Shown here: piece by piece, positions 1 to 64,000 of the stretch | How the letters are laid out: the number at the start of each line of letters is the position of its first letter | How positions within the stretch are numbered: the first letter of the stretch is position 1 | Source of the DNA: Polytrichum commune | Lineage: Eukaryota; Streptophyta; Polytrichopsida; Polytrichales; Polytrichaceae | Assembly: GCA_950295325.1 (NCBI GenBank) | Contig: OX485803.1 | Coordinates: forward strand, 21,390,001-21,454,000 | Reading direction: 5' to 3' | DNA length: 64,000 nucleotides | Notes under the pieces: model-generated | The model's input: only the letters and a program-made list of their open reading frames with translations | Told to the model about the DNA's origin: nothing | Database searches by the model: none | Made by a program: the position numbers and the translations under genes

Positions 1-747
1 AGCGCCTTTTCCAGTCTTGTAGTGCTTTTGTTGTAAAAAGAACAAGTAAATATCGTCCACCTTCCACCTTATAATTGAAGAACCCCCATCGAAAACCAGA
101 GAGCTTAATTCACTCTCTCTCGCTTGAATGAAATCCTTTAAGGCTTTTTGAAGCTCAGGATTATGGCGGAAACTACCTGTGAAAAAAGAATCGATCAATG
201 GTTGCGACCGGTTCAGAAACCAACTCTTCACAATACCCTCGTTGTTCTTCAATAGCTTGTGCTGATGATGATAATTATACTCCAACAAATATTTCTTTCC
301 CCACAGATGAGATGTATCATCTGTAAGCTGCCTTGCCTTTGGAGGTTTGAAAATCCTCTCATAGGAAGGCCCTGGATCGGACTTCAGCCTTTGAAAACTT
401 GATTCTGTCCTCATTGTTTGACTTGGATATGACACTTGGGTTGGCATGCATCGTTGGATGGGCAAATCAGTATGTGTTGAAGCAACTTCCACCTCACACG
501 TGCTAGACTTCACAATATTTGCCTCAATCCACCTCAAAACATCTTTCTTGTGTTTCAATGTCGTCACACCCAACTCTGTCAAATCTTCTGCTTTTAAATC
601 CAGGAGCTCCCGTCCATCGATCTCATTGTCAATAAAAGCTTCGCAATATTTTGAAGTGAACACTATATCGCTTACTAGCTTCTCAGCAACTTCCTCCTTT
701 GACCAAGCAAGGATCTCGGGTGATGTGTAACTGCTGGGTCTAGCCAT
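1..747 (-). CDS. SAM-domain protein, 5' part only (runs off left edge)
   Basis: A reading frame of 249 codons opens with ATG at 747-745 on the minus strand and reaches the window edge without a stop. Residues about 10-76 look like a sterile alpha motif: a W-S-x-E-E-V helix, then Y-C-E-A-F near residue 34, then the typical D-G-R-E-L-L-x-L turn, then E-L-G-V-T-T-L-K-H-K. SAM domains mediate protein-protein or RNA contacts, so a scaffold or signalling role is inference. Residues 77-249 are not recognised; they are hydrophilic with a Trp/Leu-rich stretch. Just upstream of the ATG a pyrimidine-rich tract ending in TAG suggests a 5'-UTR intron acceptor, which supports this start. The rest of the gene, including any catalytic domain, lies outside the window. 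The SAM call is good; the function is unknown. Confidence 0.7.
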   Translation of the reverse strand, partial: MARPSSYTSPEILAWSKEEVAEKLVSDIVFTSKYCEAFIDNEIDGRELLDLKAEDLTELGVTTLKHKKDVLRWIEANIVKSSTCEVEVASTHTDLPIQRCMPTQVSYPSQTMRTESSFQRLKSDPGPSYERIFKPPKARQLTDDTSHLWGKKYLLEYNYHHQHKLLKNNEGIVKSWFLNRSQPLIDSFFTGSFRHNPELQKALKDFIQARESELSSLVFDGGSSIIRWKVDDIYLFFLQQKHYKTGKGA

Positions 748-1409
748 GTCTCAAGGTTGACAAGAGTTTCCTACAAAATTCAAAGACAGTTTCAGACAAT
801 TATATCCATTTGTTGTGTGTGAACATTTGTTTTCAAGGTAGAACTTGAATGTGAACTTCTCCTTTTTAATGACATTCCTACCAAAACACACTGGACGAAA
901 CCCACTACTCCAGTCTTTAGAAGAATTGGGTTTAGGATCAAGGATCTGAGAATTAAAGATCAACGCATGAGGCAACGCATGAGGCAGAAAGAAACTTGCC
1001 TGATCTTGGTGGCTTTCTTGATTGCTGAATGGCTGCACATTCTTAATGTTTATCAGTGATCACATTATAGGATTTGGATATATCATGCTCTGATGTCTTC
1101 AGTAGGTTGTCAGATGTCTCTCAAAACTACTCATACTGCAGCTCTTTTTGTGATTGCAATTTCTGATTTTTGATGTGTTTTTACAGGCACTCATGCATTA
1201 TTGAAGAGTAGTTGCCCTTATGCAACTAGGCATATTAAATTACCACATGCCTAGTAGGGTAGCTTTCATTACGAAGCCCTTGCCAGAAACAAACATTTCT
1301 TCCACACCAGAACATAATTATCAACTGCAACTTCGAACGAGATCAACACTACATACAGAGAATAACCCTCTGAGCCTCTAGCCCACCATCGCATGCAGCT
1401 GGCCTATAA

Positions 1410-1500
1410 ATTGGACTACGTGCTCATATGCTCATATTACCACAATCATGTTGACTATTTAGCCTAGAATGATTAGCATAATATGAGCACGTAGTCCAAT
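1410..1500. repeat. 20-bp perfect inverted repeat
   Basis: ATTGGACTACGTGCTCATAT at 1410-1429 is repeated in perfect reverse complement at 1481-1500, with about 50 bases between. The rest of 750-2260 holds no recognisable gene; 1505-1620 carries a weak reverse copy of the dispersed repeat described at 43.9 kb. The repeat may be a small foldback element. Confidence 0.6.
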
Positions 1501-2266
1501 CTCTTTTGAACACATGTCTTTTTGGTGCCAATTTTTAGGTCCACAACCATATATGTTCAAATACAGGTGTCCAGATTATTGTTCTAATCGATTAGGCATG
1601 CCTACCTTAATTTACCTCTTCAATATCAAAATTCCACATCTTTTTCTTCAAGATCTTTTCCTCGATCCCATTGGTCAAAGATACATCATAGTTTGAACAC
1701 CTTGACAGTGTATTAGCTGGAACAGAGCTCAAGAAAGTGATACTTCAGGGCGTTGACAAGAAATTGAGTACAATATGAACTACTGACCTTTAACAGAAGC
1801 CTCCCCATCTATGCGGCCAATGGGTTCTTTCAAAGGCTTTGTTCAAAGCTGAGGATTCATGCAGGAAGAAAGTAGTGCACACGGGAAATTTGTTAACACA
1901 AAGATGGTACTCAATTTTGCATCTCAAATCAACGAAAGCCTAGAACAACAGATCATTCTGCTTTGCATGACCAATCTTGCAACCACTCGGATGATTGCAT
2001 CATGAATGTCCTGCGGTCTACCCTATGTCTCAGTAACATAGACATTACTGGATCTCAGTGCTAGAATAGAACGTGAAAAAGAATGTCTAAAATTTCATGT
2101 CTCCATTTTTTCTTCCAATCATTGAAAACTTATAAATGTTCTCTAAAAAATTCTACATGCATGGAATACTACATCATGCCTTTTTCAGCTCTATATTATC
2201 TGCATGCATGCTAGTGGGGCCAAAACATCACAAAATTGGAAGCTCGCACTGGAGCCGCGTTGCAGA

Positions 2267-4079
2267 TCAGGAGCCCAGCTCCCGCACCAGATCAATTACT
2301 GGTTTTAATGACCCGTCATTCTGCAGATCAAAACCAGATCAAAACTGGCGTCAAATCGTAGATATTCAAGCAACTTTCCAATTTCTTCACATCCAAGTAT
2401 AGTGTCCAGAATATTCATAAGCTCTTCACTACTTGCCTGCAACTTTCTAAGGGTCAGCTGGTTCATAGTTTCAAAGACTCAAAGTGCTTGGAAGAAATTG
2501 AAGATGTATAGCCTTGTATAGGAAGAAAGAGATCAATCAAGAGGAGAAAACTCACCAAAATAACAATGTCGTATGCCTCCTTGTAAGTCTGCAACCAGTT
2601 CCCAGCATTCTCGTTTCTGCTTGCACAACTCCACAACTTTACTTTCATGCAATAGAAACAGAATGAGAACATTAAAGCCGCAAAAGACAATCAGTTTCTA
2701 CATTGAAAGCATACTGAATTTTTTTAACTTTCTAAATGAACAAATGCCTAGTTGCAACATCTTTGCAATATATCCCAAAACAGTGACACGCTTACAGGAA
2801 ACCCACAGAGATTCGATTATCATAATTGACTCCATCGGGCATGCCTAGGTCGCCTAGATGATCACTCAACAACAAGACATTTGTGCACCCTTGAACTATG
2901 GAAGCTCCAGTAGTCTCCCCAACAGCTTTTCCAGTTTTATCATGTAAAGGCGCCGCCATCTCAAGAGCACGCTCATTCTTATCGACGACATGGATGGTTT
3001 TGCCAAAAATTCAAGTAAAATACAACGGTCAAAACTATGCGGGAAAAATAAATACAAGATGAATACATTCGAAGTCAATACTGCTGCATCAGAAGCAAAA
3101 ACAAAAGAGGTATCAACTATGAAAGATAAGAGAGAAAACAAGGTAGTAACATCAATGTTGTATTGCGTCCAGGCAGTACCTTGAAAGCCTGTCAAGTTGC
3201 CATCATCATCAAAATTCATTCTGTTGGAGACAACTCTTATATTTGCATATAGTCGATGGAGCTTTTGCCGCAGGACCTGCGGTGAATATAATTAACATTG
3301 TCAGAACGAAAATCTTAATTCCAGTACAAATTAAAGCTCGACAAGAACCACTAAATTCTGACATTTCACCTCACAACAAACAAGACAGGAGAAGCAAATA
3401 ACCCAGTTCTAAACAACTGCATCTGTTAACATTCATACTTCAATCCTGGGTGCAAAGGTAGTCATACCCCCGGGTACGCAACTCCCATATTATACGCAGG
3501 GGCATCGTACTTAAAACGGCTTAGAGGACGGCTTTTGTAAAAATTATATCAAATTATATCAAATTAAAATGATCAAAAAGTTGGGTGAAGACCAAATCAA
3601 ATAAAATGAGATGAAAAAAAAGTTGGGTGAAGACCAAATTAAATAAATGAGATGAAAAAAAAGTTGGGTTGCATATTTATTAAGCCTCCCATTAAAATTA
3701 TAAGCCACAAATAGTTGCCTCCCATTAAAATTATAATTCATTCACAATGTTAAAATTCTATTAAAAAGTCCAAAAAGTTGGGTAGTTTGACCTATGGTAC
3801 CTGTATTAAAAAAAATCATATAATTAGGTTTTTAATGCAATTATATGCTTCAAAATATATTCATTTCCTATATATAATTACATTTTTGGATTCCTTGTTA
3901 GAAGGGCTACAAGGGTTTCCTACATTAAAACAAATTGTATCACTCAATATTGGACTAAAACGCATTATAAGTGATTATAATCAGGACCATATAATACGGG
4001 AGTTGCGTACCCGGGGTCATACCTCCTCAATGATGTTAGCTAGACCGGCTGAGAATATTAGCAAAGGAACTCTGTCATC
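2267..4079 (-). CDS. UMPH-1 type cytosolic 5'-nucleotidase (HAD superfamily), 3' part of gene
   Basis: Five exons on the minus strand give a continuous C-terminal part of a cytosolic 5'-nucleotidase III (pyrimidine nucleotidase, hydrolysing nucleoside monophosphates): 4079-4023, 3276-3180, 3003-2796, 2616-2556, 2320-2267. Family blocks are visible in order: LLIFSAGLANIIEE (HAD motif II, Ser), NIRVVSNRMNFDDDGNLTGF, KNERALEM, NVLLLSDHLGDLGMPDG (motif IV acidic pair), NYDNRISVGFLN and YDIVILNDGS, ending ELGS-stop. Reading phases agree at all four junctions, but the third exon is preceded by TTTTTG rather than AG. A 547-bp MITE lies in the first visible intron, flush with the donor. The HAD motif I exon (DxDGT) and the N-terminus were not found upstream to 10 kb, where two other minus-strand genes occur. 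The gene is therefore either very long, truncated or decaying. Confidence 0.85.
3469..4015. mobile_element. hAT-like MITE with 8-bp target duplication, in nucleotidase intron
   Basis: The 26-bp terminal inverted repeats begin CCCGGGTACGCAACTCCC, continue with ATATTATA or GTATTATA, and differ at one base. Both ends are flanked by the octamer GTCATACC (3461-3468 and 4016-4023). An 8-bp duplication is characteristic of hAT elements, which is the basis of the class call; the termini are not the commonest hAT ends. The interior has no transposase. It is AT-rich and holds two copies of a unit of about 50 bp around AAAAAGTTGGGTGAAGACC and two of CCCATTAAAATTATAA. Confidence 0.8.
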
Positions 4080-4193
4080 CTGTCAGTCAGATACATGTAT
4101 GTGAAAAATATGTTGATCAAAAACCCGATATCTTGGATACAATTCAGGATAAAATGAATTGTAATGAACTTTCAGGTAATTTAATATGCCTAG

Positions 4194-4763
4194 TTGCATG
4201 TAAATTTATTAGATGAGGTGCAAGAGGACACCGAGTTACCATCCAACCCTTTGACATATTTGGATGATTTGCAAGATAAGTCCCTTGAAACATTTCCGAC
4301 GCCAAAAGGATTCGTTGCCAGTTGCAATTACATATCGGAGATCCAACAGTTTGCTCATCGGTTTAGTTCAGGACTTACCGTGGAGAACTCAAAGGATGCG
4401 TTTGCCATGCTAAAACCAATCTCTGACCACGAATATATAGTGCAGCAAGACCTTCTAGCCACACTTTGGTGGGACGGTGTTCCACAACCGATGACTCTGA
4501 ATGTTTTGACGCTCCTGTTCCAGTCTTGTTATTGGGCATTGCGTGTTCAAAGATTATACACCCAAAGAACAAATGTTGTATTTACCTCCTACTGCCCACG
4601 CCGAATTGTGGGAGTAGCTTGCAGGCGAGGAGGCTCTTCATTATTGCTTACTTTCCACATAAATCTGACGATCATATCTCTCAATCTCCTCTATCTATCT
4701 ATCTCCTGGGGGGTGCACCTTCCATTAAAACCAAGAATCACGTGCATACGCATCATACTCTAA
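4194..4763 (+). CDS. Unrecognised open reading frame
   Basis: This is a 189-codon plus-strand frame immediately upstream of the nucleotidase exons and on the opposite strand. The first 100 residues are of mixed composition with motifs such as LKPISDHEYIVQQDLLATLWW. The last 60 are hydrophobic and look like chance translation. I do not recognise a family. It could be a captured gene fragment or part of an old element. No good donor or acceptor was seen that would extend it. Confidence 0.2.
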   Translation: MHVNLLDEVQEDTELPSNPLTYLDDLQDKSLETFPTPKGFVASCNYISEIQQFAHRFSSGLTVENSKDAFAMLKPISDHEYIVQQDLLATLWWDGVPQPMTLNVLTLLFQSCYWALRVQRLYTQRTNVVFTSYCPRRIVGVACRRGGSSLLLTFHINLTIISLNLLYLSISWGVHLPLKPRITCIRIIL

Positions 4764-5322
4764 TAACCCCCTATATACAAGTTTTGATTTTTTGATTTTA
4801 TGATCTTTTTTTCCTTGGTAAAATTTATTAGTACATGTACCATTTCGATGATAAAAGTACAAGGGACAATATGTACACATGAAAAAAGTTACATTTATAT
4901 ATAGTCATTAACAAAAATACAAGTATACTTTTGAACAACAATGAACCCTTATCATATGTATAATGCAGAACCCTAGTATTCATCATTAGAGTCGTTGAAG
5001 ATTTTTCATCCCCCATGATGACACTCATAAGCATCTATGTTTGTAGTATTATATGTCACAGAAGCTAATGCAATTTTCTTTTTCAAAGTTTACCATCAAA
5101 TGAGTAGTATGATCATATCTCCACTATTTGAGGTTGGTTCCTTATTGAAACCAATGTAAGCCAATCTTCATGTTTGATCAACAGTCCATCAAGTCAATTG
5201 GATCTTTACACTCCACCCAATGATTACTAAACTTTCTACACATCCTATAAACCCTCCCAACAAACCCAAACCTTAATTGAAGTTGATTTTCTTGCTCTAC
5301 CTCATCTTTTGTTATTATTTTA

Positions 5323-5628
5323 GGGTTGGTTTACACCATGAAACATGAAGTTGGGCCATGGACTTGATGATCCGATTTCTTAAAAAATCAATTTACAAAA
5401 CCTTTGGGCCCCTCACTATGTGTAAACTGAATGTGGACCAAGAGGAATGACCATGTCAATGGATAATGTAAGTCTTAAAATATGTCTTTTAGGGACCTTG
5501 AACTCCATGGTGACTCTGACATTTTTTCCTTTGTGTAAACCGAAATGGTCCCGGGACAAGTTCAACAACCAATCACACATTTTACAGGGCCTTGGGACAA
5601 CTTCATGGTCCATGGTGTAAACAACCCC
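5323..5628. mobile_element. Tourist-like MITE (PIF/Harbinger type), copy 1
   Basis: The element is about 306 bp. Its ends read GGGTTGGTTTACACC and, in reverse complement, GGGGTTGTTTACACC, and the inverted repeat extends with mismatches to about 30 bp (through CATGAAGTTG). It is flanked by TTA on both sides (5320-5322 and 5629-5631). A TTA duplication and G-rich ends followed by GTTT fit the PIF/Harbinger 'Tourist' group. A second, interrupted copy lies at 17.88-19.11 kb. The flanking 4.8-5.3 and 5.65-7.1 kb show no gene. Confidence 0.75.
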
Positions 5629-6369
5629 TTAGCGTCATGTGTGTTCAAAAAACACACACCATAATCACACCCAAGATTTGATTTAGTATCATGGTTTGCG
5701 GTAGTAAGGAATTTAGGTTTCATAGACATATAAATTGCCAACCTTAGTCTGAGTCAATTGATCATTAGATGAAGTTGGAGCCATTCAATTAACTAATGAA
5801 CATATTTACAAAAATCCAAAATCCCTTACCTCTACATAAGCCATTTTGAACTTCACATTAAAAAAATCTTATGCTCTAAAGTCTAGTGACACTACCATAC
5901 AAGTACAAATGTTATACATGTTTTAAAAGTTCTCCATACATGTGCATAATTACGAGTTATAATTTGTATAGCACATGAATACGTAGTACGACAAAGTTCA
6001 TAACACCCATTTTGTGCACTCATGTGTTGTTGTCAGTGTTTAGCATAGTGCACATCTAGGGATCTATCTACCTTCCTTCCTTCCTTCTAATGCATTTCGG
6101 TTACCAACTTCATTTTATGACATTTATCTACATTTCTAGGCCAGGAAATTTATGGGGATTTATGTCCGTACAATTCACAAATGAGAACAATGGGGTTGGG
6201 GTGAATAATATTATGTTCGTTGAGGGATTTTTCATATCTAGACACAAACCCAAAATTGGAATAGATTTTTTTTTGTTGGAGTTGGCAATTGATGCCATGC
6301 CATCGTGAATTATTGCTCCTAATCAATTCAAAGACCATTGACATGTAAAATAGCAAACCATTTCCAATT

Positions 6370-6910
6370 CAAACACAAATGATAGATCAATAGATTGAAT
6401 TCTCTCAATGCCGTCCCCTTCCCAAGCACAATGTTGCTCCTCATCCTTGAGGAATAGCAAATCATCAATTTAGTAGAAGCATTCCAAGATGTGATTTAGA
6501 AACAACTGTTATCAAGACAAAAGTCACCACCCTGGGTAAGACGGGTTAAGAAATTATGTCTTGACCCCAAAAACTTGCTTATATTTATTATAGACTAGGT
6601 CGCTTTATTCCATAATCATTATTTATATATTTATTAAAAAATCCTTTCACATTCATTGGCTAAGACCCACTTGAATCGCACGTGGAACTACAACCCCGAT
6701 ACTAGTAAAATGAGATAGAGAACCCTCTATGATTGTTCTCAGAATATTGACAGATGAAGAGCAAACCTTGTCCAAATTTGAGACAATTAGTAGATCACTA
6801 GATTCCTCTCAATGCTCTCCCTCTTTCCAAGCACCATGTTACTCGTCTTTGCTTGTAACATATCATCAATACAGTAGAAGCATTCTAAATGACTCACAAA
6901 CAACCCATAG
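6370..6910. repeat. Direct duplication of about 130 bp, two diverged copies
   Basis: The segments at about 6370-6500 and 6785-6910 align along their length (shared landmarks: CTCTCAATGC, TTCCAAGCAC, ATGTT-CTC, CATCAAT, AGTAGAAGCATTC). They are old and diverged, and no coding potential was seen. Confidence 0.5.
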
Positions 6911-7134
6911 CAATCTTCAGCACGTGTAAGGACGCTCCCTTTCTATTTCATCTTCAAGAATAAAGTTTCAAGAATCAAGGTCCTTGAGTGCCCCGAGCAC
7001 AACCACGTGGCAAGCTCTCATTAGTCGACACCTCATCGGGTGCTACATAGGCCCGTTCTTCCATCCACTAAGGTTCAATTGAATCGGGGCATCCACAATG
7101 GGCTACTCTAGACTTCGAATAAATGAATTGATGA

Positions 7135-7539
7135 TTAGAACGTATCCCAAAATCCTGCAAACACCCATGCCCATGTCTGCATGTTCATGCTATACAACCC
7201 GGTCTCGTTCACTTTCCACATGCTTCTTGGGTCCATCACCCCCGGCCACCCTTGCCGCGACCACACCTCAATAGTTTTGGCTTTTCGGGGAGTTTCCTTC
7301 ACGGCACGCATCGCCACGCGGTAGTAGTCGGACCGCGTGGTCGAGTACACCCACTGCGCTTTCCCTCCCGGAAAAACTGTCTGGGTGGGGAACGAGTCAT
7401 TGTTGTCATACAACACAAAGTCACATTTCGTAAGTAGGTCTTGCTCAATGTCCGTCATTCCATCCCCATGCGCGCTTCCAAATATACCTGTCATAATTAG
7501 TGACGCAAGTAGCCACGCAGGAACCCATGTTGTCGCCAT
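7135..7539 (-). CDS. Small secreted protein, possibly plant self-incompatibility protein S1-like
   Basis: Single-exon frame of 134 residues. Residues 1-25 form a clear signal peptide (MATTWVPAWLLASLIMTGIF then GSAHG). The mature part has an FPGGKAQWVY stretch and ends with W-K-V-N-E-T-G-L-Y followed by Trp-rich residues. That layout, a gated beta-sandwich core closing with W-x-V-x-E-x-G-x-Y, recalls the S-protein homologue family of secreted plant ligands, but the paired cysteines usual there are absent (one Cys in the mature part). The family assignment is inference. An upstream in-frame Met at 7668 would add 43 residues, but a pyrimidine tract ending in CAG at about 7565 looks like a 5'-UTR intron acceptor and favours the signal-peptide start. 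The same-strand neighbour at 9.8 kb is also secreted. Confidence 0.6.
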   Translation of the reverse strand: MATTWVPAWLLASLIMTGIFGSAHGDGMTDIEQDLLTKCDFVLYDNNDSFPTQTVFPGGKAQWVYSTTRSDYYRVAMRAVKETPRKAKTIEVWSRQGWPGVMDPRSMWKVNETGLYSMNMQTWAWVFAGFWDTF

Positions 7540-7699
7540 GGTAATTGATATTGATGATGTCTTGGAATTTCTGAAAAGGAAAGTTACAACATTGATCATC
7601 TTATTTGTGTTAGATAGCATCGATACGGATGATTGCAAAAACATATCCTCCACAGGTTTCATCTCCAAACATGTTGTTCATCAAGGTTGTATCTGATGT

Positions 7700-9700
7700 A
7701 GACTCGGGACCTGATTAAAGTTTATGAATTTTACAACAATGGCCTTGAGAGATGATGGATTTTGGATTAATTATGACTGCAGGAAAGTAACAAATACAAT
7801 CTCTGCTGTAGTATTAAATTAAGTTTTAAGTTTTTGGTTTCAAATGGTGATCGTGAGTCCATTGAAGCTAACAATACACCACACATACACTCAGTCACCC
7901 CAAGTGGGCCTTAATTAGGAGGGACACTAAGATGAAGACGTATCAAAACACCAACTTAAAACTGAGTGATACCACCCCACCAATTAGCTACCAATGAACC
8001 AAAAGCCACAACTGCAACAACAATTCAGTTGGCCGTAGGCAATAAGTCAAGGATTCGTCTAACAAGTTGGAAGCAACCGTGCATAAACCAATAGAAGAAA
8101 TGACAAACTTTGAAACCTGACTAGTTGATCTAAGAAAGCAGTTGTAAACGCAATGAGAAGGCTAGGGCAACTCACTTCAGTGGAAGTAAGAGAGGAAGGC
8201 ACCTTGGAGAACTCACATTGCAAGCATTTATAGCTTGAGACCTTCAAGCTTCCACATATGCTTGAATGATACGCTACTCATCCTCATATTCACGATGGGA
8301 ACATCATGGTTATCCACAATGACGGGATCTCAATTGAAATCCCCATTCACCATTTTGCAAGGAAAAGACATAACATCCGAATATTCAATCACGTTAAACT
8401 ATGAGGTTGTGATCTAAAGTCATGTCATTGTCGAGTATGTTTGGGTGGTCTCCACCATCTTAGACTCTAAGATTCTGATAAATGTGTTTCTGAAGCTATG
8501 ATCTGTTGAGTGAGCCACTTGCATTTTGTCTACTAGGTAGTTACTGTACAAGACGAACGGGTCAAACGGCAAACTTAGTACATCTAAACACTGAAACCTC
8601 CACTTTCATATATTTCAACACTTACAACTCCCATTGATTCAATCGCATCAACCTACAAAAATATTTCACATTAAGAGGTTTAATTAAGAGTTCAACTTGG
8701 TATGGAAGTGATTGATAGATTTGTGTCCGCAAATTTGCTCCTATCACGTTGCACTTATCAAGCGTACAACTCACTTCATAAGTGATCTTGAATAGCCAAA
8801 TATAAAACATCCCCTGGGTATATAGTCAGAACGATCATGAGACACAGGGATGGTGTATGATAATTAGTTCACATTTATTCTTTCAAACACTCCCAAAGTC
8901 TGACGACTAAGAGTATGAGAGCTGTAACAAATTACAAGATGATATACACCACCCAACGAAAACCAAACTGTGCTAGCTAGCACGGTTGAAATGCATGCAA
9001 TACAGCTTGCACCCCCATACCACTGCACTAACTCTGCCTCATGTCAGTCTATCTACTGATCAATTTCAGCAGTAACGACCATATAGTCACAAATAAGAAA
9101 TTACAAGTTACCCGCAAAGTCTCTCTAGACTAGTTGCAGATACTGTGTACAGGAGCCACATCTTCTATTGGTTTCGTGAAACAGCTATAACCCTTTTTTC
9201 AGCTGTAGTTGTGACGAAGGCAAGAAGTTGATGCGACAAATCACTGTCTGACTGCCAGTAAGCTGAGTTTCAACATGAACATCCATATCGCCTTGACTTC
9301 AATATCATCCTCAGTAGTACTTCATCTGCATACCAGGGATTCTCAAGCAGTCAGCACCATTACAGACGAGGTTTGAAATTGCAAGCAGTCAGGATCATTG
9401 CACCGGTTTGAAATTTTTGTGATTTCCTCAAATTTATAGGTCCATTCCTGACGTGCTCATTGTGTTGCAATAGTCTCCAGTTCCTGACGCCCATTACGAA
9501 TACTTTTTGAAGGTTTTTGCGAATTATGAGAATTTGCATCTGGCTCCGGCCTCGATTTGGATCTGCTAACCATCTTGTACTGCTTATCACAAGTTTCATA
9601 TCCGAGGAGAAGTGGGCTGATGGGGAAAAGTAAGCATTCAAGACCCACCATCCGCCTTAATCAGCTAGCTGCAATACTGCGACTAAATAATGACACGATC
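7700..9700. other. Intergenic stretch without a gene
   Basis: No credible exon was found. Around 9500-9640 is a partial copy of the dispersed repeat family (TTTGGATCTGCTAACCATC, then a GAGGAGAAGTGGG-like end). Short frames here have no signal or domain. Confidence 0.4.
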
Positions 9701-9781
9701 ATAAAGTGAGCAACATGATTCACAACCCGACCTGCGTGGCCAATGAAAGAAGTTGGAAGCAAACCTGGCCATCACGCTGCC

Positions 9782-10129
9782 CTACTTCTTCATGCTGAGC
9801 TTGCGGGGCAGGCCCAGAGCCTCTCGCACATTCTCCTCGAGGCCTCCCCAGGGTTGGCAAGCGCCATCGTTAGAGCAGGTCTTGCCGGAATCGCAGGTGG
9901 GCTCAAACGCATAAGTCCCGCACACGAATCCCTTTCCCCACTGCAAGTCGCAGTACAGCTTCCGGCCTCCGTTGTAGGGGTCGCACTCGCAGCATGGCCA
10001 TGCGGGGCCACAACTGTCCCCCATCCTGGGACACCATGCGTCCACCATCGTTGGGCCCGTCACCACCAGCAGCACCACCGCCACCATCAACACCAACACC
10101 GCCTGGGAGCTCCGGGAAGAAGTCGACAT
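9782..10129 (-). CDS. Secreted cysteine-rich peptide (ten Cys, possible cystine knot)
   Basis: Single-exon gene of 115 codons. Residues 1-31 are a signal peptide with a Val/Leu core ending V-D-A. The mature peptide has ten cysteines at residues 33, 40, 46, 47, 49, 60, 70, 79, 85 and 91, followed by a Cys-free tail. The start of the pattern, C-x6-C-x5-CC, is the spacing seen in inhibitor-cystine-knot (knottin) folds; the additional C-x-C and the last three Cys are not standard, so the fold is inference. Such apoplastic peptides are often defence or signalling molecules in plants, but no specific family was recognised. A TATA box lies about 100 bases upstream of the ATG with an unbroken 5' leader, which supports a short intronless gene. 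Overlapping frames on both strands are GC-driven shadows. Confidence 0.75.
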   Translation of the reverse strand: MSTSSRSSQAVLVLMVAVVLLVVTGPTMVDAWCPRMGDSCGPAWPCCECDPYNGGRKLYCDLQWGKGFVCGTYAFEPTCDSGKTCSNDGACQPWGGLEENVREALGLPRKLSMKK

Positions 10130-10227
10130 GGTTGGCTACTTTCACACTCACACAACAGTTTGAATGAATCGGTGGTGAGTCTGCTGATCAAAGAAGGAGT
10201 GTGGGTGGATGTAGTTTGTTGCTGCAG

Positions 10228-10235
10228 CTTTATAC
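10228..10235 (-). promoter_or_regulatory. TATA box of the cysteine-rich peptide gene
   Basis: On the minus strand the bases read GTATAAAG, preceded by GCAC, 99 bases upstream of the ATG at 10129. Transcription would start near 10200, leaving a 5' leader of about 70 bases with no upstream ATG in the first part. Confidence 0.55.
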
Positions 10236-10528
10236 GTGCATATGGATCCGCGGGGGTTGGGATTGTGTTGTTCCAGACGGTGTCTGATCCGCAGGCAGCG
10301 TGGATCACGCTCTGGGTGCGTCGACGTTGGATTCTGACAAGCAGTCTGTGAGGAGCAAGTTGGGGCGGGTGGAGACTGTAGAGTCTAGAGATATGGAGGC
10401 CGTGGCTGTTGCGTGCAACCGGAAGCTGAAGTGAGGTGTGTGGACTTCGGAGCTTGATTAGAGGCAGCATAAAAATCATGTCTGGCTTCACGGTGTCAGT
10501 GTTGTCGTATGCATCATAATCCCCCACT

Positions 10529-10547
10529 CCCCCCCCCCCCCCCCCCC
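10529..10547. repeat. Poly(C) tract, 19 bases
   Basis: Uninterrupted run of C. Similar runs occur at 13633-13646, 38498-38519 (22 C), 47248-47259 and, as G, at 47781-47797. Confidence 0.9.
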
Positions 10548-10682
10548 TTTCCCCCTTTGCACACGCAACGCCTAATTACAGTGTCCTCACAAGGGGCATT
10601 GATTTTAATGTGTTTTTCAATTTTCATAAGGGAATGCAGTTTGCGATCTACTCGAGAGAAGAAGTACGCTACAATGTCATAT

Positions 10683-10893
10683 GATACTTAATGTCACTTA
10701 CTATTTGGAGTTACACAAAGCTATATCTTCTACTTCTTAACTGTGGATGTAAAAGAGATTATCAAATAAAGTTGTGAGTGTTCTATGACATTTGCCCAAA
10801 CAACCAATTTGAAATGTGTTGCTAAAATGTGAGGTATACGATAAACAAATACAGCATTGAGTACCTCCAAATTGTAAAGTGACACTAAATATC
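10683..10893. mobile_element. Small MITE of about 210 bp
   Basis: The left end GATACTTAATGTCACTTACT continues with ATTTGGAGTTAC. The right end in reverse complement is GATATTTAGTGTCACTTTAC then AATTTGGAGGTAC. The arms are imperfect. The same terminal sequence flanks a larger element at 32221-33036, so this is a family. No target duplication was clear. Confidence 0.55.
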
Positions 10894-10899
10894 AAGTTC

Positions 10900-12120
10900 A
10901 TTGTATCTATTTACACCCATGATATTGGGTGGAGCATGAAAATGAGGATGATCATCCAACTTTAGGTACTTTCATCTAAAGGAAACCGATGCTTTCCTAA
11001 AATTGGGGAGATTTTAGCAACATCATCTATCCAAAAGAGGAAAATAACATATAGTCAAATACTCCCTCCCCATAAAAATGGATAGAGTTCTGAGCAATGA
11101 ATTTAGCCCCAAAAAAATCACTGCTGCTAAGGACCTATGTGGGTGTTTTCCAGTTCATCTTTCATGTTCTCCCACTTCTACAGGTTAGAGTTTATGCTTA
11201 ATTACACATAATTACATTTAATCTCAATTAATTAGTTTGGATGTTATGAATACCTTGTGAAAGTAGAAAGTATTAACTAAAATATTCTAAAATAAAAAAT
11301 ACTAAAATAAAACATTAATCTTAGTTCCATTTTAGAATGACAAAGACCTTTTCAATGGTAAGTCACAGAAATTATAACCTTAGTGCTAATGACGGTTTTG
11401 TAATATTTTTGACTTCCAAGTTAATTACATATTTTATTAACAGTTTCACTTCGAAAAGGAAATCCCATTCAATTGCTTATTACTCAATGAAAGTGAACAT
11501 ATATATTGGATTTTAGATCTTGAAAATGAAGTGCACTTAATATGGGTTATATGGACAAGCAGCCTTCAAAAATGCAAGGATCATGCCAAGGTTGGGGGGG
11601 GGGGTAAGCCAGGGTGGAGGCAAGCCAGGCTCGGGCTTTTTCGGTGATGCCCCTGCCCGCCGCCTAACGAGTGCAACACTCCTCGGGGTATTTAGAAAAA
11701 ACCCATCATAAACCACTCCAATGACATGTCTATGTGTCCAATAAGGACGAGTGACCAGGAAAGGCCCATGCCTTTGGACTGGTGTTCATCTAACTTACAT
11801 ACTAACATAATCTATGTACAAGTGTGAGTGAAGGGCACAGAAGACAGACTGCATGCATTTGAATACAATTGCTTCTGGAGATTTTTGCCAATAACAGCAT
11901 GGGCTCAAGTAAATGCATCCAATGATTGCACTTGTCATAGTAGTCTACCAAACTGCATGGGGCCGATTCATTCTTGTCACACGCAATCAAATTTACATCT
12001 CCTTTTCGAGGAGCAGGCTTATAGCCTCTTCCTGAAATGCCGCCCTCTCAGGCAGCCACGTCACCTCAGAATTTTAGGGTTAGGGTTCGTTGCTTGAATG
12101 GACTTTCTTGACTATACCTA
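10900..12120. other. AT-rich intergenic stretch, no gene
   Basis: Only short frames are present. There is a run of G at about 11595. No splice-supported exon was found. Confidence 0.4.
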
Positions 12121-12122
12121 GT

Positions 12123-13040
12123 TTGTTTTTTTTTTTTTTTTAATTTTAAGGTTTGAGACAGAAGGCCAACACGGCCAATGCCAAAATGAACTAAAACCAA
12201 AGAGAAAACGCTCCCACACCGAGGGGAGGCAGGACCCCTCGGATGCAAAACACCGTCACGTAAAGAGTAACAAAGATTGACCCCACCAAACCAAGGACCA
12301 CCCCACCCCACCGGCCGAGGACAACCCCCATACCACCAAACCCAACCCCAAGCACAAGCTTGTCCTCCTACCTACATTGCCTTTTCCAATTCCACTCAAC
12401 ACATAAATTGTGTCTCTTACAAAGGACGTTCCTCTCTCCCCAAGTATTGTCAAAACCTTTGAGCATCGCCTCCGCCGAGAAGCTGCTAGTTTTGATAGTC
12501 TCCACCACCCGATTCCGAGCAACTTTGCCGTTGATGATGAGCTCGTCCCAAATCCGGTGTTTGACCTTAGACACGTGCCATTGTTCATGCTTAAAAACTT
12601 TTGTCATTACGTTCAATCCAGATGGTCCAAAGTGTAATGCCCTTAAGAAGATGCCAAATTTGAATCTTCTTGACACATTTTTTGGGAATCCTTTCCCTAA
12701 ACAATGCTTGCTTCCAGTTGAAGTTGTCATAGTTCCTGGTTCTAACCCCACATAATTCATGCATAATGAATGTGGCCCATCGCCAAGCTCTCCCAGCTTG
12801 AATGCAATCTCATAATTTATGTTTGATTAATTCACTCGTGTTAGGAATGCAAAAAACACATTGCTTAGAGATTGAAGCTGGCGAAATGCATGCCCGCCAT
12901 TCATTGACCGCAACATCTTTGTGCCAAATTGACCACATGAACACAACTTCTTTCCCCAATCGGAGCGGATCCCACACTTGTGACCAGTAGAACCTATAGT
13001 TGCCCGGGAGGTAGCTCTCCCACTTGTCGGCCGCACGGGT
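12123..13040 (-). mobile_element. LINE (non-LTR retrotransposon) 3' remnant with poly(A) tail
   Basis: Read on the minus strand, three shifted frames together resemble the C-terminal end of a plant LINE polyprotein (zinc-finger zf-RVT type): MWSIWHKDVAVNEWRACISP, KQCVFCIPNTSELIKHK, FNWKQALFRERIPKK and LLKGITLWTIWIERNDK. The frames are broken by stops and shifts. The coding part is followed by an untranslated stretch and an A-rich tail (T run at 12124-12141 on the plus strand), the expected end of a target-primed insertion. The reverse transcriptase itself is not attached here. Confidence 0.7.
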
Positions 13041-13049
13041 AGATCATGG

Positions 13050-15870
13050 GTTCCTATTGGCCTCTCTACCTCCATCAATCCACCACCACATGTCAGGGTC
13101 CCACCCAAAGGAAGCTACATTGCCATAGAAGATTATTCTTTAATTATTATTATTATGGATAATTTTATCCTCATGAAAAAACTATGCACGGTTATTAAAG
13201 TTAGCCATAGAAGATCAGCGAGAAGGCCAAGCAGATGACAAAAACCCAACTTAGTTGCTAAGTGTTATTCAGGGTAGAGGTGCATGTGCTATGTTACAGG
13301 GTGGGAAATAGACTCAGGACCAAACCTTGAAATGATTTAGTTTTTCCCAGAGGTCTAGGAGTTTGAACCCGCCACCCTCATAGCAACAAAGCATGCACGA
13401 CCAAAGATCATGAACAAACACACAACATGAAAAACAACGACCAACGCTCACCACCTCACTAGAGCACAAACCGAAAGCATGGTGTGCATGCACCCAATTC
13501 CCTTGCCCGGCCTAATGCCTCTCCTTGGTGTCACTTTGCACTTCAGGAAGGCAATTGCCCCATTTAACGTCCACTCCCACTGCCTGCCCCCCATAAAGCC
13601 CCTCCCTGCCACCCCGTCAACTTGGTAAACAACCCCCCCCCCCCCACCGGCAACTAATGCATGGAACATGGTCCATACATCCCTACTCCACACCACCACC
13701 ACCCTTCCTATCAAATCCCACTCCTCATTTCCACTGTGGCTCTTGGTGCTCTCAACTCTCAAAGCTTGGACATGTGTAAGGTAACTTGTCCTATGATAGA
13801 TTTCTACACCTTGAGCAATTTAATCCAAATATATACATTGGCATGTGGTATAAGAAAAAGTCCCATGTAAAGGAACCGTACAAAGATTTGTCACAAAAAA
13901 ATTTAATTTAATTTAGCATTTTTGAATTAGTTATGAATTTTCAAATTGTTTTGCTAGAGTGTACTATGATAGATTTCAAAAGGTCTCATTTTCAATTCGA
14001 ACAACTCCTATCATAGAATCAAATCTTGTCTACCTATGATCTCTAAGTTTTTTCTTTGCACACTCATCATGCTAGGCCCTAAAGCCTTTAAGTATGGAAA
14101 AATTGGCCCCCATTATAATCTTATTATAATGTGTAGTTGAGGCCGGCCTTCAAGGGCTGAAATTTCATGCAATCGGCCTCAAGGGGAATTGGCCCGGCCT
14201 CTAGGTGTAAAGCGGCCTTGACTTGGCTCTAAATACTTCTCACCAAGTGTCCTATATCTGACACCCTAGCCAACCTATCATAGCAAAGGAATAGGAAGAA
14301 GTTCCCTTGTCTTTGAAATCATGCTTACCTTGTCATAGTTAGATAGATGGTGTTCTTTACATTCAATACTTGCCTCTCCCATGTAAGTGCTTCTAAATTT
14401 CCTTCGTGAAGATGGGCTCCACCTACTTCAACACCTCCCCTCCCTTAGTAGTTCACTAGGAACTTTGAGAACTCTAGGACCCTATTTTTTGAATTTGTTA
14501 TGTAGAGCTCAATGAAAGGGCACCACCTGCGAAATAGGCCATGTTATATTAGTGGGAGGTGTTGTGTGTGAGTTTGGACCTGTGTGGTGGGAGGCATTGG
14601 AGTTGCTCATAGTCTATCATTGTGGATGTTGCAATCCAGGTAGGCCTTTTGCCTTCCACTTCGCACACTAGGTAGTTGGAGCGATGGATCAAAGCTAGGT
14701 CCTTTTTTTTTTGGTTGCTTTTGGCTACCAAGATAGGTTGAACACTTGGATTTTGTCTTGTCATTGGGGTTTAACTATTGGCCCAAAAAGCTACCCAAAT
14801 GGTTCCAACAATTCGTGTAACCTCATGCTTTGGTTGAGATATGCATATTGGGCCCAAAAGGCTGCCCAAATGGGTCCAGATTAGGTTGCATAAAGATCCA
14901 CATCTAGAATTTAAGGTCCATCTCTTCGATACCTTCAAATTGGTTGCATGAAGTTGCTTGAATGTCACATAACAATGTATTAGGTTGTTGTAAATTAGTT
15001 GAGATAATATGGCATGGAAATTTGAATGGGTTGGCCCTTGAGGCAAATTTATAGTGTTCTTGTTTGTGTAGTTTCAACACAACTGAAGAAATATTCTTAG
15101 TGCAAGACCTTAGGCTAATGCCTTTTTGGTAAACCAAAGAGGATCCATAGAGGTTCATTTTAGTGATATTGGTTCATAGAGATAGTAATCATTTTCCAGA
15201 GGGGGTGCAAATTTCCTAGAGAGTATCATTGTGAACAAGTCATGCAAATTTCTTGGAAAATTTAGTGTTTACATAGTCCAAGCAAGTTGTGTTCAATTCC
15301 TATTCGTACATCAATCTACCCTTAAGGTCAACACAAAGAGGTTGCGATCACCCCCTTCAATTCAACATGAAGGGAAATGGTTATAGTGGGGACTTTTCTT
15401 TTCTTTTCTTTTCCTCTTAAAAATAAATTTTGAATTTGAGTGCTTTAGGTTGGAGTCCTTAGGTGTGTTTAAAATTTAAGGGCACCAAAATTGTAGATTG
15501 CATGAGTTTTATAATTTCTCAAATCCTTTCCGAAAGGATACATTCACACATTGGGCTTGGTTATTTTATTCTAGAGTCTTGCATATAGACATGCCTACAT
15601 GATCTGATTGTTTTGAGTATTGCAAGTATACTATCCAAATTAATAGGAGCCCGACTGCATGGATGTAGTAAGCCCCACGATTGAACATATGAGCTCGCAA
15701 GCATGATCATGGTGAGGTGACCCTCATTCACGCGAGCACTAGAGTAGAGGAGTCTATTCCCAACCAAGACCCCCATCGGGAATCTATAGGGTGCTATAAT
15801 TTGATAAATTTGAGACTGATTTTGGTATTTTATTCTTGTGGGTGGTTAAAATAAGGTTCCATGTTTCACG
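13050..15870. other. Intergenic stretch, no gene recognised
   Basis: It contains a 14-C run at 13633-13646 and several short frames without domain, signal peptide or splice support. Confidence 0.4.
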
Positions 15871-15878
15871 ATTCTAAA

Positions 15879-16000
15879 GGGTTAGTTTACATACATGCCG
15901 CTCACCCACCGGATTCTAGTGGAAATGTAGATGCCACCATATGGAATTTAGATTTCCACTAGAATTTGGTGGGCGAAGCAACCTACATGGAAACTAGCCC
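15879..16000. mobile_element. Foldback MITE (near-complete hairpin)
   Basis: Nearly the whole 122-bp unit is one inverted repeat. The arms begin GGGTTAGTTTACATACATG and, in reverse complement, GGGCTAGTTTCCATGTAGG, and meet at a short centre near ACCATATGG. TAAA flanks both ends (15875-15878 and 16001-16004). Confidence 0.7.
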
Positions 16001-17706
16001 TAAATATACAACTTTGGTTATGGAATCACTAGGGAATCAATGATTTCATGACACATGTCCCCGGTTTTGAGTGCTAAAGTGAGGAGGAATTTGTCTCAAA
16101 ATGAGCGGTTATGACATACTCTAGACATTGGTAAATTGGTAATGTGTTCAAATCAACTTTTGGTTTTAAAAATACACAGTAATTTCAATTTAAGGAATAA
16201 AATTACCAAAAGAGTTGAAGTCCTCTTGAATTTTATCTTCCTACATGAAAAATATATATATATATAAAATTGCACAACATTTATCTCCAAATTGGGCCCA
16301 TAATCTCTTAATACATGATCAACTATGGGCGCCTTTACTCAAGTGGGTCTCTCTCTCTCTACATCCATCCATGATTCAGAGATTAAAACAATTGAATTTG
16401 AAGACCTTAAAAATACCCACATTTGTTAACCTCTTTCTAACCAACTTTCACATCCTTGCAGAACATGAGTTCCATTCTTGCTACATCAACATAGTTTTAA
16501 TTTTTTTTCTTTATTATAAAAGGATGCCTTCATGTTGTGGAGGGCAAATAACTACACTCATATATGCAATTATGTTGCCTTTTATCCATGAAAATTACCC
16601 TGGGTCCAACCCATATTACCATAATTTACAACTATGTTAATCTATCTTTATAACCACTAAAGTAGAACAACATCGTCTATTTTGTTATTGTGGTAACACA
16701 TATCCAAATTAGTGTGGAATGTTGTTGAATTAGCGTGGGGCAAACTAATTGCACGTATAATTTTACAATAAGTGGTACACTTATGCATGAAGTCAATCCT
16801 CAGCCTTCTCTTTGCAATATATAAGATGATATCCAATTACTAGGGGTTTGTATTTATATATATGTATTTAATGGTTATTATTTATTGTATTTTACTTCTT
16901 TAGAATTTATATTATAGTTAGAGTACCCCTAGATATAGTTGTCTTCCCACACAACCAAGTGGACATCCTCAAATGACTTGTGTTTGAATCCTCCCAGCAC
17001 TCATGCTAGTGCCAACATTCACTATGTAGAGGTTTTGGAATACTAGGTTGAGATGACCCTACCTATGCATTCATTTCCACGCAACTCTCCAACATATATA
17101 CATAATTTTTAGGTGTATTTACCGGGTATATTTTTACTTGAGCACATTTTTGGGGCAACAAATTATTTTACATGGCGTCCATGCTAATTTCCACCTTGCA
17201 TGTCCTACCCAATGAAAAATCCATACAAGGAAATTATTTTGGACAATGTTATGGCAATTTCCCACATAGTTGAATAGGATACCCTACAACCATGGACATA
17301 TGACCTTTATTTTATGAGCAAGATCACATGAGCCTACTCATGAAATAGTTTTCTCCAGTTGGAGAAAATTACCTTTTTTTCTTCCATAAAGTTGATGTTT
17401 GGAAAAAATGGGTTGAGAATTTCTATATTATTTTTTGAAAAAAAATCATCTTATGGTAAACTCATTGTTTTTTAATAAACTTCTCGTATACAAGGGGTTG
17501 TATTTCTTGGTCACCCATGCACATCATTCAGGTTTCCAATGGAGAATCCACCCCTGGGATTTGCACTCATGCTCTCCAAATTTTCATAGTAAACAAGGTT
17601 CACCTACAATTTGTATAATGATGTCATTATGTGAAAGTATTTTGGGCCAATTTTGGGGCCTAATGCCCTTTTACATACACTATTAGGTAAATGCAACTCT
17701 TGTGGC

Positions 17707-17742
17707 CACACACACACACACACACTCTCTCTCTCTCTCTCT
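17707..17742. repeat. Compound (CA)n(CT)n microsatellite
   Basis: A run of CA dinucleotides passes directly into a run of CT dinucleotides. A smaller CA run lies at about 40420, and AT repeats lie at about 16250. The rest of 16.0-17.8 kb shows no gene. Confidence 0.85.
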
Positions 17743-18048
17743 ACACACCCACATACACAACTCCATGCTCAGTAATCTAAAGTAATATATCCTCCAATAT
17801 ACAATTCACATTGTAGATAATGAGATTTAATTGTGGCCTCCCTGTGGTTTGTGTACTTCTAAGTTTCACAACTCTGAGGGGCGGTTTACACCATAGACCA
17901 TGAACTCGTCCCACAGAAGATGCCTTATTCCGCAGTACGAGTTCATGGTCTACATTTCATGGTCCGAGTTCTTAAAAAATTGATTTACAAAGCCGTTGGG
18001 CCCCTCACTAGTTGTAAACTGAATGTGGACCAAGAGGAATGACCATGT

Positions 18049-18924
18049 GGCAAGAAGTGGATGTGCTGATTTTTTTAATATAAGCCCAAAAATGGCAGTT
18101 TTGGGAAAAAAATGAAGTTTGACCATTTTGTTGACTTCAATTTGCCTTCACTTGCCTACACATGCCTTCACTTATCTTGTCACTTAGTTTTTTCTTCTTT
18201 TCACCTTAAAGTTTGATTATTCTCTTGTCATCTCTTGGGCTTCAATTGTCTTCACTTCTTGTTAAATGTGTCGAAGATGTGGCTTGCAAATCTTCTCACA
18301 ACAATTTTTACAAAAAAAAAATGAGCGATTCAATTTGTACATGTTCAATGTAATTTACATGTGGCATGTACCTTGTGTTGTCACTATAGTAAGTAGGATA
18401 TTTAGTGTTTGATTATATCTAATGTTGTTACCACCCAACCTTGCTCAACACTAAATTTCAATTCTTTGATAATTAATGTCAGAAGATTTCCCATTGCGCT
18501 TCTTTTGACCACCCTGATCTACAGTCACCAAACGACTACGTATTTTTCTTTTTTGTTTTGCAACTGTAGTTTTTAAAACATTTGGGGCATGTAATATACC
18601 GTTGGAAAGGTATATTTTCAAGACCTTTCCAACGGTATATTACACGCCCCCAAACTCCAAACATTGAAACTAGTAGACCAAAAAAACAAATCTGCACTTG
18701 AATTCTTGAGTTCTAGATGTCCCGCGTTGTTTGATGAAACACGTGTAAGCCGGTTTAAGGGGTAGGGCAAGGTAATGCTGGTATGTCTCATGGGCTATAA
18801 TATAATTAAGGCACATGAAAGGTAGATTCATTAAAACATTCTTGAAATGGCATTTCTCTGACATGGGCCCTTGCCTTTTCCTATCAGACCACGTCTCTTG
18901 CCTCTCTCACCGCAAAACCCGTTG
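18049..18924. mobile_element. Nested 876-bp insertion with 8-bp target duplication
   Basis: It is bounded by GACCATGT at 18041-18048 and 18925-18932, while the other MITE copy has a single GACCATGT (5449-5456). The left end GGCAAGAAGTGG resembles the reverse complement of CCACGTCTCTTGCC at 18889-18902, giving weak inverted ends. An 8-bp duplication suggests a hAT-type element. No transposase frame is present. Confidence 0.65.
18584..18650. repeat. Strong hairpin inside the nested insertion
   Basis: Two 28-base arms (18584-18611 and 18623-18650) pair with a single G:U/mismatch position around an 11-base loop. Weaker pairing extends outward to about 18565 and 18675. Confidence 0.8.
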
Positions 18925-19239
18925 GACCATGTCAGTGCACTTATTAGGCCTTAAACATTATATTTTGGGGACCTCAACCTCCATGGTCCCTCTGCCATTT
19001 TTTCCTTAAGTGTAAACCGAAGTTGTCCCGGGACATCTTCAAGAGCCAATCAGCTGCCTTGCAGAGCCCTGGTCCAACTTCATGGTCCATAGTGTAAACC
19101 ACCCCTCAGTATAAGGGCCATTCAAAATTTGACCTCTCAATTGCAATTTGCCAAACCCAGTTGCAAATGTGCTCTGTATAATTTAGAGGATGTCAACCGA
19201 ACACACTTTTGAGGTCTTGTTATTAGGATTTGACTCATG

Positions 19240-20330
19240 GAAGAAAAGCCTCGTGTTGCACTACACTCAAAAAAATCTTGGCATTTCATAGCTACACAAT
19301 TTAAAACAAGAAGAAATATGGATGCAAGATGGTTAGTGTCCATTATTATTCTTGTTTTGATGGTTTTTGACACGGTTTCACATGATAAATTTTGGGGTTG
19401 CCTCCAATGCTTAGGTGTACCACTTCATTTACAATAGTTTGTAAAAAGCATGTGTACCACAATCTATGCAAAGTACAACTTAATGATGACACATATGGCA
19501 AAGTCATGTTCAATATTAGTGTCAAACAAGGATGCCCCCACTCTCCCCCACTATTCATATTATAGGTTGATGAACTTGGGACATATTTGGACAAGATCGA
19601 CGTGGATTCTCCGTGTTTATTCAACACAATGTTCACCATTCTTCTTTACATTATTGACATTGTCCTACTTTCCAAATCAAGAGCATGCTTACAAAGACTC
19701 CTCAACAAGCTATATGGGTTTTTCTAAATTTCTTGTAATCATGATGTCAATTTTTTTTAGGACCAAAATCGTGATCTTAGGATGTGACAAAAGGGAATTA
19801 AATCAAGAGGGGTTTTGCTTAGTAATGACCAAATAGAGACAACTCATGAATATAAATGCCTTGGGGTTGATTTCTACTCTCATAGCTACTTTAAGCCTTC
19901 AAGTAAGAGGCGATGAATTGCATATATGCTAGCACCAACAACCACCTTAAGGAAAGAAGCAGTTATTGGAGTTACATGTTAGGAACTCAAATCCCATCTA
20001 CTCAAAGCCTTGGTGTTCCCAACTTTTACATATGGTGCAAAGATTTTTTTTTTGTTAATTTTTTTTTCGGGGGGGGGCTTAAAAAAAAATCCCTTTCGAA
20101 TATTTTAGAGAAAAGCATAAGGATACATATGATGACTCATGTCAAAGTGCGCTTGTCAACATCCTAACATATATTATTAGTTGAGTTTGGAGAACTCCCC
20201 ATGTACTAGCTATAGATCTCCAACAACGACTTGCCCACTTACCATCTTCTTAATTAGTTAATCGAGCAACATCACTTTCTTGACACCTAGTTGAACAAGG
20301 ATATTACCATCAAGTTGAAATTAGCATGTG
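19240..20330 (+). mobile_element. Decayed LINE reverse transcriptase
   Basis: Shifted plus-strand frames show reverse-transcriptase blocks of a plant non-LTR element in order: FDTVSHDKFWGCLQCLGVP, VKQGCPHSP, a degenerate YxDD block reading YIIDIVLLSKS, FLRTKIVILG-like, and KYLGVDF. The catalytic pair has become I-D, and many stops and frame changes are present, so the copy is dead. It is on the opposite strand to, and separate from, the LINE end at 12-13 kb. Confidence 0.75.
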
Positions 20331-20519
20331 TCTTATTGAGGCCATTGCACTTCGTTGCTCTAGAGAAGAAGCCTTCTTGACCACATCTTGATGTACTTCT
20401 AATCCCATAAGCCTTATGGCTCACGGGACTATAACATCGGTTTTCATTTCATTTCGTAAGGAGATTTGCTTCAATGGCATTCAAAATCACAATATTTGTA
20501 GATCAAAGATGAAAATGTT

Positions 20520-21620
20520 CTATTTTCCGAGATTCACAACATATATTAGAGTTATCCGTAAAGTCCCTCAAGGAGGGATGAAACCGTGGATTTGATCCTT
20601 CTTTGAAAAAACTTTCTATTAAGAGCTTGTTAGTTTATTGTGTATTGGAGCCTATTTTGAAAGTTTAATGAAATGTTTGGGGGGCCATTCACGGTTGGGG
20701 TACTACTTTTGGCCGTCTAACGGAAAACGGACTTTTTTGGATAACTTCACATGCTTGGTATGCTTAGATCTGTATTGTGAAGCATATTTTGGATCATACC
20801 TACATTTCATACTCCATATCGAGTACACTGACAAAGTTAATTTAGAAGGAATAGGGTCATCTAAGATATCCTTTTGATTTCTTAAAGGACATTCAGGAGT
20901 GATGTCTTAATTGTTCACCTTAGGATCAAGGAATGAAAAGGACAACAAGAATCAATCGAAACGATCCCAAATTTTTTCCTCACACTCATTGTTCAAGTGT
21001 GTACCAATAGAACCAAATATGTATTGAATAGCAATTGCCCAACTTTACATGTGGCACCAAACATGTCCAAATATACATATACTCACGGCCACACGTAAAA
21101 GGAATGTCTAGTATTAGAATTGGACAAAAAAATTTATATGAATGGACACATGACACTTTTACCAAGGTACCAAGATACATAACAGGAAATAATTGACCAC
21201 CAATGCACACCTAAATAGCAAAAAAATGCCACTGATGTGGCCTAGTGTTTAGGGTTTAGGGTGATTATTAAATAATAATAAAAATATTTCTTGATAAAGC
21301 TTATGAACTATCTACTTATTTATGTAAAATGTATTGATCAAATAATAATAAATCATGATAAAAACCAAGATCAATGCGATAAAGTCCTTAAGTCCTTTGT
21401 CCCAAAAGTAGTACCCTAACCGTGAATGGCCCCTTGGGACCTTCTCTTTCTTCCTCTCAAACTTTAAGAGAATTTTAGGTTCTAAAAAAAAATTTGTGCA
21501 TGGGACCCGTTGTCTTAAATCCCAGATCAGCTTATGCAAGGCTAGCTTGACCTGCCCATCCTAGTAAGACAAGCTAGAAAGCCAATTTTTAATAGCCCGA
21601 CATCACTCTATGTATGATGA
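20520..21620. repeat. Older dispersed repeat carrying the 20681-21433 insertion
   Basis: The flanks 20520-20680 and 21434-21620 match, in reverse complement, a contiguous stretch at 30430-30740. Landmarks are GAGTTATCCGTAAAGTCCCT, GATGAAACCGTGG, GCAAGGCTAGCTTG and CATCCTAGTA. The parent repeat family is otherwise not identified. Confidence 0.7.
20681..21433. mobile_element. Non-autonomous DNA transposon, 753 bp, 32-bp TIRs
   Basis: The terminal repeats GGGGCCATTCACGGTT-(G/A)GGGTACTACTTTTGG differ at one of 32 bases. The flanks are TTGG at 20677-20680 and TTGG at 21434-21437 (possibly TTGGG). The interior lacks a transposase frame and has a short telomere-like TTTAGGGTTTAGGG at about 21250. 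An unoccupied related site exists at 30601. Confidence 0.8.
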
Positions 21621-22390
21621 TTTAAGATAGAAATTTTAAAAATGGTAAATGACAACTACTAATGCACTAAACTAGGGGTATAGTGATTCTTGCGTGGACC
21701 CAAAATGACTAATTATAAAAGTGTTGGCCCAAAAAAGAGTTAGTGATAAGTGGGATGCAATGATTGGCTGGATAGGGATTTGTTTCACACCACTTGCAAT
21801 CTTATTTGGGTGCCAATGAGTTGACTATTTTGTGTGCATTCGTATGCGTAGTAGGATATTTTGATGCTCAAATTAGGGACACTCTACTACAAGTAGGAGG
21901 TTTGACTAACTTGCCTTTTTGGGAAGGTATAACTAATTATGCACATGGAATAAAATCATGAAACAACTTGTGCACATTCCTCATCATCACCTCCACTCCA
22001 TCTCTTTAAAAAAATGCACAAAAAACAAGCGACTCTTTTTGGCCGAATCAACTTATTTTCACATTGTTTTCTGTATTTCTACCTCAAGCATTGAAACAAA
22101 ACTTGGTGACTTTGTGTTGATTCTCGTAAACTCAGGGTTTGAGACTAAACCCATGGTTTCACCTGATTTACTTTACGAATAACTCTATCCGGCTCACTGT
22201 ATATCATGCAACAGGAACAACTACCCTACTTGAAAAGATGCTTTCAGATATATTTATGGCCACTGCTGAGTTTCTGCATTTGGTATGAAGTTCTTTCCCA
22301 GAACATTACTCCACTGCAGTTTTTATACCCATAAACCACACATTCGAAGTTGACACTGGCCCTACAGACCAAAACTCAAATGCAGGTAGG

Positions 22391-24310
22391 TTATCTTCTC
22401 GCTTGAAGAGTAAAAGAATGGTAGAATGAGACGGAAAGCAACATCCAACATAAAAATGCCATAGCTGCAGCTCCCTCATATTTGCTACAATGGTTTGGAC
22501 TACACTGATTCAAGTCGTCGTCGATCAAAGTCGTAATTCCCGCTAAAGCACATGCAGCTGAAAATGTAAATACGGAGGTAACCTGAAGACAACAGCAAAC
22601 GAAAGTTTCAATACTTCTTCAATCAGTTATAGTATCCATGTCACATTTGTCGTGCCTTTGAATATGATGCATAAAATGGTTTTTTAAAAGTGAGTCATAC
22701 AGATGAAACTAAGATTGGCACCTCTTATTTTCAGGTGACAAAATCAGAACATTGTGAGCATGATTAGGAAGGTATGACTAACCCAATCACCAATTGCAAA
22801 GACGGTAACTACACAACAGTAGTGAAGGCATGTATCCGTAACCATTGCATAAACATCTACACCCGCTAATACCGCACTCCAAACACATTGAAATATCAGA
22901 GCTGTAACAAAATACCTGCAAATTTGACATCCAAATGGTTAAACATACATACATATACATATATATGGTTAGTCATAACATTACTCAGTTGATGAGTTGT
23001 ATTTAGTTGTCATGCCTTCATATTCAGTCTGAAGCATTGGGATTCCGCTATTTGGAGGCTTTATTCTTGAATCTATTGCGGGACTCATCATCTGGGTAAT
23101 GTTATGGTGCATAAAGACACACACAACTCAGAGATGATGGTTAAGTTCAGAGACATGTCACAAAGTTCTAAACGTTTTTGGAAACCCCAATCAAACCCTA
23201 ATCAAACCCTCATCAAGATATTAGATCACCCACCCACCAGTTTGGAACAAATTATTCTAGCCACTAAAGGAGTGGACTCTTTCCTATGACTTGATAGTAA
23301 GTAAGCATTTTTTGTTTTCTCGAGACCCAGTTCGCAATCGTCAAAAAACATACAACAACACAGAGGATCACATTCTTGAAATTGTATGTACCCAAAAATC
23401 TAGAGCCGTCGTCACAGAGTTCTACGTTCTAAAAAAACCCTAAGTTAAGTAGGCCCAAATTGGTTACGTATCTTAATCGGACACCTTTATTTGAGTGGTG
23501 TGTGGTTAGGTGTGGATCTTAAGGATGGACACTAAATAGACATGTGTGTAAAAGAATTGAACTATGTGCATAAAATATTGTTAACCATTCAAGGTCTAAT
23601 AGTGAACATATTGGGGAGACCTATACAATCATTGAATAAGAAAGAGAATCTCCACTTGTCATTTGAGAAGAAATACATACGAGCTCCAAATCTTTTGAGG
23701 AAAACGTCTATGGCCTCGAGTTGGATTCACTAATCATCTCACACTAACTATATGTTTCATTTCCTGGGAGAAGTGGGTGCAGAGATTAAAATAATTTCTT
23801 TTTTATATAAAAAAAAAAGTGTCTGTTCTAGGCCCACTTACCTTAATCAAACCCTAATAATCAAGAAAGTTGAGCACCCACCAACCAGTCCCCAACCGGT
23901 TTGACATGAATTGACTTGAATTATTGGACTTCTCCCTGTGACTTGAGATGTAAAAAAAACAATTTGGTTTGCTCGAGACACGACAGTTTGCAAATTTCAA
24001 AGAACTTCCTATAGCACAGAGGATCACAATCTTGAGATTGTAATTTGTACCGAAAGCAAGTGATGGAATGGTAGCCGGGGAATTTTACAAGGATCATGAA
24101 AGCAATGAAGGCAAGCACGATTTGTCCAATTCGCAACGCCAACCCTCCGCTTGTACCTGGCATGCACGAGAGCTGTGAGCCGTGAATGGGCATCCCCATT
24201 GAGGTCTGTGCAGGAGGCACGTTTATGGCACACCCTTGTCGCCCTCCGTCCATATTGTTATGTTGCAACTTGCAGTCCACCAAAACACATCTTATGTTTC
24301 CCATTGTCAC
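22391..24310 (-). CDS. CASP-like membrane protein (CASPL/UPF0497)
   Basis: Three exons, 24310-24051, 22915-22783 and 22582-22391, join in phase to a 194-residue protein, a normal CASP-like length. Four membrane segments are visible: LALRIGQIVLAFIAFMILV with the conserved Arg, FVTALIFQCVWSAVLAGVDV, CVVTVFAIGDWVTSVFTFSA with the conserved Asp of the G-D-W motif, and AAAMAFLCWMLLSV. CASP-like proteins sit in the plasma membrane and can scaffold wall-modifying enzymes, as in Casparian strips; the role of this one is unknown. P-G-T-S-G-G-L-A-L-R and the G-D-W-V junction resemble the CASPL5 subgroup. The first 50 residues before P-G-T are unusual and partly Cys-rich, so the true start may be an internal Met (residues 20, 38, 40 or 50). 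Intron 1 carries dispersed repeats. Confidence 0.82.
23470..23785. repeat. Dispersed repeat family, copy in CASP-like intron 1
   Basis: It shares with copies at 25.1, 31.4, 42.3 and 43.9 kb the ordered landmarks GACAC(C/T)AAA-AGACATGTGT, AAGGTCTAATAGTGAACAT-, -TTGGGGAGACCTA and the end TTGGATT-GCTAA-like. Confidence 0.55.
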
Positions 24311-24880
24311 ACACCGATCCGTAACCCTAGGAGCTCAAACGCAGGCAGAAATGGGAGAAAGAAATATGTATATATGATCAGGTTGACATCTACCTTACAT
24401 TCTTCGACTCCGACAATAGGCTACCTGTGTTGATCCACAAGCAGTTTTTAGGGATAGGGCGGGTATGCGGCCCTTCTTGATTGGAATACATCTACTAGTT
24501 TGGGCTCATGGCCATCTCAGGCTCACTTCGCACATGAGCCATGAGCCGTGACCTTGTAATGGTGAGGACCCTTGACGCTCATCCAAAGGCCGTACCATGG
24601 GTGTTGGGAAAGCCATTTTATGTAGTCATGGGCCCTCAACCAGAGTGTGAAGTGAGAATGGACCATGTTGCGGGATCATTGCATATTATGTTGATAGAAA
24701 AAAGAGGGGAGGAATTGGTTCAATATAATATGTCTCAAATTTTATTAATTTGAGAGAATTATTTGGTGGTGTTTGTCTGTCCTGGAATTTGTTCTGGAAT
24801 CTGCCCTGCACTCTGTTCTAGAATATGCCTTGCAGTCTGTGCTGAAATCTGTCATGTTGGAAAAAATATATTAAAAAAAT

Positions 24881-24951
24881 CATGGTCTACCGGAATTTGC
24901 GTCAAGCCCACCTCTTGGAGGTGGGTTTGACGCAAATTCCGGTAGACCATG
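24881..24951. repeat. 34-bp hairpin with 3-base loop
   Basis: The arms 24881-24914 and 24918-24951 are reverse complements except for one position (a G:U pair in RNA). They start CATGGTCTACCGGAATTTGC. Just upstream, 24780-24855 repeats TCTG-CCTG-A(C/T)TCTGT-type units. Confidence 0.85.
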
Positions 24952-25109
24952 CACCCTTATCCACAACCTACCATGTAGGACTCCATGTAGACTTTTCATC
25001 CACGAACTTTTCTTTGGGCTTTAAGGCCTTCACCTGATCACCACACTACTTACTCAACGTGCCACCGTCACCAGCCAATAGTAGGAGTCTTGGAACGGTG
25101 ACTATATTA

Positions 25110-25500
25110 CCACATGTGTACTAATATATTTGAGTGGCATTTGGCAAGGCTTGTTGGTAAGAACAAACACCAAAAGACACAAGTTATGATGAGATACGGT
25201 TATGTGCTCAAAACAAGTCACCGTGTTAAGCTAGGATTTAAGTATATTTGGATTTATGCAAGACTTTTGAACAATTCCAACCGCCAATATGATGTACACT
25301 AGATTCCAAAACTACACGAATATGGTGGTTGGTGAACATGGAATACAAACATTCGAAATTGTGGTTGTGGTGTTATTGTTTGATGTTTTGTCCCCACAAG
25401 TGCACATCCCTTATTAATTTTGGACAAGTAATTTGTCCAAATGTACTTAAATGACAGTTTCTAGGTTCAATAATGAACATTGCAATTGGTAGGTCTATGA
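25110..25500. repeat. Dispersed repeat family, copy
   Basis: The landmarks GGCAAGGCTTGTTGGTAAGA, ACACCAAAAGACACAAGTTA, GTGCTCAAAACA and TTCTAGGTTCAATAATGAAC appear in family order, with about 150 bp of extra sequence in the middle. Confidence 0.55.
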
Positions 25501-25889
25501 GAAAAAAAATCTTCAATTTGACATCTTATAGCATTTGAATCTCAACGTCAATAATTGTGGACTACGTAACTAACGAGAGGATAGTGGATGGCGAGCCACA
25601 AGAGTGACAAGTTGTCCACATACTCAAGCTAGTTATTTGTAACTACTAATCAACTTATGGACAAAATTTGAAAATTAGGAATGATTACATGCCTCTATAT
25701 ATGCAAAATTGTGAGAATTTTTGACAACCCTTCTCCTATTGGATGAATGATTGGTCATGAAAAGTTAATCCTTGTGATTCATTGCAATTGTTAGCTGGAT
25801 GACATTCTCGATCCAGTTCATCAACCAAAATCCATTGTGGGCAACATAGGTATAGTCTAACGTTGATAATACAATACCTTGGTTATATG

Positions 25890-27885
25890 ATGCATTTTTT
25901 GTTGACCAAACTTTCTAGTGTTAATTAACCCCAATAATACGACTACGATGCTTGTAATATGACATTTTTTAGGCTTGGTTTATCATATAATAGAGGTCAT
26001 TAATGCGTGCAAGTGGTGGGACCCACACTAAGGATTTGCCTTTGGATCGGGGAGTACATGGTGAGTTCATTAATGGGTTAATTAAGTTAGCTCGTGTTAA
26101 TTGTTTTAAGCCTTGGTCTCAAATTGTACATTACATTTTGAGTCTTTGGGTTCGCATGAAGGTTGAAGAGTTTAGGGATTGCTATGTCTGTAAAACAAAT
26201 ATGAAGTTGTTGATTTCTCTTCTTGATTTGAGATATTTCCTCACACCTAAATCTCACATCTCTTTAAATTGAAAATTTAAGTCCTTGCCAACTTATACTC
26301 CTAGATTTGCCCATGCCACTCTTTAATTTCTTGGCTCTAGAGGCGACAATAGTCTTGATTGGCGGATGCTTTTCACTTCATTTATAATTTAGTGTTGAGT
26401 GTGATGTCTCCACACAAAACGACTTGCACACAATTTGGTAAGCATTGACCTCCTTCACATTGGTTATGGCACCGGAAGATGTTTACAATATGTACAAGAG
26501 TGGTTTATTTTATCGTGCCCAACCAAACAAGACACTAGCTCAAGTAAAAGTCCGTGGGCGCAAAAATTAGAAGGAATGTCTTCCTCTTGCTCTTGTTGTG
26601 AACACAAAAACACTAACAAGCTGAAACATGTGATTATTTACAAATCTTTACGCCCAAGATGCTTTAGAAGGTGGTTGCCAACAAATTATGTGTGGTGGTT
26701 TGCAATGCAAATGGCATGGATGATATCATATGTATTTTGAGAGTTGGATGATGAGCCTCAATGTAAATTTCAATCTCAAAAGCGGAAGGCACTTTTAATT
26801 ATGGACACACATGTTACTCATTCCCTTGAGCATGTTGGTAGGGGTGAAATCACTTGGTTTTTCAACATTACAGTTGAGCAATATTACTATTGCTTTCTTA
26901 CCACCTAATGTTATGTGTGTGGTACAACTCTTGGATTGGGTAATAATTGCTTCATTCAAAGTTCAATTTAAGAAGAAGCTTTTGGAACGGGGTTCTCTCT
27001 CAGTTTGATTCTTCTAATATCATGACTTGAGAAATATAGTGTCTAATGTAAGGTAAGCTATTATATGATGCTCTTAAGTCTGGAGAGGGATGAATTCACA
27101 AACCGGATGAAACAATTAGAGGATGTCCAAGACTTTACTTGTAGATTGGAGTGACGATTTTGCCATGAATGATGAATGTGAGAAATTGAGAATGAAAGAA
27201 GCAACAAATGAATTGGCAAGTCTCATTTTCTCTTGAAAGTGAATTATTGCCCATTGAAGAATATGTGCAATTGGTAGGAGAGGAAATTGTTGATGCCGAG
27301 TACAACATGGCTAAGGTGGTGGATTTGGCATGGTATAGAGAAACCCATTTGGGTTTAGATTTGAATGAAGAGCCAATGGAGGGGAATGATGTGGATGACT
27401 AGCCAACACCAATAATCAAGCATCCTCACACTCATGAGTAAGCCCAATTACTATCAAATTTAAGCATCCTTTGGGGTTTTCAGTTGTAAATGTGATGAAC
27501 ATGCAATCTTTTATGGATAAATTAAACAAGATGGCAATTTTCAACATCAACAAACATCATCGACAATTTTTTTTTTTACTTTCGTAGTGTGTAATATGGT
27601 CAAGACATCATCATGAAACTATCTTATTTCTCTATTTATTTTCTTTTAACTCCATCTTCTGTGATGTTGTGAGCATATTTCTTTAATAAAAATCTTCTTT
27701 CATACTTATAATGTATCTTCATTGTGTATACAAATTGAAATATTACATTGAAACATGTCATTTCCTTGAAAAACCTTGATAGTATGACATTTGGAGCCAA
27801 ATGTCACATTAGACAGAACATGACATTCGGATAATGCGGCACTTTCTTGTGCGACCAAATGTGCCATATTAAAGGTGGAGAACAT
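25890..27885 (+). mobile_element. Decayed pogo/Tigger-like (Tc1/mariner, DDE_1) transposon
   Basis: Plus-strand frames between 26440 and 27420, interrupted by stops and shifts, give transposase blocks of the DDE_1 family: MAPEDVYNMYKSGLFYRAQP, KTLAQVKVRGRK, PRCFRRWLPTNYVWW, NITIAFLPPNVMCVVQLLDW (normally FLPPN-T-S-x-x-Q-P-L-D-x-G) and IASFKVQFKKKLLE. The tail is acidic (LDLNEEPMEGNDVDD). The glycine after L-D is lost and several frames are broken, so it is inactive. The limits are taken from similarity of both ends to the short relative at 41870-42300 and are approximate. Confidence 0.75.
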
Positions 27886-27899
27886 GACCTTATATCTTG

Positions 27900-29020
27900 T
27901 TTTGAAATGGAATGGTAATATAGAAGGTCAGTCAACAAACCATCCCCGGATGCTAAAAATCTACATCCATATATATCATCTGAATCTGCAAGTATGTCTT
28001 CAGAAATAATATGTGCTCTTGTCACTCCGAATTCTGAAACCCAGTTTTTATTACGTTGATGAAATCCAGAAGCTTTGTTTCAATTTGAAGACATCGGCAG
28101 GTGAAGCACTGGAAATTTGAGGTTTTCTCAGCCACCCCTCAAAAAACGCACGATGTCTTCTTCACACTTTGTTGTGTTCTCAGCGATTGTTGCTTATAGT
28201 TCATCTAGGTCGAGGTTTAGGAAGATCAAGAGAATTAGAAGTGATGGGTCATATGCACAAATATCTGCAAAACGATGTTTCTTAATATGCGAAACTCCCA
28301 ATGCTTTGTAGAAAATTGTTGATTCAAAGAGGTGGGGTTTTCAGGGTGGAACAAATTGAGTTGGGGGAGAAGTCTTATTCATTTATGTGGAATTCATCGC
28401 CAAATACCATCAGCTAGAAGGTGAGACCAAAAATCTCTCGATTTCTTTGGGAAGCAGTGATATGAGGGTTTACTGCTTATCCCGGAGATTGAATTGGAAT
28501 TGTAGTTGTTTGAAGCTCTTTTCTTTTTTGAGGTGGGTTTTGTTATGGGTGTCAGAATGAGTTTAAGCTCGATGGAAAATGGAAAAGAGCAAAACCGACT
28601 GAAAATTCTAGCAGTACCAACCCACTTTAGTAATCGCAGGGTTGATATATTTTGTCAGTATTCTGACAGGATTTTGAGCACGAGAATCTTTGCTCGCAAA
28701 TCTCAACAAAGAAATCTCTATAAGGTGTGCACGCTTGGCCCTCTCTAGTCCTTTTTTGACATCTTGCATTTGTAGGTCATTGGATGTGCTTCGTGTTCAA
28801 GAACTTTTTAACATCAAATATGGTAAAATCAACCCAAAAATTTCACATCACATGGGTTGCAATTTCTTGACCTAGATATGTGGGTAGGTTCCATGCAGGT
28901 TGCGATTTCTAAAATTTGAGTAAGGAGTTTTTTGAGCTCCAGTTTACCTTAAACCTTATGGAGTTCACATGCTTTTGGTGTTTCTGTTTTTGTGTTTGTG
29001 ACAGCAATTTTAAGTAGAGA
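27900..29020. other. Upstream region of the 29-kb gene
   Basis: No domain-bearing frame was seen. A pyrimidine-rich TTTTGTGTTTGTGACAG at about 28990-29004 looks like the acceptor of a 5'-UTR intron of the gene that starts at 29028. Confidence 0.4.
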
Positions 29021-29027
29021 GAGAACA

Positions 29028-32000
29028 ATGGCCTCCTACTTTCAGTGGGCGGGTGGCATTTTTGGAGCACAAGGAGCACAAACTAACCCCAACTTGCAAA
29101 GTTCCGGGATGCTCTCAAAAGAACAGCTGTTACAGCTTTTCAAGGAATTTTCCGAAGTTCTTGACCGACCTGGTGAGGAATTTTGGATAAATGTGTTCTT
29201 TAAGATTGGTTTTTGAAATGTCAATCACTTCTGTGATGTTTCAGAAAAGCTCCATAATTAAACCCAGGCACATGAAACTCCTATTATAATTTTCTTCTCG
29301 TATCTCAGAAGGGTACACTCCTCACCGATATTCTTTGTACTGCAAAGGGATAATTAGGGTGGTGAGCCACTATCCCAGAAATGTTTTCTTTTATCTGTAA
29401 AAATTAGTTTCATATCTGTGCAATAACGCTTTTCATGTTTGCTTGAACCGGATCAGATACAAAGAAACGTATTGCAGATGCTGTGAAGGCTAAACAAGTG
29501 AGTTGAAATGAATGTTTTGTTTTTTTTAATTTAATTCTGTGGGTGTTGTATTTTAAAGTTTACTATGTGGATGCTTTCACTTTTCATTTTAGGACATAAT
29601 CGATGTTTCATTTCGGATGCAAACTCATCAACTTAGCACTGCAAGCTTAGTAAGGTCATATTGATATCTGACTTTGCAGGAAGCAGTCAACCTGACAACA
29701 GATGTTCAAGAGGAGCTATTTATCAAGATGGGTGTAGGTGACCCCCTTACTCAACATTTTCCTTTTTAAATGTAATAATATAAAACTAGGAAAAAAAAAT
29801 AATGTCTACCTTTTTTAGAGTAATAGATTATAAGTTTTTGTATGTTTATTGTACTGTCTATATTGTAAGTTTACTGTATGGACTATTAAGGAGTTGCAAC
29901 ACTCAAAATCTGCCCTCTCCACAAATTGGTCAAAATTTGAGATTTTAATGTTGCTCCTGTGTGCACAGATCCTAGGTTTGGAATTGAGTGCTTGGGGAAG
30001 GTGAACACAGTTTACGCAGGTGACCGTGACTTGATGATCAAGTTCTATGAGTTTGTCTCAAGGTATGCATGAGGAATTTTGTGCATCAACCAGAACGTTC
30101 TTGATGATCATTTTTCTGCTTTTTTGGTGGGGGAAAATATAAACATTGCTTCTAATTAGTTCTAAGGATTATAACAATTGAGAGTGTAAACCACTTCTAA
30201 TTGAAAGGTTTAAATGGGTGCATCAATAGAGTTATCCTCTCAACTCTCAGTAGCATGATCCCCCAACTCCCCATGACTTTTGGTCAGGAAGTGGTTGTTT
30301 TGAATACATAAGAGTATCTGTAAAGTAAAGCAGATGAAATCCTGAGGGGTTAGTCCCAAACCCTGAGTTTATGAGAATTAACAGAAAGCTACCCAAGTTC
30401 TCTTAATGTTTAAAATACCACAGACACAAAGAGTGGTGTTGGCTATTAAAAACTGGTTTTCTAGCTTGTCCTACTAGGATGGGTGGGCCAAGCTAGCCTT
30501 GCATAGGCTGATCCGGGATTTCGAGACAGGGGGTCGCATGCACATACCCTATTGTAGATCCTAAAATTCTCTGATAAATTTTGAGGTGGAAAGAGGAAGT
30601 CCAAAAGTTTCACCCAACTTTCAAAATAGCTTATGATATACGATGAGCTCTTAATAGAAGTTTTCTCAAAAAAGGATTAAACCCACGGTTTCATCCCTCT
30701 TTGAGGGACTTTACGGATAACTCTTAACACCTCTATGTTTGGTAAGGTTTTTGGGTCATGCTCATAGGTAGTGTGGAGGTTTGAACAAAGAACATTCTAC
30801 ATAAGTTCATCAAAGGTCAAACTCATTTAGGCATTCCAAGAGGTGCTAAATGAGTTTGGCCCTCAACAAACCAAAATAGGTTGCTCTTCATTCAAATTCA
30901 AATCCTACCTCCAAGGATGCATCATAAGTGGCAAGATTTTGTTAATATTGTATGCAAAACAACCAATGGAAAACCATAGGGGACCGACTCCCAACAAAGG
31001 ATAACTCTAATGCATTAGGCTTGATCATAGGCCTGCTTTTGTGTTCTGGAGAATAACATTCTCCAAAGCATTCATTGATCAGATGACTAGTTTGTTGATC
31101 TTTTTTAGTGCGTAAAGCTTGCAGATGCACTATTCTCATTTGCTGATTTTGATGTGGCTTCATTGAAGTGGGCATTTCCTGACTTGATGACATGGGTCAG
31201 GGAAGAGCTGGCATGTGAAGAAGCTGAGTTAGGACCAGAAGCTTTTGCGCAAAAAATGGAAAATGTCAAGAAGATTCAACAGCAGGTGAGTGTCTCTAGA
31301 ATGGTTTAGATGGCCAAACTTGAAGTTGCTCCATCTTGTGGTTCTAACGTAGGCAACCCTTATTCGGTTACTTTTCTTATCAGGACATCTAAATATGAGT
31401 GACCTGTTTGGTGCGAGTCCAAGAATGAACACCAAAAAGACATTTATTGAAAAGAGATTGGAGTTTGTGCTCAAATTATGATAACCATTCTAGGTTCAAT
31501 AGTCAACATAATTGGGGGGTCCTACATGACTATTTAATGAGCATGAGGATATTCACAATGATATTGAATAAGATATTCACATGAGCTCCAAGAATTATGA
31601 GGAAAGTGGATATGCACTCGATTTGGATTTGCTAACCATCTTGTAGTAATCGCATGTTTCAGATCCTAGGAGAAGATTATGCAACCTACCTGAATGCAAT
31701 TGCAAACTTGTGTAGGTGGCATAATCTGAAGGCCCCAGATCTATGTCTTTCAAATGATGCACCCCCACAGCACTCTTTTCTATTGTAGCATTGAAGCTCT
31801 TCTTGGTTCTCTGAATTGTTGTAATAGAAATAAATTCGATGATTGCAAGATGGAGCAATCAAAATGAGCCACATTGAAATCATCTCACTTGAGTCTACCC
31901 TGATCTAATTTCTTTTCAATTTCATTTGCAGCAAATGGGAATGTTGCAGCAGCTACGGGGGCTTCCTGTGGACCAACAACAGGCTTTTTTCCAGGGGGTA

Positions 32001-33339
32001 AAATATGTCCTTCCAAAACCTTAAGATGATTTCCAAGGCAACAACATTTTAGTGGATTTTTTCGAGTAGAAAAAGTGTCATAAAATGCATTCGAGGGATA
32101 TATAGCTGACTTAAAATGCACCATTTGAGAAGAATAATTATGTTTACAGGTGTGTCATATACATCTCCAGGAGTCTTATCTCTAATCCATGTCACTCTTC
32201 ATTCCTGTACTACACTGTATATGGTATATAGTGTTACTTACTATTTGGAGTTAAGCGGTGTTATAACTTTTTGCTTTGTGTGTATGTTTTCAAAAGTAAT
32301 TTCTTTTATGAACTAGGTCATAACTGCTAGGAACCTTGCCACAGGCTGTAATAGGTGCCCAACCCACCAAGTTGTGGTTGTGGCGAGGTAGGCGTTTGGT
32401 GGCTACTATAGTCTATGACAGGGCAACACGTGTCCATTATTGGACGTAGTTATTAGGCCATGGCAAGGTCATCATTTATGGGTGATATATGCCTCCTTGT
32501 ATCCAATCACGAATAGATACGTCAACAATCTCGCTTGGTTTGGCCACTATGTTCTATAATGTGCAAATTACAGTAAATAGTGCTATTAGTGTGGGCCACA
32601 ATAATTCTCTAGAGCCCACATCAATCCTCACATTAATGTGGAGAATTAATGTGGGTCAAGTTAATTTTCAACCCATGCAAAATCTCTAGTTTAAAATTAG
32701 TGTGGGCCACCTTCATTGTTTATCTAGGAAATTGATGTGGGTGAATATTTTATATTATGTTACTTTAGATGTAAGGTGATTATTTTATTTTATGTAAGGT
32801 GTTGGTTGGAAATCTCAAGGAAGACTGAGGGAAGACTGAGGGTCTTGGACTCACATTATTTCCATCCCAACTTGACAATTAGAGTGGCCCACAATAATTA
32901 TTTCAACGCTGATTTTTCACCCATGCTAATAGAACTATGTAGTGCACCTATTTGTACTTTTTGTGTTGAAATGAAATTTATAGTAAGTTATATAGCAATT
33001 CTGTAATTCCAAAGAGTGAGTGACACTAGACACCATAAACAGTTTGCTGTTGTGAATCTATTGTGGATGATGCATGATTGTAAATCTTGATCTTTCAGCT
33101 TTTGACTGTGGCCATAATAATATTTCTTTTCTTTTTTTGTCCAGTTACAATCGCAAATGCATCAGGCACAGGCAGGACCAGGTGGGTCAGCCATGACTCC
33201 AGAAGAGATTCAAGAATTCTTCGCCCGCCAGCATGGCAATCTCCAGCAAAAGGCCAGTCCACCACCTCAAAATTTCGGCTCTGGAAATTCATCAGCTGGA
33301 AACTCATCCCACTCTACGTTGCATCATCGAAATTCTTAG
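29028..33339 (+). CDS. Conserved-looking plant protein of unknown function, seven exons
   Basis: Exons: 29028-29172, 29457-29497, 29680-29737, 29969-30062, 31109-31285, 31932-31997, 33145-33339. All have GT/AG borders. The product begins MASYFQWAGGIFGAQG, has a helical stretch (MLSKEQLLQLFKEFSEVL), then DTKKRIADAVKAKQ and DPRFGIECLGKVNTVYAGDR. A Trp-rich FPDLMTWVREEL block, a Gln-rich segment and a low-complexity Ser/Asn/His tail follow. I do not recognise the family; even codon use and six clean introns argue for a real gene. The phase between exons four and five does not close (two bases left over, next exon in phase 0), so a small exon in 30063-31108 is probably missing from this model, or the gene is damaged there. 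Introns 4, 5 and 6 carry repeats. The start at 29028 follows a likely 5'-UTR acceptor. Confidence 0.7.
30430..30740. repeat. Empty-site relative of the 20.5-21.6 kb repeat, in intron 4
   Basis: It is the reverse-complement match to both flanks of the 20681-21433 transposon, continuous across the insertion point: AAGAGGAAGTCCAAAAGTTT, with one CCAA (30601-30604) where the other locus has TTGG twice. Confidence 0.7.
31405..31690. repeat. Dispersed repeat family, copy in intron 5
   Basis: ACACCAAAAAGACAT, GTGCTCAAATTATGATAACC, TTCTAGGTTCAATAGTCAAC, AATTGGGGGGTCCTA, GATTTGGATTTGCTAACCAT and CTAGGAGAAG occur in family order. Confidence 0.55.
32221..33036. mobile_element. TIR element of about 815 bp in intron 6
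   Basis: The left end reads ATGGTATATAGTGTTACTTA then CTATTTGGAGTTA. The right end in reverse complement reads ATGGTGTCTAGTGTCACTCA then CTCTTTGGAATTA. It shares these termini with the 210-bp MITE at 10683. The interior repeats TAGTGTGGGCCAC-like words, also present in the 48.7-49.2 kb element. No transposase. Confidence 0.55.
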
Positions 33340-34293
33340 AACTAGCAAACTTCATTTCTGAATCTGCAGCCATGTTTTTTGGAGTTAGGTTTTTTGCAGC
33401 TGTGTTTCCCTGGCATTTAGAGACCATGGACTACAGCAAGGTATGCGGGCCTGTCATGGACACTTTCACCTCCGCATACACTTTTGGCCATTGGTTGGGA
33501 TCACAAATTGTTCCATCTGGTGAGCAATTGTGGATCGAGACGATTGTCAAAATCGGAGTTTGAAATGCAAAAGTTGGAAGATGTCAAAGATTTTCCTTGT
33601 TTTATTGAGCAATCACATAGGCCCTGCCATTTGTGTTAACCGCTATAACTGAGAATGGTGTCCTTATTTTTAAGCAATGTCATTGTAACATGTGTCTTTT
33701 TGGTGTCTATTCTTAGCTATAATCCTTGCCACATACCACTCGAATATAGGCTTTTGCATAAGATAAAGTGATCGATTAAGGCTCGCCTACCTTGGTTGCA
33801 AATTTCAACAGAAGGCAATTATGGTAGCAATAGCTTTTTAGCTTTTTTTTGCATTAATATGGCTTTTGAGATGGTTCCATGTCACAAACATTTGATGGAC
33901 ATACAAGGTTTATGGGTGATTTCTTTGGGGCCCACAATCAAGATATGTGGCGTGTTCGCATCTATGAGAAATAGCAAGAATCAGCGATAGCATCTATTTT
34001 TAATGCCATTAAAAGGACTATGAAGATTTCGTTTCCTTTTTCATCTCTTTTAAAATCGGGTTTCATGTTTTCTTTTTCTTTTTTCTCTTAAAAATAAAAG
34101 TACTCAAAGTAAAAGTAACAAGTTATCTTTACATATACATATAGTCATGCATTCTTGTGTCTCTCTCTTTGGCAACATCTTGGGGTTCTCCTCTAGCTTT
34201 TTGTTTTTGTTGTCTTCCAGCACTTGATTCTTCCAGTGAGTTGAGTTTTGTGACATTTTCTAATTTTTTCATAAACGTCTAGGAATTTGTGCA

Positions 34294-35783
34294 ATGGAGA
34301 TTGGAGATGCTCCTCCTCCCACATGCCCCCACTGTGGTTGCAAGGAAAGCAAGCCCAAGTACAACAACAACAAAAAACCGGACCAACTTCGGGTGGAGTG
34401 TCAAAAATGTGGCAAATTGTTCCAACGTAGCCCGAAACGCAAGGTGCATCCCGAGGGCTACAAGAAGGAGAAGGTGGAGGAGCCCATGCAATACAAAGTT
34501 CTGATCAAGCAATGCAATGCTTGCAAAAGTACCGACGCCAAGTTCTATAGCTTGAATAATAATGACCCGTTGCAACCACGCTACAAGTGCAAGAACCCCA
34601 CATGCAAGAAAGTCTTCACCCCTTTCAAGAAGTCACAATTGCTCAACCAAAAGCCCGCTCTTGTCAAGAGCGTTAGGCAACGAACGACCACTGGTGACAC
34701 CACCACAGAGATTGATTCATTCCACACGAGTACTCTTGACTTCAATTATAATTCATTTTCGTTGGCTGACGAAATCTTGGGCACATGGGAGAGCAACTCA
34801 GGTTTATAGATGAGAAAATTCATTTGTTCAATATAGTAGTTTTCCTAGTTTCATTTGTGTTATCTCAATGAATTTTATTGACAGGGTTGACCTCAGGTTT
34901 AAACAGAAGGGTATTGGATGATTAACATATAATAAGAAAACCTAGTGTGCATGGGTCATTGATGTATAGTTATTGAGGATATCGCAGCCTTATTAAATTA
35001 CTCTATGGTTTCTTATACCTAATATCCATATTAGATAACCCTATTAATATAAGAACCTCATGCTTTGATATGAGCTAATTATAAATATGAGTGACTTAAT
35101 TTTGTTGATGACACACGTTTTTTTATACAGGAGCGGTTGATGGCAATGGTCCAAACACAAGCTACTCAAGTGCTTCCAACGGCGCCGAATATTTTACTCA
35201 AACCGCAACCACATCATTGCATGATGCACCAAACGACCGTGTGTATAACTCAATTGCCACCCATAACAATACCAGTGGAGAAGCATTTGGTTTGGGTCAA
35301 ACTGCTCAGAACGTGTACAAAGATCTAAATACATATAATATTGGAATCACTACACACAACCACTATGGAGAAGGAGGAGGTTCAACAGTATATCAACATG
35401 GCATTCCTAATCTACCACCTACTTGGCCTCCCTATCCCGCACTCAATAACCTTCCGGATTCAACAAACATTCACGACAATGCCTCGACTAGTTCTTCAAG
35501 TGCTTCATATCATGCAAGCTCATTCACAAATGGACCACAAACTCTACAAGATCGTGAGTATAACATGCAATTGAATTCGGGAAGAACTTACAATGTGAGA
35601 TTTCTTGCCTTGACACAACCTCCCGAAAACATGTTTAGCGGGTCCATCTATCAAGCACCTGAAGGAGGCATGCATGAAGGCTACACAAACAACATCATTG
35701 ATAGTCAATTGGACAACCCCCAACGATTAGCTAATGGTGGACCTATAAGGCGAAATCGTCAAAGATACACCAACCTTCAATAG
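34294..35783 (+). CDS. Protein with two Dof-like zinc fingers in tandem
   Basis: Exons 34294-34801 and 35131-35783 join in phase to 386 residues. Finger 1 is residues 11-39 (CPHC, 21 residues, CQKC), exactly the C-x2-C-x21-C-x2-C spacing of Dof DNA-binding domains. Finger 2 is residues 74-104 (CNACKSTDAKFYSLNNNDP, then LQPRYKC, then C after four residues). It carries the Dof hallmarks S-T-x-x-K-F, N-N and Q-P-R-Y-x-C, but has C-x4-C in the second half and FT in place of the usual W-T. Lys/Arg-rich linkers follow each finger. Residues 170-386 are Asn/Ser/Thr/His-rich without structure, as in Dof activators. A nuclear DNA-binding role is inference. The gene starts 950 bp after the neighbour on the same strand. 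An acceptor-like CGTCTAG 12 bases before the ATG suggests a 5'-UTR intron. Confidence 0.78.
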
Positions 35784-35799
35784 GCCACCCTATTAAGGG

Positions 35800-36900
35800 A
35801 TTAGAGCTTTATAAAGTTTTGGCAACAAAAAACTCACCAACAATGTTGTAAGCGGAGATTACTTAAGTGAAGATATATTTTGTTTCTTTATAATAAGGCA
35901 TTATAATTGCCAAAATACCAACTTTCTCATGAATTGTCCCTGGTGCCTTGGGGGAGTCCCTTTTTTGTGATTTTTGGGCGAATTTGAGCTGATTCGCGAT
36001 GGGGATGCAGGGGTTAGTGCCGCAATTTCTTCTCGATGCTAATGTGGCTGGTGGGTTATCTTATTTTGTGTTTTATTGTCACGAGAGAGCGGAGGGTTTT
36101 CAATCATCCTATGTAGGATTTCGAGTGCGCTCTCCTTCACAAACACTCTGTTCGGCCAATTTTTTCCACTGCTTACGGCAGGTTCCTGTTGGGATCGTGG
36201 ATTTGCGAGTCCTCTTAATTTTAGTCCAATCAAATTCTGCAGTCATGAAAAAACTCCTCATTCCCGTGGGACGTTCTGCAGTGCCTCAATTTCTTCTCGA
36301 AACACAAAACCCAGATTACACACCATCCACATCTATTCGAGAAGAAATTGAGGAAAAAACAATGATTCGCGAGAACATACAATTGCAATAGGAGATTCGT
36401 CTTTGTTTCAATCCGACCAATTTGTGTAGGAGGAGGTGCTGCAGGTTTTTGCTATAAGAACTTAGGTCATCTGAATCTTAATTCCTTGCTGATATGATGA
36501 TGATCGACGTTAGCCTTGTGGGGTTTTGCCTGGGGTTAGTTAACTACTTGGTATCAGACCTTTCGAGGATGTAAAATTACCTTTGCACTCTTTCGCCCGC
36601 CACAGAATATACGCTGAGCAGGATGCTTGGATGCATCAAGCTTATCGTCTATGTCATTTAATTAGATTGTTTGACATTGTGATGTTGTTTGGTCGGAAAC
36701 TATAAATTAAAAATTAAAAACAGAGGAGGTTGTTCCGAAATGTATGAAACCCAACATGGAGTAGTAAATGGTCACTTCATAGATTCTTTAGACTCTGTTC
36801 TTCCGAACACAATCTCGTTTCTCAATTGATCAATTTGTTGAATCTTCTTCTTTCTCGAGGAGGTAGTGAACATCTTCTTATCAGTAACTTACAACTAGAC
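35800..36900. other. Intergenic stretch downstream of the Dof-like gene
   Basis: Two overlapping plus-strand frames (35999-36391) have no domain. TTTCTTCTCGA-type words recur at 36026 and 36291. No convincing exon was seen. Confidence 0.35.
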
Positions 36901-36909
36901 GTCGTCTCA

Positions 36910-37272
36910 CTAACGTTGGTACTCCCTTTGGAATCCATGCACGCATTTAGAGTGCTTCAAACAATTAGTATCAGGGCTTTGGAGGATTCCTAAGAGGGGG
37001 AGCTTGTCGACTGACGGTGCGATACAAGGGAAGGAATCAGCATGTCTGGAGGTTTTTTTAGTGGCCTCTGCTTGCCAGGTATATTCATCATCATCACTCG
37101 TCACGGTCAGTGAGTCAGTCAGTCCACTAAAGCTTCGGCCCTTGAGATCTTGCAAATAGAGGTCGCAATATTTAGGAGGAGGCTTCCATAGGCTAAGTTC
37201 TTGCGCCTCCTTTCCCTTTCCTCGAAATTTATTTATAATCTGTGGACGAGTAAGTTTCGACGATCCTCTCAA
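36910..37272 (-). CDS. Unrecognised minus-strand frame
   Basis: A 120-codon frame of soluble character, with a Pro-rich LWKPPPKYCDLYLQDLKG segment and an acidic VTSDDDEYTWQAEA segment. Its composition looks more protein-like than neighbouring frames, but no homologue comes to mind and no flanking splice sites were established. It may be an isolated exon, a relic or chance. Confidence 0.2.
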   Translation of the reverse strand: MRGSSKLTRPQIINKFRGKGKEAQELSLWKPPPKYCDLYLQDLKGRSFSGLTDSLTVTSDDDEYTWQAEATKKTSRHADSFPCIAPSVDKLPLLGILQSPDTNCLKHSKCVHGFQREYQR

Positions 37273-37279
37273 ACTATCT

Positions 37280-40200
37280 ATGAGGTTGCCACCATAGTGC
37301 GAGGTAGAGCGAGGTGATTAGGTTGCAGCTAGCTAGGTTAGAGTTTAGGATTTTTTTCCGACATCTTTTCATCTGGTTTGACATCTTTTCCTGCTCGGCG
37401 AACTGCTTCACCACTAAGTTCGTGTAATAGGTAGCTGTGTCTACTAATCGATAAGGAGAGATAGTTCCAAGGTTGATGGTGTTCCGTGGTTGCCCTTCAG
37501 ACTAATCTCACTCTCCACGTTTTAGGAATTATTTTTCTTACTATGTGGATTCTTGCACCTTGCCCCTCTGCATTCATTCAATGCTAGACATGAATTTTTG
37601 AAAATCATGCGGCAAGAGCGACGTGGAAATTTTCTTTCTTTCTGTTTGTCTCACACAAGAGCGCTTCTTACAGCTCCGGAAGTTTATTCTGTCATTTTGA
37701 TATTGTATTCAACCTTTCGCGTAGATCGTTTCATGTGGTCATCTTATGTCGTGAACGGCATATTTATTTCACGGTGATAGAGAAAGGAAGATTGTCACTC
37801 TAATGGAAGACGAATCGTCTTAATTTTGCACGGCTAGCATTTCTATGTTCATTTCTGCATTGTTCAGTCAGTAAAATTGCATTTACGAAGTTGCCTGGAG
37901 CTAAGCACTTCTCTACTTGTGAGTATTTCTAGAGAACCTTCTTGGATAGATTTGAAGCGGTCATTGCCTCTTAAGACAAAACCCTTGGAAAGTTCTATGG
38001 TAGAGGGGAGATACTTGTGAGAGGTATTGTTTTTTTTAAATTTCTATATATCTGGGTTCCGATCCTCCAATCCTGTTTCCCTTTCGTGCCATTGAAGTAG
38101 TGAAGTACTATCAACAATTCATTTGGCAGTGAAACGTATCCTCTCGGAACTTAGGAAGATTCTCTGCCTCTGATGGACAGAAGTCATAAATACTCATTAA
38201 GTATTGAAACCGATTGACACCAGCACTGGCTTACAGGAGAACATGAACAAACAAAGAAATGCCAATATGAATGCATGAATTTTTTTCAGTGTGCACTATG
38301 CGAACTCTATACAATGTTGTGCGCAACAAGCATGAAGCATAAAGGAGTTAGACTAACCTAATCATAAGTTAGCTCGAAATGGAAGCATGTTGTGAACAAT
38401 CTACGTTGCATTTTTTGGATGAGGAAATGTGAAGATCACAAAGCCAACATGTAATTATACCTCAAAGATATCAATCTAAGTTTTTTTTTTGGTTATTCCC
38501 CCCCCCCCCCCCCCCCCCCGTTATTGAGCAGATCATGATTGAATTTGGTCTTAACTTCACACCCGCATACCCTCGTTGTGTTTCAAATGAACCGCCTCTC
38601 CTACGAGGGGCCTCCTCCTCCCACCAACGGTGGAGCCTCGGCCCCGAGTGGCTCGTTGATTTTAAAGAGAATCTAGACTTATGCATGAATTTTGAATAGA
38701 ATGAGGTTATGCATGTTGAGTTGTTTGAAACTTTATTGGCAGACCATATGGTAGAATAGGGATAGAGTTGGGAGGAACCAACCTTAGGTTTAGAAATATC
38801 TATTGATGTGAAATATTAGTACCTTTAAATGAATTTTTTTTCTATTCAAAATCTACTAAGTAGTAGTACAATGTGACTAATAATAGATGGAATAAAGGAG
38901 AATATTAATTTATTGTGAAATTAATTTATTTTTTACTATTTTATCATTCTAACTTACTAATTATTAGAAAAAGAAGCAGTTCACACTCTATGAAATACAA
39001 AAACCTCTAAATCCAAACTACCAATTTAAAGAGTAATTTCAACAAATTATGCTCTCATGCATTCTCATTATTACCAATTTAGAGACGCTCTCTCCCTACT
39101 AAAACCTTTTGCCCCTTCAAATAAACACCTTTTAGAGCCAGAGTGAGTTTCAACTCTAAAAATAAATTAAAAAATCAACTAGCAATACCTTATAGTCATC
39201 TTCGGTCATATAAAATATTTGGTTCAATTGTTTCTCTATGAAACTTTGTTGTAATATAAGTTAGTAGTTTTGATCACGGAATACATAATTTATAAAACTC
39301 ATGTAGAAGTGAACATGTGAGATATATAGCAAAAATCCTCCCCTCTAAAATAATGTTACCCAAGTTAGCACCCTTTTGTGTAAGCGTTTGGTGTACAAGT
39401 TATGTGGATCATGCTCTTAGAGCTCCTTAGTGCCAAGGGCCATGGCACTTTTGGCCTTCTTCAATCATTTGGGGTCCCACAATGATCATTTATCGCTAAA
39501 TGTCAAGAAACATCAAAACTCCACGTCATGTCTCTCTCCTGAGGATGTGCTAGTCAATTAAATACTACATATTGTTGGTCAAACTCATTTGGCGTACGTA
39601 CTTGATGTTTACTTGTCGGCAATTGCCACCCTAAAGGCATGCACGCCACCATTGTTGCATGATGCATCATTGTTTGCATCATAGGTGTGTTGACAAAGAA
39701 AGTAGTGAATTAGCAAAGATCTCAAATAAGCGGTATGTATATGCTTAACATGATTGTGGAGCATTGGCTCCTCATTTTCTTGGTTGATTTCAAGGTCGAG
39801 TCCAAACTTAAACTTGTAGACATCAAACATGAGAAATCTTTTACAAGCTCAAGCTCAAGTTGTGTGTGGCAAAGGCATGAGTGAAAGCTTTTTTAATGTC
39901 ATAAAAATCATACTTCTGTGAGTAAGACGTGTATTATGTGAGATTCAAGTCATAAATAGAGGCTGGCCTTTCGCAAATGTGGAACGCAATTAGACTATCA
40001 CCAAACATGCTTATAACTTATTCAAAACATGTGACAAAAATGGTAGAGCATGTGTTCCTTCTTTCTTTGGGTTATTTTTCAAGTTTAAGCCTGGACTTGA
40101 CTCACTTGTACACATCAGACATGGGGAATCTATATAAAAAAAATTGAACCTGAAAATCAACCCAACAAAAACCATGACCAAACTAAACCCAACACATGTA

Positions 40201-41770
40201 AGGGTTCAAATTAATCAATTTTACCTTGGCCTACCAAACTTGTAACCTTGAGCTCAAGCTCAAGTAAGGTAGAAGCACCTAATTCTACCACTGACCCCAA
40301 TTTTTACACTTGCTTTTCCCCCAAAGTGGGCAACCACGTCCTTCAACATGAACACTAATTATATTATTCTAAAGATATTTTATTTTATTTTAAATTATTT
40401 TAAAAAAACAACAAGAACACACACACACACACACAACTCATTGGTTAAAGGAGTTAAAATGTCAATGATTAACACTATCCAAGGACCTACATGGCTCGGA
40501 AGGGTCAATTGAAGTTTATGTCTATGAGCATTTCTATAGAACTGTGATATGCTTTTCATTAACGTAAGCCTAATATCATCGTGCTTGTGATGTGATTGCT
40601 AATCTGAATAAAAATATTGAATAATTTGTTTAGGTTAGTGAAGGGACCATAGTGCCACAACCTCCTTTGCACTAGGTGCTTCTACCTTATGTGTGGCAAG
40701 GGCAATTATGAGTGGCACACTTTTTGCATGTCATGAATGTATCATACTCTACGAGGAAGTTGTTGTGTGAGGCTCAAGTCTTACAACAACAATTGACCTT
40801 TCAAGAACCTGGAAACGTATCAGGCTATCACCAAGCACACTTATACCTATCCATAACAGGGCACGTGTCTTGAGACTCTTTGCACACGGCGGCAAACGTG
40901 ATAACTTCAAGATCAAAATTGCAGACTAACTCTCTGACCCATGGTCATCTAGGATCTTCACTAGGGATCAGTGAACGAGGAGATCCAACAGCTACACTAA
41001 ATATGATATTCAGTGTCGCCGATTCTAACTCTCTTGCTCAATACTGATTGTAAACAACAGTGTAGAGTCACCAACACTAAATGTTAACCCAGCATTATTT
41101 ATCATTCCTTGTGAAAAGAACACTTGGGGACTATAGATTTACATCATTGCAATTGCTGTCACTTACCAAGTACATTTTCACCCAAATGTCAATCATCGAT
41201 GACAATCTTTCATCACATGTTGCTGACAAGAGAAGGTAGCGTTTTGGCAAATGGATGAACTCATTCAACATCATGACGAAATTCGTTCACATATTCATAC
41301 GAAGTGTCACCCGAAAAGTTACAATAGTGGCATTAAATATCATATGTAGTGTAGTTACAGATGAACCGGTGCAGTTTGAGAAATAACCCGTTCGAATTCA
41401 AGACTTCAAGAAAATTACCGATCAATTTAGAGGAATCCACAGGATATTCCTCAAATCAATAAAGAGAAACCAATAAGATGTCAACATGTCACCGGTTTAT
41501 ACTGGAAACAATAAGATCTTGACGGATTATGCCCAAAAATTTCCCCAGACACTGCTAGGGATGAACAATGCACATCTTGAGCGGTACAATAAAAGGGGAT
41601 GGTGTCCCATCATGTTGATTTCTGGCTGAAAGTCAGATGGAAACGCCTTTGTGCAGTACAGTTTTAGAATCCTAGAGAAATAAGAAACCTATCAAACAAT
41701 ACTAAAATATGGGGGTTGTCTGTGGTTGTGCTTCTTAATCACACACATTGAATATAAGGTTAATTGAGCA
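37280..41770. other. AT-rich intergenic stretch, no gene recognised
   Basis: It contains a 22-C run at 38498-38519 and a CA run at about 40420. At 39.85-40.0 and 40.7-40.85 kb there are two similar segments (GTGTGGCAA-GGCA, TCAAGTC, AACGTATCAGGCTATCACCA against AACGCAATTAGACTATCACC), a diverged direct duplication about 840 bases apart. No exon is supported. Confidence 0.4.
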
Positions 41771-41774
41771 GTAC

Positions 41775-42540
41775 AAGTTAAGACCAGGCTTGTATCTAGG
41801 AACAGACACCAAAGGACCACATGTTACAATGAGATTGGACTGTGTATTGTTCTCCCTCTAACTTATTAAGACATGCTTGGTCGCACAAGAGTGTCATTTT
41901 ATTTGACTGTCGCATTCTCAGTAACATGACATTTTGGCTTCAAGTGTCATACTATCGACGTTTCTCAAGAAATTAGCCTATTTCATTTATCTGTACATAA
42001 TGAAGATGCATAAGTACGAAAGAACATCTATATTGAAGAAATACACTAACAAAGTTTCGAAATGCTCACAATGTTCCCCCAACATTTCCCAATGCTTACA
42101 ACACTCCCTAAGGTACCCTTGTATGTTCCAAAGTACTAACCACATTATGAACCTTGAAATACATTGGATCCCACCACTTCTGTACATTAAATACCCCTAT
42201 CATAAGACAAATCAGGCCTTAAAATATGTTGTACTGCAAGTGTCATGTTACAAGTGTAGTCATAGTGTGAAGGTAAATTAGCACTAGAAAGATTTGTTGA
42301 CAGAATATGCATTGTATACACATGGAGTCACATAATCAAGTGTCATGATATGGAGGTTAGACTGCACTCAAAACACATATATCATTCTAAGCTTTAAAAT
42401 CAACATAATTGGGAGGACCTCTGTGATAGTTTGAAGAGAAAGAGGGTCTTCACTTTAAACTCTTGCATCTCAACTTTGATTTCCACTCTTGAAATGGAAA
42501 TCTAAGTGATTTGCAATTGCTAACCGGATGAGACAATTCC
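41775..42540. repeat. Dispersed repeat copy split by a Tigger-derived MITE
   Basis: The family start (AACAGACACCAAAGGACCAC, ATGTTACAATGAGATTGGAC) lies before 41860. The family end (AACATAATTGGGAGGACCTC, GTTTGAAGAGAAAGAG, GTGATTTGCAATTGCTAACC) lies after 42340. The 41870-42300 element sits between. Confidence 0.5.
41870..42300 (-). mobile_element. Internally deleted pogo/Tigger-like MITE
   Basis: Its left part (TTGGTCGCACAAGAG, CATGACATTTTGGCTTCAAG, TGTCATACTATCGACGTTTC, then an ATGAAGAT-CATAAGTACGAAAGAA stretch) matches the reverse complement of 27880-27620. Its right part (GTCATGTTACAAGTGTAGTC, TTAGCACTAGAAAGATTTG) matches the reverse complement of 25990-25890. The transposase region is absent. 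Confidence 0.65.
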
Positions 42541-43455
42541 AAATCTGAGCCAACAGCCAAATTTATCTGGAGTAAAAAATTGCCCACAATAAGCCACAGT
42601 GAACAAAATGCTCTGACTCCTCAATCTGTCCTCTGGCAAAATCGTAGAAACCACCAAATCGGGGTTTCAATGAAAGCAAACACTAAGTACCTGCAATCTC
42701 AACCGGTGCTACATCTGAAGTGTAAATACAAGTCCATATACACTCAGCTTGTACTGTGTAGAAGAACTAACACAGAAATTCAATTTGCTTCTAAAAGAAA
42801 AAGGTCGCAATTCCCCTCTGCCCAATTCACCTCTGAAACATTGTACAGGAGCTAAGAGTATATGTTCGTCATGCACAGAGGAAAGGCCACTTGACCCTTA
42901 TTGAAAAATTTGACAAGTTCAACTACAGCGCTATGTCGCGACTGTAGTGGCATATGTTGATGGGCACCCAATTTGTGAATTTAATCACATGAGCGTTATT
43001 CCCATAAGGTGCCTGTCTATCTATCCTTCCAAATCCTCTCATACCTGCTTGACTTGATTACTATCTCAATTTATACAGTCTGCTAGCACTAACATAACAC
43101 CAGGTGTAGCACTTGCAAAGTATTGCGATTTGTGCACTCTCCATATCCCTGGTTGTCATTGTTTGACTGGATAACAATTCATGCTTGGCACATAAAATGG
43201 CCAGAATTACCGCATATCACCACCTACTCTAGCCATTGTTTTCATCATCATCTTTTTGAGCCTGTGGGCTCGAATCATTTCTCTACTGGATATTTTACGT
43301 GGCATCATTCTGCCATTCTTTCAGGGTCTACGACTACAATCATCACTGACATAATTTAAAAAGAGTTATAGGATGATGTCAAGGGAGGAAAGGAAAGGAA
43401 ATGAATTGAATGCTTGACACAGTTTTCTGTCTCTTCAGGCCTGAGCATTGTACCA

Positions 43456-46168
43456 CTAATCAAACATTGAATTCAAAGACCCAAGTGCAGTTCCTTTTGT
43501 AGGTTCAGAGAGCTTGTCTTCTAATACTTCTTGCACCTCCAAGTCATCATTGTCCTCACCATCATCAAGAGTGTCACAAAGCAGCCAATCATCACCAGCC
43601 GAATCTGCTTTCAGCCGTCTCCGCTCAGCCACCTCTTGTGGATCATCTGGGCACATATTGCGAGGTCCCCGTCGAACAGGTCTCTCGGCCACCACATACT
43701 TTTGACCTTCTCTCTCTCGCTCCGGAAACCCTGCCCATACTGTTCAAATGCACCACTAACAATCAGATAACAATTCCTTTATCTCTTTGTAAGGTACGTC
43801 AGCCTTACATGGTATACTTTGTATTTACTCTTCTTAATTGAAGACCTATATTTCAGTGGTGTATTGCAAGGCTTGTCACTAAGACCAGACACCAAAAAGA
43901 CATGTGTCACAATGATGAGATCGGACTCTGCTCAAAACACAGACACTGTTCTAGGTTGAATAGTTAACACAATTGGGAGGCCATATGTGATCATTTGAAG
44001 AGAAAGAGAAGCTTCATGACCTATTATCACTTTTGCATCTAAAGTCCGGTTTTGAAACTTAAAATGACTATCTTAGTGATTTGCAATTGCTAACCGGATC
44101 AAGTCCTGATCCTAGGCAACGGCCAATAACTGTCTCTAAAGTTGGACAAGCCCACAATAGGGCCACACACCTTAACCCTCTCGAGAAGTGAGCACAGAGA
44201 TTGGTCCTTGCAAGCTTTGCTAAAAATATTCCTTGCAATTTCAATATGGGAAAGGTAACATTCCAAGACAGACATATTTCTCACCATCACAAAAGAGATG
44301 GTCACAACATGAGAAAGGAGTACTGCTGCAACCTGGCGGTAGTCAAAATATAACAAACGGCTAAAAAGGTAACATACCTGCAAATTGGTGCAGGACAATG
44401 GAGGCTGCAACTGTCACGTTGAGTGAAGCTGTACCAGGACCAGACTGAGGGATATAGACAAAAAAATCACATATCTCCATCTCTTTCTCGCTTAGTCCTG
44501 TTCCCTGATAATGATTCAAAAATGATCCAAAAATTTAGTGTTGTCATATGCCTGGATAACATACAAAATAACCTTGAATAGAATGATACATGTATGGGTG
44601 AATTCTGGACAAGAATGGAAACAATCCCCATATTGCATATTGTGTGGGTTTGTACCAGAAAACAGAGTGATTCTTATACAATCTCAAGTCGCATGGGATC
44701 CATCTCCACCTGGCCACTTTCTGATCTAAGCATCTGTGTCACGCTTCAGGAGGGTAAAACCATTACAGCATCTCCTTAACCAAAATCATCAACAATAGGC
44801 ATAAAATCCTTCATGTACTTAAAAGTTACCACCAACCTCGTTCCCAAGGACAAATGCAGTGCTGCGAGAAAAAGGGTTAGTGTGCACTCCAACTGCTTCT
44901 TTGGTGATTTCTACTCCACAAATGGCGACATCTTTTGCCTGCAGGATTTCATTCCAACTTACTCTTAGTTGCGGAACCAAACCATTCAATTTAAAGCAAC
45001 CCCAAGACTAAAGCTTGAGATTGAAGAACCAACTATCACTGGTACTGTGCAGCTGCATGCATCGCCAAAACCAAATCAACATCGATCCTTGAAACTGATC
45101 CAGGAACTGCCAAGCCCACAATCTCCATCCACTGCTATACAGATTGTTCACACATTGCACGACAGGCCCAAACATTCAACGTCCAAACAAAGAGCTATTA
45201 CTTGCTACAAAGTGTGAGGAATCAGAAAAAAGAAAAAGAAAAGAGGAAGTGTAGCCAAACCTCAACCCAAACCACGAAAAAAGGCATACTTATATTTCTA
45301 AATTTAGATGCACAATAACATTTCTCAACCACATAAGCGATTCAAATCATCATGTGTATTTAATCGAATAGTATAATCGGAGTATAATCACCTTCAAATA
45401 CTGCACAGCTTCTGCCAGCGTGTGGAAGTGACGAAATTGCAGATGCAGAGTAGCACCATGGCTCCCGAAGGCATTGAAATCCTTTCTCCCTACAAGGATG
45501 ACCTCTGACACTCCGAAGGCAGTCGCACTTCTCGCCAAAGTCCCGAGGTTATGCCTCTTGGCTACATTGTGAACAAGCACAAAACACTCAGCCTTCACAC
45601 CATTGTTCTTCCTCTTCTCCAATGTCTCCAATGACTTAGCCGCACTAACTCCATTGCCATGTGGTTTAGAAATCTCCGTTCTTCTCTCATCAAGAACAGA
45701 ACCCTCATTGTTAGCCAATGGCAAACCTCCTCCCCTCTTGCAATCCTGTTCAATTCCATTACCCTTCGATGAAATCTCTGGCTTGGGAACCCTAAGACGG
45801 TGACTGGGAGCTTTCACAGTGCGCTCTATCTCCTTGGAAATCTTGCTGTTGATGAGATCGATGATGGTTTGCCTTATGTCGTCACGTAAGTAGTCGAAAG
45901 TTCGTGGCGGGAAGGTGATCTCCTCCCTCTGCCGCTCTGAAAGCTCAGCATACTTTAGAGAAGTTTGGACAGGTGCGATGCGGTAGCCTCCTAGGTAGCC
46001 TAAGCTTTTTGTGCGTGCAAGCACTCCTCCCTCCGATGGCGACTTCCCTGGTGAAGTCCGGAAGTTATCAGACTCACGTAAACTGTTGCCCGCATCCTCT
46101 GGCCCTAACCCGTCCTCCATCACCGCCTTCCCCTCCGGACTCACGCTCACGCTCATCTCATCCTCCAT
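43456..46168 (-). CDS. SpoU (TrmH) family tRNA/rRNA 2'-O-methyltransferase
   Basis: Exons 46168-45392, 44938-44837, 44504-44378 and 43730-43456 join in phase to 426 residues. The C-terminal half is a SPOUT methyltransferase that uses S-adenosylmethionine to methylate ribose 2'-O in RNA. Visible motifs are CFVLVHNVAKRHNLGTLARS (motif 1, Asn and Arg) at residue 195, AFVLGNE (motif 2) and PQSGPGTASLNVTVAAS (motif 3, the cofactor knot). The tail is acidic (DDGEDNDDLEVQEVLEDK) after VVAERPVRRGPRN. The N-terminal 190 residues are charged and low in complexity, with no clear transit peptide, so location is unknown. Small plant homologues are mostly just the SPOUT core, so this N-terminus is an extension. 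The product is probably active because all motifs are intact. Intron 3 (43731-44377) contains a dispersed repeat. Confidence 0.9.
43855..44115. repeat. Dispersed repeat family, best-preserved copy (SpoU intron 3)
   Basis: In order it reads GCAAGGCTTGTCACTAAGAC, CAGACACCAAAAAGACATGT, GTCACAATGATGAGATCGGA, CTGTTCTAGGTTGAATAGTT, AACACAATTGGGAGGCC, GATCATTTGAAGAGAAAGAG and GATTTGCAATTGCTAACCGG. The ends are not clear inverted repeats. Confidence 0.6.
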
Positions 46169-46169
46169 C

Positions 46170-48660
46170 GCCTACTCAACTCAAATCCTCCGATCCTTCC
46201 CCTCCAAGTTTGGCATCAACTTACAGACCTCCAGCACCCTCCTTGCAATGATAAGCTTAAGCTTTAGCACACGCACCCTTGCAACCTACTTAACTTCCTT
46301 ACAAGGCCTCCTTGAAGCTTGTAATTAGTAAACACAGGATGTCTTGTTCTGGAGTCTGGAGTCTGTCTGTTCGCCCCTTGAACCGTCCTCCGACCTCTGT
46401 CGCTTCTCTGTCTCCAATGGCACGCACTCTTGATGAGTCGCAACCAAATACTTAATACCAGAGTCCTGATGAGTGTAAGGTTTTCCAATTACTGCTTTAC
46501 TTTACTTTCTACCGCCTGCGTGAGTGAGTCTGGCAAGGAATTTCACCGGGGAAACTCGTCGCGTGTGTCACAGCTTTGTGGCCGCAGAGACGACAGGCGC
46601 ATCCGGATGCTGCTGCCGTCGCCGATTCCATGTCAGTAGCCATGTCAGCGGCCGATCATTCTGCCATGGCCAGGGTCATCCGCCATCGCTACTAGGGTTT
46701 CAAGCTCTCTGCAACCCTACTCCCTCTCCCCCCCTTCTCTCTAGAGGCTTAGGCCAGGCGAGCAGTTGGCAACTAAGCCGTCCTCGTTCGTCTCATTTCG
46801 TCCCTCTCTCGTCGCCCTGTTGGTGTCCCCATGGACGAAATGTCTACTATCGCCCTCAGAGTAGGGATGTCTTGTAGTCTAGTAGGTAGAGCGATGGATG
46901 ACAGTTCGCCAACGTCCTTCTGTAGTTCGTTCGTCTTTGAGGACGGATTCTGTTGGACATCGGCAAAGTGGGGTTTGGGATACTATAGGTGAGGTGGAGG
47001 TGCTAATCCCGAGACATCCCCCCCCTAAAGCGGGCCCTATACCCGCCTCCCATTCCTAAAAGCTACAGGTTAATATTAAAGTGTGTATCGATCATCATGA
47101 TTCATCAAGGTGGTTATTCGAGTCGACCAAGTCATAGTACTACATTTACAAATAAAATTTAATGGGAATAAGCTTTGCTTGACACTTGACACGCCGCAGT
47201 ATGTTATATCCTATACAGACATATCTTTCTCTATGATTTTTTGAACACCCCCCCCCCCCGCGCCTTGACTAAATGATGTTGTTCAAACTCTATAAATTTT
47301 GAATACCTATAAACAAGCCACATTTTAGGGTATGATGTAAAATTCCCATATTGTTTATTTTATTCAATCATATTTTCTACCTCTATCACTAATGCATCCA
47401 TTACCTCACCCACGTATGTCGTAGATATGGGCCCCAAACAAGGCTCATCACCCACAATGGTCCATGGCACGAGCACATGGTCTTCAAGAACATTGAATGG
47501 GGTTGGGCCAGGTGAAATCTTTGCAGTGCAAGGACTAAAACAACATTTAGGGTCATCACAATCATTCACTCGTGCCTCAACCCTTGGAGCAACATGTAGA
47601 GAGATCGTCTCTCTAATATTGGATTCCAATACACGGGATTACGTATCTTAGGAGATTGCAGTCGGTGATGGACAGGTAAGAGTGAGGCAAAAGGCTCCTC
47701 CAATGTGCCAGTGAAGCATGGCTACATGATAATGTAATAGATAATACATTTGGGGGAGTGTATTATGGAGAATAAGGCTCGGGGGGGGGGGGGGGGGTAG
47801 TGTGTTAAAAAGTTAAGGATATAGGTGCGAACAACCACTATTTTATAGGGGGGTATTACTTTCAATTCTCTTCTTTTTTTCACATGCTATCATTATGTAA
47901 ATTTCTACTTTGGGTTAATAGAAAAATGGCTTGCATTACTTATAATTCCAAATTACCTATTATTCCATACCCTAAAGTACTTTAAAGATGTCTAGTGCCA
48001 TTTTTGATACCCTATATTACTCTTCAGTCCATTTATAATTTTTTGCCCCCATGTTTTTAAAATACCCTATCATTTGTTCGCACGTATATTGCTACTCCAA
48101 CCAATGACTACCCCCCCCCCCTCCCGAGGAATAAGGACACCATGTGAGGTAATAGCCAAGCATAGGTGTCCGTGCTCCTTATAATGCACTCCCCCCAATG
48201 CATTGTTGAACGTAAAGGCCCAGGGATGGATTTCAAACGGCTATAATTGGTTGGAGAAACATAATGCCCAACCCCCTAAACGTAATGCACTCCAAAACAC
48301 ATGGGGTGCATTATGCGAAGTAAGGCTATCTCAAGTTATGAACTGAAATTCAGCCTAGGTCTTTTACTCATTTGAAATCCCTATGTCTAGATTGAAGTGG
48401 GCAAAAAGAAATCATGATCCTTGATGACAAAACCACGTTGAACTTGGCACTCAAAAAGGTGGAAAATCACCCACAAAACATAACAATACTTAACCCCTTG
48501 GTTGTGTTCCATGGGAACATGTATTGGGCTAGCATAATCCTTCATTAATTATGTGATTCCCCATTTATGGGGAGCACTCAAGCTATGTATTATAGAGTTT
48601 TCGACAAGCAACTATAATTTATCAAAGTTTTTTTAATTACATCCTCGTTCTTTGGAAAAA
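46170..48660. other. Upstream region of SpoU gene and intergenic DNA
   Basis: 46.17-46.9 kb is comparatively GC-rich and probably holds the SpoU promoter; plus-strand frames there lack domains. Further on are homopolymer runs (12 C at 47248, 17 G at 47781, C-rich at 48111) and an unrecognised frame at 47360-47629. Confidence 0.35.
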
Positions 48661-48669
48661 TATCATCAT

Positions 48670-49200
48670 CTACATTGTTTTGTCTATTTAGTGTGGGCCA
48701 CACTAATTCCAAATTACCCACACCATTTTTTATTATTATAATTGAAGTGACCCACTATAATTTCCATTGTGAGAAATTAGTGTGGACTTTTTTGTTTTCA
48801 TATTGGGATGAAATTTCAATTTTTCATCCAAATGTATTTTGCAACTATCTTCAATCCAACATGGTCATTTGCAAGAAAATCAAAGATGAGCAACACCAAT
48901 AACCAAAATCCAGTAACTTAAAGCATCCCGTCAGAAAACCCAATAATTGACTTGCTTATCTATCAAAGACCAAAATTACAAGTGCAACCTACCAATAAAG
49001 AGATAAAAGAGATCAAACCTAATTTTTGTCCAATGGCACACCACAAAGCACCCTAATGTACTTGCACGAAGTGTTCAAGATGACAATACAAATTTCATCC
49101 AAAATGATGTTAACCAAGACAAGTACCGGAAAATGTGGGCCACACTAATTTCCAACTTACATGAATATCCCACCCACACTAATTAGACAAAACAATGTAG
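48670..49200. mobile_element. Inverted-repeat element of about 530 bp
   Basis: The left end reads CTACATTGTTTTGTCTATTT then AGTGTGGG. The right end in reverse complement is CTACATTGTTTTGTCTAATT then AGTGTGGG. The subterminal word GTGTGGGCCACACTAATT recurs inside and in the intron element at 32.2-33.0 kb. No target duplication was evident. Confidence 0.65.
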
Positions 49201-49552
49201 CTTCTTCGGAATGTTATGAGATTAGTGGAGTTGTCCACCCAAGAGGGTGTTCTTCCTCCAATGATCTCCTCCATGCCTATCGGTTTTTCCTCCCTCTCCC
49301 TCCTTCTCTCCCACCCATACCTTCAAGTCGATCCCGGGTGTCAATGGGTAGATCTAGACCGTTGCTTCCTGAGGAAGTTGAGCTCAGGCTCTACAAAATG
49401 TGTTCTCTTGGAGCTGCCACAGTCCCTAATTCGATCGATTGGCTCAATCAGTGCTGTGTTGGCAATTCTGGGCTAGAATGTGTATATTATGAGAGTCAGT
49501 TTCGGGTGATCCGGCGTTCGAACAAGTGGAGAAGTCATGTGGGAAACTGGTG

Positions 49553-50572
49553 GGTCCAAATGTTCGAGGACCTCGGGGGATTGCGGAGTTAGCAAGGGAG
49601 CGGCTCTCGATTGTTGCAACTTGCGATAAGTTCGTCACCTCTGTTGTGTGGGTTGTTGAGATAACCGATCCCCTGATGTTTCCATTGCCTTCTACTTCAA
49701 ATGTATGTTCGAGGACCTCGGGGGATTGCGGAGTTAGCAAGGGAGCGGCTCTCGATTGTTGCAACTTGCGATAAGTTCGTCACCTCTGTTGTGTGGGTTG
49801 TTGAGATAACCGATCCTCTGATGTTTCCGTTGCCTTCTACTTCAAATGTGTGTTCGAGGACCTCGGGGGATTGCGGAGTTAGCAAGGGAGCATCTCTCGA
49901 TTGTTGCAACTTGCGACAAGTTCGCCACCTCTGTTGTGTGGGTTGTTGAGATAACCGATCCTCTGATGTTTCTGTTGCCTTCAGCTTCAAATGTATGTTC
50001 GAGGACCTCGGGGGATTGCGGAGTTAGCAAGGGAGCGGCTCTCGATTGTTGCAACTTGCGATAAGTTCGTCACCTCTGTTGTGTGGGTTGTTGAGATAAC
50101 CGATCCTCTGATGTTTCCGTTGCCTTCTACTTCAAATGTGTGTTCGAGGACCTCGGGGGATTGCGGAGTTAGCAAGGGAGCATCTCTCGATTGTTGCAAC
50201 TTGCGACAAGTTCGCCACCTCTGTTGTGTGGGTTGTTGAGATAACCGATCCTCTGATGTTTCTGTTGCCTTCAGCTTCAAATGTATGTTCGAGGACCTTG
50301 GGGGATTGTGGAGTTAGTAGGCGAGCGGCTCTTGATTGTTGCAACTTGCGACAAGTTCACCACCTATGCCGTGTGGGTTGTTGAGATAACCAATCCTCTG
50401 ATGTTTCCATCGCCTTCTGCTTCAAATGTATGTTCGAGGACCTCGGGGGATTGCAGAGTTAGCAGGGGAGTGGGTCTTGATCGTTGCAACTTGCGACAAG
50501 TTTGTCACCTCTGCTATGTGGGTTGTTGAGATAACCGATCCTTTGATGTTTCTGTCGCCTTCTGCTTCAAAT
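49553..50572. repeat. 145-bp tandem array, seven copies, with 290-bp higher-order unit
   Basis: Copies start near 49556, 49701, 49846, 49991, 50136, 50281 and 50426. Each runs from TTCGAGGACCTCGGGGGATT to TGCTTCAAATGT or TACTTCAAATGT. Copies 2 and 4 are nearly identical to each other, as are 3 and 5, while adjacent copies differ at several sites. Copies 6 and 7 are the most diverged. Frames remain open across copies on both strands. Confidence 0.9.
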
Positions 50573-50579
50573 GTTTCGT

Positions 50580-53500
50580 TAGGTCAAATGACCATTTGCA
50601 GCAAACCGTCAATGCGAGGGGAAAACCAACGTTGCCATGTCCACCCCAAAATATGTGTAACATTCCTTGGAAATAAGTACCTCTAACGAAGTTCTGTTTG
50701 CATGAAGGGGCGAAGCTCTACTACGCTCCAATTTAGGCAAACCTCAACCACAATTAATAATTTCTCTAGTGGCACGTTTTGTTATTCTTTTGCCTCTCAA
50801 CCACTCCACAATTATCTCTTTAGCTTCGCAATGGCAATGTAGTGGTGCAGGTGGCAATCCATCTATGTAGTAGTTTGCGGGCTCCATGACGCCGAATTCC
50901 TCAATTTGATAGAATGTTATGGGGTGCGAGCAACAATCACACACATGTATATCATTAGACGCTTACTTATGATCCCATACACAATGTCCTCTAAAACTTT
51001 TACACACCAATGTGCACACAACGTAGGAGTCAATATCTCATTGCAATCAGTATTGAAGGTTCGAGAGAACATAGTTCACATGTGAGATTTTGCTGCAGAC
51101 CCATTTGGACATAGATATTATCTACAACGAGAGTGTCGAAGTCTGGGCCTAGGGACCCATGATTCAAAGATTTCACAGTTTTTATGTTTAGGTTAGTAGA
51201 TCAAGGGGCTCACATTACTAGACGTAGCACTCAAGAGGTGGATAATTTTTGTTTAGGCACCTTAAGTTCTTACCATGAATTTCATGTCCTGTTTCAAGGG
51301 GACATTTTCTGTCCACTCGGGCATTTAAGGCTTAAGGCTCAATTACCATTATTTTTTGGATTTGAATGTGAAGTGGAGAGTCAAGAAATACATCAAATAT
51401 GAGTTATGGAGTATGATTTGTAAAGACAACATCTTTCAACTAGGGGGTTGGGGTACAAATGGGACACTTCCCTAGTCAAGAGGGAATGCACTTGGTTGAC
51501 CTAGTCACAGTTTGCTAGGTAGGTCACGTCCCTTATGGGAGCCAAGTAGTCATTGGAATGAGGTCCCATATTGGTTGCCCATGGGGTTGATGCCCAAGGT
51601 TGCCTTCTGATTTGGCAAGCAACCATTAGGAAACAAAGCAATTAATGTCATGGACTTTATTTGGAATCTGACATAAACAAAAACAAATGTCAAAAGTATT
51701 CATAAGGAGCCCTACTATCTAAACATCTCGATATCCACTACAACCACTCAAAAGCAATGGCTATGAGATTGTACAATGTGATGGAGGATGATAAAAAAAC
51801 CATCAATTCAATTAACGTTGTTATGTTCCTTACATGATAAATGATGCAATATACAAACATTTGGAGGCTCAAGCACTTCATGGACCCACGAAAGCTTTGA
51901 TCATAAATCACTTTCAATCATTTGCTAGAAATGGTCCAGATCTCCGTGATAGCTACAAGTTGAAGAACATAGGAAATAAATCTAAGAAGTGTCATAAAAG
52001 CATGCTTTCCAGGGTCTTTTGAGGGATATCACAAAAGTGAAAGTGAGGTGCCATTAAGGGATCACATCCATGCAGTTAAATTTTGGATAGACACTCTTGA
52101 TCCTTTCATACTAAAAATTACTTACTCTTAAAAAATCATCCAAAAACACAAATCTTAGTATCCTGATGAGAAACTTGATAGTATTAGCTAACATCATGAA
52201 TATCAGAGTTAAGGGAGGTCTCAAAGTGTCAAAGTGTTTTGTGACCACTTCATGAGGCATCAAGAATGACTATTAATACATTTTGTGATCAAGATTTTTA
52301 ATACATTTCAATATCTACCCAAAATACAAACCCATCTATTTCCTTAAATTTACCAAATTCTGAGCATTATCTATCCATTTGAAGTCCAACGTCCCATTTC
52401 AGGACGTTCAAGATAAAGCCTCTAACATTTACTTAATCACAGGTGCATGTGCATGGTTCCAAAAGAATGTGAATGTGATGAGTTAAATCATTCTGGAGTC
52501 TGCTCCAAGACAAAGATTGCTAAATTTGTAGATAAAGGACAAAGGTATGCATCTTTGCAATTTGGAGTTTCATAGGTTTGTGATTAGACAGATTCATCAG
52601 ACCATGCCATCAAAGTGGAAGAAAAAGACAGAATTGAGTGCAGACATGAAAGCTTGATCCAGCAATATGGCGTGAGTGAAGGAGGGCAACGATCATAGAG
52701 TGGGTGCAATTGAGTGTGCCTGCTTTCAGAATGTGAAGTTGTGCTTCATTTCCTCTGCATTTGCTGGGGGTGCACAAACATATTCCTTCCATCATCAATG
52801 CAATCATCAAAAGGTGTGAGGCAAGTTACAGTAGGCATGCCAGAACTACGGCTTTTGGTAGTGACTGGCATAGATTCATGGGCGTGTGTTCAACAGAAAG
52901 AAACCACTTCCTCGCATGGTAGAAATTCCTTACAAAATATCAGCACTGGACTTTGGATATTTGGAAACAAATGATTTTTTGCAAACATCCAATATTCAAT
53001 ACAGAAGGCATGATGGATCAACATCTTATAAGCACATTCTTGAAATTTGTCAAGCTACAAATTAGATCCTCAACTTTCAGCATGACAACAATCCCAAGGA
53101 TACAGCCAAGTCTGCAACAGTAATTCATATAGAAACATTTTCAATTTATAGTACGATATAACGGTAAATAACATTGTTGTAAATTTGAGACCTAGATATT
53201 GATATCTGAGTTCTTAGATGAGCTTCAGTGTCCAAAAAATCCCAGTATTAGTGCTTCTTCTACCACACTGTGCAAGGATGTATTAGATTCTGTGTACCTA
53301 ATATCATTTCCATCTCCTGGCATTGTATCCTGAAACTGATAAAGCAGACTTGGATTCTCAAAGTATCTATTCATCGGTCTTGACCACAATTCCCATTCTC
53401 CTTGTCCTATAGTATATGTCAAATATCGCCTATGAATTGGATGAATTCAATAAGTTTTAATTTCTTGCTAATCTAACTGACTACCACAAGAGAACTATGC

Positions 53501-53800
53501 AAGAGTTCTCGATTTCAGAAGGATCTTAGAAGAAGACCACCTTCACATGTAAAACATAACGCAATATCTTGTGCCAGAGACAGACATTTTGCAGGAAAGA
53601 CCACAACAAATACATCAAATTGTTAAAAAAAATGAGGCTCTGAAATGTTAATCAACATTCGCATGAAAATTAATGTGGACCTACTCTTTTTCGTTGAAAG
53701 CTGAGACTGAATTTCTACAAAATTGTGCTCCATGGAATCTGAACATACTGAACAGGAGTGTGGAAGACTGACACTTCAAAAATTACAGATCACCAACCTA
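50580..53800. other. Intergenic DNA downstream of the metallopeptidase gene
   Basis: There are short frames only (50744-50944 minus, 51834-52022 plus) without recognised domains. The last few hundred bases before 53808 should contain the 3'-UTR of the metallopeptidase. Confidence 0.35.
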
Positions 53801-53807
53801 CAAATGG

Positions 53808-56800
53808 TCAAGCATAGGCTTCATGCTTGCCTCCCCTTAAAGACTCGTACAACTGTTGGGAGCGCTTAAAACTGAAGATGTTGTCTATACGATCGCCTGT
53901 TGTTTTGGGGGATACCTTGCTTGTTATCACTGCGTCCTCATTGATGATTCCATCTGCAGCCTCTTCAGTAGGCATATGGTTCAATTTGGTATCAGAATCT
54001 GGTAACTCTGTTGTAAGCTCAAATTCTTGATCTTGGAGATCAGTTGTCAATTTCTTGGAGGGAGGCTCACCCTTGGCAGCATGATACTCTTTGAGATGTT
54101 GTGATCCATAAACTTGAATGCTCAACTTCCTGCGATTTGGAGAATTTCGGGAAATATTCTGTGCCACAAAATTCAGCAAGTCTTCCTTGCTCACCACTTT
54201 CAAAGCAGCCACCTGGAACAAGATGTTGGCACTACAAAGTTCAATATGTAGACATCCTTGCATCAAATTTCTGATGAATAAGCTCATGCAAATCTGTCAC
54301 AAAAAGCTCATACACAAATGTGGATAAACACATACCTCAACTTGTGGCCGGTCGAATGTCAGAGTCCCATCCTCAATCTCCCCCCAATAAAATCTACTTT
54401 CCTCCCAGAGATTCTTGTGCTTTTCAAGTTTGATTTCTATGAGTGTGTCAACATTTTTCTGCACAAAAAGAAATTCCTTGTAAGTATTAATACAGTGAAA
54501 GACCACAAAGTAACGAGATGACCATTAGAGGAGCCTGTGAAGTTCTTGTACTTCTTCATATCAGGTGTAAAGACGAGTAAGAAACTGAACAAAGATAAGA
54601 TGGAACTAAGAGACCAAATCGCCTGTGACAGAATTACTGTGTATGGAAGTGACTATTTCATTCCACTATCTCTATTACTCACTATACTGCAATATCCTTG
54701 TACTGCAAGGAAATGTCACTTATAAGATTGCCTGTTGTACATGTGGAGACTGTTGCATAACTACAGGAGGATGGTTGTGCAGGAATAATCTCACAGTTCC
54801 AAAAGTCTCAAGTCAAAGGAGAGACATAGCACCTTAAAATCTTCGTCTGTCATCTTCTGTAAATCTTTCTCAAATTGCTCAAGAAACACTTCAACTCTCT
54901 CTTCAAGGCCTCGTGGATCCTGCCAATGAGCAATTTGTAATTGTATTAAGAGCCAATTTGTCTCAGTAATAAAAAGGTTTAGAATGAGATTGGAGAAGAT
55001 CGATTTGGTTCTACATGCCCAACTTTACATAAAGCACATCAACAGATTTGTAACCACCTTGGCTGTTGATTGGATGATGAAGTGTGTTCCACGAACGCCA
55101 TAGTCATTCCTTCACATAAAAGCAGAAGATATAAAGTCAATATCAGGGGAAATTTACAAAAAAGGTGAAAATTGGGTGCTCTTATGAGCATTCCAGGGCC
55201 TGAATCTACTCCTGAATGAACTTTCCTAAGCTCTCTTACTTGGCTCTTTGTAACAAATACAGCAACAGAATTGACATCCTGAGAAGTGACAATTCAGCTC
55301 CAACGATCAAAAAAGAAACCTACTTTGACATCAGGAATACAACATAACCCAGTTGCTCCACTGTCCGAAGCTGATGGAACACTTCTCGCTTAGCAGCTAG
55401 TACAAAGAGCTCAAGAAGCACATTCGTGTGTGTGTCATCTTGTCCCACCTGCAAATTCAATCACAACTATATGATGAGTTTACATGTTAAAATCTGAATA
55501 CATTCAACCAGGTGTATTTCCTTTCAAAATCCATTCACACATGAGGTACTGAGAAGACTAGTAAATATTTAATTAAACCAACAGAACCTAATGAGCCCAC
55601 ATACACATACTTGAAATAGATCGTACCTGGAAATAAGTTTGCAAAGCAGAATTCTCATCTTGAGGATTTGATCCAGCAATAGGATAATACCAGTCAGCAC
55701 CTGGCTCCAACTTCACAATTCTCTGCTCTGTATGCTGAGATTGAAATGGATGTTTCGCCCTCACTAAAGGTCCATCTGAAAGAATGGTTTCTATCTGCTC
55801 CACAAGGCCTTCAGCTTCTTTAGGAGTCAAATTACCTTCAAAAACCACAGATAAGAACAAATGCAATCAGTACATGTTGTGATTAAGATCAGTACTTCTT
55901 GGACATGCTACATTGAGATCAGCATGTTAGCAAGCAAAGATGTATGATATGCTGCAAAATAATTTGTTACCTGCTATGAAGCACTCGAAGAAAATTCGAG
56001 ATAGAATACGAGGAAAGAATGCAGTCAAATCTTTAGCATCCAAGGATGGCAACACCTCAATATACTCAGAGTTGTGCCAACGCTTGTGCTCCAGCAGCAT
56101 GGAACAATTGTACATAACCTGTTGGTATGGTTGCTGGAACCGAAAATTCAAATAGTCCTTCATCACTTTTTCCTGTTTAAGCCAAGGGATGTCAATGTCA
56201 CTACACATGGAGTATTGTAACCATAAACAACAAAATATTCAAGAAAGATAAATCTTGTTGAGACACATAATTGTATGTCCAGCTAGCCACTCATAATGCA
56301 CCCTTTTATCCAAGAAGTGATATATTCAGTAAGCCAGATATTGCCATCTTGGGAAGGTGTCACGTTCACAAACTGCTCCAGTAATTGCTCTAGTTCCTCA
56401 TTATAATGCTGATAGGAATAAATCTAACCTTTATAACTGTGAATCGCTCCTCCTCTACTTGGAAGTTGACAACCTTGTCGATAATCTTTTGAACCAAGAT
56501 GATCAACTTATGGTGGTAACCTGAAACTGACACCTGAAAAAGAGACATGCAAGTGTTGAGAATATTGTATAACAAAGATGATTAAACAGTATTAACCCCA
56601 AGGCCGATAATAATATGTCACGAATGCAGACCATGAACTGAATTGTGTTATAAAGCAGAGATAGTACCTGGAAGCCAGTCACAGTTGGTAATATGCTGTA
56701 ATTCAATCCGGCCACCTGAGCATAGTATGCTGCACAAGAGGTTTTGCTCAAGCAGTTAGCAAAGAGTGTTCAACAACTACATCCCGAATATAAACTGCCT

Positions 56801-59800
56801 AAAAAGAGCCGCTAGATACTGCTTGTACACCAAAACTAGCATGTCAGATTGACTTTTGCAAGTCTGTAGTCTTGTACACCCCAGAAATTACTTTGTAGTG
56901 CAAAGTGAATTGAATGCATAGCAAACAATTCATCTAAAAGACAAAGCAAATGAAGGGCCCAAGTCCACTCACCATATTCATTCAAATAGTCCACAAGTAG
57001 CCTGGTAAAGATGCGGGTCATAACACTGGCTTCTGGCGAATAATGACACTCAGGGCAGTTGAATTGAATTTGGATGCAAGCCTTAGGTGTATGGAACTTG
57101 GTGTCAGGTTTGTACCACAACCTAGACATTTCTGTCTTTCTCAGGATCAGAGGGTGTTCCACCTGAGATACCACAGCAGTTATTTTGTAAATGTGATGCA
57201 ATGAACTAATATATAGTAAAACATGAAATTAAAACCACTTCAACCAAATAACCTTTAAAAGTCCTTATTGCCAGCACGATGAAAAGCACCTTAGGCTGAG
57301 GATCCCTCAGGCTGAAATCAGTGGGAATGAAGACATTAGGCAGTGGTAAATGGAGGTTCTCGCTGATGGAGGCACTTGACCATTCCTGCAACTTAACACA
57401 AGAAACCTTAACCAGTGCAGTTTGTCTTAATGTATGTAGGGAAGTAGAGAAAAATATGAAAGGACAACTATGCTTGTGTGGACCTTGAATGTGACCATTT
57501 TCTATTCAACCACACATAACACATTTCAAAACATGTCAATGTGAAAGGAGAGAACTAGAATTATGCAGAAGATATGAAATAAAAAGCCAAAAGTCAAACC
57601 TGCAGCAGCGGGTCTTTGATACTTTCTGTGATGTACTCCGTTCCATACCAAGGTTCCTTCTCTGTTGTGTGGCCTTCAAATAGCTTTGAATACCAGAAAA
57701 TTCTAAAAGCATTCCAAAAGGACCATCAGCAAATCCAAACATCAAATAAATACCATGTATGCATCAACTGCATTCAGGTTCACATATGCTTCACAGCAAT
57801 ATTTTGATGTCAAGTATAGAAATAATGGCAACGGAAGATGAGCACCTCACTCGCTTAGGACTCAATTGCTCCAGCAAGTTTGAAATTGCCTCTTGATCAA
57901 ATTTCCGGGGCAAGGAAGATCCTGCTAGCCAGTCTCGTGGTGGGTAGAGCTACAAAGGACAAATAAGGGTGTTAAAACAAGAAGCCTTCATGTATGTTCC
58001 AAACCCATTAATAATTTTTCTATTCGTTCACATGTTCTTATATGTAGTGCATATCAGCTGACCTCTGTAAATGCAATATCAGCATCACTTACCATATTTA
58101 CCAAAAATTGCATACCTATGATCTTTCCCGTATCACACACCCTTCATCAAGGGTATCAACAAAAAGGGATGTGGGGGTAGCTCAAATTCACAAACTTAGT
58201 CATAGTGCACTAACTTTAAATCCAGGATAGAGGGGCATACCAGCATATTCCCTGCAAGATCAGTGACATATGATATGGGAGGCCGCTTGTCCTGAAAGTG
58301 AAATTTCATTTCGCAGACAGCCCGAACCTTCACATGAACATCAAAAATAAAATTCAGATTGCCAAAATATTGACCACTTTTACTGAACGCAATTGTCTCT
58401 TCTTTGAGAATAGATGCAGCATAGCTGCAAAGCAAGCAAACACGTACTATTTACCTCTTCAAACATCCACTCAGCAACACCCTGTTGTTGGAGCACACGA
58501 ATGTACTTGAAAGTAAGACTCATCACCTCCTCCATGTGCTCTGCATTCCCAATATCCCTCCAGTTAGAGGCTCAGGTTAAGCTTACAACAATGACAACAC
58601 TAATGCCTGGGAATTGATTACAATGAGCTGCATAGCTCTGTTGTTGGCTTTTTCAAAGACCAAATACCTGAAATTTCCGTTCAGAGACTCCCAACAATAA
58701 AATGCATGGCCTTTAGGTTGAAACCATGAAGGAAGTTTACCTTGCCCAATGTCTGTGAGCTCAACTGCAACCATGAAGAATCCGTACTCCAAGCTGCTGT
58801 CTATCTCACCAGCACTGAGACTATTCGCCCAGCCTGCCATACATCAAACGTCCACATATACCAATCTCAGCATATTCTATCATTAAAGTCAAATTACTTC
58901 GAGCCCAAAATCTTGTATTAAGTATATGAGATATCTTACCATGTTAAGGAAGTACACATTGATGAGACTCAACTCAATTATAGCTTTCATAATCCCACAT
59001 CAAACATCCAATGCTTAGTTAATGCATTTTTCATAAAGCAATGGAAGGAAGAAAAAAAAGTTGCAGGCCTCACCCAATTTCTTCAACAGTGCAAAAAGGG
59101 ATCCATCAGCCTCATGTCCAATGAGATGCCCCAGATACCGTGATGGTGCTGCCAAATAATTTTGTATCTCTGGAGTAATAGGAAACATCATTTCCAGATT
59201 GTGTCCTTCCCTTACAGGCACAGCCTTTACAATTATCTGTATATTCAACGACAGCAAGTACAGTCAGTGTCCAGAGTCTAATGAACAATCCACAATATAG
59301 ATTGAACCTATATAAATAACTCCACAAAGCATTACTTACAATCAAATAATGAATATAACAACTCTTGAAAAAGGTAGAAACTAGTGCCCAAAAGTAAACA
59401 GAGGAGGTCCTGTCAAGTTTTACAAAAGATTCAGCTATAAGAAGGTGAACAAGAAACCCAATGTAATTGCAATATCCCATCAGGATAGAAAATTAATACA
59501 TAGAATAATAGCATGATGAAGACCTGCAGGTGTTCAGGAAGACATGGCTGCCCAGAGAACTTTTCAGCTTCTCTGCCTGTGTTCACAATGGAGCTAAACT
59601 TGTCCATAACTAGCTTCTGAAGCTCGTCCGCAGTTTCTGATTCAAGCAGAACGGACAAAAGACAAACAGAAAATCAATTCCAAATCTACATATGTCATGC
59701 TGCCAACTATCTCCAGAGGCCAAACCCTTTATGGGCTTCAAAACAATTAGGAATCCTGGTAAAGAGAAGCAAACTCTGAGACATGAAATCAAAAGTATCT

Positions 59801-62800
59801 TGCAGAACTGCCTACCTCTACCATAAACAACAAGCCGCATAAGGTTTGAAGAATAGTTCGCTTTGTAGAACTTGACCAATTCATCACGCGTATCCACTCC
59901 CCTTGCTTTTGGTCCAATATCAAGAGTCTGCAGATTCCCTGCATAGACGATAAAGTCCTTAAGAATTCTAGAGGTCTTTCCCTAAATCGAACCACACAGT
60001 ATCAAAACACAAGTTACATATCTGACTCAAAGGCCATCCATCTGAAAAAACTCACCAGTTCCAAACTTGTGAAATGGATGATCTTCAGAGCTCACCATTC
60101 TCGTCAACTGTAAGCCAACAACAGCAAAGCTATTAGTTTAAGATACATTGATACATACTCTGTCCAGCAGCCAATTTTGAAGAAGACGACAAGAGTGATG
60201 AGATATGGTAATCATACTTGATTCATTCGCCACATATCCATGGTAAGATTCTTGCTGTTCTCTGATAACCACATATACAAAAATCCCACCCCCTCCTGCC
60301 ATCAGATCCAGTAATCACCACCACCATCCTCTCAGGATATAGTGATAGTAGAAGTCAAATGAAAAGAATGGATAGAAAAATTCATGCGAAGGGAAAATTG
60401 GAATTGTCCATTTCTAACCATTGAGACTTTCAAAGTACTCTACATTATGTGTATTGCCACTACAGTGTGGTACAGCAAGACTCATGTACAATCTTGCATA
60501 TATCAATCCTAGTAGCCAACATCTCTTTTAAATTCAATTCATGAGTATAGGGAAAGCATTCAATATTGGAGGCCAAAAATTGACATTCATGAATTCAAGC
60601 AGAAAGTGGCGCACCAGAGTCAACAGCATTGATTTCTCGTGATGTTGCATCTGCTGAGAGCAATGGACAAATGAAAAATTGAGCAAACCTGCAACAAAAA
60701 TTTGCAAATTTGCAAATGAGAACATCAATAATCCACCCAGACAGAAATCCTGTATGCACCTAAACGTGTGATTAAGAAGACTTTTCACTTCGTGGACAAT
60801 AAGCTTTGTGAAAAGTTTAAAATCTGTCAGTACATCAATACCTGTCAAGAGCTTCCTCCAGATAGTCTGCACTCACATCAAAGTGATAATTGGTATGTTC
60901 AGCTGCTGTATACGCATTGGAATGGCCTCCATGCTGCATTTCACCACAACTATCTCATTAAAAAAATGGACCCTCTGTAGCCACATCAAATCTTCATCAA
61001 TGTGCACATTATTGTTTTCCGAAGAATTATCGCTTCCTTTTCTACAGTGAGATGAGAAACCAGATTCAAAAGCAGCTTCATTTGTGGAATTTCTTCAGCA
61101 GATGAAAGAAAAAGTGTGTGCATGTTCCAGTAATCCTAGTTATTTGATTATATTTTTCGAAAACATTATCATGATGATTTAACTTAGAAGAAAGATCTGA
61201 CAATTTACCTCAGTGAGATATTTGGAGTAACTGTCTTCCTCTGGATATTTCTCGCTTGAGAAAAACAGCATGTGCTCTGCAGTCCCCATTGCACCCAAGT
61301 AAGAAGTCAAATCATGAAGACACAACTTCTCATCTGATTTGCTTACCTGTGGCTACGTAAAATAATGTATTCAAATGGTGTCCTCTCACCCCTTAAAAGC
61401 AATCAGCGTGTATTGTCAACAGTATTATGACATAAGATGGGAGGATCCAAAATAGCAAAGGAAGTAGAGATATTCATCTACATATTGAAAAGTTTCCTTC
61501 AACCTTCTTTTATAAGCAAGGAAATATAGTAGATAAATGGATAACAGGAAAAACCACAAGTAAATAAGTTCAAACAACTCATAAAACATTGAAGTAGTTT
61601 GAAACCTTGTAATGAAGCTAAAGACTATCTTCCAAGGTGTTCTACAAAGCATATTTTTCGAATTTGGATCTCACTTCACAGCAATCACCAAACAATCCAA
61701 AATGCCACTCACATAAAATTGGGCAATTGGACAGGTAATGTTGCGCGCACATTGCCAGAAATGCTTTACAACCAACATAGACCATAATTGTTGTCACTCG
61801 GAGAGCTAGGCTCTTAAAACCCTTTGCAACCAACTGCTGTGCAAGGTCCTAAGTTGACGCTTGCCTCTAAAAGCAACAACCAAGATTTCAAACTACAGAG
61901 GCCTTTACAAACACCAGTAGATAATAAGTCCTTCCATATGCTCCATCACACCAAGAAGAAACTATGCAATAATGGTCCTTGCTGAGGATATTGTTCAAAC
62001 ATATAATCAAAAGCAACCAAAGTTCGTTGTGTTCACGATGTATCCAAAAGTTCCTTGCCACGAAAAAAAAATGTCCATCAAAACAAAAATTCTAAGGACA
62101 CAACACTGAATAAACCAGGAACTCAATTGACATACCTAGAAAGTGTGCCAAGCCCTCAAGATCCTTAGGATCGCTGAAAGAGCCCACATTTACCACCATT
62201 GAGGCTGCTGCCTGCAGAATGACAAGTTAAAGGTCGGCACCATTAGGTATTATCAAGTCAAAAAGAAAAAATTTGTACACCTCCAACCAAGCAAACACGT
62301 TCTTACATAAGGTTGAAACTACGCAAATTCATTTTAAGAGAACCTAAAAAGGCAAACTTGCCACCATTTACAGTCTCAAGAATCTTCTTTGCTCGCCATC
62401 AATCACCAACAACTTGAGTCCAATAAATAAACAGGAACATATAACGTGAGAAGGACAAAGAGGCTCATAGCGAGTCTAAGCGGGTCACTTGAGAACTCGA
62501 AAATTAAGAATGCACTCAAATCTACTCATTTTTATAACACATGAATTTATCCTGTGAATATTTACAACCGACGGTTTGCTTGTGAGTTCCAAAAATGATA
62601 GCACACCAATAGGTGCCAGTCATTGGATGACTGAGAGCAGAATGACTTTGACGAGCAAAGCATAAAGTTAGAATAACTTAAAGATCTGCCGGCCAGGATA
62701 CGCAGAAGAGCCCATGTCAGGGAATTGAGATACTACCATTCCAAAATTCTAGCAGCTCAGCTCAAGATCGGATCATAAGTGGGTAAACGAAAACTTGAAA

Positions 62801-63630
62801 TCATAGCCTACTGCAGCCGATCTCGAAGTTGCTCCAAGAGTCGAAACTGATTTCATATTTTTTAAATACAGATTGGCTCGACCTAGAATGCAGGAACCGA
62901 AACCTCTCCAGCTCCTATTCCAACACCATAGGGTTTCCGACACAAATTAATGGATGACGACAAAGAGACTTAAACTCACTCCACCATTTCAAATTTTATT
63001 TACTCTGAATCCTCACGTCTCTTCTATTATAACTCGATGCACCACATTTTTCAGTCAGAATATAAAATTAAAGCACCGATCCTCCTTCACGATGATCGCC
63101 GCGATCTAAAGTGCAGCACTCCGCGCACAAAAAGAAAGCCCCCGTGCGTCCTCAATTTGACAAGGACATTGACGAGAAGAGAAAGAAATAAAATCGGGCA
63201 ACAAAAAACTCATGCCACTCGATTGCCAATGACATCCACAACCGGCCACTCCAAACATCACTCGAAACACGTACAAATTTCATGCTCCAAGGATAAGAAA
63301 GCCTCCTGCCGGTAACATAAAGAACCACAAGAACAGCCGCAAACCCCAGCTGCCGCGACAAAACGCAAAACTAGAAACATATCCCTCACATCCATCTCTC
63401 TCATCCCGTAACGCTTTCTCTGCCATTCCAAATGTCCTTCACCAAAACCTCCATAGGATATCCCCACCACGACGCACCTTATCAGTCTCCGGATCGCTGA
63501 TGACGAGCGCTTGCAGCGCATTTGGCAGAACCACACATCGATACTCGCGATTGTCTGTTCGTGGCTTCAAAATCTCCCCACTCTCGCCATAGCCTGCCAT
63601 CGCAGCGTCCGCCGTGCCTGTTCCCTCCAT
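53808..63630 (-). CDS. Insulin-degrading-enzyme type zinc metallopeptidase (M16A), 26 exons
   Basis: Exons, 5' to 3': 63630-63478, 62211-62136, 61276-61209, 60933-60842, 60688-60615, 60261-60218, 60107-60056, 59938-59816, 59636-59524, 59236-59074, 58833-58741, 58540-58455, 58327-58241, 57949-57846, 57702-57600, 57385-57290, 57162-56973, 56729-56668, 56533-56429, 56172-55971, 55835-55627, 55448-55324, 55109-55058, 54919-54833, 54458-54336, 54212-53808. They sum to 3087 bases, 1028 residues, close to human IDE. The inverted zinc motif H-F-L-E-H is at residues 74-78 with the third ligand Glu at 155, the exact HxxEH-x76-E spacing. [16 protein letters not shown] and [13 protein letters not shown] (substrate-binding C-terminal half) are intact. 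The enzyme degrades peptides inside a closed chamber. The plant relative is described as peroxisomal, but this C-terminus (KHEAYA) lacks a PTS1. An acidic insert of about 50 residues precedes [16 protein letters not shown]. Confidence 0.95.
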
Positions 63631-64000
63631 CCTCCTCCTCCTCGTCCTCCTCGTCCTCCTCTGAATCCGCCACGACCCCCAACTCTTCTTGCTTCAGCTG
63701 CACTGATTCCTGTTCTCGCAATTCGGAGAACAAGAACCCCGAAGCAGCAGAAGCAGCAAAGCAACACCGCAAGCTCCCGCGCCGAAAAGCATTCGCTCTG
63801 AAAGAAAAGGGAACCCCCGGCGGCCGCCGTGATGCACATGACGGCTGACGGCGTCAGTACGCGTCTCCCGGCGGCATCTTGACAGATCAAAAGGAAAAGC
63901 GTGCGTTTCACTAGGCTCGGGAGGGTCATGGGTGTGGATGGCCGGCCGCGGACGGAGACGCCCGGCAATAGGTGGCGGTGGCGCTACCGGCGGGATCTGG
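63631..64000 (-). promoter_or_regulatory. GC-rich 5' leader and promoter region of the metallopeptidase
   Basis: It is markedly more GC-rich than the rest of the window. It contains GAG/GAC repeats just before the ATG. A minus-strand upstream frame (63772-63482) starts before, and overlaps out of frame, the main start codon; it encodes a run of Asp/Glu. No clear TATA box was seen. Confidence 0.4.

Follow-up and report, generated by a model that had tools for sequence, protein, structure and literature searches.

Dof stands for 'DNA binding with one finger', and a predicted gene in the window, the 64,000-nucleotide stretch analysed here (C1:21390001-21454000), raises the question of whether one protein of this kind can carry two such fingers. 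If it can, the origin of the pair and its remaining relation to DNA become the matters of interest. The sequence-only reading of this DNA had proposed two Dof-like zinc fingers in one protein, belonging to a tandem or ancestral Dof-like family.

A predicted two-exon gene with two Dof-like fingers

Inspection of reading frames and splice sites predicts a gene at 34294-35783 on the plus strand, with two exons and a 386-residue product. The ATG at 34294 lies within an open frame spanning 34264-34809. The intron would begin with GT at 34802 and end with ACAG at 35130, which keeps the frame, while an alternative acceptor AG ending at 35133, 3 bases downstream, would give 385 residues. Residues 1-125, the two-finger region, have a net charge of +17. 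The tail after residue 125 has a net charge of -11, and 102 of its 261 residues are S, T, N or Q.

Features of the predicted two-finger gene, in window coordinates
Feature	Position	Strand	Description
Exon 1	34294..34801	+	Start codon, both zinc-ribbon modules and beginning of the tail; start aligned with the L002 start
Finger 1	34324..34410	+	Residues 11-39, C-x2-C-x21-C-x2-C; PF02701 25.0 bits (cut-off 26.6)
Linker	34447..34494	+	HPEGYKK arm (residues 52-58) and EPMQY arm (residues 63-67); both motifs recur next to paralogue fingers
Finger 2	34513..34605	+	Residues 74-104, C-x2-C-x21-C-x4-C; PF02701 35.1 bits, above the cut-off
Predicted intron	34802..35130	+	GT...ACAG; not present in paralogue L002
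Exon 2	35131..35783	+	Polar (S/T/N/Q-rich) tail, net negative; stop codon
C-terminal stretch QPPENMFSGSIYQ...NGGP	35562..35750	+	Common to L002; E 1.3e-4, 44% identity

The closest paralogue, L002 (C4:2192764), is 67% identical over residues 9-120 and carries both fingers and a tail within one 311-residue frame. The L002 C-terminus aligned to exon 2 with a score of 106, compared with a maximum of 61 in 1000 shuffles. As a query against the genome, exon 2 matched only itself and the L002 site behind the fingers (E up to 1). Since this match sits behind the L002 fingers, exon 2 would belong behind the fingers here as well, with the intron missing in L002. The comparison supports a single gene formed by exons 1 and 2. 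It also backs the 34801/35131 joining predicted earlier, the fingers and the exon-2 match being found within one frame.

The finger cysteines lie at residues 11, 14, 36 and 39 (finger 1) and 74, 77, 99 and 104 (finger 2). These positions agree with the original description of two modules 63 residues apart, start to start, of which the first has the exact Dof spacing and the second ends in C-x4-C. The Dof profile PF02701 matched the whole protein at 45.5 bits (E 8.4e-12, cut-off 26.6). When the fingers were taken alone, the proposed Dof identity held above the Pfam cut-off for finger 2 (E 1.5e-8), and finger 1 came just under it (E 2.1e-5), both being Dof-like by profile. The same two matches are weaker in a search of the whole genome (408 Mb), at E 4.5e-5 and 0.0058. 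Comparison with solved structures gave 21 sequence matches, among which CDF1 (8xuf) was the sole Dof, at E 0.059 and covering residues 71-109.

The protein departs from the family description in having more than a single finger, the two sharing one frame, and the R-Y-W that follows the last cysteine of Dofs is absent, with K-L-F and K-V-F found in the window fingers. All 28 family modules tested matched PF02701 (E up to 0.01, best 1.1e-19). At the same threshold, other ribbon profiles matched between one and four of the 28: PaaD 4, Zn_ribbon_8 4, Lar 3, InsA 2 and IS1595 1. On these sequence criteria both modules are Dof-like and the tandem arrangement is real. The profile match, taken with a separate side in the module tree (below), points to a related group and not to a plain member of the Dof family.

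A Dof-like family and the history of its fingers

We searched the genome, a 407.8 Mb assembly whose seven chromosome-size contigs, C1-C7, range from 42.1 to 77.9 Mb, with the Dof profile. Another contig, C8, holds two intact PsaA/PsaB-family frames side by side, which points to the plastid. The PsaA protein that it encodes is nearest to PDB chains 8htu, 6l35 and 9lut, the first two being from the moss Physcomitrium patens, and the genome is accordingly that of a plant, most likely a moss. The search gave 82 places; the 69 over 22 bits were retained and the 13 weakest dropped, a threshold picked once the match list was known. Merging places less than 700 bases apart left 48 loci, comprising 8 canonical Dofs (113-120 bits) and 40 non-canonical loci (fingers at 22-71 bits), a number that takes in fragments and broken copies and, as for any large family counted here, is a lower bound. 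Half of the non-canonical loci are multi-finger (19 with two fingers and one with three), and the fingers share one open frame in 19 of these 20, the exception being L026. The suggested tandem Dof-like family is thus borne out, the two-finger arrangement being common to many paralogues. Short arms recur around the modules, EPxxY/L preceding a large share of the fingers and HPxGYxK following finger 1 in several two-finger groups. The tail is net negative in 11 of the 12 other loci examined and slightly positive in L005.

Several loci have features of their own. L003 (C3:5255491-5255820), a paralogue in the window's group, is interrupted by a TAG in finger 1 while its finger 2 stays open, and is either broken or a one-finger remnant; L026 is a broken relative that also contains a TAG. 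In the group-B two-finger proteins L006, L007, L008, L009 and L023 (C3, C4) repeated acidic units can be seen by eye in the tail, and the net tail charge, computed for two of them, is -49 in L006 and -97 in L007. GRPK or GRPR immediately precedes a finger in L005-L009, L010, L023, L025 and L027, and we take this motif to resemble an AT-hook core. The three-finger Dof-like frame is L031 (C4:7642400-7645200). L047 (C5:49293900-49295000) is, by eye, near-identical to the third finger and tail of L031 and is a partial gene copy. The one-finger loci L040, L041 and L042 (C1, C5 and C7) are near-identical: the other two match at 95-97% over about 660 of 901 bases and nowhere beyond, and by this pattern a short segment has recently been duplicated to dispersed sites. 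Four non-canonical Dof-like loci stand in a row within 5 kb at C6:44468244-44472987, near the end of C6 (44651608 bases).

The module tree comprised 58 modules and 55 columns, all from this genome, with near-identical copies merged (L008 and L009 into L007); many of its forks are open. A second tree was thinned by twelve near-copies and by five rows that were long or truncated. Among these modules of a single genome, a branch with support of 100/99 separates every non-canonical module from the 8 canonical Dofs. A split of this kind gives no proof that the non-canonical set is the older, and the notion of an ancestral Dof is not supported. In group A, to which the window protein belongs, finger 1 forms a clade at 100/98 (3 rows) and finger 2 a clade at 100/97 (4 rows). 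In group B the finger 2 clade has support of 97/88, and finger 1 forms a clade at 97/92 if the first finger of the broken L026 is included. The same groups recur in the thinned tree, where support for group-B finger 1 together with the L026 finger is 92/92. Since fingers of the same position cluster across paralogues, the pairing within each group is older than the duplication.

Constrained groupings were compared by AU test on the two trees, with p values uncorrected for multiple testing. Placing both fingers of group B in one clade was rejected (p 0.0066 and 0.0106). For both group A fingers as one clade the test gave no rejection (0.281 and 0.396). The corresponding values were 0.066 and 0.068 for finger 1 of A and B held together, 0.121 and 0.136 for finger 2 of A and B held together, and 0.125 and 0.102 for the cross-pairing of A finger 2 and B finger 1. 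A single finger pair ancestral to all two-finger groups is neither supported nor rejected by these trees.

Constraint, DNA-contact residues and proposed function

Comparison of the window gene with L002 over 110 aligned codons gave a dN/dS of 0.49 for the finger region (bootstrap 0.29-0.84, with a share of 0.005 at or above 1). The two proteins keep 74 of 110 residues, a level that none of 5000 neutral runs attained (highest 68), and all eight finger cysteines were kept in only 15 of these runs. These substitution patterns indicate that the finger region is under purifying selection. Divided by part, dN/dS is 0.71 for finger 1 (43 codons) and 0.30 for finger 2 (57 codons), and constraint on finger 1 is weak. 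The tails align poorly (32% identity), which makes a tail dN/dS unreliable. Finger 2 is the more conserved in three of three pairs in subgroup A (three proteins), but in only 5 of 15 pairs in subgroup B, so a leading finger 2 may be limited to the subgroup of the window protein.

CDF2 loses DNA binding altogether with Y171A or W172A, and its binding is much reduced by changes at K166 and R170 (PMC9477738). Judged by distance from the cysteines, the equivalents of K166, R170, Y171 and W172 are K100, K106, V107 and F108 in finger 2, and Q37, K41, L42 and F43 in finger 1. All 8 canonical Dofs have the tryptophan, and none of the 45 tabulated non-canonical fingers does; this table of distinct modules omits L025 finger 2, L031 finger 3 and the interrupted finger 1 of L003. 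Its place is taken in every one of the 45 by another aromatic residue (F in 39, Y in 6). The R and Y preceding it are each found in 8/8 canonical Dofs, and in 4/45 (R) and 8/45 (Y) non-canonical fingers. Directly after Q-x-R, 7 of the 8 canonical Dofs carry H and 42 of the 45 non-canonical fingers carry Y. Loss of both W and Y could mean lost DNA binding, but since all 45 fingers retain an aromatic residue, we think a modified DNA interface likelier than an abolished one.

We consider it probable that the locus is a functional nuclear gene, in a plant that is most likely a moss, for a two-finger Dof-related protein, one of an expanded non-canonical Dof-like set, with the following roles. The protein would probably be a regulator of transcription whose DNA interface is altered, and each finger would bind one zinc ion. 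The main nucleic-acid-binding ribbon would be finger 2, in which QPRYKC, 'FT' and the lysines near the last knuckle are retained; its specificity would differ from, or be weaker than, that for AAAG. Finger 1, the faster diverging in subgroup A, may act as an accessory ribbon that provides extra affinity or contacts a partner. Its faster divergence in this subgroup fits, without proving it, the idea raised in the sequence-only reading that one finger has turned to protein contacts. The bipartite DNA recognition also raised there is a conjecture. The basic arms (HPEGYKKEK) may help in DNA contact and nuclear entry, and the polar, net negative tail may work in transcription control. A wider proposal, which we put forward tentatively and with some doubt, is that mosses evolved a parallel class of Dof-derived regulators. 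These would have one to three ribbons, a W to F/Y interface, finger positions that specialised early and separately, and a composite recognition unlike the AAAG reading of one finger.

The main rival to a DNA-binding regulator is a protein whose paired ribbons no longer bind DNA and act by protein-protein contacts, for example as a partner or competitor of canonical Dofs. The tryptophan missing from 45 of 45 non-canonical fingers and the V and L found at the Y171 position of the window fingers speak for it, given the abolished binding of the two CDF2 alanine mutants (PMC9477738). However, the substitute for W is always aromatic, which argues for an interface altered rather than abandoned, and the finger region is still strongly basic; we regard complete loss as rather unlikely.

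A decaying or chance gene, in which a drifting copy of a Dof-like fragment has been dressed with an artefactual two-exon model, would account for the high finger 1 ratio, the stops in the relatives L003 and L026, and the repeat with 97-99% identical copies that begins 155 bases behind the stop codon. It is hard to reconcile with a finger-region dN/dS below 1, with the retention of 8 out of 8 finger cysteines, or with an exon 2 conserved at the right place in L002, and we judge it improbable. Less credible still is that the modules are an unrelated or transposon-derived zinc ribbon (IS1595/InsA-like) with a Dof likeness acquired by convergence, a possibility that the earlier reading had itself named as its refutation. 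Weak matches to PaaD, Zn_ribbon_8, Lar, InsA and IS1595 do occur in some of the 28 modules, but the Dof profile matches every one of them, and on profiles such an origin is disfavoured. Moreover, the intermediate locus L040 (70.6 bits) shares T-x-GG-T-x-R...PVG behind the finger with canonical Dofs. With the whole protein as query, IS1595 reached 12.5 bits, compared with a cut-off of 25.4, and InsA was not among the matches.

Relation to known Dof proteins and surroundings of the gene

Relative to canonical Dofs (PF02701; CDF2, CDF1 8xuf; L032-L039), the window fingers have in common the zinc ribbon C-x2-C-x21-C, N-N, the Q-x-R core and the basic region, and finger 2 additionally shares K-F and Q-P-R. 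Canonical Dofs have one finger and W and bind [T/A]AAAG, whereas the window protein has two fingers, a C-x4-C end in finger 2 and F for W. The one-finger non-canonical loci L040-L045, L010 and L017 share with it the EP arm before the finger, the QPRY core and F/Y for W, but have a single finger, and L040-L043 retain a T-H-GG and PVG/PVD stretch that is nearer to canonical Dof.

More than one Dof domain has been counted in four genes of Physcomitrella patens, three of Ceratodon purpureus and nine of three flowering plants in a 2024 review (PMC10842470), the main text of which notes that such genes are possibly artefacts and that the domains of one gene group together. The likeness to these moss genes, of which the main text gives no anatomy, lies in the presence of more than one Dof domain per gene, and any kinship with them is putative. 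While domains of the same gene group together in that account, here a single clade for the two group-B finger positions was rejected (AU test above). A phrase search of open-licence literature returned no paper on a two-Dof plant protein; the same phrases missed PMC10842470 and may have missed other wordings too. Fingers in one frame in 19 of 20 loci, old and distinct finger positions, and 40 non-canonical loci compared with 8 canonical ones make an artefact unlikely in the present case. The two-finger Dof is a real variant of a known family, little described among the open-licence papers listed, and not a first sighting. What is new here is a dense, chromosome-scale case with anatomy, finger history, constraint and residue change. 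With this family one can test directly how a DNA reader with one finger becomes modular and what takes the place of an essential tryptophan.

We also looked at repeats around the gene. When the best 40 of 637 candidate matches were scored, the coding part had a single DNA relative, L002 (78% over 313 bases), and the idea that the gene lies inside a repeat was set aside on this result, although both flanks touch repeats. Upstream, 33602-33809 has 35 diverged matches (71-83%) across all seven chromosomes among the best 40 of 637 candidates. Downstream, a repeat occupies 35938-36600 and probably extends beyond, starting 155 bases behind the stop codon; it recurs at 97-99% in four other places (C1, two on C2, and C6) and is probably a young mobile element. 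Within it, near 36548, lies the stretch TGGTATCAGA, which we take to resemble a copia-type primer binding site. Further along the window, at 49560-49994, a 145-base unit is present in three tandem copies with 93-99% identity to the first.
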